Shown piece after piece: positions 1-35,313 of a stretch of 35,313 nt of DNA (positions within the stretch are counted from its first letter, which is position 1; the number at the start of each line of letters is the position of its first letter). Source of the stretch: a virus; the IMG/VR virus record IMGVR_UViG_3300009155_000129, positions 1 to 35,313 of that record; one strand, written 5' to 3'. The position numbers and the translations under genes are program-made. The notes beneath the pieces were generated by a model, which made no database searches, was not told the origin of the DNA, and was given only the letters and a program-made list of their open reading frames with translations.

Positions 1-185
1 AACATTTCATGGCTCAGTCGGTGCGCCATCACATGAGGGTTTTTGCGTGAGCATCCACCGGGACCGATTACACCGTAGCCCTGACCATTTTCTGCGCCCG
101 TCCATAGCCAGCACCCAGAGTTCGGTTCTGGGCTGACTTGTTCCCAGAACCTCACTTCAACTGGCGTGCGATTGTAGTTCGCCAT
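1..185 (-). CDS. HNH endonuclease, N-terminal part (gene continues past window start)
   Basis: This is the first 61 codons of an HNH nuclease, a predicted metal-dependent DNA endonuclease. The ATG at 185-183 overlaps the ERF stop codon in a TAATG arrangement, so it is probably translationally coupled to the gene upstream. The peptide shows the N-terminal hallmarks of a large phage/homing HNH family: an FWEQV segment, GCWLWTGA, GYGVIG and AHRLSHE. It runs out of the window in frame with two bases left over. The fragment at 35046..35313 on the same strand begins with the missing DHLCRNPSCVNPDHL HNH core, and joining the two window ends keeps the reading frame. I therefore treat both as one gene of a circular genome. 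The family assignment is strong; the exact sequence at the seam cannot be seen here. Confidence 0.8.
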   Translation of the reverse strand, partial: MANYNRTPVEVRFWEQVSPEPNSGCWLWTGAENGQGYGVIGPGGCSRKNPHVMAHRLSHEM

Positions 186-829
186 TACGCCGCCACCGAT
201 GCCTTGAGTTCAGACAGTCGGTCATTGTACTCAACGCGGAGTTCATCCAGAAAATCAGGCGGCAGCGCGTCAATGTCAGTGACGTTGGACTGATACCAAG
301 ACTTGAGCGCATTGACGCTGGCGGCGTTGCGGATGGCCTTCACCATCGTATCGTACGGCCCGCGCATTGCGGCTTTCGATGCGCCGGGTGTTCCGTTGGC
401 CGCAACCATCACAGGCGGCTCAAACTTCACATGCTGGTCGTTGTCTGGATCGTCTCCAGTTTCGAGAACGAACGTCTTGAGAAGCGCATACTTAAAGGCG
501 TAGCTAATTGCCTTTCCTGGCCCCTTGTCTTGGCTGTCGATGCCATAACCAAGGCTATCCACGATAATCTGGTCGGAGCGGTCATCAATGTTGACGAACA
601 CAACCTTGCACTGAAGCTGTGTGCGGTTGCCTTCCTGCGTCACCCTGTAGTCGGTGGGATAGCAAACAATACCGTGCTTCACCAGCAATGGGTTGATGGC
701 TTTGGCAACCTTGTCGTGGCTCACGTAGCTGTACTGCATCCCTGACTTCTTCTCCTTCTGGAGGTAGTCGAGTTCTTTCATCACAGCATTGATGCGCTGG
801 AGAATGTTAAGCGTAGATGCTGCGGTCAT
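185..829 (-). CDS. erf: ERF-family single-strand annealing protein (recombinase)
   Basis: This 214-residue protein belongs to the ERF superfamily, recombinases that bind single-stranded DNA and anneal complementary strands; P22 Erf circularises phage DNA after infection. The N-terminal half carries the family pattern: INAVMKELDYLQKEKKSG, YSYVSHDKVAKAINPLL, a beta-rich middle, then the conserved KAISYAFKYALLKTFVLETGDDPD stretch at about residues 107-130. The C-terminal third is low in conservation and likely a linker plus a protein-interaction tail. The start ATG at 829 lies inside the end of the upstream gene (23-base overlap), and the stop overlaps the HNH start, so it is part of a tightly coupled leftward operon with nuclease, SSB-like, excisionase and integrase genes. 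Confidence 0.9.
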   Translation of the reverse strand: MTAASTLNILQRINAVMKELDYLQKEKKSGMQYSYVSHDKVAKAINPLLVKHGIVCYPTDYRVTQEGNRTQLQCKVVFVNIDDRSDQIIVDSLGYGIDSQDKGPGKAISYAFKYALLKTFVLETGDDPDNDQHVKFEPPVMVAANGTPGASKAAMRGPYDTMVKAIRNAASVNALKSWYQSNVTDIDALPPDFLDELRVEYNDRLSELKASVAA

Positions 830-992
830 TGCGGTCTTCCTTCAGTGCGTCAGCGATGGCTGCAACGCGGTCAATGTTGAACATGCAGACAGCCTCGAAA
901 CATTCGTCATCCGTGGCTTCGGGGTGTTCTTCTCGGTAAATTTCCATGAGGTCGAAAAGCGTTTCAGCGTCTTCGCGGGTCATGTTGCTCAC
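807..992 (-). CDS. Small acidic hypothetical protein
   Basis: A 61-residue protein rich in Asp and Glu (for example EEHPEATDDECFEAV), predicted mostly helical. I do not recognise a family. The GTG start at 992 forms a GTGA overlap with the stop of the 26-residue membrane peptide upstream; an alternative ATG lies three codons further in at 983. It overlaps the ERF gene by 23 bases, so it is cotranslated with the recombination genes. Acidic small proteins next to recombinases often act as DNA mimics or accessory factors, but nothing in the sequence shows this here. Confidence 0.6.
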   Translation of the reverse strand: MSNMTREDAETLFDLMEIYREEHPEATDDECFEAVCMFNIDRVAAIADALKEDRNDRSIYA

Positions 993-1069
993 CAGTTCAA
1001 TGCGGCCAACAGGCCAAGGCCAAAAGCGGTGAAGGCGTAGAGAGCGTGAACGGCGGGGTTCCAGCGCAT
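989..1069 (-). CDS. Tiny hydrophobic peptide, 26 residues
   Basis: An open frame of 26 codons fills the gap between the neighbouring leftward genes exactly. It starts at ATG 1069, one base after the upstream stop (1071-1073), and its TGA at 989-991 overlaps the GTG start of the next gene. The peptide is largely one hydrophobic helix (ALYAFTAFGLGLLAALNW), so it is probably a single-span membrane peptide. There is no convincing Shine-Dalgarno sequence, so translation would depend on coupling to the preceding gene. The end-to-end packing is the main reason to believe it is real. Confidence 0.45.
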   Translation of the reverse strand: MRWNPAVHALYAFTAFGLGLLAALNW

Positions 1070-1070
1070 G

Positions 1071-1427
1071 TCAGCGGCCCATGCTCTCATCGCGATAACG
1101 TTCCGCGCTGTCATCGCCGTATTCCGCGTGGTCATTGATGATGCACTCGCGCACCTTGTCGCCTAGGTCTTTCCAATCGTACTCAATCGAACGCTGGATC
1201 AGCTTCCAGAGGTCAGGGTCAGACTTCTCATCAACGCTGAACTCATCGGTCCATTGCGTCTGCTCAAACGTGACGCTGTTGATTTCCCAATCGCGGGTGT
1301 CGCTGTATTCAACGTCCAGAGTGCAGTCGAACTCAGCGACGAAGCCGCGCTTGATGGTGCCAAGGGCTGCGTCACGGCCAATGTTTGAAACCAGTGACAG
1401 AGTGTAGGGGATGTGAAGGTCAGGCAT
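1071..1427 (-). CDS. Hypothetical protein of the leftward early operon
   Basis: A 118-residue protein with no family I recognise. It has a beta-rich N-terminal half (SLVSNIGRDAALGTIKRGFVAEFDCTLDVEY) and an acidic, helical C-terminal half containing several Trp residues (WKLIQRSIEYDWKDL). The ATG at 1427 lies one base after the stop of the preceding gene (1429-1431). It is the second gene from PL, a position that in lambda-like phages carries regulators or host take-over factors, but no DNA-binding motif is visible. Confidence 0.65.
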   Translation of the reverse strand: MPDLHIPYTLSLVSNIGRDAALGTIKRGFVAEFDCTLDVEYSDTRDWEINSVTFEQTQWTDEFSVDEKSDPDLWKLIQRSIEYDWKDLGDKVRECIINDHAEYGDDSAERYRDESMGR

Positions 1428-1428
1428 G

Positions 1429-1620
1429 TTAGCGGCCCTCCACTTCGCGCAGTGCGTTCCAGATTTGAAGGTCCGTCACCTCCGCAAACACTCCGACCCG
1501 CATGCATTCGCAATACTTCCGAGCCTGATAAACCCGGTCAAAGCTCGTGATGGCTTCAAGGTTGACCATCTTGGCGTTCTGCCAGTAGCCGAGCCAGTTC
1601 TTGATCTGTGTGGCGTTCAT
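1429..1620 (-). CDS. First gene of the leftward early operon, hypothetical
   Basis: A 63-residue protein starting at ATG 1620. This start is chosen over upstream frames because GGGAG (1633-1629 on the minus strand) lies 8 bases before it and because the PL promoter ends only about 25 bases upstream. The sequence (MNATQIKNWLGYWQNAKM...) looks helical and contains two Cys residues, but I do not assign a family. It is the first product made from PL, the place where lambda has N, yet it is not obviously arginine-rich as N proteins are. Confidence 0.7.
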   Translation of the reverse strand: MNATQIKNWLGYWQNAKMVNLEAITSFDRVYQARKYCECMRVGVFAEVTDLQIWNALREVEGR

Positions 1621-1648
1621 TGTGGTATCTCCCGATTGCTTGAGAAAT

Positions 1649-1677
1649 ACTGTATACCAATCTGGTAATAAGCGCAA
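1649..1677 (-). promoter_or_regulatory. PL promoter with repressor operator OL
   Basis: On the minus strand a -35 TTGCGC (1677-1672), a 17-base spacer and a -10 TACAGT (1654-1649) precede the leftward operon. The spacer holds the perfect inverted repeat TACCA-ATC-TGGTA (1655-1667), so a bound repressor would block RNA polymerase. The same inverted repeat in the same place occurs in PR (2459-2471). The sequence match is seen directly; repressor binding is inferred. Confidence 0.75.
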
Positions 1678-1700
1678 GCACAAAAGACGCAATAAGACGC

Positions 1701-1729
1701 AAAAAAACGCAAGCCTTTGACAGGCCGCG
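1701..1729 (-). terminator. Intrinsic terminator after the repressor gene
   Basis: Read on the minus strand, CGCGGCCT and AGGCTTGCG form an eight-pair stem (one G-U pair, one bulged T) around the loop GTCAA, followed by seven T residues. It lies 29 bases after the repressor stop and just before PL, so it separates the lysogenic transcript from the lytic leftward operon. CGCAA copies at 1688, 1698 and 1708 repeat at 10-base steps; the last is part of the terminator stem. Confidence 0.7.
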
Positions 1730-1757
1730 CAATTTTCCTAGTCAGATTGTGGTGATT

Positions 1758-2387
1758 TTAGAGCTGTTCGTAGCGTCCAACGACCAGCGCCGTAATGGCA
1801 ATTTCGTCGTGATCTTCGTTTCCATCCAGTTCAACTGGCGTCTGGAAGCGGGGGTCAGTGCTTTCCGGCATCAGGACTAGGCGGCGCTTGTTCAGCGCAA
1901 GTCTCTTTACCGTTGTTTCGACCATTCCATTGCGGCGGCGCTCAACCACCACAATGTCACCCTCTCGAGGGTCACGGCCTAAATCAGGCCACGGCACACA
2001 GACTATGAAGCTGCCGGGAGCGAACACTTTATTCATGGAAGTACCCTGGACAAGCAGGGCGTACTGAGAAGTGTCGCTATATCTGGGATCGGGGCCGATT
2101 GGTAAGGGAGGGTGCTTTTCTTCGTCAAGCACATCCACTTCTTTCCAGACCCCTGCCTGCACTTCGCCAATTACGGATAACCCTACGTTATTTGTAGGTA
2201 GAATATTTCCGAAAAGACTCGTGAGTTCAACTCCTAGAATCGATGAAATTTTCTCAGCCCATTTTTGGGTGAGTTGTCGCTTTCCGGTTTCAAGACGCTG
2301 AATCGTGGCGCTTGTCGTGCCAAGCAGATTACCCAGTTGAGTCTGGGTAAGTCCACGCTCTAACCGTAACTCTTTGATCCGATTCAT
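1758..2387 (-). CDS. cI: CI/LexA-type phage repressor (XRE HTH + S24 peptidase)
   Basis: A 209-residue lysogenic repressor. Residues 1-57 are an XRE-type helix-turn-helix (RGLTQTQLGNLLGTTSATIQRLETGKRQLT). Residues about 70-205 form a LexA/S24 self-cleavage domain with the scissile Ala78-Gly79 (QAGVW), catalytic Ser117 in GTSMNK and Lys161 in ETTVKR. All catalytic parts are intact, so RecA-stimulated self-cleavage and SOS induction are expected. The ATG at 2387 has no Shine-Dalgarno sequence, but a -10-like TAAACT lies 7 bases upstream, suggesting a leaderless message. The gene faces the Cro-like gene across a shared operator region and ends at an intrinsic terminator. Confidence 0.93.
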   Translation of the reverse strand: MNRIKELRLERGLTQTQLGNLLGTTSATIQRLETGKRQLTQKWAEKISSILGVELTSLFGNILPTNNVGLSVIGEVQAGVWKEVDVLDEEKHPPLPIGPDPRYSDTSQYALLVQGTSMNKVFAPGSFIVCVPWPDLGRDPREGDIVVVERRRNGMVETTVKRLALNKRRLVLMPESTDPRFQTPVELDGNEDHDEIAITALVVGRYEQL

Positions 2388-2394
2388 TACATTT

Positions 2395-2423
2395 AGTTTA
2401 GATGCTCTTGGAGTTGGGTTAAA
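2395..2423 (-). promoter_or_regulatory. Candidate PRM promoter (repressor maintenance)
   Basis: On the minus strand TTTAAC (2423-2418), a 17-base spacer and TAAACT (2400-2395) sit directly before the repressor gene. The -10 ends 7 bases before the ATG, which would put the first transcribed base at or next to the A of the start codon. Both boxes are weak matches (3/6 and 4/6), as is usual for activated PRM promoters. Confidence 0.4.
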
Positions 2424-2446
2424 CAGCCAATATCGTGAAATGGGGC

Positions 2447-2475
2447 TTGCTTGCTATATACCAATGTGGTACAAA
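2447..2475 (+). promoter_or_regulatory. PR promoter with repressor operator OR
   Basis: A -35 TTGCTT (2447-2452), a 17-base spacer and a -10 TACAAA (2470-2475) precede the Cro-like gene. The inverted repeat TACCA-ATG-TGGTA (2459-2471) covers the end of the spacer and the start of the -10. It matches the OL site except for the central base. Only 5 bases separate the -10 from the ATG at 2481, so this message may also be leaderless or start very close to the gene. Confidence 0.7.
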
Positions 2476-2480
2476 GCGGT

Positions 2481-2681
2481 ATGACCCTTACAGAGTTCTT
2501 CCAGCTTAAATATCTTTCCCGCCGCGAGTTCGCATCTGAAATTGGTGTGGACCCAGTGACGGTATATCGCTGGGAAAACGGCTCCCGCCTTCCAGTTCGT
2601 CACTTTGCGCGCATATCCGAAGTGACCAATGGCCGTGTGACGGCCAACGACTTCGTGCAGCCCAGTGAGGCCGCGCAATGA
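2481..2681 (+). CDS. cro: Cro-like HTH repressor
   Basis: A 66-residue DNA-binding protein with a helix-turn-helix of the Cro/CI or YdaS type: FFQLKYLSRREFASEIGVDPVTVYRWENGSRLP, residues about 5-38. It is expected to compete with the larger repressor for the TACCA-N3-TGGTA operators and shut off lysogeny during lytic growth. I chose the ATG at 2481 because an earlier TTG at 2451 lies upstream of the PR operator and -10. No Shine-Dalgarno sequence is evident, consistent with a very short leader. A strong hairpin terminator follows about 65 bases after the stop. Confidence 0.8.
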   Translation: MTLTEFFQLKYLSRREFASEIGVDPVTVYRWENGSRLPVRHFARISEVTNGRVTANDFVQPSEAAQ

Positions 2682-2746
2682 TTTCCCCCGCCAGCCGTTA
2701 CTCCCAACTTGACGGCAAGCTCATCCTCCCTGGGAGCGGCGGCAAC

Positions 2747-2800
2747 TTGGCCCGCGTTATATGTAACGCTCTGTCCTCCCAGACGGGCCAATTTTTATTT
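2747..2800 (+). terminator. Terminator downstream of cro (tR1-like)
   Basis: TTGGCCCG (2747-2754) pairs perfectly with CGGGCCAA (2784-2791) and is followed by TTTTTATTT (2792-2800). The 29-base loop holds a nested hairpin CGTTA-TATG-TAACG (2755-2768). It lies between cro and the rest of the rightward early genes, where lambda has tR1. Downstream expression would then need read-through, antitermination or another promoter. It has no T-run for minus-strand transcripts. Confidence 0.6.
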
Positions 2801-2953
2801 ATGTCGAAGCAACTCAAGAAGCTGCTGCGACAGATCACCAATGCTGGCGGGGTTTTCTCCTTTCCTTCGCACAGCGCGGGCGCGGCGTCTCGTAGGCGGT
2901 GCAACGCCAAGTCGCTCCCGCTTCCATGCTCCGAAGTCAATCACGTTGCTCAT
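2795..2953 (-). CDS. Small basic protein on the antisense strand of the early region
   Basis: A 52-residue open frame starting at ATG 2953 with AGGAGA about 8 bases upstream on the minus strand. The N-terminus (MSNVIDFGAWKRERLG) reads like a genuine protein start and the middle is very basic (PPTRRRARAVRRKG), which suggests nucleic-acid binding. It runs against all neighbours of the rightward operon and starts only 44 bases from the divergent gene at 2998. A plus-strand frame from 2678 covers the same DNA; I prefer this one because of its ribosome binding site. The family is unknown. Confidence 0.5.
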   Translation of the reverse strand: MSNVIDFGAWKRERLGVAPPTRRRARAVRRKGENPASIGDLSQQLLELLRHK

Positions 2954-2997
2954 GTTCTCTCTCCTTATGAAAGAAAGTTTAACAGGAGTGCTTTTGC

Positions 2998-3342
2998 ATG
3001 ACTGCAAAACTTAGTTATCAAAGTGGAGTTTCCGAAGCGTCAATGTGGGCTTCGAATATGGTGCTGCGGGAATCTCGTGGCCCCGGTGACACTGAGAACG
3101 CCATGCGCCGCTTGGAGAACCGCTACGGCATTCCGTGGCGTGTGTTCTGGAACCTTCGCTATCGGCCCCCGGCTGACATTCTGGTCGGTATCTGGCGTCA
3201 ACTCCACGCAGCTTATGAACAAGAATGCACCCGGCAGGAAAGGCTATTGGCGCATGAGAGGCACGTTGCGGAAGCCGCGATTATTTCTTTTGAGGCTATG
3301 GACGGCCCGTCTTCTCACAGCGATAGCGGCGGCGGTGACTAA
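2998..3342 (+). CDS. Conserved-type phage hypothetical protein
   Basis: A 114-residue protein with AGGAG nine bases before ATG 2998. The middle region (MWASNMVLRESRGPGDTENAMRRLENRYG, then PWRVFWNLRYRPPADIL) resembles a type often seen at the head of early operons in rhizobial phages and prophages; this is from memory and has no known function. The C-terminal part is a charged helix ending in a low-complexity Ser/Gly tail. The next gene starts directly after its stop codon, so it begins a chain of coupled genes that runs to about 5.6 kb. Confidence 0.75.
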   Translation: MTAKLSYQSGVSEASMWASNMVLRESRGPGDTENAMRRLENRYGIPWRVFWNLRYRPPADILVGIWRQLHAAYEQECTRQERLLAHERHVAEAAIISFEAMDGPSSHSDSGGGD

Positions 3343-3450
3343 ATGAACCTTCGCTGGCGCATTCGTAACTGGCTCCTGCTGGCTGAGATTGAATGGCTGG
3401 CATGGAAGAGCGCGTATCAGTTTATCAAACGTGAGATGTGGCGCAGATGA
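3343..3450 (+). CDS. Trp-rich microprotein, 35 residues
   Basis: This short frame begins with an ATG placed immediately after the TAA of the preceding gene. Its TGA overlaps the ATG of the methyltransferase gene (ATGA). The peptide has five Trp and seven Arg residues around a hydrophobic core (NWLLLAEIEWLAW), so it could be an amphipathic or membrane-associated helix. The double coupling and the lack of spare bases on either side argue that it is translated. The function is unknown. Confidence 0.55.
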   Translation: MNLRWRIRNWLLLAEIEWLAWKSAYQFIKREMWRR

Positions 3451-4034
3451 GCCTAATTCTTGTTGCCTGCGAATTTTCTGGAACCGTTCGACGCGCGTTT
3501 AGGGCGCTTGGACATCAAGCTTTTTCTTGCGACTTGCTTCCTGCCGATGACGGAAAAGAACACCATTTTCAGCGTGATGTTCGTGAGGTAGTTGGCTACT
3601 GCGATTGGGATTTGATGATTGCCCATCCCCCTTGCACACATTTGGCCGTTAGTGGCGCGCGGTGGTTTAAAGACAAGCAAGCGGAACAAGCAGAAGCGTT
3701 GGCCTTTGTCGAGTTTCTGCTGAATGCACCCGTGCCGTACATTGCACTTGAAAACCCCATCAGCATCATCTCCAGCCGCATCCGAAAGCCGGATCAAATT
3801 ATTCAGCCTTGGCAGTTTGGCCACGGTGAAACCAAGGCAACGTGCTTCTGGCTGAAGAACCTTCCCAAGCTGGTGCCGACTCACATCGTAGAGGGCAGGG
3901 AAGCCCGCATTCACAAGATGCCTCCCGGACCTGACCGCTGGAAAGAGCGTTCGCGCACCTTCCAGGGAATTGCGGAAGCAATGGCCCAGCAGTGGGGCGA
4001 TTACGTAACCCAGCAGAAGCGTGAGGCAGCATGA
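3447..4034 (+). CDS. C5-type DNA (cytosine) methyltransferase-like protein
   Basis: A 195-residue protein with the C5 methyltransferase landmarks in order: an N-terminal strand and loop ACEFSG (residues 7-12, motif I position), PPCT with the catalytic-type Cys63 (motif IV) and ENP at 102-104 (motif VI position, normally ENV). It is much shorter than typical C5 enzymes and shows no clear target-recognition domain. It resembles the compact phage DNA cytosine methyltransferase annotations that contain FGHGETKATCFWLK. A role in protecting phage DNA from host restriction is an inference. ATG 3447 overlaps the previous stop, and RusA starts inside its end. Confidence 0.75.
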   Translation: MSLILVACEFSGTVRRAFRALGHQAFSCDLLPADDGKEHHFQRDVREVVGYCDWDLMIAHPPCTHLAVSGARWFKDKQAEQAEALAFVEFLLNAPVPYIALENPISIISSRIRKPDQIIQPWQFGHGETKATCFWLKNLPKLVPTHIVEGREARIHKMPPGPDRWKERSRTFQGIAEAMAQQWGDYVTQQKREAA

Positions 4035-4414
4035 AGACGAGACTGACCCTCGACCACTTGCCGCCCTCCGTGAACGCGATCTGGCGGTTCTCAAAGAAGG
4101 CCGGGAAAATGTACCGCACCGAAGCCTATAACACATGGGCCAATGGTGAGGGCTGGAACGTCAAGGCGCAACTACAGCGCCAGCACAAGTTCACTGGCCC
4201 TGTGTATGTCACCCTCGCTATGCGCCGCCGCCGATCGAACATGGACGGCGACAACTTCCAGAAAGGCATCTTCGACCTTCTGCAATCCGTGGGTGCCATC
4301 GAAAACGATAAGTTCATCATGGGCTGCAACTGGTACTGGTCAGCGAACCTCCCAGACGGCGTTGCGGCTGAGATTACGATTGTTCAGGCAGACGCTCTGG
4401 AGGATGCGGCATGA
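4031..4414 (+). CDS. rusA: RusA-family Holliday junction resolvase
   Basis: A 127-residue endonuclease that cuts four-way DNA junctions, useful in phage recombination and packaging. The N-terminus has the RusA signature LPPSVNAIWR. The metal site is clear: Asp72 and Asp74 in NMDGDNFQKGIFD with Lys78, and Asp93 in ENDKF. This spacing matches the Asp70, Asp72, Lys76 and Asp91 of E. coli RusA shifted by two. Length is typical. The ATG overlaps the methyltransferase stop (ATGA) and its own stop overlaps the next start. Confidence 0.92.
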   Translation: MKTRLTLDHLPPSVNAIWRFSKKAGKMYRTEAYNTWANGEGWNVKAQLQRQHKFTGPVYVTLAMRRRRSNMDGDNFQKGIFDLLQSVGAIENDKFIMGCNWYWSANLPDGVAAEITIVQADALEDAA

Positions 4415-5016
4415 CGTTCTGGACCGAGATAGCGATTGCCCAGCACCTTGACGGGCGGTTCTACCAGCTACAGCAGAAGTCCCTTGGCACGTTTGAGGTT
4501 GTTGACCTTAACGAGCCTAACGAAATTGAAGAAGAATCCGCAGTCTACACACGCTGGAGCGCGCAAGAGCTAACCTACCTTGTCGAACTGAAGCGGCAGG
4601 GCAAGACGCACCACGAATGTGCTGTGGCCGTGGGTCGTACAGACGCGGCTGTCATGGACAAGTGGCAGAACCGGATGACGTGGGCAGAGCGTGTTGACGT
4701 TCCCCGCAAGGGTTCTCTGCGGATGGATGACATTGCCCGCGTGTGCTGCGGCGTCTGGAACATCACCCGCGAAGAGTTCAATAGCTCCCGGCGCTCCGTT
4801 CACATCGTTGCCGCCCGTCAGGTCTTCTACTGGTTGGCCCGCCGCTACACTTCGCACTCACTGCCACAGATCGGCATCTATTGCGGTCGCAAGGACCATT
4901 CAACCGTCCTGCATGGCGTGAACAAGGTTGACCAACAGATCGACCTATACCGCACCAAGATTAAAATGTGTGTGTTCGATTTAGGCGTGTCACCCCCGCA
5001 ACAGGAGGCTGCATGA
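4411..5016 (+). CDS. SANT/Myb-like + DnaA domain IV protein (putative replication regulator)
   Basis: A 201-residue two-domain protein. Residues about 48-88 (TRWSAQELTYLVELKRQGKTHHECAVAVGRTDAAV) look like a SANT/Myb helix-turn-helix. Residues about 105-185 match DnaA domain IV, the part that reads DnaA boxes: RSVHIVAARQVFYWLARRYT, LPQIGIYCG and the signature RKDHSTVLH at 160-168. DnaA's ATPase domain is absent. It may target host or phage origins, or act as a decoy or regulator; this is inference. The N-terminal segment LDGRFYQLQQKSLGTFEV resembles that of the next gene, so the two are probable paralogues. It overlaps both neighbours by ATGA. Confidence 0.82.
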   Translation: MTFWTEIAIAQHLDGRFYQLQQKSLGTFEVVDLNEPNEIEEESAVYTRWSAQELTYLVELKRQGKTHHECAVAVGRTDAAVMDKWQNRMTWAERVDVPRKGSLRMDDIARVCCGVWNITREEFNSSRRSVHIVAARQVFYWLARRYTSHSLPQIGIYCGRKDHSTVLHGVNKVDQQIDLYRTKIKMCVFDLGVSPPQQEAA

Positions 5017-5525
5017 TTACCGAACTCGAAATGAAGGAAGCCCTTGATGGGCGGTTCTTCTGGCTCGACCACAACAACGAACGCATCGGCTGCTCGCTAG
5101 TTCCGAAAGACTATATCCCTGACCATGCCCCGGCTTTTGATGAGGAAGCCAATGCCGAGAGTGGCCGCAAGGGCGGCATGACCAAGCACCGCGCATGGAC
5201 CCCGGCAGAGGATGAAATGCTGCTTGAACTGCGCGCCCAAGGGCTTCGTTGGCAGCACGTAGGCAAGCAGCTTGGTCGTGGCGACAAGGGTGCTAGGGCG
5301 CGTTACCTGGAGATATGCAAGACCTGTGAGATTGCGCCGACGAAGTGCATCAGGGCGAAGCGCAACATGCTGACGATGTTCCAGAAGAAGGAAATCATCA
5401 GGATGGTTGAGCAGGGGTTCACCTTCCCTGAGATTGACGATGCGCTAGGCCTTCCTGACTTCTGGGCGCGTGACTTCTGCACACGCTACAGGCGGGAACA
5501 AAATGCTCGGAGGATGGCAGCATGA
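5013..5525 (+). CDS. SANT/Myb-like HTH protein, paralogue of the preceding N-terminus
   Basis: A 170-residue protein starting at ATG 5013 (ATGA overlap). It begins with ALDGRFFWLDHNNERIG, similar to the start of the SANT-DnaA protein. It then has a SANT-like segment (RAWTPAEDEMLLELRAQGLRWQHVGKQLGRGDKGARARY, residues about 64-105) and a C-terminal second helix-turn-helix-like region (EIIRMVEQGFTFPEIDDALGL). It is likely DNA binding, with a role in early regulation or origin recognition by analogy with its partner. It lacks the DnaA domain. No enzymatic motif is seen. Confidence 0.7.
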   Translation: MITELEMKEALDGRFFWLDHNNERIGCSLVPKDYIPDHAPAFDEEANAESGRKGGMTKHRAWTPAEDEMLLELRAQGLRWQHVGKQLGRGDKGARARYLEICKTCEIAPTKCIRAKRNMLTMFQKKEIIRMVEQGFTFPEIDDALGLPDFWARDFCTRYRREQNARRMAA

Positions 5526-5623
5526 GTGACGCAGCATTCTGGTCGGTCATCGTGCTTGCCAGTGTGTTTGCGCTGCTTTTGTCAGTGGCCTGCGGAGTGG
5601 AGTTAGGCCGCTACTGGGATTGA
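5522..5623 (+). CDS. Single-span membrane microprotein, 33 residues
   Basis: The ATG at 5522 overlaps the stop of the preceding gene (ATGA), and the 33-residue peptide is almost entirely one transmembrane helix: FWSVIVLASVFALLLSVACGVEL, then a short GRYWD tail. It is the last member of the coupled chain that starts at 2998, with a 68-base gap before the replication gene. Inner-membrane location is likely; function is unknown. Confidence 0.55.
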   Translation: MSDAAFWSVIVLASVFALLLSVACGVELGRYWD

Positions 5624-5691
5624 TGTGCATAGGGTTCACAACCCCATCGCAATGATTGAACTCAACCTGTTTTGAAGGCACATACTGCTAG

Positions 5692-6435
5692 ATGAACGTC
5701 GAGAACCTTAAACGACTTATGTCTCTGGGCCTGACCACTGAGCAGATGGCAGGCGTCATTGATGTGCTAGCTGTGGAGTTAGCACCTCTGGAGGCAATGA
5801 GAGCGGATGCAGAGTTGCGCCGTTCCAAGGATCGTCTGAGGAAATTCCGTGGAAATTCCGTGGAAATTCCGGTGGAAACTTCCATGGAATCCCCCACACC
5901 CCCTATAGATATAACTACTACTCAAGTTTTAGAAAAATTACCCCCAACCCCCAAGAACTCCCGGCTCCACGGAACGAACCCGCGTTCGCTCGGCACCAAT
6001 CCCCGTGGCTCAGGCGTTGAACCAGACGGCTTCAGTGCCTTTTGGGATGCCTATCCCAAGCGGGATGGCAACGCTGACCGCAAGGGCGCTGTGAAGGCAT
6101 TTGGGCCAGCCGTGACAAGGGCAGGGGGGCATGAACAGGTTGTCCGTGCTGCGGCTCGTTACGCGGTCCACTGCCGGGAAAAGGGCAAGATCGGCACCGA
6201 GTTCGTGAAGCAGGCGCGGTCATGGCTCAACAGCGACCTGTGGCGTGAATGGATGCCCCAGGAACTGCCGCCCGAAGTCACCAGCACCCGCGTTTATGTC
6301 CTCACAGGTACGGACCAGATGGACGCATGGGACGCCTTCTTCAAGCGCACCAAGGGCAAGTTGGCCCCGCGTGACCAGCGTGGCGGCTGGTGGTTTGACA
6401 CGGAATACCCCCCAGCAATGGAGCAAGCAGCATGA
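5692..6435 (+). CDS. Putative phage replication initiation protein
   Basis: A 247-residue protein. The N-terminal about 45 residues are helical (LKRLMSLGLTTEQMAGVIDVLAVELAPLEAMR). Residues about 50-110 are a low-complexity linker rich in Pro, Thr and Ser. The C-terminal half has a module common in phage replication proteins: FSAFWDAYPKRDGNADRKGAVKAF, an Ala-rich helix, then ARSWLNSDLWREWM. This layout is like lambda O, with DNA binding at one end and helicase loading at the other, but the assignment rests on the C-terminal module only. The linker-coding DNA holds an iteron cluster and an A+T-rich tract that look like the origin. The start is uncertain because GAAGG lies 13 bases upstream. Confidence 0.65.
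   Translation: MNVENLKRLMSLGLTTEQMAGVIDVLAVELAPLEAMRADAELRRSKDRLRKFRGNSVEIPVETSMESPTPPIDITTTQVLEKLPPTPKNSRLHGTNPRSLGTNPRGSGVEPDGFSAFWDAYPKRDGNADRKGAVKAFGPAVTRAGGHEQVVRAAARYAVHCREKGKIGTEFVKQARSWLNSDLWREWMPQELPPEVTSTRVYVLTGTDQMDAWDAFFKRTKGKLAPRDQRGGWWFDTEYPPAMEQAA
5840..5940. other. Candidate replication origin: iterons plus A+T-rich tract inside the replication gene
   Basis: Five near-identical units follow head to tail: GGAAATTCCGT at 5840 and 5851, GGAAATTCCGGT at 5862, GGAAACTTCCAT at 5874 and GGAATCC at 5886, with 11 to 12 base spacing. Each is an imperfect palindrome. They are followed by a C-rich spacer and an A+T-rich tract at about 5903-5940, unlike the surrounding G+C-rich DNA. Iterons followed by A+T-rich DNA inside the initiator gene is the layout of ori-lambda. 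Origin function is inferred. Confidence 0.6.
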
Positions 6436-6608
6436 GCGAGACTCGGCCCGTATATGAACGCTGCCCGATGTATGGGGTTGAATGCGAGTACATCACGATA
6501 GCCCGCGCGGCGGCAGAGATTGCCACCCGCTACGATGACGCGCTCAAGCGCATGAACGACATGCAGGCTGAACTGGAATATCTGCGGCAGGAGGTCAACC
6601 GGGGATGA
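6432..6608 (+). CDS. Small hypothetical protein with C-terminal coiled coil, 58 residues
   Basis: The ATG at 6432 overlaps the replication gene stop (ATGA) and the TGA overlaps the start of the NusG-like gene. The N-terminal part contains two Cys residues (ERCPMYGVEC), which could be a partial metal site. The rest is a charged heptad-like helix (AAAEIATRYDDALKRMNDMQAELEYLRQEV), which suggests dimerisation. The coupling at both ends makes it a confident gene; the function is unknown. Confidence 0.7.
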   Translation: MSETRPVYERCPMYGVECEYITIARAAAEIATRYDDALKRMNDMQAELEYLRQEVNRG

Positions 6609-7060
6609 CTTGGGTAATTCTCAGAACCGACTTCCGCAAGGAACCCTATGTCGTTTCCCAAATTGGGAACATGGGCTTCCAGTGCTGGCATCCGGTCCAG
6701 GTTATTGCCGCCCGCCCAGCAATAGCCCGCCGAGTCACAGCCAAGGCCCAGCTACGGGCTTACCGTGAGATAGCGATATTACCCCGCCGCGTATTTGCAA
6801 GCGTGCCAGTGGCCGTCGTAGACGATCTACATGGAATCCGGCATTTGGTGGGCGTCGAGTTTGACGGCGACATGCGGCCTGTAGTTATCCCTGACGGCCA
6901 GATCGCGGCATTCCGTGCGGTGATTGATGCAGAGAACAGGGCGGCGCTGGCGCTATCACAATCTGCTAGCAAGCGTCAGAAAGCCAAATGGCGCGACCTC
7001 AAGGAAGCCCTGTCGGAAATGGTTGACCAAGCAAAGGCGCAACTTGAACAGGCCGCTTAA
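6605..7060 (+). CDS. NusG N-terminal-domain-like protein, candidate antiterminator
   Basis: A 151-residue protein whose first about 110 residues fit the NusG/RfaH N-terminal fold. It opens with WVILRTDFRKEPYVVSQIGNMGF, then CWHPVQV, a basic variable loop (ARRVTAKAQLRAYREIAILPRRVF), VASVPV, a VVGVEF-like strand and VIPDGQIAAFRAVI. The NusG domain binds the clamp helices of RNA polymerase. There is no KOW domain; the C-terminus is a charged helix. It is the last early gene, followed by a structured non-coding leader and the late genes, the position of Q in lambda, so I infer a role in late-gene antitermination. The similarity is by pattern only. Confidence 0.7.
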   Translation: MTWVILRTDFRKEPYVVSQIGNMGFQCWHPVQVIAARPAIARRVTAKAQLRAYREIAILPRRVFASVPVAVVDDLHGIRHLVGVEFDGDMRPVVIPDGQIAAFRAVIDAENRAALALSQSASKRQKAKWRDLKEALSEMVDQAKAQLEQAA

Positions 7061-7353
7061 TTGGCCATAAAAAAGTTACAATTACCCGTCATAAGCAATG
7101 ATGACGAATTGCATATGCCGCTCAAGTGGGTTCGCCCCGTGGCTGTAACCGCTGCACCCGTTGCGGCGTGTTGAGAAGAATTGCCTGAAATTCCCCTGCG
7201 TTGAGATCAACCTATCCCGGACTGCATCCCATCTCGGGTTGAACGCGCAGGGGATACCCATTCCAGCCCACCGCACTGCCACCCCTCCCGGTATAGCGTT
7301 AGAGCAGATCGCGCCGTGCGGCTGGAACCCTTCATCACAACCAGGAGCCTCCG
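7061..7353 (+). promoter_or_regulatory. Non-coding leader between early and late operons
   Basis: These 293 bases hold no convincing gene. They contain a TACAAT (-10-like) at 7077-7082 without a good -35, a structured segment at 7193-7253 and, at the end, AGGAG serving the small basic gene at 7354. I expect the late promoter and the target of the early regulator here, but no consensus promoter can be named. Confidence 0.45.
7193..7253 (+). ncRNA. Predicted structured RNA in the late leader
   Basis: CCCCTGCG (7193-7200) pairs perfectly with CGCAGGGG (7246-7253). Inside, two alternative stems compete: TCAACC (7207-7212) with GGTTGA (7237-7242), or GAGAT (7203-7207) with ATCTC (7231-7235). No T-run follows, so it is not a simple terminator. 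It may be a recognition site for an antitermination complex. The pairing is seen directly; the function is inferred. Confidence 0.45.
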
Positions 7354-7473
7354 ATGGCAAAGTCCTCCAAGTCCTCGTCCTCGTCGCACAAGGGCAACAG
7401 CCCCGGCAAGTCGCCGTCTGGCAAGCTGCACGCTACGCCGCACGCCAAGATCGTCACGGGCTGCTGCAAGTAA
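7354..7473 (+). CDS. Ser/Lys-rich basic microprotein, 39 residues
   Basis: A 39-codon frame with a good Shine-Dalgarno AGGAG about 10 bases before ATG 7354. It starts MAKSSKSSSSSS and continues with Lys, His, Gly and Pro, ending in a GCCK tail with two adjacent Cys residues. It is very basic and probably disordered. As the first gene of the late operon, just before the terminase genes, it could be a small DNA-binding or head protein, but there is no family match I recognise. Confidence 0.55.
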   Translation: MAKSSKSSSSSHKGNSPGKSPSGKLHATPHAKIVTGCCK

Positions 7474-7495
7474 CCTAACGTAAGAAGAGGCCAGC

Positions 7496-7843
7496 ATGAG
7501 CGACCAAGCTGATGAAGCAGTCGCCTCCGGTGTTGTTAACAACAGTGAGAAGCAGCAAGGGTTCGCTCCCGGCGTTTCTGGCAATCCGGCAGGCAGGCCC
7601 AAGGGGGCGGTTAACAAAACCACAGCCCTTCTCAAGGACGCAATCTTGCTTGCGGCTCAAAAGGCAGGCGGCGATGGCGAAGAGGGGCTGGTGAACTATC
7701 TGACCACGCAGGCGCAGACGAACCCCGGCCCGTTCATGTCGCTTCTGGGCAAGGTGCTTCCGATGACTGTGGCGGGTGACCCGAATGCCCCGCTGATTGG
7801 CGAGATAACGGTTACAATCGTTGACCCGCTCGTTAAATCGTAA
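7496..7843 (+). CDS. Putative terminase small subunit (DUF5681-type N-terminus)
   Basis: A 115-residue protein directly upstream of, and overlapping, the large terminase, the usual place of the small DNA-recognition subunit. Residues about 20-42 (QQGFAPGVSGNPAGRPKGAVNKTT) match the GNPxGRPKG AT-hook-like pattern of the DUF5681 family, often found in small terminase proteins of this phage type. A helical segment follows (LLKDAILLAAQKAG...LVNYLTTQAQ). The ATG at 7496 has AAGAGG upstream. The role as small terminase is inferred from position and motif. Confidence 0.72.
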   Translation: MSDQADEAVASGVVNNSEKQQGFAPGVSGNPAGRPKGAVNKTTALLKDAILLAAQKAGGDGEEGLVNYLTTQAQTNPGPFMSLLGKVLPMTVAGDPNAPLIGEITVTIVDPLVKS

Positions 7844-9104
7844 GGTAGCCCGCAAGCTGGCACCGCTCATGCAGCCCACAAGATACGCGGCTGCGTTTGG
7901 CGGAAGAGGAAGCGGGAAGTCGCATTTCTTTGCAGAACAAATCATTCAGGACGCGGTGTCCATTTCCGGCCTTCGTGCTGTGTGCATCCGCGAAGTCCAG
8001 AAGTCTCTGAAGGAGAGCGCCAAGCGACTGCTTGAAGACAAGTTGGGCGAGTTCGGACTGGGCAAGGCTGACGGCTTCAACGTGCTTCAGGACCGCATCG
8101 AAACCCCTGGCAATGGCGTCATCATCTTTCAGGGCATGCAGGACCACACGGCAGAAAGCATCAAATCGCTGGAAGGCTATCAGAGGGCTTGGATTGAGGA
8201 AGCGCAGACACTTTCGGCTCGGAGCCTCGGCCTTCTACGTCCTACCATTCGCGCGGAAGGTTCGCGCATTTTTTTCAGTTGGAACCCTACGCGGAAGTCG
8301 GACCCTGTAGACCAGATGTTTCGCGGCGCTGAATTGCCCACAAACTGCGCCGTTGCCAATGTGAACTGGTCAGATAACCCGTGGTTTCCCGGCGTACTTG
8401 AGCAAGAGCGGCTCGATTGTTTACGAACCCAGCCTGACCAATATCCCCATATTTGGGAAGGCGACTACGCAACGGTGCTGACCGGAGCCTATTACGCCAA
8501 GCATCTTCAGGAAGCCCGCGAACAAGGCCGCATTGGCAAGGTACAGCCTGACCCGCTGATGCAAGTCCGGGCATTCTGGGACATTGGCTTCAATGATAGC
8601 ACGGCCATCTGGATCGCTCAGTTCGTTGGACGCGAAGTCCGTATCCTTGACTACTACGAAGCGCAAGGGCAGCCCCTCGCGAGCCACTTGGTTTGGCTTA
8701 GAGATCGGTGGAGTAACAGTTTATCTATACTCCCCCACGACGGTGCCCAGCATAGCAACATTACTGGAATCCGCTTCGCAGATCATATCCGCCAAGCTGG
8801 CTTCAAAGCTGAAACAGTAGATAACCAGGGCAAGGGCGCTGCGATGAAGCGCATTGAGGCGGCCCGCAGGCTGTTTCCTTCCATGTGGTTCAACGAAAAG
8901 ACAACCAGGCCGGGGTTAGACGCAATTGGCTGGTATCACGAAAAGCGCGACGAGGCCCGCAACCTGGGCCTTGGCCCTGACCACGATTGGTCTTCGCACG
9001 CCGCTGATGCTTTTGGCCTCATGGCCGTAGCCTACGAAGCCCCGAGAGAAAAGACGAAGCCGAGAGAGCGTATGGTTGTAGGGGCTGGATCATGGCTGGG
9101 GTGA
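7821..9104 (+). CDS. terL: Terminase large subunit (PBSX/Terminase_3 type)
   Basis: The 427-residue DNA-packaging motor, with ATPase and nuclease domains. Walker A is GGRGSGKS at residues 27-34, the Walker B-type segment is RAWIEEA at 122-128, and SWNP follows as in Terminase_3 proteins. The nuclease domain starts around residue 250 (FWDIGFNDSTAIW, first acidic residue) and has a late acidic cluster (DHDWSSHAADAFG, about 385-397). The first possible start is a TTG at 7821, overlapping the small subunit by 23 bases; an ATG at 7869 would remove the conserved VARKLAPL segment just before Walker A, so I prefer the TTG. It is complete and without damage. Confidence 0.93.
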   Translation: MTRSLNRKVARKLAPLMQPTRYAAAFGGRGSGKSHFFAEQIIQDAVSISGLRAVCIREVQKSLKESAKRLLEDKLGEFGLGKADGFNVLQDRIETPGNGVIIFQGMQDHTAESIKSLEGYQRAWIEEAQTLSARSLGLLRPTIRAEGSRIFFSWNPTRKSDPVDQMFRGAELPTNCAVANVNWSDNPWFPGVLEQERLDCLRTQPDQYPHIWEGDYATVLTGAYYAKHLQEAREQGRIGKVQPDPLMQVRAFWDIGFNDSTAIWIAQFVGREVRILDYYEAQGQPLASHLVWLRDRWSNSLSILPHDGAQHSNITGIRFADHIRQAGFKAETVDNQGKGAAMKRIEAARRLFPSMWFNEKTTRPGLDAIGWYHEKRDEARNLGLGPDHDWSSHAADAFGLMAVAYEAPREKTKPRERMVVGAGSWLG

Positions 9105-9132
9105 AGACGGTCTGTGGAGATAGGAGAGCGGG

Positions 9133-9297
9133 ATGATGAGTATGACCAAGCCAGCTTTCCCGCTTGAATTCTATAAAAAGGCTGGAGTTATTTTTGAAGA
9201 ATTCATGAGCAACGGCGTGAAGATGTTCCGCATCCGGGTCTATAGCGTCGAGCGTGATGAATTTGGGTGGAGCGAGCCCGTCTCGCTGGCGTATTAA
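9133..9297 (+). CDS. Small hypothetical protein between terminase and portal, 54 residues
   Basis: ATG 9133 (or 9136) follows AGGAG at 9122-9126, an ideal ribosome binding site. The peptide is MMSMTKPAFPLEFYKKAG..., then a beta-like stretch (KMFRIRVYSVERDEFGW), and ends at 9297 right before an unusually A+T-rich stretch. No family is recognised. Its good ribosome binding site and position in the late operon support it as a real gene. Confidence 0.6.
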   Translation: MMSMTKPAFPLEFYKKAGVIFEEFMSNGVKMFRIRVYSVERDEFGWSEPVSLAY

Positions 9298-9306
9298 TAT
9301 CTTTAA

Positions 9307-9337
9307 TTGACACCCTATTAAACCAATTAAATTAAAT
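9307..9337 (+). promoter_or_regulatory. Candidate promoter upstream of the portal gene
   Basis: A perfect -35 TTGACA at 9307-9312 is followed after 19 bases by TTAAAT (9332-9337) within an A+T-rich island (9298-9340). The -10 is only a moderate match and the spacing is long, so this is a candidate for an extra promoter feeding portal and downstream genes. Confidence 0.35.
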
Positions 9338-9357
9338 AATCACCGGAGGCGCGTGCA

Positions 9358-9441
9358 ATGGTAGGCAATGGCGGTGGTTTTCGCATCGTTGCGCCACCCG
9401 CAGCACACAAGCATGAGCGCGACGGCCTCGGCCACGCCTGA
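9358..9441 (+). CDS. Tiny ORF before the portal gene, 27 residues
   Basis: A 27-codon frame begins at ATG 9358 with a strong GGAGG Shine-Dalgarno sequence 8-9 bases upstream and ends at 9441, 37 bases before the portal gene. The peptide starts MVGNGGGFRIVAPPAAHKHE and shows no motif. It may be a leader peptide or a minor virion component. The ribosome binding site is the only strong evidence. Confidence 0.4.
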   Translation: MVGNGGGFRIVAPPAAHKHERDGLGHA

Positions 9442-9478
9442 CATTTCCCGCTGAGATAGCGGCACGAACGGAGGCCCA

Positions 9479-11497
9479 ATGGCCACGGAAAAAGACAATC
9501 TCGCTGAAGAGCGCGAAGAGTTCGAAGAGGCTTATGACGCGGAATCCGAAAACCGCAACGTAGCCTTGGAAGACCTGAAGTTCGCCCGCCTCGGTGAGCA
9601 GTGGCCGGAACAAATCCGCAAGCAGCGGGAACTTGATGGCCGTCCGATCCTGACTATCAACAAGCTGCCTGCGTTCATTCGCCAGGTCGTGAATGACAGC
9701 CGTCAGAACCGCCCGCAGATCAAGGTGAAGCCCGTCGATGACAAGGCTGACATTGACACGGCCCGGATTTACGAGGGTCTTATCCGCAATATCGAGCGCA
9801 CTTCCAAAGCAGATGTGGCGTATGATACGGCGGTGGATTATGCCGTGTCCTGTGGCTTCGGCTATATCCGCGTTGCCATTGACTATGAGTACGATGACAC
9901 TTTCGACAAATGTCTCAAGATTGAACGTATCGCTAACCCCTTCAGCGTTGTCGGTGATCCGTATTCAACCGCTATGGATGGTTCGGACTGGAACCGTGCT
10001 TGGGTGATGGACCTGAAGTCCGAAGAGGAATTTCAGGCCAAGTACAAGGGCGCGCAGAAGGTTGATTGGGAAGACCTCGGATATTCCAATCTCAAGGCCC
10101 CTTGGCGTGATGCTGACGATATTCTGGTCTGCGAAAGCTGGCACCGTGAGCAGACGGAACGCGAAATTCTGAAGCTGACCAGCGGTGATGTTGTCGGCGC
10201 AAAGGAATACGAGGCGGGCCGCGATATTTTCGAGATGGCGGGCATTCAGGTTGTGACCTCGCGCATGGCTAAAGCGTACAAGATTACGCAGCGCATCATG
10301 ACGGGCGCTGAAATTCTGGAAGAAAACGAGTGGCAGGGCCAGTATCTGCCGATTATCCCGGTCTATGGCGAAGAACTGAACGTCGAGGGCAAGCGTTACT
10401 TCCGCAGCCTCATCAATCAGGCCAAAGATGCCCAGCGCATGTTCAATTACTGGCGCACGACTGCGACGGAACTGGTGGCCTTGGCCCCGCGTGTGCCGTT
10501 CATTGGTGAGGAAGGCGCATTCGACGCCGATCCAAACTGGGCAAACGCTAACACGCAGTCGCTGCCGTTTCTTCAGTACGCCAAAGGCTCACAGATGCCG
10601 TCTCGCCAGCCTCTTGATGGCGGTGGTGCGGCTGGGTCCATGCAGGAAGCGTTGGCCGCCAGCGACGATATTAAGTCGATTACGGGCATGTATGACGCCT
10701 CGCTGGGCCAGCGGTCTAACGAAACCTCGGGCAGGGCTATCATGGCCCGCCAGCGCGAGGGTGACGTCAATACGTTCCACTTCATTGACAACCTGTCCCG
10801 CTCCATCCGTCAGGTTGGCTGCGTCCTGGTTGACCTGATCCCGAAGGTTTACAACGGCGAGCGCATCATTCGCATCATCGGCCACGATGACGTTGAAGAA
10901 GTGGCGAAGATTGGCGAGAAGCCGGACCCGGAAGAGATGCAGCAGCAGGCTGGTTTCCCCGAAGGCGTCGAGCATATCTATGACCTGTCGGTTGGTCGCT
11001 ATGATGTGGCTGTTGACACGGGTCCGTCCTACACGACGAAGCGCGAGGAAAGCGCCCAGCAGATGACGGAATTTGTCCGTGCCTATCCGCAGGCTGCGCC
11101 GCTCATTGGCGACTTGCTTGTGAAGGCTCTGGATTGGCCGCAGGCGGAAGAGATTAGCGAACGCCTCAAGGCCATGCTCCCGCAGCAGATCAGTTCCGGT
11201 ATTCCGCCTGAACTTCAGCAGCAAATCCAGCAGGGCCAGCAGCAGTTGCAGCAGCAGGGCCAGCAGCTCCAGCAGTTGAGCCAAGAAAACCAACAGTTGA
11301 AGCAATCCCAGGGCATGGACATGCAGAAGGCACAGGCTGACGCTCAAAAGGCGCAGGCTGACATGCAGATTGCAATACAGCGCATGGAAATTGACCGCCA
11401 GAAAATGCAAATTGAAGCATACCGAGCCGAGACTGAGCGCATGCAGGCCGAACAGGCTTTGATGGCACCGCTTCCGCCTGTGATGCCCCCGATCTAA
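9479..11497 (+). CDS. Portal protein (P22-like family)
   Basis: A 672-residue portal, the twelve-part ring at the unique capsid vertex through which DNA passes. It matches the P22 portal family in size and in conserved stretches: LGEQWPEQIRKQRELDGRPILTINKLPAFIRQVVND near residue 38, a long central region with DAQRMFNYWRTTATELVALAPRVPFIGEEG, and SLGQRSNETSGRAIMARQREGDVNTFHFIDNL. The C-terminal about 100 residues are Gln-rich coiled coil (QQQIQQGQQQLQQQ...), like the barrel of P22-type portals. GGAGG lies shortly before the ATG. The gene is intact. Confidence 0.95.
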   Translation: MATEKDNLAEEREEFEEAYDAESENRNVALEDLKFARLGEQWPEQIRKQRELDGRPILTINKLPAFIRQVVNDSRQNRPQIKVKPVDDKADIDTARIYEGLIRNIERTSKADVAYDTAVDYAVSCGFGYIRVAIDYEYDDTFDKCLKIERIANPFSVVGDPYSTAMDGSDWNRAWVMDLKSEEEFQAKYKGAQKVDWEDLGYSNLKAPWRDADDILVCESWHREQTEREILKLTSGDVVGAKEYEAGRDIFEMAGIQVVTSRMAKAYKITQRIMTGAEILEENEWQGQYLPIIPVYGEELNVEGKRYFRSLINQAKDAQRMFNYWRTTATELVALAPRVPFIGEEGAFDADPNWANANTQSLPFLQYAKGSQMPSRQPLDGGGAAGSMQEALAASDDIKSITGMYDASLGQRSNETSGRAIMARQREGDVNTFHFIDNLSRSIRQVGCVLVDLIPKVYNGERIIRIIGHDDVEEVAKIGEKPDPEEMQQQAGFPEGVEHIYDLSVGRYDVAVDTGPSYTTKREESAQQMTEFVRAYPQAAPLIGDLLVKALDWPQAEEISERLKAMLPQQISSGIPPELQQQIQQGQQQLQQQGQQLQQLSQENQQLKQSQGMDMQKAQADAQKAQADMQIAIQRMEIDRQKMQIEAYRAETERMQAEQALMAPLPPVMPPI

Positions 11498-11512
11498 TCA
11501 GGAGTTATCCCA

Positions 11513-11989
11513 ATGTCCTTCATTTCGATTGCGGCGGCGAGCTTCACGCGCCCCGCTGATACCACGGCTTATGCTTCCGGCGACCTTGTGGCAAACTCGA
11601 CCACGGCTGGCAGCGTCATTCCCATGACCTTTGTCATTCGCCCGGAAAACCGTGGCTCGATGATCCGCCGCGCCCGCATCAAGAAGTCGGGAACGGCTGT
11701 AACGTCTGCTTCGTTCCGGCTGCACATCTATGAGACGGTTGGCATCACCTGTGCGAACGGTGACAACGGCGCATGGTCAACTAACAATGTCGCCAACTAT
11801 GTCGGGTCGATTGATATCACCCTGGACAAGGCATTCACGGATGGCGCTCAGGGCGTTGGCGCTCCTTCGTCTGGTTCTGAGCTGAACTATGACATTGGTT
11901 CCTGCTTCGGCCTGCTTGAGGCGCGTGCTGGATATACCCCGGCAAGTGCCGAAGTGTTCACGGTTGAACTGGAAATGGTACGTAGCTGA
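11513..11989 (+). CDS. Hypothetical structural protein, beta-rich
   Basis: A 158-residue protein with GGAG upstream of ATG 11513. The sequence is dominated by short alternating strands (SVIPMTFVIRPENRGSMIRRARIKKSG, SASFRLHIYET, VFTVELEMV), which suggests a beta-sandwich such as a capsid decoration or head protein. It sits between portal and fibre genes and its stop overlaps the next start (TGATG). I do not recognise a named family. Confidence 0.65.
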   Translation: MSFISIAAASFTRPADTTAYASGDLVANSTTAGSVIPMTFVIRPENRGSMIRRARIKKSGTAVTSASFRLHIYETVGITCANGDNGAWSTNNVANYVGSIDITLDKAFTDGAQGVGAPSSGSELNYDIGSCFGLLEARAGYTPASAEVFTVELEMVRS

Positions 11990-12219
11990 TGTTCAACAAC
12001 TTCCCCCTGATGGTCGCCCTTTTTTCAGGGGGCAATTCAGTCTCGACCGTTTATCCGGCGAGCCTGTTAATTGCTGAAGAGCCGAATGCATTTGCCATCG
12101 ACTTCTTGTCGGACACGTATGCAATCAACGTGAACAACGGTGCTGAAAGCCTGATTTACAACGATCAAGTCGGCTTCGCCATTGACATGACAGACAACTC
12201 TTATGCGGTGAAAAACTGA
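11989..12219 (+). CDS. Small hypothetical protein, 76 residues
   Basis: It starts at ATG 11989, overlapping the preceding stop. The N-terminus has a short hydrophobic stretch (PLMVALFSG) and the rest is acidic with repeated DNxYAV/DxYAI-like strand motifs (FLSDTYAINV, MTDNSYAVKN). The neighbours suggest a small accessory protein of the head spike or fibre. The next gene starts two bases after its stop, so the three genes 11513-14437 are expressed together. Confidence 0.6.
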   Translation: MFNNFPLMVALFSGGNSVSTVYPASLLIAEEPNAFAIDFLSDTYAINVNNGAESLIYNDQVGFAIDMTDNSYAVKN

Positions 12220-12220
12220 C

Positions 12221-14437
12221 ATGGCTACTACGACTGGCAAGGCCACTGAGTTCATCACGTTCTCGCGCACGTCGAATGCGACGGTGACGGATAGCGACGG
12301 CAAGATCAAGTGGGCTCCGCATAACTTGCTGCTGGCGAGTGAGCAGTTTGATAGCGCGTCGTGGACCAAGACATCTACCACGCCGACTGCTAACGCTGTT
12401 GCTGCGCCTAATGGCACCACGACCGCTGATACGCTTACTGCCTCTGGTGCGAACGGAACAACGCTTCAGACGTTTACAGCAGAGGCCATCTCGTACACGT
12501 TCGGTGTCTGGCTCAAGCGCAAGACGGGCACGGGCAACATCCAGATAGCGGCTGACAGCGGCACCTACACAACGGTGACGATTACCTCTGACTGGGCTTT
12601 GTACACTGTGACGCAGACGCCTACCGCTGGCTCCAAGTCGGCAGGCATCCGCATCGTCACATCTGCTGACGCTGTTGAGGCATGGGGCGCACACCTCTAC
12701 CGCAGCGACCTCGGCGGCATGAAATCTAACACCTCCGCGTATCCGACGTACAACCCGACTACGCCGAAGAATTTGCTGGGGTTTACGGAAGACTTCACTA
12801 ATGCGGCGTGGAACAAAGTTACCAGCACCACTATCACCGCCAATCAAGCTGTGTCTCCAAACGGTCTAAATTCTGCAGATCTCCTAGATGAAGGAACAGC
12901 AAACGGCTACCACCACGTAGTGCACGCGGCAACGACGGTTGCAAACGGAATTTACACGCTGAGTTTCTACGCTAAATATGTTTCATGTCGCTGGGCTAAT
13001 GTGTCTTTGTACAGCTCTGGAAATACGACATCTTACAGCGCGGCAACATTTGACCTTTTAAACGGTACTGTAGGAACCAGTTCGGCATCCGGCACTGGCT
13101 ACGCCATTGTTGGCACACCTACAATCACACCTGTTGGATCATCTGGTTGGTATCGTTGCGCGCTAACCGTTACTAATGGTTCTAGCTTCCCGGCTGGTTT
13201 CTTTGCGGTTTCGCCTAGCAACGTCAGCTCTATCAGCAGCTACGGCCTCAATAGCTACACCGGAACAAACCAGCAGTTCTACCTCTGGGGCGCACAGCTT
13301 TCCGACAGCGCCTCGCTCGACGCTTACGTCCCGAACAACGGAGCCGCACCGACTGCCGCTGCGTATTACGGGCCACGGCTAGACGCAGACCCAGTGACGC
13401 TGGCGGCTAAGGGGCTGCTGGTGGAGGAGGCGAGGACGAACTTACTGCTGCGGTCGGCTGAGTTTGATAATGCAACCTATTGGAGTCTGAATAGCTGCAC
13501 CATTGCGGCAAACGCCGGAACGGCTCCAGACGGATCATCCAGCGCCGACAAGGTTGTTTCTGCTGCTGCAACGGCATCGACCGGACCTGCTCAATCTATT
13601 ACGTCTACCACCGTGGCGCATACGTTCTCCATTTACGCCAAGGCAGCGGGTGCAACTTTCATTCAGCTTCTTTGGAATGGCCCCACGTCTTCAAACTATG
13701 CCAATTTTGACTTGTCGCTTGGTACGCTGACCGCTGGTACGTATACTGACGCGAAGATCACCCCAGTGGGCAACAGTTGGTATAGAATTTCAATCACCTC
13801 AACGTCAGCGTCAACAACGATTACGGCCAATGCTTGGTTGATTGATAATGGCACGGTTGCGCGTGGAGCGTCGTTTACTGGTGACGGCACAAAGGGTGTC
13901 CTTGTCTGGGGCGCACAGCTTGAACTCGGCTCCTTCGCCACCAGCTACATCCCGACCGGGGCTGCGACTGCCACCCGCAATGCTGATGTTGCCAGCGTAG
14001 ACACTAATCAGTTTCCGTATAGTGCGACTGAGGGGACTTTGGTTGTTGCTTGGCAGCTTGCACAACTCAGCGGCAGTCCTGCGGCACTCCATTTAACTGA
14101 CGCTGCTGAGAGCAATCGCATCCGCATCAATGCACATTTGTCTGGCCTCACTCGCAGCACCATCACCGCTGCTGGTGTTGTTGTCGATAACATCGACACA
14201 GCCACGGCTGCGACGGGCATCACCAAGTATGCCATTGGCGGCGCGTCGGCAAATTATGCCGTTTACAGAAATGGCAGCGCAGGTGGAACGAGTACAAATT
14301 CAGGCTTCCCTTCTGGCTGTACTGAAATGCGTATTGGCCGAGATGGCGCAAGTGGCAACTTCAACGGTCACATCCGCCAGATCACCTACATCCCACGCCG
14401 CCTGACCAACGCTGAACTGCAAGCGAGGACCACATAA
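12221..14437 (+). CDS. Head spike/fibre-like protein with three repeated carbohydrate-binding-like modules
   Basis: A 738-residue protein of beta structure rich in Ser, Thr, Ala and Gly. Three modules of about 150-190 residues each begin with NLLxxSExF...W-like motifs (residues about 35, 184 and 407) and end with WGAxL...Y(I/V)P-like motifs (about 155, 355 and 560). This repeat type is seen in phage head-spike and tail-fibre proteins. The C-terminal about 150 residues resemble a concanavalin/LamG-like domain ending in HIRQITYIPRRLTNAELQA. It probably binds cell-surface sugars. The middle module DNA is visibly richer in A and T than its flanks, which suggests acquisition by recombination. Head versus tail location cannot be told from sequence. 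Confidence 0.75.
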   Translation: MATTTGKATEFITFSRTSNATVTDSDGKIKWAPHNLLLASEQFDSASWTKTSTTPTANAVAAPNGTTTADTLTASGANGTTLQTFTAEAISYTFGVWLKRKTGTGNIQIAADSGTYTTVTITSDWALYTVTQTPTAGSKSAGIRIVTSADAVEAWGAHLYRSDLGGMKSNTSAYPTYNPTTPKNLLGFTEDFTNAAWNKVTSTTITANQAVSPNGLNSADLLDEGTANGYHHVVHAATTVANGIYTLSFYAKYVSCRWANVSLYSSGNTTSYSAATFDLLNGTVGTSSASGTGYAIVGTPTITPVGSSGWYRCALTVTNGSSFPAGFFAVSPSNVSSISSYGLNSYTGTNQQFYLWGAQLSDSASLDAYVPNNGAAPTAAAYYGPRLDADPVTLAAKGLLVEEARTNLLLRSAEFDNATYWSLNSCTIAANAGTAPDGSSSADKVVSAAATASTGPAQSITSTTVAHTFSIYAKAAGATFIQLLWNGPTSSNYANFDLSLGTLTAGTYTDAKITPVGNSWYRISITSTSASTTITANAWLIDNGTVARGASFTGDGTKGVLVWGAQLELGSFATSYIPTGAATATRNADVASVDTNQFPYSATEGTLVVAWQLAQLSGSPAALHLTDAAESNRIRINAHLSGLTRSTITAAGVVVDNIDTATAATGITKYAIGGASANYAVYRNGSAGGTSTNSGFPSGCTEMRIGRDGASGNFNGHIRQITYIPRRLTNAELQARTT

Positions 14438-14934
14438 TGGCTATTGAAATCTTCGCATGGTGTTCCTCCCGTCAACTTTTCATCGACGGCATGACCACGA
14501 CAGCCTTTCCTGACGGCTCTACGCTGGCAACGCTCGACGAGAACGGCAACCTGATCCCGCATCAGGGCATCATCATCGACGAGATCGGCCCGATCACGAA
14601 GACGCCTGCCGTGCTCGACGAGGATGGCAACGTGGTCACGCCTGCGGTTGTCATCGCGGGCCACCACGTCAACCTCCTCGCCATCGACCCCATCGTGGCA
14701 CTGCTGATGATGGGACCGCCCGATGCAGACGGCAACCCGACCGTTCTCCCGCAGTACGACGCGGACGGCAAGCTGCTGGGCGTGTTCCAGCGCACGAACA
14801 TCCTGAGCCTGATCCCCGGCATGGTCTGGACGGCAATCCCCGGTCCCGGTGTTCCCGGTGGCTACGAGGGGCCAAACGGCGTCTGCCTGTTCGACCCGGC
14901 TGTCGTGAAGGACCGCGCCAGGGTGTGGCTGTAA
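14437..14934 (+). CDS. Hypothetical protein coupled to the fibre gene
   Basis: A 165-residue protein whose ATG overlaps the fibre stop codon (TAATG). It is acidic and rich in DxDGN-type turns (LDENGNLIP, LDEDGNVVTP, PDADGNPTV, YDADGKLLG), which could form beta-turns or bind calcium. Its placement directly after a long receptor-binding gene suggests a fibre chaperone or a capping subunit, but no chaperone family is recognised. It is followed by a 107-base non-coding stretch with two hairpins. Confidence 0.65.
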   Translation: MAIEIFAWCSSRQLFIDGMTTTAFPDGSTLATLDENGNLIPHQGIIIDEIGPITKTPAVLDEDGNVVTPAVVIAGHHVNLLAIDPIVALLMMGPPDADGNPTVLPQYDADGKLLGVFQRTNILSLIPGMVWTAIPGPGVPGGYEGPNGVCLFDPAVVKDRARVWL

Positions 14935-14968
14935 CCATTATCAACCCGCCTGCATAGGCCCCCTAATT

Positions 14969-14986
14969 CCGGGGAATAACCCCCGG
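14969..14986 (+). other. GC-rich hairpin before the scaffold gene
   Basis: CCGGGG (14969-14974) pairs with CCCCGG (14981-14986) around a six-base loop. No T-run follows, so termination is unlikely. It lies just upstream of the first copy of a repeated palindrome and could form part of an RNA structure that sets the level of scaffold expression. Confidence 0.35.
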
Positions 14987-14990
14987 ATTG

Positions 14991-15009
14991 CAGCGTCTGT
15001 AGACGCCGC
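14991..15009. repeat. Repeated palindromic element, copy 1
   Basis: CAGCGTCTGTAGACGCCGC contains the inverted repeat GCGTCT-GT-AGACGC. An almost identical 19-base element (one base different) lies before the coat gene at 15964-15982. The pair flanks the scaffold gene. Confidence 0.7.
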
Positions 15010-15041
15010 CCTTCCCCGTGAGCAACCCGCAAGGACTCCAG

Positions 15042-15953
15042 ATGGACACCACCGACACGACCAATCCGAACGCCGAAGCCCCTGAAGCAGAAGCGCCGGA
15101 AGTCGCCACCGACACTTCGGACGAAGACCTGCTCGCTGATGCGTCATACGAGAGTGATGACGAAGGCGAAGAGGCCCCGGAGGAAGAAGAGGAACTCGAC
15201 ATTGACGGGAACCCGCTAAAGGTTCCGAAGTCATTAGCCGAGAAACTCAAGGCCCGCATGATGATGCAGGCCGATTACACCCAAAAGACGCAGGGCCTAG
15301 CAGAGCAGCGCAAAGAGTTTGAAGCTCAGCGCCAAGCGATGCAATGGCAAGCACAGACGAATGAAGCCTTGGCCGAAGAACAGGCCCAGCTTTACAACGT
15401 CCGTCAGCGTCTTGAACAGTTCCAGAACGTGAATTGGGGCGCTCTGGCACAGCAGGACTTGCAGCAGCACGCTGTCATGCAGGCCGAATACACACAGCTT
15501 CGTGATTATCACGATAGGCTGAACGGCCACGTTGAGGGCCGCCGTAGCGAACTGAACAATCATCGTGAACAGGCAACTGCAATCACGCTTGAACGGGCAG
15601 TTCAGCATCTCAACAGTCCCAAGCCTGATATTGGCTGGGATGGAAAATTTGACGCCGACAAGCGAACAAGTTTGACAAAGTTTGGCATGGACCTGGGATT
15701 TACGAACGAGGAACTCTCGAATACGTCCCACCCGCTCATGATCCAGACGTTAAACCTCGCACGGATCGGCTACGAAACCCTGCGGAAGCAAAACGCCACT
15801 CTCAAGCAGGCAAGGCCAGAAGCAAAACCCGTTCCCTCGGTGACTACTGGCAAGACACGCACAGGTCCAACCAACCCCGACAAGTTGTCGGCGGAAGAGT
15901 GGATGAAGTGGCGTGAAAGCTCGCTTGCGAAGAAGGCCCAGCGCAACCGCTAA
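15042..15953 (+). CDS. Putative scaffold protein
   Basis: A 303-residue protein immediately before the coat gene. The first about 55 residues are very acidic (EAPEAEAPEVATDTSDEDLL, EGEEAPEEEEELD). A short motif about residues 60-85 contains DGNPLKVPKSLAEKLKARMMMQADYTQKTQ, frequent in scaffold proteins of this phage group. The middle is a long Gln/Glu-rich coiled coil, and a basic C-terminus (ESSLAKKAQRNR) would bind the coat protein, as in P22 scaffold. I chose ATG 15042, with AAGGA seven bases upstream, over an earlier GTG at 15018. It is expected to leave the capsid after assembly. Confidence 0.82.
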   Translation: MDTTDTTNPNAEAPEAEAPEVATDTSDEDLLADASYESDDEGEEAPEEEEELDIDGNPLKVPKSLAEKLKARMMMQADYTQKTQGLAEQRKEFEAQRQAMQWQAQTNEALAEEQAQLYNVRQRLEQFQNVNWGALAQQDLQQHAVMQAEYTQLRDYHDRLNGHVEGRRSELNNHREQATAITLERAVQHLNSPKPDIGWDGKFDADKRTSLTKFGMDLGFTNEELSNTSHPLMIQTLNLARIGYETLRKQNATLKQARPEAKPVPSVTTGKTRTGPTNPDKLSAEEWMKWRESSLAKKAQRNR

Positions 15954-15963
15954 ATCACATCAG

Positions 15964-15982
15964 CAGCGTCTGAAGACGCCGC
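15964..15982. repeat. Repeated palindromic element, copy 2
   Basis: CAGCGTCTGAAGACGCCGC (inverted repeat GCGTCT-GA-AGACGC) lies between the scaffold stop and the coat protein ribosome binding site. It matches copy 1 at 14991-15009 in 18 of 19 bases. Confidence 0.7.
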
Positions 15983-16004
15983 GTCCCTTTGAAGGAAATG
16001 ACCA

Positions 16005-17177
16005 ATGGCCAATACGATCCTCACCCCCACCGCAGTGACCCGCGAGGCGCTGCGTATCCTCCACCAGAAGCTGAACTTCGTGGGCAACATTGTCCGTGAG
16101 TATGACTCTAGCTTCGCTAACTCTGGCGCGAAGATTGGCGACTCTCTCAAGATTCGCCTTCCGAACCAGTACACGGTGACAACTGGTGCGACCCTGACCA
16201 CTCAGGACACCACCGAGTCAAGCACCACGCTTCAGGTTGCCACTCAGAAGCACGTTGGCATGACCTTCTCGTCTGCCGAACTCACGCTGTCTCTGGATGA
16301 CTTCTCCAAGCGTATCATTGAACCCGCAATGAGCGTTCTTGCTGCCAACGTCGAATCTGATGCCTTGTCAATGTACAAGGATATTTATCAGTCGGTGTGG
16401 AACGGCGCATCGGCTGCTACCTACAACAAGGCGCTTGACGCTCGCGTTCTGCTCCAGCGTGCGTTGACTCCGGTCAACGACCGTACCGCCCTGATGGACC
16501 CGATTGCGATGGCTGACCTTGTCAAGGACACCAAGTCGCTCTTCCAGGATTCTGCTCAGATTTCGAAGCAGTTCAAGGAAGGTTACATGGGCCGCGCGGC
16601 TGGCTTCGATTGGTCTGAAAACACCATGCTTCCGGCGCACACGCGCTCGGGCGCTAACAGTGCGTATCTGACCAACGGTGCCACTCAGTCCGGTGCGACC
16701 CTTGTGGTTGACACTGGTGCGACTGCTCCGTCTGCTGGTGACGTTATCACCATTGCAGGCGTGTTCTCGGTTCACCCGGAAACGAAGGTTTCCACGGGTG
16801 TGCTTCAGCAGTTCGTGATTGGCACGGGTGCGACGACCACTTCGTTCCCGATCTCGCCTGCCATCGTTGCCACGGGTGCCACGCAGAACGTCAGCAACAC
16901 CGCTGCCGATAATTCTGCCGTGTCCTTCCTCGGCACCGCCTCGACTGCCGTGCAGACCTCGCTGCTGTTCCAGAAGGAAGCCTTCGCGTTCGCGACTGCC
17001 GACCTTCTCATGCCGAAGGGCATTGACTTCGCAGCCCGCGAAGTGATGGACGGCATCTCGCTCCGTGTGGTTCGCCAGTATGCTATTTCGACCGACACGT
17101 TCCCGTGTCGAGTAGACATTTTGTACGGATATAAGACGATTAGGCCACAATTGGCCGTTCGTTACCACAACAACTAA
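16005..17177 (+). CDS. Major capsid protein (P22 coat-like)
   Basis: A 390-residue coat protein of the P22 gene 5 family (HK97 fold). It starts MANTILTPTAVTREALRILHQKLNFVGNIVREYDSSF and continues with KIGDSLKIRLPNQYTV, HVGMTFSSAELTLSLDDFSKRIIEPAM and a Ser/Thr/Gly-rich inserted region at about 215-300, all typical of this family. AAGGA lies about 8 bases before the ATG. Codon use is strongly biased to C/G-ending codons, as expected for a highly expressed gene. A strong hairpin follows the stop. Confidence 0.95.
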   Translation: MANTILTPTAVTREALRILHQKLNFVGNIVREYDSSFANSGAKIGDSLKIRLPNQYTVTTGATLTTQDTTESSTTLQVATQKHVGMTFSSAELTLSLDDFSKRIIEPAMSVLAANVESDALSMYKDIYQSVWNGASAATYNKALDARVLLQRALTPVNDRTALMDPIAMADLVKDTKSLFQDSAQISKQFKEGYMGRAAGFDWSENTMLPAHTRSGANSAYLTNGATQSGATLVVDTGATAPSAGDVITIAGVFSVHPETKVSTGVLQQFVIGTGATTTSFPISPAIVATGATQNVSNTAADNSAVSFLGTASTAVQTSLLFQKEAFAFATADLLMPKGIDFAAREVMDGISLRVVRQYAISTDTFPCRVDILYGYKTIRPQLAVRYHNN

Positions 17178-17184
17178 CGACGAT

Positions 17185-17210
17185 GGGGCAGGGGCTTCGG
17201 CTCCTGTCCC
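17185..17210 (+). terminator. UUCG-tetraloop hairpin after the coat gene
   Basis: GGGGCAGGGGC (17185-17195) pairs with GCTCCTGTCCC (17200-17210) over 11 positions (two G-U pairs) around a TTCG tetraloop. The downstream TCCTTT is a poor T-run, so it may be a partial terminator or a 3' stabiliser that raises coat mRNA over later genes. Confidence 0.6.
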
Positions 17211-17231
17211 TCCTTTGCTGAGGTGTGAAGC

Positions 17232-17897
17232 ATGACCACATATGCCGTAATGCGTTCACGCATTGCTGACGAACTTGTGAACGATGGTGATATTTCGACA
17301 TCACAGATCAACAACGCCATTCAGTCAGCCATTGCAGACTATGCCGGGGAACAGTTCTGGTTCAACGAAGCCGTAGGCACGTTCTCGACGGTATCCAGCC
17401 AGGAACTCTACACCTCGGCGGCTCTCTCGGACATTCCGACCATCATCAAAATCCTGTCCCTGCGGATTGCCAATACGGGTTCCTATGCCACGTATATCAA
17501 CGGCGTCAGCAATGACATTATAGAAGACATGCAGGATGGCACGTTGTTCGGCCAGCCGCGCTTCTACTCGCGTTTTGCAAACAAGATTCGGCTGTATCCG
17601 ATCCCTGACGCGGTCTACAGCATGAAAATCAGCTATATTTCCACGTTCACGGCGCTTTCGGCTGATGCTGATACGAACGCATGGATGACGGACGGCGAAG
17701 AGGTCATTCGTCAGGCTGCAAAGAAGCGCCTTGCCACGGATATTCTGTCTGACGATGCGCTAGCCCAGCGTTGCGCCGTGATGGAAGACAAGGCTTATGA
17801 CGGGCTGCGGATGGAAAACCGCAACCGCCGCTCTCAGCAGCTCATGCGAACTGAGATAGCCAGCCCGCGCACGTTCAACATCAATAACGGGTGGTGA
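17232..17897 (+). CDS. Putative head-tail connector/adaptor protein (gp4-like position)
   Basis: A 221-residue protein directly after the coat gene. It has an N-terminal helical part (YAVMRSRIADELVNDGDISTSQINNAIQSAIADYAGEQFWFNE), a beta-rich middle and a helical end (EEVIRQAAKKRLATDIL...). The pattern of short helices followed by strands (TKIRLYPIPDAVYSMKISYI-like) fits head-completion adaptors such as P22 gp4 or related tail accessory factors. The assignment is mainly from gene order and overall pattern, with no catalytic residues to confirm it. Confidence 0.65.
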   Translation: MTTYAVMRSRIADELVNDGDISTSQINNAIQSAIADYAGEQFWFNEAVGTFSTVSSQELYTSAALSDIPTIIKILSLRIANTGSYATYINGVSNDIIEDMQDGTLFGQPRFYSRFANKIRLYPIPDAVYSMKISYISTFTALSADADTNAWMTDGEEVIRQAAKKRLATDILSDDALAQRCAVMEDKAYDGLRMENRNRRSQQLMRTEIASPRTFNINNGW

Positions 17898-17898
17898 A

Positions 17899-19377
17899 TT
17901 GGTCCCTTTCTCGCCGTGGCTTCCAGACCTAGCAGACTTTGACACCAGCGTTTCAACCGAGGCGCTGAACGTCATTCCGTCTTCTACTGGCTTTCGCCCG
18001 TTCCCGGCGTTTGCCAATACCGCGTCTGCCATCACGGCCCGCGCTCAGGGTGCTGCTTCGTTCCGTTCCATCAGCGGCACAATCTTTAACTTCTGCGGCG
18101 ATGCGACGAAGCTCTACAAGCTGAACACCACGGGCCTGACGTGGGCTGACGTTTCCCGCACGGTTGGCGGTGCCTATACCGTGGCGTCTGACAGCAAGTG
18201 GTCATTTGCTCAATATGGCAATTTCGTCATGGCGACCAACGGCAACGATGCCGTACAGGTCTATGAACTTGGCGTCTCATCCAACTTTGCTGCGTTGGCT
18301 GGTACGCCGCCGTCTGCCTACTTCGCAGGCGCTATCCGCGAGTTTGGCGTTCTCGCCAAGACCTCATCGCAGAACAACCGCGTTCGGTGGTCTGCCATTG
18401 GCAACGTAGCGGATTGGGTGTCTTCGGCCACCACGCTGTCGGATTACCAGGATCTCCCAGACGGCGGCTCTATCATGGGGTTCGTCGGTGGCGAATTTGG
18501 CATCATCTTTCAGGAACGTGCCATCCAGCGCATGTCGTTTGAAGGACCGCCCACGGCCTTCCGGTTCGACAAGATCAGTTCGTTCCTCGGCTGTCGCGCT
18601 GACGGATCGATTGCAGCATTCGACAACTTCGCATTCTTCCTCGGGGATGATGGCGCATACATGATCCGTGGCGGCGCTGAGATTGTGCCGATTGGCTCGG
18701 AGAAGGTTGACCGCTGGATTGAACAGAACCTTGATGCCAATTACCTGTTCCGCATCACGGCGGCCATTGACCCCATCAACAAGCTGTATCTTCTCAGCAT
18801 CCCCACGCTGAACAGCACGGGCGCTGGTACGCCTGATACTATCCTGATGTATCATTGGCCCACGGGGCAGTGGACACACGCGACTGTGAACCATGAGATG
18901 ATATGGCAGTCTGCGGTTCAGGCGACCTACACCATCGACGGCATGGACGCGGTGTCGGCCACGATTGACGGTCTGCCGTTTCCGGTGGATAGCCGTTTCT
19001 GGGCTGGTACAGGCCGCCTTCTGCTTGCGGCTTTCGATACCTCTCATCAGCAGGGGTACTTCTCAGGGCAGAACCTCGCGGCGACCGTCGAGACGGGTGA
19101 TTATCAACTCTCCCCTGGAAGGCGTTCGCTGCTCAAGGCTATGCGCCCGATTGTCGAGGGTTCTTCGGTTACGCCGTCAATCACGGTTGGCTACCGCAAC
19201 CATCAGTATTCCGGTCTGACCTACGGCAGCGCAAAGGCAGTCAATGCCTACGGCGTCTGCACATCGAGGGTCAACGCTCGGTATCACCGCGCAAGGCTGA
19301 CCATCCCGGCTGGTTCCAACTGGATGTTTGCGCGCGGCGTGGATGACCTCAACTTTTCGCCTGCGGGCAAACGATAG
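17899..19377 (+). CDS. Packaged DNA stabilisation/head-closure protein (P22 gp10-like)
   Basis: A 492-residue protein rich in repeating beta strands with aromatic-Gly motifs (FNFCGDATKLYKL, WSFAQYGNFVMATNG, IIFQERAIQRMSF, FAFFLGDDGAYMIRGG), consistent with the beta-propeller-like gp10 family that plugs the portal after packaging. Length is close to P22 gp10 (472 residues). The start is a TTG at 17899, one base after the previous stop, so translation is probably coupled. The following gene begins after a proper GGAG. Confidence 0.75.
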   Translation: MVPFSPWLPDLADFDTSVSTEALNVIPSSTGFRPFPAFANTASAITARAQGAASFRSISGTIFNFCGDATKLYKLNTTGLTWADVSRTVGGAYTVASDSKWSFAQYGNFVMATNGNDAVQVYELGVSSNFAALAGTPPSAYFAGAIREFGVLAKTSSQNNRVRWSAIGNVADWVSSATTLSDYQDLPDGGSIMGFVGGEFGIIFQERAIQRMSFEGPPTAFRFDKISSFLGCRADGSIAAFDNFAFFLGDDGAYMIRGGAEIVPIGSEKVDRWIEQNLDANYLFRITAAIDPINKLYLLSIPTLNSTGAGTPDTILMYHWPTGQWTHATVNHEMIWQSAVQATYTIDGMDAVSATIDGLPFPVDSRFWAGTGRLLLAAFDTSHQQGYFSGQNLAATVETGDYQLSPGRRSLLKAMRPIVEGSSVTPSITVGYRNHQYSGLTYGSAKAVNAYGVCTSRVNARYHRARLTIPAGSNWMFARGVDDLNFSPAGKR

Positions 19378-19386
19378 GAGACAGTT

Positions 19387-20193
19387 ATGTCTGCACGTGA
19401 TAACAACGGTTCTGACTGGCACGGGGGCGGTGGCTCCATCAACAACGGCGGCGGCGGCCTTGGCAATGGCGGCATCGGCGGCGGGATGGGTGTCGGCGGC
19501 TGGGGTGGTGGAGCCGGGTACAATGGCGGCGCGCAGTCCCGCACGGGCCTCACCACCGGAACCGAGTGGAAGGGGAATACGGCGTTCGGTCGCCCCGGCT
19601 CGATGGCCACGGGCTATGCGACCCGCGATGCGCGATCTCTCGCGAATGCCGGTATGGGTCCGACGTTGGGCTCCTACGGCCAGTTCAGGGACATGCAGGG
19701 CAACCCCATGTTCGCGGGGCTCGACAACCCCATGCGGGCCGCAAGCGGCTTCAACGCCCAGCAGGCGGCTAGAAAACTCGCAGCCCTCCAGGCAGCGCAG
19801 CAGGGCGGTCTTTTGGGTAATCCGACAACGCAGGCACCGCTGCCGTCTTATAATCCCGTTCCAGCTGCTGTCGCTGGCGTCAATCCGGTTCCTGAGAATG
19901 TTCCCCCGCAGGCCCCGGTCGCGGGCTATCTCCCCGGCTGGCCCGGAACTGGTCAGTGGTGGGGCAAACAGCCGTGGGACAACAACCAAGCCAATTGGCC
20001 GAATGCAAATGTGGCCCCGACGCCCCCCAATTATGGCGTCGATCTTCACTATGGCAGCGGGGATTGGAAGATGCCTAGCGCACCTTCTAATGCACCCGCG
20101 TATGCCCCCGGCAACAACAGCGGGCCGCCATCCCTGCCATCTTCTCAGCCATCAAATCGTGGCTGGGGCGGCTGGAACTCAGGCTGGAATTAA
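19387..20193 (+). CDS. Gly-rich low-complexity virion-type protein
   Basis: A 268-residue protein with AGGAG 7-8 bases before ATG 19387. The first 50 residues are almost pure Gly/Asn tracts (HGGGGSINNGGGGLGNGGIGG), followed by a short ordered helical segment (about 85-140, NPMRAASGFNAQQAARKLAALQAAQ) and a Pro/Asn/Trp-rich tail ending GWGGWNSGWN. It is probably disordered. Two longer frames overlap the same DNA as a result of its G+C-rich repeats; the ribosome binding site and smooth operon spacing favour this one. Position suggests a tail or ejection component. Confidence 0.65.
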   Translation: MSARDNNGSDWHGGGGSINNGGGGLGNGGIGGGMGVGGWGGGAGYNGGAQSRTGLTTGTEWKGNTAFGRPGSMATGYATRDARSLANAGMGPTLGSYGQFRDMQGNPMFAGLDNPMRAASGFNAQQAARKLAALQAAQQGGLLGNPTTQAPLPSYNPVPAAVAGVNPVPENVPPQAPVAGYLPGWPGTGQWWGKQPWDNNQANWPNANVAPTPPNYGVDLHYGSGDWKMPSAPSNAPAYAPGNNSGPPSLPSSQPSNRGWGGWNSGWN

Positions 20194-20204
20194 GGAACAC
20201 CACA

Positions 20205-20657
20205 ATGGCAAAAGCACCGCTTACACCCCAGCAGCGCCGTCAGAACAGCACAAAGTCTCTGTCCGGAAACATCCAGTACGGCATGGACAACGGCGGCCTC
20301 ATGGGCGGCCTCATGGGCTTCATGGGCCTCCCGTATTGGGCGCGCGGCGGTGGCAATGATAGCACCCCGCAGGGCAGCGGCCCAGCTCCGTGGCAACAGA
20401 TGTGGCCCGGTGGTGTTGCTCCCGGCATGGGCGGCAATGGTGGTGGCGGCGGCGGTAATCCGCAGATTGAAGACCCTGCGCTGCCTCCGTATGACCCGAA
20501 CAACCCGAACGGTGGTCAACAGCCGCAGCAGCAGGATTGGACATTCCCGCAGTATTCGCAAACGTGGGCATTCACTCCCCCGGCTCCGACCCCTTATCCC
20601 GATCCGCAGCCGTTTGACCCGAAGAAGTACGGCAACCCGTTCGCAAAGAAATACTGA
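20205..20657 (+). CDS. Gly/Pro-rich low-complexity protein
   Basis: A 150-residue protein with AAGGAA upstream of its ATG. It has a short hydrophobic Gly-rich patch (GGLMGGLMGFMGLPYWARGG, residues about 30-49), then Gly-rich and Pro/Gln-rich disordered stretches, and a basic end (FDPKKYGNPFAKKY). Such hydrophobic-plus-disordered proteins occur among short-tailed phage proteins near the ejection genes. No family is recognised. The stop overlaps the next start in TGATG. Confidence 0.6.
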   Translation: MAKAPLTPQQRRQNSTKSLSGNIQYGMDNGGLMGGLMGFMGLPYWARGGGNDSTPQGSGPAPWQQMWPGGVAPGMGGNGGGGGGNPQIEDPALPPYDPNNPNGGQQPQQQDWTFPQYSQTWAFTPPAPTPYPDPQPFDPKKYGNPFAKKY

Positions 20658-21010
20658 TGAACCTAGATCGGCGTGACATAGCCCCGTTTGCCCTGAAGTG
20701 GTTCCCGACCCTTGTGGACGCCACCAGCGATGAGTGGCACTTCTTCCTCGACAAGGTGACGGGCCTCACCACGCCGCTTGACATGGGCAACGGTCAGGCA
20801 TTTGACCGCTGGCGGGCTGAACTCGCCAAGCAGGGCTATGCGGCATTTGACTACACAGACGCCAACATTGCAGCCGCGAAGGCAAAGGCTGATGCGATGG
20901 TCCTGGCGGAACAGAGGCGGGTGGCTTCCCTTCCCGGCACACTTGATGCGCTGAAGGTGGAAGCACCGAACTGGACGGCTGCGGAAGTTGTGGCCAGCAT
21001 GAAGGGGTAA
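20657..21010 (+). CDS. Hypothetical protein of the tail/ejection cluster
   Basis: A 117-residue protein with a TGATG overlap to the preceding gene. It has an N-terminal WF-rich segment (FALKWFPTLVDATSDEWHFFLDKVTG) followed by Ala-rich helices (ANIAAAKAKADAMVLAEQRRVASL). No known family or catalytic pattern is visible. The operon context points to a minor structural or assembly role. Confidence 0.6.
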   Translation: MNLDRRDIAPFALKWFPTLVDATSDEWHFFLDKVTGLTTPLDMGNGQAFDRWRAELAKQGYAAFDYTDANIAAAKAKADAMVLAEQRRVASLPGTLDALKVEAPNWTAAEVVASMKG

Positions 21011-21016
21011 CGGCAA

Positions 21017-21352
21017 ATGACAATCCGTCCCTTCCTTCACTTTCCGCCCCCGCCAGCCAACTCTGAACTGAGAAGGCAGTACGAAGTTCTCCAACAAATT
21101 CGCAACGGAAAACTAGAAATTGTGGGCGAGGTAACGCTTACGGTTTCAGCGGCATCAACGACTGTTACCGACATTCGCGTTTCTCCCCAGACCGTAATCG
21201 TGTGGCATCCCCGCACCGCCAATGCCGCCGCCGAACTTGCTGCCGGGACGATGTACATCACGGACGCCAACATGGCGAACGGGAGTTTCGTAATTACTCA
21301 TGCCAACAACCTCCAAGCGGATAGGACTTTCCGATATGCCTGCCTCGGCTAA
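21017..21352 (+). CDS. Small beta-rich structural-type protein
   Basis: A 111-residue protein. After a Pro-rich N-terminus it has a helix (ELRRQYEVLQQIRNGKLEIVGE) and then strands (VTLTVSAASTTVTDIRVSPQTVIVWHP, AAELAAGTMYITDANMANGSFVITHANN). The second half resembles the short beta domains found in decoration and fibre proteins of siphophages and podophages. Its end overlaps the next gene start by 17 bases. Function is not established. Confidence 0.62.
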   Translation: MTIRPFLHFPPPPANSELRRQYEVLQQIRNGKLEIVGEVTLTVSAASTTVTDIRVSPQTVIVWHPRTANAAAELAAGTMYITDANMANGSFVITHANNLQADRTFRYACLG

Positions 21353-21752
21353 ACGCATTCCCTGCCAAGGTGTTCTCAGCGATGACCTCGGGCGCGTCTG
21401 GAAGGACTGCGCGCCGCTGCTCATCCCGGCGCTGAACGATGGCGCGACCATTGAACAGGTGCTGACTGCGATATTCGCCAAGGATGCTCAGTTGTGGATC
21501 GGTTCCGACAACGGCGAAATTCAGGTGGCCTGCGTCACTGAGTTGGTTCGGCGCGGCGGCTGCCTCTACTGCAATGTATGGCTCACGGGTGGCCGTGGCG
21601 TGAATAACTGGATTTACTTTCTCGAAACCATTGAAGCGTGGGCGAAGGAACAGGGCTGTGACGCCATGTTGATTGACCGTGGCCGTCGAGGCTGGGGACG
21701 CCTGCTTCCCGAATACAAAATCAAGACAGTTTCGCTTGTGAAGGACATATAA
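21336..21752 (+). CDS. GNAT-like protein
   Basis: A 138-residue protein starting at ATG 21336 inside the end of the preceding gene. The pattern (AKDAQLWIGSDNGEIQVACVTELVRRGGCLYCNVWLTGG, then NWIYFLETIEAWAKEQGCDAMLIDRGRRGWGRLLPEYK) matches the degenerate GNAT acetyltransferase fold common in podophage tail-region genes. The acetyl-CoA loop is not a clear RxxGxG/A, so enzyme activity is doubtful. It could be a virion component with a GNAT fold. Fold assignment is by pattern. Confidence 0.65.
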   Translation: MPASAKRIPCQGVLSDDLGRVWKDCAPLLIPALNDGATIEQVLTAIFAKDAQLWIGSDNGEIQVACVTELVRRGGCLYCNVWLTGGRGVNNWIYFLETIEAWAKEQGCDAMLIDRGRRGWGRLLPEYKIKTVSLVKDI

Positions 21753-21754
21753 TC

Positions 21755-22579
21755 ATGGGCAGTTCGTCCGGTAACGATACGACCAAGCAGACCACGAAGT
21801 CTGAACCCTGGGGGCCGCAGACGCCCTACCTGAAGTATGGCATGGACGAAGCCACGCGGCTTTATCAGCAGGCTGGGCCTCAGTATTACCCCGGCTCGAC
21901 GGTGGCTGGCTTCAGCCCCACGCAGCAGCAGGCGCAGCAGCTTGGTACGCAGCGGGCGCTTGGCGGCAACGCTGGCATGAAGCAGTCAGAAGCCATGAAC
22001 AATGACTTCATGTCGGGCAAATATCTGAACTCGAATCCGTACAACGACCAAGTTTACCAGAACATTCAGCAGCAAGTCCTGCCGTCCGTGAACTCGCAGT
22101 TCATGAACTCGGGCCGTTATGGCTCAGACAGCCATGCGGGCTCCATGACCACGGCTCTCACCAACGCCTACGCGCCGTATGCCTCGCAGCAGTATCAGCA
22201 GGGCTTGGACCGTATGCAGCAGGCGGGACAGAACGCCTTTGGCTACGCCCAGAACGATTGGACCGACATTAACGCTCTAAACACCATCGGCGGTCAGCAG
22301 CAGCAGCTTGGCCAGCAGGAACTCGGTGATGCCGTTGCAAGGTGGCAGTACTATCAGCAGCTTCCCTACAACAAGCTCGGCCAGTATCAGAACAACATTG
22401 GCGGCAACTACGGCGGCACGACTGTCGGCAAGACACAGACCCCGCAGCCATCGATGTGGTCACAGATTGGTGGCGCTGGAATCGGCGCTTTGGGTGGCGC
22501 GCTTCAAGGGGGCCTGATTGGTGGCCCATTTGGGGCAGCGGCTGGTGCCGTAGCGGGCGGCGCTCAGGGCTTCTATTAA
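21755..22579 (+). CDS. Putative ejection (internal virion) protein, Gln-rich
   Basis: A 274-residue protein. The N-terminal segment (KSEPWGPQTPYLKYGMDEATRLYQQAG) and NQFMNSGRYGSDSHAGSMTTAL-type centre are common to short-tailed phage proteins encoded before the large ejection proteins. The sequence is rich in Gln and Tyr, and it ends with about 45 Gly/Ala-rich hydrophobic residues (GGAGIGALGGALQGGLIGGPFGAAAGAVAGG) that could insert into a membrane. It probably forms part of the DNA translocation channel ejected with the genome; this is inferred from composition and order. Confidence 0.68.
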   Translation: MGSSSGNDTTKQTTKSEPWGPQTPYLKYGMDEATRLYQQAGPQYYPGSTVAGFSPTQQQAQQLGTQRALGGNAGMKQSEAMNNDFMSGKYLNSNPYNDQVYQNIQQQVLPSVNSQFMNSGRYGSDSHAGSMTTALTNAYAPYASQQYQQGLDRMQQAGQNAFGYAQNDWTDINALNTIGGQQQQLGQQELGDAVARWQYYQQLPYNKLGQYQNNIGGNYGGTTVGKTQTPQPSMWSQIGGAGIGALGGALQGGLIGGPFGAAAGAVAGGAQGFY

Positions 22580-22591
22580 GGGGTTACAAAC

Positions 22592-23743
22592 ATGGCTAAC
22601 TTTTTCCAGAGCCTTCTCGGCATGAACAACCAGCAGCCTGACCCGTATCAGTCTCTGCTCGGTGGGTACTACACTCCGCAGCAGGCCAAGATGGCGTGGC
22701 TTGGCGGTTCGCTTCAGGGCCTCGGCGCTGGCCTTGCTACTGGCAAGCCGGGAGCATGGGCACAGGGCCTTGCCGTGGGCGGCGGCGAGGGTCTGGACAA
22801 CTACCGCCAGCGGGCAATGGCTGGCTATGCCATGAACCAGCGCAAGCAGGACCAGGAATGGAACAACAAAGCGCACACCCGTCAAGAAAAGGAATGGGCA
22901 TCTGAGGATGCGACAAGCGCCAAGATGAGTGCAATCATCAATGGCATCCAGAACCCGCAGGAACGCTTGTGGGCGCAGACGGACCCGAAAGGGTACTTCT
23001 CCAACAAGTACGGCCAGCATGAGAGCAAGGCTCCGTCCTCCGTTCAGGAATACGAATACGCCAAGAGCCAAGGCTTCACGGGTTCGTTTATGGACTATGA
23101 GGCTTCCAAGAAGGGAAGCGGGATAACCTACACTGACGCCAATGGGAACACGATTCAGATTGGCGGTTCAGGCAAGCCAATGACGGAAGGCCAGAGCAAG
23201 GATACCGTTTATGCGACCCGTGCTGAAGGTGCCTTGCCTTATGTTGACGGTGGGAACGCAGCGCTTACTAATCCCCGGCAGCGGGGAATGGATGCCGTTC
23301 CCGGTGCGGGGAACTATCTGACCTCGAATGATTATCAAGTGGCAAGTTCAGGGGGCAAAGAGTTTTTGCAGGCACTTCTCCGCAAGGATACTGGTGCGAC
23401 TATTCAACCGTTTGAAGTTCAGGAATACGGGTCTGTTTACCTTCCGCAGCCGGGCGACTCCAAGGAACGCCTTGCCTATAAGAAGGAAGCCCGTCACCGC
23501 GCTGTTGCAGCGATGCAGGCTGGTATGACGCCGCAGGCCATTATTGCCAAGGAAAAGGCGCTTTCTACGCCGGGAGCGAGTGGCGGGGCAACACAGCAGC
23601 CGCAGGCCAATATCAATGCATCCGGCCCGAAAGTTGGTGACGTTGTGGAAGACCCCACAGCCATTCCAGATGGCGCAACCGTAGTTGACGAAACCGGGGC
23701 GGCTTATCGCATGGTTAACGGACAACTCCAGAAGGTGCAGTAA
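22592..23743 (+). CDS. Putative ejection (internal virion) protein
   Basis: A 383-residue protein. It has an N-terminal Gly-rich hydrophobic patch (WLGGSLQGLGAGLATGKPGAWAQGLAVGG, residues about 35-63), a charged helical region, and a motif SVQEYEYAKSQGFTGSFMDYEASKK near 150. A conserved-looking segment follows at about 250-310 (KEFLQALLRKDTGATIQPFEVQEYGSVYLPQPGDS...AYKKEARHRAV). This arrangement recurs in internal virion proteins of alphaproteobacterial podophages. No lytic transglycosylase motif is present. Its stop overlaps the next start (TAATG). Confidence 0.7.
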   Translation: MANFFQSLLGMNNQQPDPYQSLLGGYYTPQQAKMAWLGGSLQGLGAGLATGKPGAWAQGLAVGGGEGLDNYRQRAMAGYAMNQRKQDQEWNNKAHTRQEKEWASEDATSAKMSAIINGIQNPQERLWAQTDPKGYFSNKYGQHESKAPSSVQEYEYAKSQGFTGSFMDYEASKKGSGITYTDANGNTIQIGGSGKPMTEGQSKDTVYATRAEGALPYVDGGNAALTNPRQRGMDAVPGAGNYLTSNDYQVASSGGKEFLQALLRKDTGATIQPFEVQEYGSVYLPQPGDSKERLAYKKEARHRAVAAMQAGMTPQAIIAKEKALSTPGASGGATQQPQANINASGPKVGDVVEDPTAIPDGATVVDETGAAYRMVNGQLQKVQ

Positions 23744-25344
23744 TGGCATTCAAGATTGTCCAGATGCCGGAAGCAGCAGCGCCCACGGCTAATACTCCCC
23801 AGTTCAAGATTGTCCAAATGCCGCAGTCTCAGCCGACTGTAGACGCCAATACGCCTTGGACCGAAGTAGGCCAGCAGGCGCTGGTTAATACGCCCGGAAG
23901 CGCGTATCAATTTGGCGCTGACCTTTTGAACGCCGTTACGCATCCCGTCCAGACGGTGCAGGCTGTTGGCGACCTTGGCGCTGGTGCCTTGCGCGAGGGT
24001 GCGCGCTATGCCCTGCCTACATCATGGTTCAACGCCATTGACAGCGTGGGGAACCAGGATGCGGCGAACCGTGCTTCTGAAACTGCTGGCGCAGTTAAGG
24101 ATTTTTATGTCAACCGCTACGGCTCTATGGATGGGTTCAAGCAAGCCGTCGCTCAAGACCCCGTAGGCGTTTTGGGTGATGCTGCGACTGTTCTTACGGG
24201 TGGCGAGGGTGCAGCCGTGAGGGTTCTCGGACCCGCATCAAAGACGGCCAAGACGCTCAAGGTTGCCGCCGCAGTGACTAACCCTCTGTCTGTTCCACAG
24301 GCCGCTATCCGTGTTGGTGATATGGTGGCTGGCCCTGTTGCGAAGGGCATTCTTGGCCTCACGACAGGAACTAGCTACGGCACGATTGATGAGGCTTATA
24401 GGGCGGCTCGAAAAGGCGGAACTGCAAAGAAAGCCTTCACCGATAATCTGCGCGAGAAGGTTCCGCAGGCTGATGTTATCGGAGACGCCAAGTCTGCACT
24501 CGCCAACATGGGCGATCAAGCTGATGCTGAGTATCGGGCAAAGATGGAACCGATAAGGGCTAATGGAACACAAATTCCATTCCAGCCCATTGAGCAAGCT
24601 TTCCAGGGCGTTGTTGATAGCATGTATCGCAACGGCCACCAGATTGTTGCCGACTCGACCATTTCGAAGGTTAAGGACATTGGCGCGGTTGTAGATGAGT
24701 GGGCCAACGACCCCGCAATGCATACGGCTGACGGCCTTGATGGATTGAAGCGCAGAATTGACGATATGATGCCTTCATTCTCGGAACTCAACGGTGCCAA
24801 AAACCGTGAGAGGGCTGTTACCGCCACTCGGAATGCCGTCAAAGATACAATTATCCAAACCGTCCCTGAGTATGCAGACGCAATGAAGGGATATGAAACC
24901 GCCAAGATTGCCCAGAAGGAAATTGAACAGGCGCTTGGGCTTGGCCGAAATGTTGCTGCTGATACTGCCTTGCGCCGTATTCAGTCAGTGTCGCGCAACA
25001 ATGCCAATACGAACTATGGAAGCCGCGCAGAAGCAGCAAGGAAACTTGAACAGGCTGGTGCTGCCAATCTTCTTCCGCAGCTTTCCGGTCAGGCCCTCAA
25101 TACGGTTCTGCCTCGGGGCGTTTTGAAGGCAATGCTTGGCGGCGGTGCAATTGCCGGGGCCGGGATGGGGATGCTTAGTCCCTCTTTGTTGGCGGCTCTT
25201 CCGTTTGCCTCGCCACGTCTAGTTGGTGAATTAACGAACATAGTAGGTTCGACAAGAAGGTTCGTATCCCCGGCCACTCGCCGTGCCAAACTTCTGGGGC
25301 TTCTGGGACGGCTCCCCGGCTCCGCCGGATTGCTTGGTGAATAG
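23743..25344 (+). CDS. Putative large ejection (internal virion) protein
   Basis: A 533-residue, Ala-rich, mostly helical protein, the last of three consecutive ejection-type genes. The first 30 residues hold a duplicated FKIVQMP peptide. A Gly/Ala-rich amphipathic segment (AVGDLGAGALREGARYALP) and a C-terminal hydrophobic helix (LGGGAIAGAGMGMLSPSLLAALPFA) could contact membranes. The middle is long coiled-coil-like helix (EQALGLGRNVAADTALRRIQSV). P22 likewise has three ejection proteins in a row. The role is inferred from order, size and composition. Confidence 0.68.
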   Translation: MAFKIVQMPEAAAPTANTPQFKIVQMPQSQPTVDANTPWTEVGQQALVNTPGSAYQFGADLLNAVTHPVQTVQAVGDLGAGALREGARYALPTSWFNAIDSVGNQDAANRASETAGAVKDFYVNRYGSMDGFKQAVAQDPVGVLGDAATVLTGGEGAAVRVLGPASKTAKTLKVAAAVTNPLSVPQAAIRVGDMVAGPVAKGILGLTTGTSYGTIDEAYRAARKGGTAKKAFTDNLREKVPQADVIGDAKSALANMGDQADAEYRAKMEPIRANGTQIPFQPIEQAFQGVVDSMYRNGHQIVADSTISKVKDIGAVVDEWANDPAMHTADGLDGLKRRIDDMMPSFSELNGAKNRERAVTATRNAVKDTIIQTVPEYADAMKGYETAKIAQKEIEQALGLGRNVAADTALRRIQSVSRNNANTNYGSRAEAARKLEQAGAANLLPQLSGQALNTVLPRGVLKAMLGGGAIAGAGMGMLSPSLLAALPFASPRLVGELTNIVGSTRRFVSPATRRAKLLGLLGRLPGSAGLLGE

Positions 25345-25411
25345 TCACTAGGGCTATCAGCCCCCAGAATATCCAAGCCGGAATAACCCACCATTCTAAG
25401 GTGTCGTTCAT
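25175..25411 (-). CDS. Candidate antisense small membrane protein
   Basis: On the minus strand a 78-residue frame starts at ATG 25411. The 123-base gap between the two plus-strand genes encodes exactly its hydrophobic N-terminus (LEWWVIPAWIFWGLIALVTIH), a clear transmembrane helix. The rest (RRSRGAVPEAPEVWHGEWPG...) runs antisense through the end of the ejection gene. A purine-rich GGGGAGGGG lies directly before the ATG but is too close for an ideal ribosome binding site, and no minus-strand promoter is evident. It could equally be a chance frame. Confidence 0.3.
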   Translation of the reverse strand: MNDTLEWWVIPAWIFWGLIALVTIHQAIRRSRGAVPEAPEVWHGEWPGIRTFLSNLLCSLIHQLDVARQTEEPPTKRD

Positions 25412-25467
25412 CCCCTCCCCATACCCCAAAACACCCGCGCTGAGAAGCGCCATAATCGGAGTTCCCC

Positions 25468-26463
25468 ATGCCCGAGATCGGCAATACTAGCGTTTTCTCC
25501 CAGACAGACGCTTCAAACGGCACCGGAACCATGCCGTCATGGCTCGGTTCTGCGGCTCCCTCAACCCTAGATGACGCAGGCCGCGCCCTCCAGGGTGCCG
25601 TCACCCGCGAGTGGAATTGGCGCAATGTTACCCTGACCACGGCTGGCACGACCACTGCTTACACGCTGACCTATTCCGTAGCCCCGGCTGCGTACTACAA
25701 CGGGCAAGAGTTCGCTTGCATCATCAATGCCACAAATACTGGCGCTGCAACGCTCAACGTCAATGCGCTGGGTGCCAAGAGCATTCGCCGCATTATCGGC
25801 GGCACAGCAACCGCACTGGCCTCTGGCGACCTCGTTGCGGGCATGTATGTCAAACTGTCTTACAACACGGTTGGCGATTACTTCGTCTGGACGAACGCGC
25901 TTCCGCAGGCTCTGGAAACGACCTCCAATCCGCAGTTTGCTACAATTGAACTTGGTGCGGCATCTGACACGACTATTAGCCGATCCGCTGCTGGCGTCAT
26001 TGCGATTGAGGGCGGCAACGTCCCGAAGGAAAACCGCGCCAATACGTTCTCTGCACTCCAGACAATTTCATCCGGCGGCCTTGCGGTCAGCGGTGGCGAC
26101 AATCTTGTAACGGGTTCCGGCGGCCTCGGCTACGGCACGGGCAGCGGTGGCACGGTTACGCAGCTTACCTCCAAGTCCACGGGCGTTACGTTGAACAAGA
26201 TAAACGGTCAAATCACGATGAACGCCGCGGCTTTGGTGGCAGGATCGTCTGTCATTTTCGCTGTGTCCAACACGACTGTTACAACAACTAATGTCGTAAT
26301 CATCACTCCTGACGCCAGTGTGGTGAACGCCGACAATTACCGAGTTGAGATTGTTAGCGTGATTGCGAACCAGTTTAAAGTTCGGCTTACAAACCTGACT
26401 GGCGGCACGCTCTCAGAACCTGTTGTTTTTAACTTCGCAGTCATCAAGGCAGTCAACGCATAA
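25468..26463 (+). CDS. Tail fibre protein
   Basis: A 331-residue fibre. Residues 1-45 (TSVFSQTDASNGTGTMPSWLGSAAPSTLDDAGRALQGAVTREWNWRNVT) form a virion-attachment N-terminus common in fibres. The shaft is Thr/Ala/Gly-rich beta structure, and the last about 110 residues (GLGYGTGSGGTVTQLTSKSTGVTLNKINGQITMN... then VNADNYRVEIVSV) match the widespread trimeric C-terminal domain with the GYGTGxGGTVTQxTSKxTxVTLN signature. GGAG precedes ATG 25468. It probably recognises the host surface together with the larger spike-like protein at 12221. Confidence 0.85.
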   Translation: MPEIGNTSVFSQTDASNGTGTMPSWLGSAAPSTLDDAGRALQGAVTREWNWRNVTLTTAGTTTAYTLTYSVAPAAYYNGQEFACIINATNTGAATLNVNALGAKSIRRIIGGTATALASGDLVAGMYVKLSYNTVGDYFVWTNALPQALETTSNPQFATIELGAASDTTISRSAAGVIAIEGGNVPKENRANTFSALQTISSGGLAVSGGDNLVTGSGGLGYGTGSGGTVTQLTSKSTGVTLNKINGQITMNAAALVAGSSVIFAVSNTTVTTTNVVIITPDASVVNADNYRVEIVSVIANQFKVRLTNLTGGTLSEPVVFNFAVIKAVNA

Positions 26464-26696
26464 TGAACTGCCCGCTCCCGCGCTACTATTTCTGCCACGT
26501 GATAATATCGCTTATCATCGCAAGCCTTCTGTGGTGGCCTCTTGGCCTCACCGCTGGCCTTGCGGTGGCGGTAGCGTTCTACGCTGGCCGGGAGTTCACA
26601 CAATGGGAAAGCGGCTTGCCCTTCGATTGGAAGGGCATAGCCGCGCCCGCAATAACATGCACCGCCGTCTATGTTGTTTCTTTGTTTGTAGGATGA
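26463..26696 (+). CDS. Small membrane protein with two transmembrane helices (holin candidate)
   Basis: A 77-residue protein starting at ATG 26463 (TAATG overlap with the fibre gene). It has two hydrophobic helices (CHVIISLIIASLLWWPLGLTAGLAVAVAFYAG and GIAAPAITCTAVYVVSLFVG) separated by a polar hinge with REFTQWESGLPFDWK. Size and topology fit small phage holins or antiholins, but it sits about 3 kb before the lysis cassette, which has its own holin candidate. Inner-membrane location is clear; function is open. Confidence 0.65.
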   Translation: MNCPLPRYYFCHVIISLIIASLLWWPLGLTAGLAVAVAFYAGREFTQWESGLPFDWKGIAAPAITCTAVYVVSLFVG

Positions 26697-26917
26697 TGAC
26701 GATGCCTGAACTTGAAGAACGTATTGCCGTGCTTGAAGCCAATCAAGTGTTCATCAAGGAACAACTTGCCGAGATGAACGACACGCTAAAGCAGATCAAT
26801 GAGATTATGCTGAAGGCGTCAGGAGCCAAGTGGGCAATCCTTGGCGTGGCATCTCTTGCGGGATTCATGTCAGGAAAGCTGGGCGCGTTTATCGCCGCCC
26901 TCGGCTTCAAAATGTAG
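26693..26917 (+). CDS. Coiled-coil plus transmembrane protein (XhlA-like)
   Basis: A 74-residue protein starting at ATG 26693, overlapping the previous stop. Residues about 5-42 form a heptad-type coiled coil (LEERIAVLEANQVFIKEQLAEMNDTLKQINEIM) and residues 46-72 one hydrophobic helix (AKWAILGVASLAGFMSGKLGAFIAAL). This layout is that of XhlA-type, lysis-associated membrane proteins. Directly linked to the two-helix membrane protein before it, the pair may form a holin system. The inference is from topology only. Confidence 0.65.
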   Translation: MMTMPELEERIAVLEANQVFIKEQLAEMNDTLKQINEIMLKASGAKWAILGVASLAGFMSGKLGAFIAALGFKM

Positions 26918-26919
26918 CC

Positions 26920-27153
26920 ATGAAGAAAGTCCGCTTCAAATTCAAGCGGAACCCTGGGGTTTGGGGCCTCGCATTCCAAGACGAAAACCGCATTGAACTG
27001 GACCCATATTTAACGGACCAGACATTGCTCGACATTGCCATACATGAAACGACCCATGTAGTGGCCCCCGACCTCAGTGAAGAGTGCGTGGACCGTATAG
27101 GCCGCGCCTGCGCTGACGTTCTCTGGCGGCTGAAATTCCGCCGAGAAGAATAG
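26920..27153 (+). CDS. Mini zinc metallopeptidase-like protein (HETTH motif)
   Basis: A 77-residue protein whose ATG lies two bases after the preceding stop. After a basic N-terminus and a small strand region (GVWGLAFQDENRIELDP), it carries a helix with the zinc-binding HETTH at residues 42-46 in the context LLDIAIHETTHVVAPDLSEECVDRIG. The HExxH motif and the downstream EE pair at 54-55 fit a minimal gluzincin-like site. It may process phage or host proteins, but it is far smaller than known proteases. No signal peptide is seen. Confidence 0.65.
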   Translation: MKKVRFKFKRNPGVWGLAFQDENRIELDPYLTDQTLLDIAIHETTHVVAPDLSEECVDRIGRACADVLWRLKFRREE

Positions 27154-27178
27154 CCGCGCAACAACTCATAGGCTAGTT

Positions 27179-28192
27179 ATGCCCCTGAAAGTCACAGAAG
27201 GCGAGTTCATTGACGCCTGGAAACGACTTGGATCGCCTCAGTTGGTTGCCTCACATTTTGGCATCGACGTTCGTCAGGTGTATCGCAGACGAAATGCCAT
27301 TGAAGAAAAGCACGGCGTTGTTCTCACATCTTTTGCGGATGACAGAACGAACCGCAGCAAAATCGAATTGCCCCGTGTTGGCATCCGGCAGATCGCCAAC
27401 GTCACAGGCCCCGTTGTTGTGTTTGGAGACGCTCATTGGTGGCCGGGGCAGGACAAGTCTGTTGCCCATCGGGCGCTAATAGAAGTCATCAAGGACATAA
27501 GGCCGTCAATGGTCGTGGCAAACGGTGATTTGCTTGACCTGCCAAGTTCTTCTCGCCATCCGCCGCTGGGGTACGGCACAAGCCCCGCCCATGATGTGGC
27601 GCAGGAAATTGGGATTACCCAAGAACACCTAGCAGAGATTGAACAGATCGTGTCTGACGATTGCTTGCTGGTGTGGGACTTAGGGAACCACGACATTCGG
27701 CTAGCGTCCCGTATAGCGGCCAATGCGCCAGAATTGGCAACGCTGCGCGGCGTGAGGCTTGAAGACCATTTCCCGGCATGGGCAATGGGAATGAGCCTCA
27801 TGGTCAACGGAAACATGATGATTAAGCACAGGCCACCCAAGGGCGGCATTCATGCCACCTATGGCTCTATTGTCGCGTCTGGCCTGGACTGCATTGTTAC
27901 GAACCACCTTCACGCGCTACGGATAACTCCGCTCACAACCTACAGGCCGCGCCGCGCATATGGCGTTGACGCTGGTTGCCTGTCTGACTTCGGTCCACAC
28001 ATGCCGCAGTTCGATTATGCAGAAGATGGAGTTGTGGGGTGGGCTTCTGGTTTTGCAGTGATAAACATTCAGCCAGACGGAACAATTCTTCCGCCAGAGC
28101 TATGTGAAGTTGTTCAGGGTACGGCATATTTTCGCGGCCAGCCCGTTGTTACCAAAGTTATGCCACAAAAGAAGACTAAGCAGAACGCATGA
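27179..28192 (+). CDS. Calcineurin-like metallophosphoesterase with N-terminal HTH
   Basis: A 337-residue enzyme. Residues about 8-42 look like a helix-turn-helix (FIDAWKRLGSPQLVASHFGIDVRQVYRRRNAIEE). The phosphoesterase metal motifs then follow in order: GDAHWW at 83-88, NGDLLD at 115-120, GNHD at 169-172, a His in IKHRPPKGG and TNHLHALR near the end. All core ligands are present, so it is probably an active nuclease or phosphatase; the substrate is unknown. A DNA-binding N-terminus suggests a DNA-related role. It lies in the late operon among small unknown genes. Confidence 0.85.
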   Translation: MPLKVTEGEFIDAWKRLGSPQLVASHFGIDVRQVYRRRNAIEEKHGVVLTSFADDRTNRSKIELPRVGIRQIANVTGPVVVFGDAHWWPGQDKSVAHRALIEVIKDIRPSMVVANGDLLDLPSSSRHPPLGYGTSPAHDVAQEIGITQEHLAEIEQIVSDDCLLVWDLGNHDIRLASRIAANAPELATLRGVRLEDHFPAWAMGMSLMVNGNMMIKHRPPKGGIHATYGSIVASGLDCIVTNHLHALRITPLTTYRPRRAYGVDAGCLSDFGPHMPQFDYAEDGVVGWASGFAVINIQPDGTILPPELCEVVQGTAYFRGQPVVTKVMPQKKTKQNA

Positions 28193-28533
28193 ACCTTCTC
28201 AACGAACGCGAAAAGACACACGGCGATTACTCGCTAGTCGCTGCCGTTTCGCAAGCCCTCAAGTCTGCGCTGAGGCTTGGTCCTTATGATGAGGTTCCCG
28301 CAATTCACCGCGAAAGCCTCGAAATGATATGCGTGAAGATGGCGCGTATCGTCTGCGGCAATCACTGGGAACGCGACCACGCCACCGACATTGCCGGATA
28401 TGCGAACCTCATAATCAAAACAATAACCGTGCCTCCAGGGAATCCCTCAATTCAGGAACCCTCGGATGACCCGCACGACCCTAGTATTGGCGACGATTGG
28501 GATTACTGCCCTCGCACTGGTATCTCCCGCTAA
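28189..28533 (+). CDS. DUF6378-type phage protein
   Basis: A 114-residue protein with an ATGA overlap to the phosphoesterase stop. Its core (LLNEREKTHGDYSLVAAVSQALKSAL, then HRESLEMICVKMARIVCGN, then DHATDIAGYANLI) closely follows the DUF6378 pattern found in many phages. The E..E..H/D-rich helices resemble MazG-like all-alpha folds, so a nucleotide-related role is possible but unproven. Its end overlaps the start of the next gene by 68 bases in another frame. Confidence 0.8.
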   Translation: MNLLNEREKTHGDYSLVAAVSQALKSALRLGPYDEVPAIHRESLEMICVKMARIVCGNHWERDHATDIAGYANLIIKTITVPPGNPSIQEPSDDPHDPSIGDDWDYCPRTGISR

Positions 28534-28858
28534 CGCGCACGACCTTTACACTGGAACAACCGACCCCGTTACTCACGGCATATGCTGCACCACAAGTGAG
28601 CATGAGGGGTATGGCGACTGCGACCAGCTTGTGCTGGAACCGGGAGTTCTAACGCCAGCAGTCGGTGGTTACATTCTGCGGCTTACTGTTGAGCAAGCGC
28701 GGCGCATCAACCCGATGCGAACTGTCCCCGTAAACACCTTCATTCCAGACAACCGCGTCCAGCAGTCAATGGACGGGAACTGGCATGTGTGCATCCCGGC
28801 TTATTCCTCGCCCAATCGTGGCGATTTCTTCTGCTTTTTCCAGCCTTCATCCTCTTAG
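28466..28858 (+). CDS. Exported protein with signal peptide
   Basis: A 130-residue protein with a classic Sec signal peptide (MTRTTLVLATIGITALALVSPANA, cleavage after ANA at about residue 24). The mature part starts HDLYTGTTDPVTHGICCTTSEHEGYGDC and contains six or so Cys residues, probably disulfide-bonded in the periplasm. Its start lies inside the preceding gene (68-base overlap). Similar small exported HDLYxG proteins occur in alphaproteobacteria and their prophages. The function is unknown; superinfection exclusion or cell-envelope changes are possible. Confidence 0.75.
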   Translation: MTRTTLVLATIGITALALVSPANAHDLYTGTTDPVTHGICCTTSEHEGYGDCDQLVLEPGVLTPAVGGYILRLTVEQARRINPMRTVPVNTFIPDNRVQQSMDGNWHVCIPAYSSPNRGDFFCFFQPSSS

Positions 28859-28872
28859 ACCGGAGGTCGCCC

Positions 28873-29211
28873 ATGTATAAGCTCGATGACAGCGCCGCAG
28901 CTATCGGCGTGTTCCTCATGACTATGCTGATGGTCATCCTGTTCTGGATAGCGACCCCTGCACACAGTCAGGAGACGCCTCAGAACCCCTGCGGTCCATC
29001 TGCGGCCATTACCGCAATGCTGCTGGAGAAGTACGGCGAGACGCCCGCAGTGGCTGGTCTTGCTGATGGCACGCCCATTCTGATTTTCACAAACCCCAAG
29101 ACTAGCAGTTTTACCATTACCGTTCGGCGTCCCGGTGGCTTGGCCTGCCTGATTACAGCGGGCAATTCTTGGACGGCTCTTGAACAGCCCAAGGCTGGAA
29201 TTGACCTGTGA
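28873..29211 (+). CDS. Exported or membrane-anchored protein
   Basis: A 112-residue protein starting at ATG 28873 with GGAGG about 9 bases upstream. A hydrophobic N-terminal segment (AAIGVFLMTMLMVILFWIATPAHSQ) is either a signal peptide (AHS-Q) or an anchor. The mature part has PNPCGP-like Cys and a strand region (ILIFTNPKTSSFTITVRRPGGLACLITAGNSW), a pattern common in rhizobial phages and hosts for small periplasmic proteins. No enzyme motif is present. It is linked to the holin candidate by a GTGA overlap. Confidence 0.72.
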   Translation: MYKLDDSAAAIGVFLMTMLMVILFWIATPAHSQETPQNPCGPSAAITAMLLEKYGETPAVAGLADGTPILIFTNPKTSSFTITVRRPGGLACLITAGNSWTALEQPKAGIDL

Positions 29212-29426
29212 AGCCGATCCATAACTGGCGGGCTGTATTGCGGTACGGCTGGTCAGTTCGGCTCATCATCATTGCAGGTTTCCTGACGGGCCTAGAAGCC
29301 ATCCTGCCGCTGGTCCCTGACATTCTCCCGATCCCGATTGAATGGCTTGCAGTGTCTCAGTTCCTCATTGTGATGAGTGCGCTGTTCGCGCGGTTCATCG
29401 CCCAAAGCAAGGTATCCGATCCATGA
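29208..29426 (+). CDS. Holin candidate of the lysis cassette
   Basis: A 72-residue protein with a GTG start at 29208 overlapping the previous stop (GTGA). It has two hydrophobic helices (WSVRLIIIAGFLTGLEAILPLVP and WLAVSQFLIVMSALFARFI) and a basic N-terminus. Its position directly before the endolysin and the spanins makes it the best holin candidate in the window. Its stop overlaps the endolysin start. Confidence 0.75.
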   Translation: MKPIHNWRAVLRYGWSVRLIIIAGFLTGLEAILPLVPDILPIPIEWLAVSQFLIVMSALFARFIAQSKVSDP

Positions 29427-29887
29427 GCAGGATGAAAAAGGGAACAACCGCTGCCGCTCTCGCCATCGTCGTTATCGGTGGCTTTGAGGGGCTGCGCCTC
29501 AATGCCTATCCAGACCCGGCAACGGGCGGCAAGCCTTGGACGGTCTGCTATGGCCGCGCCTATGGCATCAGTCCCGGCGACAAGCATTCTCTTGAGGAAT
29601 GCAAGTCCATGCTGCTTCAAGACCTAACCAAATACTCGCAGGGCATCCTTGGTTGCACCAGTGTTCCGCTGCCTGACGAGCGGTTCGTGGCGCTGACCAG
29701 CTTCGCCTATAACGTGGGCGTGCAGGCGGCTTGCAAGTCTTCGGTGGTTCGCCTCATCAACCAGGGCAAGACCCGTCAGGGCTGCGATGCGCTGATGAGG
29801 TGGAACAAGGCGGCTGGCATCACTTTCCCCGGCCTGACCAAGCGGCGTGCAAAAGAACGGGAACTCTGCCTGAAGGGGATACCCTGA
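29423..29887 (+). CDS. Endolysin, GH24 lysozyme with SAR-type N-terminus
   Basis: A 154-residue lysozyme that cleaves the peptidoglycan glycan chain. The catalytic triad of the T4/P21 type is seen as Glu22 (FEGLRLNAY), Asp31 (PDPATGG) and Thr40 (PWTVCYG). The N-terminal helix (GTTAAALAIVVIGG) is weakly hydrophobic, as in signal-anchor-release endolysins, and Cys42 near the active site suggests disulfide control. The start at 29423 overlaps the holin stop by ATGA. The gene is intact. Confidence 0.9.
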   Translation: MSRMKKGTTAAALAIVVIGGFEGLRLNAYPDPATGGKPWTVCYGRAYGISPGDKHSLEECKSMLLQDLTKYSQGILGCTSVPLPDERFVALTSFAYNVGVQAACKSSVVRLINQGKTRQGCDALMRWNKAAGITFPGLTKRRAKERELCLKGIP

Positions 29888-30240
29888 TGCCTGCGTTCCT
29901 TCTCCCGCTTCTGGTCAACCGCTACACCATCGGCGCGGTGATCGCCCTCGGCCTCATCCTCGGTGCCTACTGGAAAGGCTATTCCACGGCGGCGCAGAAG
30001 TGCCATGACGCGGAACTGCGGGCCATTATCGCCTCACAAGCCCGTGACCTACAGGCGGGCGAAGATGCGGCTAAGGCTGCGGCTGACCTTCAGTCCCAAC
30101 TGGCGGCGGATAACATCGAACTCCAGCAGACGGTACAGGACTATGAAAAAGAATTACTCACCAAGCCTGCTCCCGCGTGCGCTCTTGATGACCGGGATAT
30201 TCGTAGCCTTAACGGGTTGCACAGCATCGGGAAGCAGTAA
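29887..30240 (+). CDS. i-spanin (Rz-like)
   Basis: A 117-residue inner-membrane spanin subunit with TGATG coupling to the endolysin. It has one N-terminal transmembrane helix (YTIGAVIALGLILGAYWKGY) followed by a long periplasmic coiled coil (AQKCHDAELRAIIASQARDLQAGEDAAKAAADLQSQLAADNIELQQTVQDYEKEL) and a short Pro/Cys tail. With the lipoprotein subunit encoded in another frame inside its end, it is predicted to fuse inner and outer membranes at the last step of lysis. Confidence 0.85.
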   Translation: MPAFLLPLLVNRYTIGAVIALGLILGAYWKGYSTAAQKCHDAELRAIIASQARDLQAGEDAAKAAADLQSQLAADNIELQQTVQDYEKELLTKPAPACALDDRDIRSLNGLHSIGKQ

Positions 30241-30430
30241 GGTCCAGAGCGTTACCCTGCCGCCACCGCCCGCTTGCATGGCTCCTGTGGCGGTTCCCGG
30301 CGTCAAGGTAGGTGATGACGCCCGCGTGGCTCTTGCCCGTTCACGGGCTGCGCTTGCCTCGGCAAACGGCAATCTGGACTGCTCCCGCCAGTGGTATAGC
30401 GGCGTCAGGAAGAATTACGCGCGTCAGTAG
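30143..30430 (+). CDS. o-spanin lipoprotein (Rz1-like), starts inside the i-spanin gene
   Basis: A 95-residue outer-membrane lipoprotein. ATG 30143 lies 98 bases before the i-spanin stop in the +1 frame, the embedded arrangement known from Rz/Rz1. The signal peptide ends in a lipobox ALTGC with Cys26 as the lipid-modified residue. The mature part is Pro-rich near its start (VTLPPPPACMAPVAVPG) and helical at its end. Its stop (30428-30430) meets the stop of the opposing micro-ORF, with no bases between the two operons. Confidence 0.85.
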   Translation: MKKNYSPSLLPRALLMTGIFVALTGCTASGSSKVQSVTLPPPPACMAPVAVPGVKVGDDARVALARSRAALASANGNLDCSRQWYSGVRKNYARQ

Positions 30431-30456
30431 TATTTCAGGTTGCGGTCCAGGTTCAT
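30424..30456 (-). CDS. Terminal 10-codon micro-ORF of the attP-side cassette
   Basis: ATG 30456 overlaps the stop of the gene before it (ATGA) and is preceded by AAAGGTGG. The frame encodes MNLDRNLKYY and stops at 30424-30426, colliding with the o-spanin stop on the other strand. It may be a truncated gene remnant rather than a working peptide. Confidence 0.3.
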   Translation of the reverse strand: MNLDRNLKYY

Positions 30457-30641
30457 GTGCCACCTTTCAGATCGCGGATGGCGGCGGCAGCTTCTCGCAG
30501 CAGCAGCGTCATGGTCATCGGCGCGTGCTGGTCCTCGAACTGCTGGGCCAGACGGATCAGCCGCGCGGCGATCCCGCTCGGGTCATTTCCCGGCAGCGGT
30601 GCTGTGTGTGTGCCGGGAGTGTCCCGCTCGGTAACGCTCAT
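30453..30641 (-). CDS. Cassette micro-ORF ending in the LKGG tail, 62 residues
   Basis: Starts at ATG 30641, overlapping the upstream stop (ATGA). The N-terminal half is polar and Pro-rich (SVTERDTPGTHTAPLPGNDPSG), the second half helical (IAARLIRLAQQFEDQHAPMTMTLLLREAAAAIRDLKGGT). Its last 12 residues resemble those of the next gene upstream (EAAAIRALKGGA), because both ends encode the AAAGGTGG ribosome binding site of the following gene. The function is unknown. Confidence 0.6.
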   Translation of the reverse strand: MSVTERDTPGTHTAPLPGNDPSGIAARLIRLAQQFEDQHAPMTMTLLLREAAAAIRDLKGGT

Positions 30642-30841
30642 GCGCCACCTTTCAGCGCGCGGATGGCTGCGGCCTCTGTCCCGTGTCTGCATGTTTCCGC
30701 CACCCTCGCCGCCTCCTCCAGCACCTCGGCGCGGATGATGGAGATGGCGGCGGCCATTCGTGCGTTTGGCGTATCCGGTATCCCAACGCGAAAATATGCG
30801 GAGTTGGCTTTCTCCACCAGCGCGGCGCGGTCAGCGGTCAT
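30638..30841 (-). CDS. Cassette micro-ORF with LKGG tail, 67 residues
   Basis: ATG 30841 overlaps the upstream gene by 11 bases. The protein is helical (MTADRAALVEKANSAYFRVGIPDTPNARMAAAISIIRAEVLEEAARVAETC...) and ends EAAAIRALKGGA. The pattern of Ala-rich helices with Arg/Glu resembles small accessory phage proteins of the Ead/Ea22 kind, although I would not assign it firmly. Coupled at both ends. Confidence 0.6.
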   Translation of the reverse strand: MTADRAALVEKANSAYFRVGIPDTPNARMAAAISIIRAEVLEEAARVAETCRHGTEAAAIRALKGGA

Positions 30842-31034
30842 TGGACGGCTCCTGTGTGAGTGCGGTGCGGGCTATGGCCGCAACCTTAATAGCTTTTGAT
30901 ACTTCGCTGTAGGATTTAATGTCTGCAATCTCCCGCAGCGCCGCCCGCAGACGTTTGATCTCGGCTTTCATATCATTGAACGTGGTCTCAGGAACTGCAA
31001 CGCACTGGATCATTGGGGTCATAGCGTCAGTCAT
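30831..31034 (-). CDS. Cassette micro-ORF with coiled coil, 67 residues
   Basis: Starts at ATG 31034, with an eight-base overlap (ATGACTGA) to the gene before it. It begins MTDAMTPMIQCVAVPETTFNDM and continues with the coiled coil KAEIKRLRAALREIADIK, then a helix ending VAAIARTALTQEPSNDR. The ALTQE tail contains CAGGAG, the ribosome binding site of the next gene. The function is unknown. Confidence 0.62.
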   Translation of the reverse strand: MTDAMTPMIQCVAVPETTFNDMKAEIKRLRAALREIADIKSYSEVSKAIKVAAIARTALTQEPSNDR

Positions 31035-31269
31035 CTTTCTTCTCCTCTGCGAGTGCTGCGGTGGCTTCGTCCAGTGCCTTCTTGTGGTCACTCGCAAATG
31101 TAGTTTCGTCACCGCCGTATTCATACCAGTCTTCCGCCATCCAGAGCACGCCGCCCAGCGCCGCCCTCAGCCGTTCAATTTCGGCGGCGGCACGGCCAGC
31201 CAGTTCGTGCAGATACTCGTCGCCGCAGTTATCGGAGCAATGCCGTAGCCTCTCTACAATGTCAGTCAT
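31027..31269 (-). CDS. Cassette micro-ORF (MTDIVERLR-type), 80 residues
   Basis: Starts at ATG 31269 (ATGACTGA overlap). The opening MTDIVERLRHCSDNCGDEYLHELAGRAAAEIERLRAALGG is a very common phage small-protein pattern: an N-terminal helix, a short Cys-containing part and a coiled coil with EIERLRAAL. The C-terminus (DEATAALAEEKKDD) repeats the tail type of its neighbours. Function unknown in all phages I know of. Confidence 0.65.
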   Translation of the reverse strand: MTDIVERLRHCSDNCGDEYLHELAGRAAAEIERLRAALGGVLWMAEDWYEYGGDETTFASDHKKALDEATAALAEEKKDD

Positions 31270-31807
31270 TAGGCTTCTCCTGTGCGAGTGCGGCGTGGGC
31301 GACATCCATCACCGCCATCAATTTTTCATTCAGCGCAATGGCGTGGTCATAGCCATTCGCGGGGTTTATCGTGCGACGGCCCGTGTATCGCTGCTGGTCT
31401 ATCCACGCCAGCGCCGCCTCAAGCTGTTCGATGCGGGCATTCTTCGCGGCCAGACAGTCGTACCTTTCGGGCGTCAAAAACGTGCCGAACAGGCTATGAA
31501 TTACCCCTCCCAACGCATTTTCCTTGTTCAGCCTCTCCACCTCTGCGGTGAGGCGCTTGAACTCTGTGGTAAAACTGCCGTTGTCCTGCCGCGCGCTGTT
31601 GAGATCGGTATAGGCGTCCGTCAGTTCGCTGTTTAGCCTCTCCACCTCGGCCTGCAGCCGTTCGTTCTCGGCTTCAAGCAATGACCGATCAGGCAAGACA
31701 CTGGCGGGTGCAATGTCTGGGAAGACGGACTTCCATGTGTCTAGTTCTTCCGTCAGCCTCTCCACCTCGGCGGTGAGGCGGGTGATCTCGGATTCGTGGT
31801 CACTCAT
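31262..31807 (-). CDS. Coiled-coil protein of the cassette, 181 residues
   Basis: The largest cassette product. It is made of several heptad repeats of the type TAEVERLTEELD, QAEVERLNSELTD and TAEVERLNKENA, spread over residues about 5-105, which form a long coiled coil. A second part (EQLEAALAWIDQQRYTGRRTINPANGYDHAIALNEKL) follows. It ends DVAHAALAQEKPND, the shared tail. ATG 31807 overlaps the upstream stop by eight bases (ATGAGTGA). The repeats in DNA (cctctccacctcggcggtgag type on the plus strand) point to internal duplication. Function unknown. Confidence 0.68.
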   Translation of the reverse strand: MSDHESEITRLTAEVERLTEELDTWKSVFPDIAPASVLPDRSLLEAENERLQAEVERLNSELTDAYTDLNSARQDNGSFTTEFKRLTAEVERLNKENALGGVIHSLFGTFLTPERYDCLAAKNARIEQLEAALAWIDQQRYTGRRTINPANGYDHAIALNEKLMAVMDVAHAALAQEKPND

Positions 31808-32015
31808 GGATTATTTCCTTTGCCAACTGCTGCGCCATCATCAGGAGACTGCGAATGCCGCGCTGTCGCATGGGGTCAGCGTTCAACGTGCACCTGCACC
31901 CGCCGTTTGTGTGCATTCCTGTTCGCTGGATAACAACACAGCCTCCGTCACCGCAACCGCCCACGGACCGCGCTAAGTCCAGATATTTTTCCGCCAACTG
32001 TTTCCGGTCGCTCAT
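31800..32015 (-). CDS. Cys-rich cassette protein, 71 residues
   Basis: Starts at ATG 32015 directly after CAGGAG in the end of the 17-codon ORF. It holds five Cys residues in a compact central part (GGCGDGGCVVIQRTGMHTNGGCRCTLNADP) between two helices, which suggests a small metal-binding or disulfide knuckle, although the spacing fits no standard zinc finger. The helical end (RSLLMMAQQLAKEIIHE) carries AAGGA as ribosome binding site for the next gene. Function unknown. Confidence 0.65.
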   Translation of the reverse strand: MSDRKQLAEKYLDLARSVGGCGDGGCVVIQRTGMHTNGGCRCTLNADPMRQRGIRSLLMMAQQLAKEIIHE

Positions 32016-32065
32016 CCCTGATTCTCCTGTGTAAGTGCTGCGCGGGCGACATCCATGTCACTCAT
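32012..32065 (-). CDS. 17-codon leader-type micro-ORF
   Basis: ATG 32065 is preceded by a perfect GAAGGAGG. The peptide MSDMDVARAALTQENQG joins the MSD start of the cassette proteins directly to their shared DVA-AAL-QE tail, so it looks like a paralogue with its middle deleted. Its end supplies CAGGAG and an ATGA overlap for the 71-residue gene. Confidence 0.45.
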   Translation of the reverse strand: MSDMDVARAALTQENQG

Positions 32066-32102
32066 CACGCGCCTCCTTCGGGATTTGTGCTGGGTCAATC
32101 AT
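32058..32102 (-). CDS. 14-codon leader ORF, first in the cassette
   Basis: ATG 32102 follows AGGAGG with ideal spacing. The frame (MIDPAQIPKEARDE) contains the ribosome binding site of the next micro-ORF and ends eight bases inside it. This may be an upstream coupling or attenuation peptide rather than a functional product. Confidence 0.4.
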   Translation of the reverse strand: MIDPAQIPKEARDE

Positions 32103-32184
32103 TAGGGCCTCCTGATACGGATTGGATACAGAAACGTGGGACAGGTTAAGAACGCCGGGAGAACAGAAACGCAACGTGCTGCAT

Positions 32185-32214
32185 TATAATTCAATAACTT
32201 AGCTATTGCCTATT
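32185..32214 (-). promoter_or_regulatory. Promoter of the attP-side cassette
   Basis: On the minus strand a consensus -10 TATAAT (32190-32185) follows TAGGCA (32214-32209) with an 18-base spacer. It lies between the attachment core and the first micro-ORF, in an A+T-rich stretch, and carries no TACCA-N3-TGGTA operator, so it may be active in the prophage. Confidence 0.55.
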
Positions 32215-32228
32215 TTCTGGGGGGATAG

Positions 32229-32261
32229 GGGTCGCTGGTTCGAATCCAGTCGCTCCGACCA
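32229..32261 (+). other. attP: attP core: 3' end of a tRNA-Pro gene
   Basis: The sequence holds a T-arm (GCTGG-TTCGAAT-CCAGT, 32234-32250), the acceptor 3' strand CGCTCCG (32251-32257), discriminator A and CCA (32259-32261). No D-arm, anticodon arm or 5' acceptor is nearby, so it is only a 3' tRNA fragment. A G72 pairing with C1 plus A73 is typical of bacterial tRNA-Pro. Integration here would restore the host tRNA. Integrase is nearby on the minus strand. Confidence 0.8.
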
Positions 32262-32301
32262 CTTTCTCCCGAAATGATACTGAAATGATACGGAAACCCG
32301 G

Positions 32302-32838
32302 TCATTTCGCCCACTCTAGATAAGTCGCGCCAAGGTGGCCGCGTGACCAAACCACCCAGCAGAAGTCTATTGATCCGCCACCCCGGATTGATTCGCCCTG
32401 TTCGCGGAGCATTTCACCGGGCGGCATGGACGGCCTGCGGCTGAACATAATAACCCGTTCTGTGGCGTTGTCTGAAAACAGGCCATGACGGCGCTGTGAT
32501 GCCAAGAACTTCACTTGGACAAGGGCCGCAACCCTGTATTTGGCAATGGTCAGCGCGTGGTCAATTATGGCCTGCGCCGTGCCATACGGCGGGTTAGTCA
32601 CGATATTATCGTAAGCGGCGAAGTCCCTCATAAAGTCGCGCTGTGGGTAGCCATAGCCCCTGTCGATCAGGTCGGCACCCGTCCCGCCCATAACGCGCGG
32701 AATCGTTCCCATGCCGCAGCACGGGTCATGGATCGCCCCGACAAACGGAACCCGGTGCCGCAGTGCTTCCACGCACCATTCCGGCTCGACATACCAATCA
32801 TTTTCATCACGGATATATTCAGACTTCCGCTCGCCCAT
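32302..32838 (-). CDS. DNA methyltransferase (NPPY, adenine/N4-cytosine class)
   Basis: A 178-residue S-adenosylmethionine-dependent methyltransferase. Motif I is DPCCGMGTIPRVM (residues 38-50) and the catalytic motif IV is TNPPYG (81-86). It lacks a recognisable target-recognition domain and is shorter than restriction-modification enzymes, like many phage orphan methyltransferases. The ATG overlaps the integrase stop (TAATG), and it is the last gene of the leftward operon before attP. No restriction partner is near, so a role in anti-restriction or gene control is likely but inferred. Confidence 0.82.
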   Translation of the reverse strand: MGERKSEYIRDENDWYVEPEWCVEALRHRVPFVGAIHDPCCGMGTIPRVMGGTGADLIDRGYGYPQRDFMRDFAAYDNIVTNPPYGTAQAIIDHALTIAKYRVAALVQVKFLASQRRHGLFSDNATERVIMFSRRPSMPPGEMLREQGESIRGGGSIDFCWVVWSRGHLGATYLEWAK

Positions 32839-33989
32839 TATCCCTGCCTTCTGTGATGGCCGTAAACGCGCTCCACGGTTGAGGCATCAGCCCCCAGCAC
32901 TTCCGCAGTTTCCCATACCGTCAGGGGCTTCTGAGCGGGTCTAGCGCCCTTGCCCTCACGGCCCCACAGGAGCCAGCTAGCGCAGGTATGGCGCAGGGTA
33001 TGCGGGGTCACTTCTTCACCAAGACTAGCTGCGGCCCTGACCGTGTTCCAGGCTCGACGCATTTTTCCGATGGGGCTTCCGTTGTGATGGATGACGGGAA
33101 TTCCTCCCAGTTCAGCAGCATGCCATCTAGAAATATGACCCTGAAGCCCTTTGGGAACTTGCACAGGCGGGCTTCGCTTTGTGGTTTCCCTCTCGTCAGA
33201 CCCTCTGCGAAAGATAATGCGTCTCTGAAGGTCGATATGGCCGTGAGACTTAGAAGCTGCCCATCGAAGCCGAATAATTCTATCGTGCCGTGTTCCAGTG
33301 TACACTCCTATGAGAATGAAGCGGGCTACGTGGCTGTAGTCCGTAAACTGTACAGCGCCTTTCGCAGCCCTATGGCCTTCCCGCGATAGACGGCGGCATG
33401 CCCACAACATTTGGGCGACCTCACTTCTTTCCAGAAACCTTTCGCGCCTGCTTCCGGGTTTTGGCAGGCTTACCTTTGGCACGGCTTCCAGCGGGCTTTC
33501 GCGGTGCCAGTGGTTTATTGCGGCCTGGAAGGTCTTCAGTTCCTGTCTCGCTGTGGATGGCTTCACGGAACCACCACGGGATACGGTCGTTTTCATAGAT
33601 GGCAACAATGGCTTTTGCGGCGCGGTACGCTGCTTCAGATATTCGCGGCATGTAGACCCTTTCACATCAGCTAGTGATTTATCGCCCCAATATGCACTCA
33701 GCGCCTTCACATGATACCTGATCGTCCCCCGGCTGGGGCTGTCTGCGGGCAAGTCGGTCAGGTAAAGCATCATCACTTCCGCACAACCAACTCGGGATAG
33801 GCTACGCTCAGAGGTGTCGGGCCTAAAGTGGTCTGTAAGGTACTGGCGCAGCGCGTTCGTGGCACCATCAACATCCGTTGCAGCGCATCCTGTGCTAACT
33901 TCCTCTTCTCCGTCCCTGATAACGTAGACGGGCGCACGGCCTTTCTGGCGCTTGACGTAGAGCCTCGCGCCTTTGCTCGGCCTCGGCAT
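32838..33989 (-). CDS. int: Tyrosine-type site-specific integrase
   Basis: A 383-residue integrase. The N-terminal part contains an arm- or core-binding SAM-like domain (residues about 65-160, VMMLYLTDLP...TIRYHVKALSAYWG). The catalytic domain has Arg234 (TGTRHDRI), Lys271 (ERETTKRS), His330 and Arg333 (PHTLRHTCASWL) and the nucleophile Tyr376 (VERVYGHH). The usual LGH His is replaced (VLGADAST), as often in this alphaproteobacterial subgroup. A 16-residue insertion with GREGKGARPAQK follows HTLRHTCASWLLW. GGAGGG precedes the ATG. It should recombine attP at the tRNA-Pro fragment 600 bases away. Confidence 0.93.
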   Translation of the reverse strand: MPRPSKGARLYVKRQKGRAPVYVIRDGEEEVSTGCAATDVDGATNALRQYLTDHFRPDTSERSLSRVGCAEVMMLYLTDLPADSPSRGTIRYHVKALSAYWGDKSLADVKGSTCREYLKQRTAPQKPLLPSMKTTVSRGGSVKPSTARQELKTFQAAINHWHRESPLEAVPKVSLPKPGSRRERFLERSEVAQMLWACRRLSREGHRAAKGAVQFTDYSHVARFILIGVYTGTRHDRIIRLRWAASKSHGHIDLQRRIIFRRGSDERETTKRSPPVQVPKGLQGHISRWHAAELGGIPVIHHNGSPIGKMRRAWNTVRAAASLGEEVTPHTLRHTCASWLLWGREGKGARPAQKPLTVWETAEVLGADASTVERVYGHHRRQG

Positions 33990-34153
33990 AGTTCCCTCCA
34001 GGTTTCAACGTCTTCCTCGGTGACAAGATATTGCCTCCCGACCAATTCGGCTTGCAATTCCCCGGCGCGGATCGCAGCGCGGAGCGTATTGACCGTGGCT
34101 CCCCCATGCGGGAAGCATTCTTTCACGGCAACGGGCAGGGGCATCGGTGTCAT
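33773..34153 (-). CDS. xis: Excisionase-like HTH protein overlapping integrase
   Basis: A 126-residue protein starting at ATG 34153 (ATGA overlap with the HNH gene). Residues about 8-55 look like a MerR/Xis-type winged helix (VAVKECFPHGGATVNTLRAAIRAGELQAELVGRQYLVTEEDVETWREL), followed by a basic Ser-rich tail (GRAKARGSTSSARKAVRP). Its last 72 codons overlap the integrase start in another frame. Position directly before int and the winged helix point to an excision/directionality factor. The tail may be only partly important. Exact length is uncertain because of the large overlap. Confidence 0.72.
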   Translation of the reverse strand: MTPMPLPVAVKECFPHGGATVNTLRAAIRAGELQAELVGRQYLVTEEDVETWRELCRGRAKARGSTSSARKAVRPSTLSGTEKRKLAQDALQRMLMVPRTRCASTLQTTLGPTPLSVAYPELVVRK

Positions 34154-34464
34154 ATCACGGTCCAATCCATCTTGCGCTTGGGCCATTTCCATTTCTTCTT
34201 GGCGTTCGCAGCGGCTTTGCGTTGATTGTCAGCCTTCTGCATTATCGGGCGGTCATTTTCGTGAGTCTTGATGCGGTGGCATTTCCCGCAGAGACATTGG
34301 CAATTCTCTAGTGTCGGTTCCCCGCCAAGGCCATCTGGCTTCACATGGTCGTATTCGGGCAGTCCCACGATACGCAGCCCGCAGGCTTCGCAGTGAGGCT
34401 TTCCGTCTTTCTGACAACGCTCATAGGCGGCCAGCTTGACCTTGGCTGAGAACTCACGCCTCAA
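34150..34464 (-). CDS. HNH endonuclease
   Basis: A 104-residue HNH nuclease of the HNH/McrA-like fold. Zinc ligands come from CEAC (Cys25 and Cys28) and CGKC (Cys59 and Cys62). The HNH core is [31 protein letters not shown] with Asp39-His40, Asn54 and His63. A basic C-terminal tail ([10 protein letters not shown]) could bind DNA. It starts by an ATGA overlap with the SSB-like gene. It probably cuts or nicks DNA in phage recombination or packaging; the substrate is unknown. Confidence 0.88.
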
Positions 34465-34730
34465 AATGGAATGTCCTCGTCATCCAGCGTAGCGCCTGAA
34501 AACACTTCCTTGGCCTTTGCCACGAACTGTTCCGGCCTCTCTGATGTGCCGTCTTTGCGCTTGACGGACAGGCTGAAGAACTTGCCGTTGGCATTTTCTT
34601 TCAACCAACCACTTAACCAAAAATCGTGGCCTTCCACGTTGATGCTGCCGCTGAAATCAGGATGAGTGTCCTTTTCCTTGCGTTTGTTGCGGCCAAGAAT
34701 GCCCCGGTTGGTGTTATCGTACTGTGTCAT
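34461..34730 (-). CDS. Small SSB-like protein with acidic DDEDIPF tail
   Basis: An 89-residue protein from ATG 34730 (ATGA overlap with the upstream gene). The central part ([38 protein letters not shown]) is a compact beta-rich domain seen in many phages and plasmids near recombination genes. The last seven residues DDEDIPF are the consensus tip used by bacterial SSB to recruit repair and replication proteins. Its place between ERF and HNH nuclease genes fits a single-stranded-DNA-related role. It does not show the standard SSB OB-fold sequence, so I call it SSB-like. Confidence 0.68.
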
Positions 34731-35059
34731 GCTGCTCTTAACTGCCTCGCTGTTGATGTAAGCGAACGCCACACTTCGATCCGCGCGCCAGCGGCGTCCT
34801 TCAAGGCGCGGGCTTCTTCATATGCTCCAGCGGCTTCCGCCTCTGCTGTGATGGCCTCCAAGTAGGCTTCTGAGGCCAACGCATCGCGTTCCTTCTCGGC
34901 CACCGTCTTGGCATCGCTACGGGCCATTTCGATTGCACGAGTTCTTTTCGTCATAGACTCTGTGAGTATCTGACGGCGCTTTAGTTCGCCCAACGCCTTT
35001 GCGTTCTTGAGCAAGAACTCCAGTGCCGATGAAGCCTCTTCATCGCTAACAAACGACAT
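34727..35059 (-). CDS. Helical/coiled-coil protein of the recombination operon
   Basis: A 110-residue protein starting at ATG 35059 with AGGA about 9 bases upstream; longer N-terminal frames run through the HNH gene and are rejected. It is nearly all helix and rich in Ala, Glu and Arg ([70 protein letters not shown]). No family is recognised. Between HNH and SSB-like genes, it may be a partner of the recombinase. It overlaps the HNH gene by 14 bases. Confidence 0.65.
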
Positions 35060-35313
35060 TCTGCTTTTCCTTCTGCTTGCGGCGGCGATCTGCGGCAGCG
35101 CGGCAAATGCGGCATCCGCGATGCTGGTATCCGTTTGCGGTGTACCGATACGTGTTATCTTCGGTGTATTCGTGACCGTTCTTGCAATGTGTAACGAAGG
35201 CAAACTTGGCCCGTATACGTTCCGCCGAAATGCCGCGATTGATGTTCACTTTCTCAGTCACGGCTTCCAAGTGATCGGGATTAACGCAGCTTGGGTTGCG
35301 GCACAGATGGTCA
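35046..35313 (-). CDS. HNH endonuclease, C-terminal part (5' end lies at window start)
   Basis: The open frame enters at the window end and runs to 35046. It begins with the HNH core DHLCRNPSCVNPDHLEAV (His and Asn residues of the motif) and continues with a second zinc knuckle and basic tail: CKNGHEYTEDNTY, then [22 protein letters not shown]. No proper start exists here; the TTG at 35268-35270 is the Leu of NPDHLE. The matching N-terminal half is at 1..185 on the same strand. Together they give a protein of about 150 residues in one frame. Complete HNH proteins of this type usually have about ten more residues (a GPIP-like segment) between AHRLSHE and DHLC. Confidence 0.85.
   Translation of the reverse strand, partial: DHLCRNPSCVNPDHLEAVTEKVNINRGISAERIRAKFAFVTHCKNGHEYTEDNTYRYTANGYQHRGCRICRAAADRRRKQKEKQNVVC

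Follow-up and report, generated by a model that had tools for sequence, protein, structure and literature searches.

The segment at positions 5840-5952 of the window, a 35.3 kb virus record, is very probably the replication origin of the phage and lies within the gene for the phage's own initiator (probability roughly 0.85). It consists of short palindromic iterons, an A+T-rich tract, and two C-blocks. Initiator molecules would bind the palindromic GGAA-N(1-2)-TTCC iterons, spaced about one helical turn apart, and the iteron-bound initiator would form a nucleoprotein complex beside the A+T tract. The tract (5902-5941), with AGATATAACTAC as its core, would then melt, and the C-terminal FWDAYPK domain of the initiator would assist in bringing the host replicative helicase onto the opened strands. 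Iteron binding, melting, helicase recruitment, and a replication start at 5840-5952 are all inferred steps. Such an arrangement would put one DNA stretch on double duty, the encoded peptide being expendable and the DNA not.

The gene content of the window comprises a cI-like repressor, an integrase, Erf, a methyltransferase, RusA, and head and tail genes, which identifies it as a temperate tailed phage. No named close relative was found by DNA search, and synteny with Rhizobium phage RHph_Y1_10 suggests that the host is an alphaproteobacterium. Two minor tandem repeats of the window, GAAATGATACG (2.4 copies at 32271-32296, adjoining the methyltransferase and integrase genes) and AAAAGACGCA (3.1 copies at 1682-1712, adjoining the repressor gene), are possibly excisionase or operator sites.

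The initiator gene and the elements within it

The initiator gene (5692-6435, + strand) encodes a protein of 247 amino acids in which PHROG profiles and AlphaFold2 delineate a basic two-helix N-terminus, a disordered linker, and a C-terminal FWDAYPK domain. The protein matches the phrog_270 replication initiation protein profile (E 1.8e-15), over its C-terminal domain, and the phrog_9327 primosomal protein profile (E 3e-10); Pfam gave no match. AlphaFold2 predicts the C-terminal domain confidently and the N-terminus with moderate confidence. Ahead of the linker there are only two helices (residues 3-11 and 16-53) and no winged helix, and seven of residues 43-53 are Arg or Lys. The N-terminal 55 amino acids found no useful match among phages or PHROGs. 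Comparison with solved structures yielded no sequence match to the initiator, no Foldseek match worth quoting, and VIA-align Z scores of at most 3.9; among viral structures it matched, among others, replisome organizers, a DnaD protein, and a RepA-like initiator. Neither a helicase nor a loader gene could be recognised next to the initiator gene: the ORFs at 6432-6608 and 6605-7060 match no loader family, though a loader of an unrecognised kind may be encoded there.

Residues 53-107 form the disordered linker, with pLDDT under 50 in two AlphaFold2 models. This linker is encoded by about 5848-6012, and the C-blocks, the A+T tract, and the greater part of the array lie at the start of that segment. 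The initial annotation had located the array in a linker between the N- and C-terminal parts of the protein, and the disorder predicted there in both models bears this out.

The iteron array (5840-5883, + strand) was established by direct reading, Tandem Repeats Finder, and motif counting. It is made of GGAA-N(1-2)-TTCC palindromes, with GGAAATTCC at 5840-5848, 5851-5859, and 5862-5870 and GGAAACTTCC at 5874-5883, so that units of 9-10 bp follow one another at steps of 11, 11, and 12. A degenerate fifth unit, GGAATCCCC (5886-5894, + strand), was also read directly; it has the GGAA half-site only and is absent as such from the close relatives L004 and L005. Five units at 11-12 base steps had originally been described; the spacing stands, but the count is better given as four units and a remnant. 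Tandem Repeats Finder places the best tandem array of the window at 5840-5889 (period 11, 4.4 copies, score 75), and all four occurrences of GGAAN{1,2}TTCC in the 35.3 kb lie within the array. By itself the motif count is weak, given a chance mean of 1.19 and four of 100 shuffles reaching four anywhere; the signal is the head-to-tail clustering. When amino acids 41-80 were recoded with the codon usage of the phage, at most three motifs appeared and none of 20,000 recodings reached four, which rules out a chance or codon-bias origin of the array. A peptide repeat is likewise ruled out as its cause, since the period of 11 is not divisible by 3 and the units consequently occupy each of the three frames. 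Neither the iteron peptide nor the iteron DNA has a BLAST match among phages.

Between the iterons and the A+T tract sits a C-block, CCCCCACACCCCCT (5891-5904, + strand), that the initial annotation did not include; L004, L228, and Rhizobium phage RHph_Y1_10 have an identical 14-mer in the corresponding position. The A+T-rich stretch reported after the repeats is real: 5902-5941 (unstranded) is the least stable 40-mer in the window and a probable DNA unwinding element, and the G+C content of 5904-5941 is 21%. Its conserved core, AGATATAACTAC (5907-5918, + strand), recurs, with all 12 bases unchanged, at the equivalent position in L004, L202, L228, and L229. A second C-block, CCCCCAACCCCC (5941-5952, + strand), was read directly; L004 retains it and L005 nearly does. 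Folding of the A+T region as a single strand, under a model that leaves G-quadruplexes aside, found only the palindromes of the array itself. The DnaA box TTATNCACA does not occur in the window, its one-mismatch sites number 9 against 16 expected, and there are no W-boxes or DnaA boxes near the A+T element. No sigma-70 promoter-like site was found in 5400-6500. GC skew, suggested earlier as a check, proved uninformative, the window having no clear origin signature. A second very unstable A+T-rich stretch, without repeats, lies at 9290-9350 in the spacer preceding the portal gene and is probably a regulatory spacer.

Conservation in close and distant relatives

The close relatives compared were L004 (initiator 86% identical) and L005 (68%); L002 and L003 are identical here and thus uninformative. 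The initial annotation had named loss of the repeats from close relatives that keep the protein as counter-evidence, and no such loss is seen, as both L004 and L005 retain four units in register. Between L005 and the window, 32 of 32 GGAA/TTCC bases are unchanged, compared with 4 of 16 centre and spacer bases (Fisher 2.6e-8); for L004 the corresponding fractions are 31/32 and 9/15 (p 0.003). The proportion of synonymous differences between the window and L004 is 0.11 over 5887-5955, compared with 0.34 in the N-terminus, 0.44 in the C-terminal domain, and 0.58 elsewhere in the linker. Taken alone this dip, with p about 0.01 from few sites and one close pair, would amount to moderate evidence. 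In L005 the peptide at the A+T tract is different, yet the tract is still A+T-rich. The diverged phages that share the C-block and AGATATAACTAC also have in common the SPTPP and DITT peptides that these elements encode, so protein-level constraint may also act on them. With that reservation, the comparisons support the view that selection acts on the DNA at the array, C-block, and A+T tract. The earlier proposal that DNA rather than peptide is selected is upheld both by half-sites that are kept while spacers diverge and by the conserved synonymous sites of the C-block and A+T tract.

The FWDAYPK domain occurs joined to quite different N-terminal domains. A distant set of 45 genes of this type, a few of them close to each other, was searched for tandem arrays against a synonymous-shuffle null (p up to 0.05). 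The top array is significant in 32 of the 45, and in 29 of these it lies within 100 amino acids before the motif; in 13 relatives it is not significant by this test. The unit sequences of the 29 linker arrays differ, the commonest period is 11 (9/29), and the period is not a multiple of 3 in 17/29. Several of the units are palindromes of the 4-N-4 type, for example CTCACTGAG in Gordonia phage Gsput1 and CGGAATCCG in L192. In annotated relatives, the neighbours of the initiator gene include genes for a DnaB-like helicase, DnaC, and a primase/helicase. Linker disorder, half-site and synonymous conservation, and linker arrays in most of the 45 relatives together support placing the origin in the linker-coding part of the initiator gene. 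For phages with this common, little-studied initiator domain, these results suggest that origins can be placed from sequence only, by searching the linker ahead of W..YP for codon-independent tandem repeats.

Some relatives share the short N-terminus as well. L202, identified through its protein, likewise combines a short basic N-terminus with 11-bp iterons of a different sequence, CGGGACAGTCA, and with C-runs followed by AGATATAACTAC. When viral contigs were scanned for AGATATAACTAC together with a C-run, 20 stretches emerged, three of which belong to the window lineage. In another three (L202, L228, and L229) the initiator has the short N-terminus and the element is placed identically, but the iterons differ; the other 14 are unrelated and probably arose by chance. 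Rhizobium phage RHph_Y1_10 has a short N-terminus and the C-block without AGATATAACTAC. Among 40 records, the C-block (at most one mismatch) is carried by four, at this place only, and AGATATAACTAC is found in five, again at this place only, apart from one stray one-mismatch site. A literature search that covered few subscription papers found no description of this subclass.

Arrays of GGAANTTCC are also present, by convergence or through a shared code, in the linkers of other initiators (L016, L019, L040, L066, and L152, with ORFs picked by eye). Pairs of GGAANTTCC in viral contigs show no enrichment of 11-bp spacing, multiples of 3 being dominant, and the motif in other phages is therefore not evidence by itself. 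In L014, L020, L021, L023, and L033, GGAANTTCC arrays with 11-bp steps lie beside AACCGT repeats or outside recognised replication genes, and these are possibly origins of other phage groups. The gene at 1465-2244 of L168 encodes an initiator whose short basic N-terminus is similar but whose C-terminus is of the DnaT type, and its iterons are again GGAANTTCC; this reads as domain shuffling that held N-terminus and iterons together.

A stand-alone DnaA domain IV (Bac_DnaA_C) protein is encoded at 4411-5016 (+ strand; PF08299, E 6e-21), and its gene co-occurs with AGATATAACTAC. All five records with AGATATAACTAC carry a DnaA_C gene, compared with 4 of 40 others (Fisher 1e-4), and in all five it lies upstream of both the initiator and the element, at no more than about 1.2 kb from the latter. 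Two of the five records were found via the element and two are close relatives; the association is therefore suggestive, and descent of the whole cassette from a common ancestor is the alternative. The DnaA_C proteins of the window and L004 (record L216) are encoded in the same place and differ strongly (motifs KDHSTV and RDHCTI). The gene looks swapped, given initiators that are 86% identical and iterons that are the same.

Comparison with known origins

In phage lambda, the origin lies midway through gene O and comprises iterons with an A+T-rich region beside them (PMC7466680; record NC_001416). The window likewise has iterons inside its initiator gene and an A+T-rich tract directly after them, and when lambda was put through the same script, iteron 4 proved to be immediately followed by the weakest 40-mer in gene O. 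Lambda iterons are 18 bp long, whereas those of the window measure 9-10 bp at 11-12 bp steps. Also unlike lambda, the window has an initiator without a winged-helix N-terminus, no recognised P-type loader next door, and an additional C-block and DnaA_C gene. No similarity between the initiator and lambda O was detected (BLASTP E 3.7; hhalign probability 0.2%). The original description of a lambda-like origin therefore holds for the layout but not for homology to O, iteron length, or N-terminal fold. The proposed origin would work like the lambda origin, but it is not a member of the lambda family.

An origin with an A+T-rich region inside the initiator coding sequence is also known from RepC/oriV of the repABC plasmids (Rhizobium etli p42d), where silent mutations in the origin region of repC abolished replication and no iterons were found (PMC3155836). 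The window shares the location within the initiator gene, and repC sets a precedent for a synonymous-recoding test; unlike RepC, the window has iterons, and no relationship to RepC is seen in its protein, which is without a Pfam match. In mycobacteriophages, a study of RepA suggested that the origin lies within repA or immediately before it, and saw no repeats in the regions searched (PMC7157519). Proteins of phrog_270, phrog_9474, and phrog_9327 (replisome organizer, RepA-like, and primosomal) resemble the window protein in their C-terminal W..YP domain and linker repeats, and in annotated phages their neighbours are helicase or loader genes. Most members have a winged-helix-like N-terminus, in contrast to the short basic two-helix N-terminus of the window protein. 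The window also differs from oriC-type origins in having no DnaA boxes near its unwinding element.

Alternative readings and the iteron-binding protein

The initiator itself, through its basic N-terminal helix, is the somewhat favoured candidate for the iteron binder, and the main alternative is a separate phage DNA-binding protein encoded upstream. In the latter arrangement the origin would still lie here, but an upstream protein would read the iterons or the A+T element, and the role of the 5692-6435 protein would be confined to delivering the helicase. Possible readers would be the DnaA domain IV protein (4411-5016) or an HTH-like protein (4968-5525), and the absence of the winged helix of its relatives from the initiator would fit, as would the DnaA_C genes upstream of the initiator in all five AGATATAACTAC records. 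This division of labour is nevertheless rather unlikely. The window and L004 have matching iterons but strongly different DnaA_C proteins, which speaks against DnaA_C binding the iterons, and the window has no DnaA boxes. The co-occurrence may reflect cassette ancestry, and a search for the element was what brought in two of the five records. L168 shares the iterons and has a similar N-terminus, with no DnaA_C gene in its 44 kb record, which points to the basic N-terminal region as the iteron partner.

Considerably less probable is an operator, in which a phage DNA-binding protein on GGAANTTCC would control expression of the initiator gene and replication would start elsewhere. Palindromic repeats of such size are also typical of operators; however, the array lies 150 bases inside a coding sequence in a region with no promoter-like site, it is coupled to the C-block and to the weakest DNA of the window, and most relatives have a tandem array in the same linker. 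Neutral tandem duplication, or a by-product of the encoded peptide, is scarcely credible. The linker is disordered and tolerates amino-acid change, but the 11-base period crosses frames, synonymous recoding never reached the array, and half-sites are kept while spacers diverge, all of which already strongly contradict this explanation.

The window may, tentatively, represent a distinct class of phage origin and initiator. In such a class the winged helix would have been lost, a basic helix would read 4-N-4 mini-iterons (gaps of 1 or 2 bp), and melting would occur at a conserved C-block/AGATATAACTAC element co-evolving with a stand-alone DnaA domain IV protein of the phage. The conserved melting element and the stand-alone DnaA domain IV gene form a directly testable pairing. 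In L202 (1494-1545) and L229 (about 8740-8805) the C-block is expanded into several C-runs, and the four or more G-runs on the opposite strand could form a G-quadruplex beside the melting element.

Follow-up and report, generated by a model that had tools for sequence, protein, structure and literature searches.

We analysed a viral record of 35,313 bases over its whole length, referred to below as the window. A rightward early operon opens opposite a CI-like repressor gene and contains, among other genes, a methyltransferase, RusA, a DnaA-C-terminal-like protein and a replication initiator. This lambda-like run ends with the gene of main interest, which encodes a protein with a NusG/RfaH-like N-terminal (NGN) domain, and the packaging, head, tail and lysis block lies directly 3' of it. 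The CI/Cro pair, the replication run, Terminase_3, the P22-type portal and coat and the lysozyme make the phage look like a P22-like podovirus whose control region is of the lambda kind. The phage is temperate.

Table 1. Genes and sequence features of the window
Feature	Position	Strand	Remark
ERF recombinase	185-829	-	
CI-like repressor (HTH_3 + Peptidase_S24)	1758-2387	-	profile match
Cro-like HTH protein, opens the rightward early operon	2451-2681	+	faces the CI-like gene
HTH protein with DnaA C-terminal domain	4411-5016		weak D5-like match, phrog_323
HTH protein, Myb-like	4968-5525		weak D5-like match, phrog_323
Replication initiation protein	5692-6435	+	phrog_270, E 1.8e-15
58-aa protein	6432-6608	+	4-nt overlap with the NGN gene
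KOW-less NGN-fold protein of 151 aa, proposed late antiterminator	6605-7060	+	
NGN domain, residues 1-96	6605-6892	+	AF2 model, PDB matches
C-terminal helical hairpin in place of KOW, residues 97-151	6893-7057	+	AF2 model
Leader element, A-rich conserved block	7064-7084	+	18/21 columns invariant
Leader element, conserved core, proposed recruitment site	7101-7185	+	68/86 columns invariant
Possible stem-loop 1, GGG-UUCG-CCC tip	7110-7147	+	one compensatory pair
Possible stem-loop 2, invariant 6-bp stem CGCUGC/GCGGCG, variable loop	7150-7168	+	
C-rich, G-poor untranslated stretch, possible Rho utilisation site	7211-7288	+	45% C, 21% G
First clear late gene, DUF5681 / phrog_11043, probable small terminase	7496-7843	+	inferred from position
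Terminase large subunit (Terminase_3)	7821-9104	+	profile match
P22-like portal	9479-11497	+	profile match
P22-like coat protein	16005-17177	+	profile match
Phage lysozyme, end part of the plus-strand late block	29342-29887	+	profile match
Integrase-like gene	32838-33989	-	26.6 bits, just below the Pfam cut-off of 27.1

The initial annotation had described the NGN gene as the last early gene before the whole late operon. This order was confirmed: CI/Cro and the replication genes are followed by the NGN gene and then by TerL, portal, coat and lysozyme, all on the plus strand. The NGN gene closes the rightward early run, where lambda has Q. Neither PF06530 nor PF03589 detected a Q-type gene over the cut-off, each being found in 0 of 46 records with the window included.

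The NGN open reading frame is a real gene. It runs from the ATG at 6605 to the stop at 7060 and shares a 4-nt overlap with the preceding gene, and its protein is kept at 86-100% identity in 10 IMG/VR loci. The synonymous and non-synonymous codon differences (34/16, 33/17, 41/17, 34/18, 36/22 and 38/16) stand at about 2:1. A distant homologue, L218:2374-2841, was detected via the DNA element described below; with a presumed GTG start it is 57% identical to the window protein (E 4e-60). By direct homology no match was found in annotated phages, plasmids or genome contigs, which leaves metagenomic viruses as the only source of the window protein in the data examined. A further candidate relative, L018, was dropped as a chance match of 30 residues.

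Several smaller genes were noted along the way. The two HTH proteins matched phrog_323 (D5-like transcriptional regulator) with E values of 4e-4 and 7e-4 and are candidate activators. The 58-aa protein has a coiled-coil-like C-terminus (LKRMNDMQAELEYLRQEVNRG) and is a possible partner of the NGN protein; its C-terminal segment reappears 5' of the NGN gene in relatives, in some of them at full length and in others as 24-39 residues. Between the element and the terminase genes lies a Ser/Lys-rich ORF of 39 aa (7354-7473) with a good ribosome site, which among the loci compared was present only in the window and in the identical contig L001.

The NGN domain and the C-terminal hairpin

Taken alone, the window protein stayed below threshold in every direct scan of the profile libraries. 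The NCBIfam profile UpxY (NF033644) resembled it weakly over the NGN part, with E=1.6e-4 and 21.7 bits, far under the cut-off of 100, and no other NCBIfam profile matched at E<=1. UpxY matched 7/7 family members and Pfam NusG 2/7, the latter with a best E of 0.026. An hhalign comparison of the close family with eight phage NusGs gave 40% probability over 30 columns and was unconvincing.

Three lines of evidence show that the window protein has the NGN fold. The homologue L218 exceeded the Pfam NusG cut-off (27.9 bits against 22.2, E 3.3e-6), with its residues 3-108 aligned to profile positions 2-92/93, and it also matched phrog_6386 'transcription antiterminator' (5.3e-6). A search profile was built from 13 phage NusG paralogues, leaving the window family out. 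Among 25,329 ORFs it ranked all members of the window family right behind the true NusGs (E 7.8e-6 to 1.8e-3, the window protein at 8.8e-6), and nothing besides these two groups appeared at E<=10. The third line is an AlphaFold2 model computed with an alignment of 33 sequences (pLDDT 85.5, pTM 0.79); a single-sequence prediction gave a poor fold (pLDDT 42) and was set aside. The NGN part of the model has strands at residues 2-8, 26-28, 31-36, 52-57, 62-66 and 78-96 and helices at 13-22 and 69-74. When the model was compared with the PDB, RfaH and NusG were the top matches and RfaH the best (E 4.3e-6). Since NusG paralogues were part of its alignment, the model is not fully independent of the sequence evidence; the 13-member profile and the L218 homologue decided the assignment. 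The NusG/RfaH-like N-terminal domain that the initial annotation had read from the letters, proposing structure prediction against NusG and RfaH as the check, was thus borne out, and so was its second point, the missing KOW domain. PF00467 had no match at E<=10 across the whole record and was positive in 14/14 control genomes, and the C-terminus is helical in the model.

In place of KOW the model contains two long helices joined by a basic conserved turn, SKRQKAKWR. Compared with L218, this hairpin is identical at 40/55 residues and the NGN part at 46/95. The hairpin is therefore better conserved than the NGN part, which is not what the decay of a degenerate paralogue predicts. The top structural match was autoinhibited RfaH (8pfg; Z 11.5, rmsd 3.8, 121 residues aligned, model residues 1-148), in an alignment that takes in part of the RfaH helical hairpin; few rows of the model's alignment cover the window hairpin. 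The recruited RfaH chain of 101 residues scored Z 10.1 with an rmsd of 2.3 over 95 residues. Because the two Z values are close, the model is suggestive, and no more, of a closed, RfaH-like state. By analogy with closed RfaH, the hairpin may mask the RNA polymerase (RNAP) site, and the protein would then be inert until opened. The C-terminal part may also switch its fold to a beta-barrel, as profiles can miss divergent switching domains. In the sequences of the phage paralogues L040, L029 and L126 the NGN and KOW parts are joined by a helix-rich segment. The window family could plausibly have arisen from a form of this kind by losing KOW.

Leader elements of the window family and of other phages

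Between the NGN gene and the late genes we found a conserved element made of two blocks, the first A-rich and the second called the core, with about 15 nt of variable spacer between them. The invariant columns (Table 1) were counted over 10 rows, the truncated L019 being left out; the next flank had merely 3 of 48 columns invariant. Each block occurs once in the window. The element lay 3' of the NGN gene in every NGN-bearing contig that extends sufficiently beyond the gene (12/12), at 4-1173 bp past the NGN stop, and it stays at the early/late border despite genes inserted after the NGN gene in relatives. In L003 and L012-L014 the two lie about 1.17 kb apart and the intervening sequence appears to consist of genes, which suggests that extra early genes were added ahead of the late border. 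As a check independent of the protein, an 18-mer of the element alone was scanned over 2.9 million viral contigs. It hit 30 stretches, and the true element was present in 11 contigs; in 10 of these the NGN gene lies upstream, and the remaining contig, L230, stops at the element. These computations show that the NGN gene and the leader element are co-inherited. On the basis of this association we propose that the element is a dedicated recruitment site for the NGN protein.

The element contains inverted repeats, and consensus folding over the window family gave two stems. The GGG-UUCG-CCC sequence is invariant in 11 rows, and the compensatory change in stem-loop 1, C-G to G-C, occurs in 3/11 rows. 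The single-sequence RNA energies of the plus-strand element were unremarkable (z -0.3 to -1.2 against shuffles) and left stem-loop 1 unsupported, and the predicted folds differ among relatives. An RNA structure in the element is possible.

NusG paralogues stand ahead of terminase genes in other phages as well. We searched 47 records, the window and 46 others found via the gene or the terminase, with Pfam NusG; six exceeded the cut-off, none of them from the window family. Of the 123 terminase-related loci that include 1500 bp or more of upstream sequence, 12 had an NGN gene (L055 and L056 encode the same protein), always upstream of the terminase on the same strand and 0.7-4.7 kb away. Both elements, that of the window and the sister element described below, were absent from all 111 NGN-less loci of this set. 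Annotated NusG genes closely precede the packaging genes in Sinorhizobium phage phi3LM21 and Microcystis phage yong2, and hypothetical proteins that are NGN genes do so in Labrenzia phage vB_LagS-V1 and Bradyrhizobium phage ppBjS10J-1. In yong2 and LagS-V1 this neighbourhood spans the record ends, and the packaging genes of ppBjS10J-1 are unannotated. Many other phages have KOW-bearing NusG paralogues upstream of terminase.

The NGN type of L131, a Bradyrhizobium prophage, was found in 16 IMG/VR loci, in 14 of which a same-strand terminase large subunit lies 3' of it (seven by tblastn, seven by Pfam); L200 and L204 gave no terminase match. Downstream of this gene we found a sister element, a 65-nt motif AAATCAG-N-CGGCCGGU-loop-UUUCACCCGCCGGGNGGCUUGUGUC. 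It was present in 17 of 18 loci (the 16 plus L131 and L106), with L193 lacking it and L200 carrying only a portion, and a search of 2.88 Mb at E<=0.1 gave no further copy. One position of its stem occurs as G-C, C-G and A-U pairs, and 98% of the cells are paired; with 15 of the 17 loci aligned, the pairing beat all but 2 of 500 shuffles and also slid versions. In L131 (element at 8532-8596) and relatives the sister element closes with GGNGGCTTGTG, some 10 nt past its hairpin. This end resembles the consensus pause (G-11 G-10 ... T-3 G-2 Y-1 G+1). In L195 and L197 the GGNGGCTTGTG region carries a terminator-like T-run.

The sister element is common to phages with different terminases, namely the Bradyrhizobium-phage type, Terminase_6 and Terminase_3 types. 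Terminases resembling that of the window, in L131 (60% identity), L192 (64%), L201 (52%) and L205 (41%), all occur with the sister element and not with the window's. The element therefore tracks the type of NusG and not the terminase, which is the strongest argument for a pair of protein and site and against a packaging signal.

Consensus searches of the window's leader detected no sigma70-type promoter, and a strict scan detected no intrinsic terminator on its plus strand. A looser terminator scan was positive in 18/36 leaders and in 176/517 control segments, and likewise in 18/36 on the minus strand. Terminators are thus mildly commoner in leaders but equally frequent on the minus strand, which makes the terminator evidence weak. 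Strong single terminators were seen in L193, L195, L197, L202, L203, L204 and L106 of the sister group, and also in L104 (phi3LM21) and in L017 of the window family (9015-9038). That of L193 (5824-5848) lies in a leader in which the hairpin element is absent and the CAAATCAG motif is kept. The C-rich stretch of the window's leader is at the 99.8th percentile of the window for C-rich, G-poor composition, and Rho could act there.

Late transcription: proposed mechanism and alternatives

Specialised NusG paralogues, Q antiterminators and phage NusG paralogues, the latter as 'transcription antiterminator' in databases, are already known. NGN domains are reported to bind the beta' clamp helices and to suppress pausing; RfaH is reported to load at a non-template DNA hairpin (ops) and LoaP via a UNCG-type leader RNA hairpin, and both take RNAP past terminators (PMC7593976, PMC6370827, PMC12691694). 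UpxY is described as working on Bacteroides capsule operons (PMC7593976). For LoaP, a leader hairpin with a terminator is described, and the NusG paralogue alone is sufficient (PMC12691694). The isolated RfaH NTD binds elongation complexes at any site (PMC6370827).

RfaH of E. coli (5ond, 2oug, 8pfg) resembles the window protein in the NGN fold, as best structural match, in the helical hairpin of its closed form and in being operon-specific. The RfaH hairpin, however, is a KOW domain that refolds to a beta-barrel, whereas no KOW was detected in the window protein; RfaH is also chromosomal and uses the ops sites of several operons, while the NGN gene of the window belongs to a phage that has a single copy of the element. 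LoaP of Bacillus velezensis is a specialised NusG paralogue whose UNCG-type leader hairpin heads a long operon (PMC12691694). Its CTD contacts RNA and its leader has an intrinsic terminator. The GGG-UUCG-CCC of the window element recalls the LoaP target, at ordinary folding energies; no KOW was found in the window and no terminator in its leader. The phage paralogues (phrog_6386 and phrog_25909 'transcription antiterminator', and the NusG-like proteins of phi3LM21 and yong2) share the place ahead of terminase and differ in the KOW-like end seen in those examined, which the window family lacks; in the papers searched, no function or target site was found for them. Lambda-type Q (PF06530, PF03589) shares with it the proposed job and the position, at the end of the early genes and ahead of the late operon, but has no sequence match to the window protein. 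The Q fold differs from the NGN fold.

We propose that a phage NusG paralogue, loaded at the leader element, makes RNAP resistant to terminators or to Rho over the late operon, and we give this reading a probability of roughly 0.6. The NGN and helical-hairpin protein would be the last early product, and early RNAP, or RNAP from a putative late promoter, would transcribe the element. There the protein could be loaded like RfaH at ops, on non-template DNA, or like LoaP, on an RNA hairpin. Its NGN domain would then bind the beta' clamp helices, and the protein would travel with RNAP as an anti-pausing and antitermination factor. With the host NusG site occupied and no KOW present for Rho, NusG-stimulated Rho termination would be blocked in the C-rich untranslated leader and over the late block of about 23 kb. 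The job of Q would in this way be performed by an RfaH/LoaP-type factor. RNAP binding, recognition of the element, antitermination and Rho as the opponent are all inferred. Q itself is reported to need both a specific DNA element and a sigma-dependent pause for loading (PMC7171158). Of the Q-like late antiterminator suggested in the initial annotation, the Q-like place stood. It is backed by the lack of PF06530 and PF03589 genes, the conserved leader element and the same gene order in unrelated phages, and the antiterminator activity is kept as a plausible proposal. The initial annotation had mentioned neither the leader element nor the helical C-terminal hairpin. It took the mechanism to be undescribed for this phage group: a full-text search, which left out bioRxiv and many subscription journals, turned up no description of late control by a phage NusG paralogue, of a KOW-less one or of the two elements, but paralogues at this position are already annotated in named phages.

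Other explanations of the locus were weighed against this reading. An ordinary activator, for example one of the two HTH proteins, could act at a promoter within the element, with the NGN protein as an accessory elongation factor. The weak phrog_323 matches speak for it, the A-rich block, spacer and second block could form an activator-dependent promoter, and the Caulobacter GTA cluster is reported to use an activator together with an antiterminator (PMC11150451). An activator leaves unexplained, however, why the element is co-inherited with the NGN gene and why NusG paralogues recur at this place, and we consider it unlikely as the sole explanation; a mixed model of activator and NGN antiterminator is possible. 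It is somewhat more doubtful still that the element is a packaging (cos/pac) or other terminase-linked signal, beside which the NGN gene is a mere neighbour that may act elsewhere, for example by competing with NusG in general or by serving host take-over. Its place directly ahead of the terminase genes, its conservation as DNA and its inverted repeats would suit such a signal; yet the sister element spans different terminases and follows the NGN type, related terminases without NGN have the element in 0/111 loci, and the window-type element remains with its NGN gene despite inserted genes.

The protein might also be a degenerate paralogue that only competes with host NusG, as a general anti-Rho or anti-silencing factor with no specific site. 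The absence of KOW fits this, and so does the finding that an NGN domain by itself can take the place of NusG on the polymerase (PMC6370827). Against it stand the conservation of the hairpin above that of the NGN part and the existence of a dedicated, conserved element, and we regard it as very improbable.

More tentatively, and with less than even odds in our judgement, the proposed antitermination at the leader element can be extended to a two-part switch, a NusG-like protein with its own element, that took over from Q in many alphaproteobacterial phages whose terminases differ; every NGN type would recognise an element of its own. On the window's branch a permanent helical hairpin would have taken the place of KOW, keeping the protein closed, as in RfaH, until the element opens it and leading to antitermination free of KOW.

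To our knowledge, late-gene control is not known for most phages beyond the lambda and T4/T7 models. The data suggest a means of switching on phage late genes that has so far not been characterised; a NusG paralogue in the place of Q with a matching cis element would, if true, offer a mechanism that can be tested and annotated in a broad range of phages. It would also serve as a natural tool against Rho and as a new case for testing how a specialised NusG paralogue locates a single operon, and a KOW-less NGN factor would reveal which activities of the NusG family need the RNAP-binding half alone. A fold search of BFVD with the model returned further viral NGN proteins. One of the phage proteins with a matching fold, A0A6J5RV22, is 146 aa long and, judged by this length, could be another NGN protein without KOW.

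Follow-up and report, generated by a model that had tools for sequence, protein, structure and literature searches.

The small-gene cassette beside attP in the temperate phage studied here is likely to be an exchangeable array of micro-genes, in which homeologous recombination takes place at anchors of 20-57 bp, plausibly by the phage's own Erf protein. The window, i.e. the whole stretch of DNA analysed, is a virus record of 35,313 bases and belongs to an uncultivated temperate phage that encodes a P22-like portal, a Terminase_3 large subunit, a tyrosine-type integrase and an Erf-family annealing protein. The cassette lies with attP on one side and the lysis genes on the other, and is read towards the lysis genes. 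All nine minus-strand ORFs that the earlier note had placed at 30424-32102 were found again (9/9; Table 1). The overlaps between consecutive ORFs, from ORF1 to ORF9, are 8, 4, 8, 8, 8, 11, 4 and 4 nt (range 4-11 nt).

Table 1. Positions of the cassette ORFs and of related features in the window.
Feature	Position	Strand	Description
ERF-superfamily single-strand annealing protein	185..829	(-)	candidate recombinase for the exchanges; PF04404, E=5e-22
ORF9	30424..30456	(-)	MNLDRNLKYY, 10 aa; family D shell (MNLD...SLRYY in L115, SMKYY in L093)
ORF8	30453..30641	(-)	62 aa; block AQQFEDQHAP common to other phages; tail AAAIRDLKGG
ORF7	30638..30841	(-)	67 aa, family B; head MTADRAALVEK, core IRAEVLEEAA, tail AAAIRALKGG
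ORF7 internal core anchor	30707..30736	(-)	
ORF6	30831..31034	(-)	67 aa; core and tail of family A, head unrelated
ORF6 internal core anchor	30936..30965	(-)	
ORF5	31027..31269	(-)	80 aa, family A; head MTDIVERLR, core EIERLRAAL, tail AALAEE
ORF5 internal core anchor	31156..31190	(-)	
ORF4	31262..31807	(-)	181 aa, family A; several ERL heptad blocks
ORF3	31800..32015	(-)	71 aa, Cys-rich; not of the variable-middle type
ORF2	32012..32065	(-)	MSDMDVARAALTQENQG, 17 aa; family A shell: MSD and C-terminal tail
ORF1	32058..32102	(-)	MIDPAQIPKEARDE, 14 aa; family C shell: head MI.PAQIP and tail.EARDE, without middle
Leader	32103..32182	(-)	from promoter-like site to ORF1; ends in SD AGGAGG; alignable in siblings
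attP core	32217..32269	(-)	3' end of tRNA-Pro(GGG); match to end of Sinorhizobium phage phiLM21 record; tRNA-Pro ggg in genomes of the searched class

IMG/VR contigs contain many cassettes built in the same way. Genes of family A follow the pattern M[ST]DIVERLR ... EIERLRAAL ... AALAQE, those of family B MTADRRAALVEK ... IRAEVLEEAA ... AAAIRALK, those of family C MINPAQIPDEVVEAA ... AAWPG ... LILPLPQEA, and those of family D MNLDRIAQDA ... SLRYY. In alignments of the families, the ends and the cores are conserved, with gapped middles between them. The gene order C, A, B, D was found repeatedly, in several contigs. Judged by these patterns, ORFs 1, 2 and 9 are reduced forms ("shells") of families C, A and D, consisting of a head and a tail with no middle. 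The number of 24-mer matches to about 90 relative loci peaks at joints, heads and internal cores and falls to 0-1 in the middles, a profile that is partly ascertained, with inflated head and core peaks, since the relatives were collected via peptides of cassette genes. The set of five phages and the pair of contigs L006 and L008 described below are less exposed to this ascertainment.

Outside these contigs, a tblastn search of 50,697 cultured-phage records found nothing that matched families A, B or C. The family A profile gave zero matches in 385 genomes of one class, and the same profile matched 7/7 virus-record controls. The exact joint pattern GCACTCRCACAGGAG N2-12 ATGA was matched 79 times in bacterial genomes; these matches were judged to be at chance level, their contexts being unrelated genes. 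In viral contigs, the same pattern picked up real joints mixed with chance matches.

ORF3, which has the Cys-rich stretch GGCGDGGC...NGGCRC, has a relative in L036 with 66% identity across nearly the full length, unlike its neighbouring ORFs. The C-terminal 51 aa of ORF4 are common to a gene of L050 (85% DNA identity), and a shorter C-terminal stretch is 74% identical to a gene of L100 with a family C head. ORF4 also contains several ERL/EVERL heptad blocks. L006/L008 show gain or loss of blocks of this kind between direct repeats, and ORF4 may have grown in this manner. In L113 (3387-3695, reverse strand; the contig is shared with L095), a gene that begins with MDEDRAALAQESPMSDIVERLR resembles a head-B/tail-A shell joined in frame to the following gene, and the SD is retained within it.

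An SD-like motif precedes every start in the cassette, and for each next gene the SD sits within the preceding gene. The earlier note had read the recurring protein ends as translated ribosome binding sites. This proved right for QE/EE, which are CAGGAG/GAGGAG, and for KGG, which is AAAGGTGG; AAL and AAIRAL, by contrast, do not derive from an SD. The start codon of the next gene supplies the final one or two residues of the tail (aATGACTGA giving ND), and the DNA in common at the joints extends about 20-25 nt upstream of the SD, beyond the SD itself. In each of the families A, B and C, distances from SD to start are clustered at 7 nt. The MSD/MTD starts, also pointed out previously, were seen in five of the nine ORFs and are partly a product of the joint, because an 8-nt overlap (ATGASTGA) forces MS or MT followed by D or E. 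These facts suggest that the like endings of many small phage proteins are partly the ribosome binding site of the next gene.

The integrase and attP region is common to five phages, namely the window, L115, L093, L198 and L199, and their cassettes could be compared at the same site. After the leader, the window carries a C shell, an A shell, ORF3, three family A genes, a B gene, ORF8 and a D shell, and L115 carries full C, A, B and D genes. In L093 the leader is joined straight to a tail-A joint (GCACAGGAGAAGCCCA-ATG), which is followed by B and D. The order is A, A, C and later B in L199, and a 20-aa remnant, other genes, C, A-type genes and B in L198. For the family B gene of the five phages, with borders set by hand from motif patterns after the sequences had been viewed, the mean pairwise identities of head, core and tail were 0.69, 0.78 and 0.76 (0.50, 0.52 and 0.49 after shuffling), whereas middles 1 and 2 gave 0.46 and 0.44 against shuffled values of 0.45 and 0.40. 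The expectation that the equivalent attP-side region of related phages has conserved joints and different middles was therefore confirmed in five same-site IMG/VR cassettes. The initial expectation that the joints alone are conserved was overturned: in a first fourfold-site comparison, the inner segments scored 0.92 and the tails 0.82, and the 24-mer profile and the fourfold test given below agreed with this. Conservation of the internal cores equals that of the joints, so that whole genes are not the only units of exchange. The proposal of whole-gene swapping accordingly holds as to the conserved joints and has to be widened to exchange within genes, with ORF3 as an exception.

It could be argued that the genes are ordinary fast-evolving paralogous families, in which selection keeps helical ends and cores while the linkers drift by substitution and indel, so that exchange is unneeded. 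Each family does have a recognisable protein consensus, and the anchors fall on predicted helix parts in two models of modest confidence. The synonymous positions, however, point the other way. For pairs with dissimilar upstream sequence, the fourfold-site identity of the tails was 0.77 (A) and 0.75 (B), with a wide bootstrap range over loci of 0.63-0.92, and that of the cores was 0.92 (A) and 0.94 (B); codon usage predicts 0.34 (A) and 0.33 (B). The test rests on families A and B, no pair of family C falling under the similarity cut-off. The anchors thus show modest neutral divergence, whereas the middles are at the shuffled level; had the middles merely drifted, they should remain largely alignable. 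Agreement of the tails despite different upstream sequence favours exchange over drift.

A near-identical pair of contigs, L006 and L008, is also hard to reconcile with drift. They are 97-99% identical across the compared stretches, and their family C genes are identical at 141/141 nt up to AWPG, have unrelated middles of 51 and 42 nt, respectively, with similarity at chance (z=0.6), and are then identical again at 39/39 nt. The L006 sequence was found again in another sample (L007, 100% identical), and the L008 form in one contig. A 63-nt block, with copies of the direct repeat GAACGGCTGCGGG on either side, distinguishes the neighbouring family A genes of the pair. In two further comparisons (L015 with L037, L004 with L005), one half of the gene is 89-98% shared and the other half is at or near chance. 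Head-tail chimeras were found in L033 (head A, tail B) and in L100 (head C, tail A), the tail of the latter being ascertained, since that contig was found by the exact joint pattern. We regard drift of paralogs as improbable. A different objection is that the joints are conserved for an RNA or DNA function of their own (ribosome binding, reinitiation or a recombinase site), with exchange between phages being incidental. The 7-nt spacing and the overlapping stop and start codons in the joints would fit such a function; the extension of the conserved DNA well past the SD would not, and internal cores free of any SD are at least as conserved. Ordinary SD joints in the same contigs, moreover, are mostly not common to unrelated genes. 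This was seen by clustering the 32 nt ahead of the start codon at overlapping joints. The thresholds of the analysis as a whole (a tail identity of 72%, alignment scores of 30 and of 60, a word length of 20) were each a single choice and were not varied. In the ordinary clusters, the upstream genes were the same in 100% of pairs and the downstream genes in 100% of pairs for most, three clusters giving 17-58%. The bodies in the tail clusters (A, B, C and the AALSGDK type), a few of which are the same joints recounted at an alternative in-frame or overlapping start, were similar in 4-53% of pairs upstream and in 0-36% downstream. A role of the joints alone is therefore very improbable. It is hardly credible that the cassette is an ordinary compact phage operon, with three micro-ORFs that are no genes and with similarities due to noise: although the 4-nt overlap is the commonest class among all joints scanned, the heads and tails of the micro-ORFs match full-length genes of sibling phages, and the tail clusters are unlike ordinary joints.

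From the sequences we infer that recombination, rather than another cause, lies behind the pattern of anchors and middles. For 116 gene pairs, a 20-mer is in common at the joint and none in the middle; the longest matches are 20-57 bp. In full-length A, B and C genes, the head, at least one internal core and the tail are DNA-conserved anchors with hypervariable segments between them, and a tail together with the next head anchor forms the gene joint, in which the next gene's SD and the overlapping stop and start codons lie. In an exchangeable array, such short anchors would be the sites of homeologous recombination when phages co-infect or when a phage meets a prophage, and a segment or a whole gene would thereby be replaced, added or deleted. 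Exchanges would be kept in frame, and a gene downstream of an exchanged joint would stay translatable, because its SD and overlapping start lie in the anchor; the genes would presumably be translationally coupled. Loss of a middle would leave a head-plus-tail shell, as may have happened in ORFs 1, 2 and 9. The Erf annealing protein would be a plausible agent. Homologies that are short and diverged can be recombined by phage annealing proteins: a requirement of 23-27 bp is reported for Red-beta, and on diverged DNA the Erf of phage D3 is about as efficient in recombination as Red (PMC3945230). Many of the perfect anchor matches are 20-24 bp, at or below the length reported for efficient pairing.

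A further-reaching version is that the joints have been selected as universal adaptors. A shared pool of micro-genes and segments would then plug into standard, translation-preserving junctions by annealing recombination, and the shells would be vacant slots in which docking sites, and with them translation further downstream, are preserved for a future insert. We consider this version possible, if rather doubtful.

As to expression and function, the earlier note had given the cassette its own TATAAT promoter, probable expression in lysogens and possible host-modifying or defence roles. A -10 TATAAT is present at 32188-32183 with a -35 of 4/6; promoter-like sites, however, occur at the chance level (one found, 0.7 expected), and two of the four sibling phages lack TATAAT (TTTACG/TTTACA in L115/L199). 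The promoter was thus not borne out, and with a site at chance and not conserved, expression in lysogens gained no support. The same is true of host modification and defence: PADLOC returned weak coiled-coil matches for ORF4 and one marginal match for ORF6, and Pfam, PHROG and NCBIfam gave no function for the cassette products. Two predicted structures, both all-helical, were of modest confidence (pLDDT 77 and 75), and fold comparison returned no useful match. Our guess is that the products are accessory, probably small alpha-helical proteins.

Two observations concern the surroundings of the cassette. The tRNA-Pro match of the attP core only puts attP in a tRNA that is conserved widely. A methyltransferase-like ORF of 178 aa at 32302-32838, overlapping the integrase stop, covers just positions 200-378 of the 458 of PHROG 799 and may be a shortened version.

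Whether phage mosaics arise via homologous recombination at short boundary sequences or via illegitimate recombination and selection is an open question. Lambdoid boundary sequences were reportedly the subject of the ninR work of Clark et al. in 2001. The middles do not look like the target of a diversity-generating retroelement, which would be a repeat of constant length with adenine-specific substitutions: they vary over 27-60 and 66-102 nt and are unrelated. In the lambdoid model, as cited in PMC3233612 and PMC3029335, short conserved DNA at gene boundaries provides proposed homologous-recombination sites for gene exchange; according to both papers, many or most mosaic boundaries show no evident boundary sequence. 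The cassette likewise has short conserved boundary DNA flanked by non-homologous sequence in related phages. Unlike in the lambdoid model, a few joint types recur along one operon, and the boundary DNA is coding and includes the next SD and start. Nor are the breakpoints in the cassettes restricted to boundaries, since they also occur at internal cores (AWPG, ERLR, IRADVLEEAA).

Other systems resemble parts of the array. The adjacent genes 67 and 68 of mycobacteriophage Island3 have 18 C-terminal residues and about 50 bp of DNA in common, which PMC3029335 explains by recombination adding or removing one gene. Island3 is a single case, whereas the cassettes have several tail classes, many contigs and shells. 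The ea22/Ead genes of lambdoid phages encode accessory coiled-coil proteins. Their N part is conserved to some extent, their C part varies, and they end in the same tripeptide, K/RGE, the significance of which was called unknown (PMC7093339). They are like the cassette genes in combining a variable part with a common protein ending; in the cassette, however, the ends in common reach about 30-40 nt and the joints chain many genes. Among the proteins of the window and its relatives that were compared with Pfam, none matched the Ea22/Ead family. Lambda ea22 itself (L211, NC_001416 29300-31100) ends in ATC AAA GGA GAG TGA (IKGE). Such a K/RGE ending can be read as an SD that is not immediately followed by a start codon, and may be the remnant of a translated ribosome binding site. 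In phage protein fragment shuffling (PMC10684548), segments recombine between phage proteins with core functions tied to host interaction; the cassette consists of tiny genes whose exchange points also carry translation signals. The array makes the question of mosaic origin testable, offering many boundaries with anchors of 20-57 bp, a near-identical pair with one segment replaced and a candidate recombinase. The array is best taken as a variant of boundary-sequence mosaicism.
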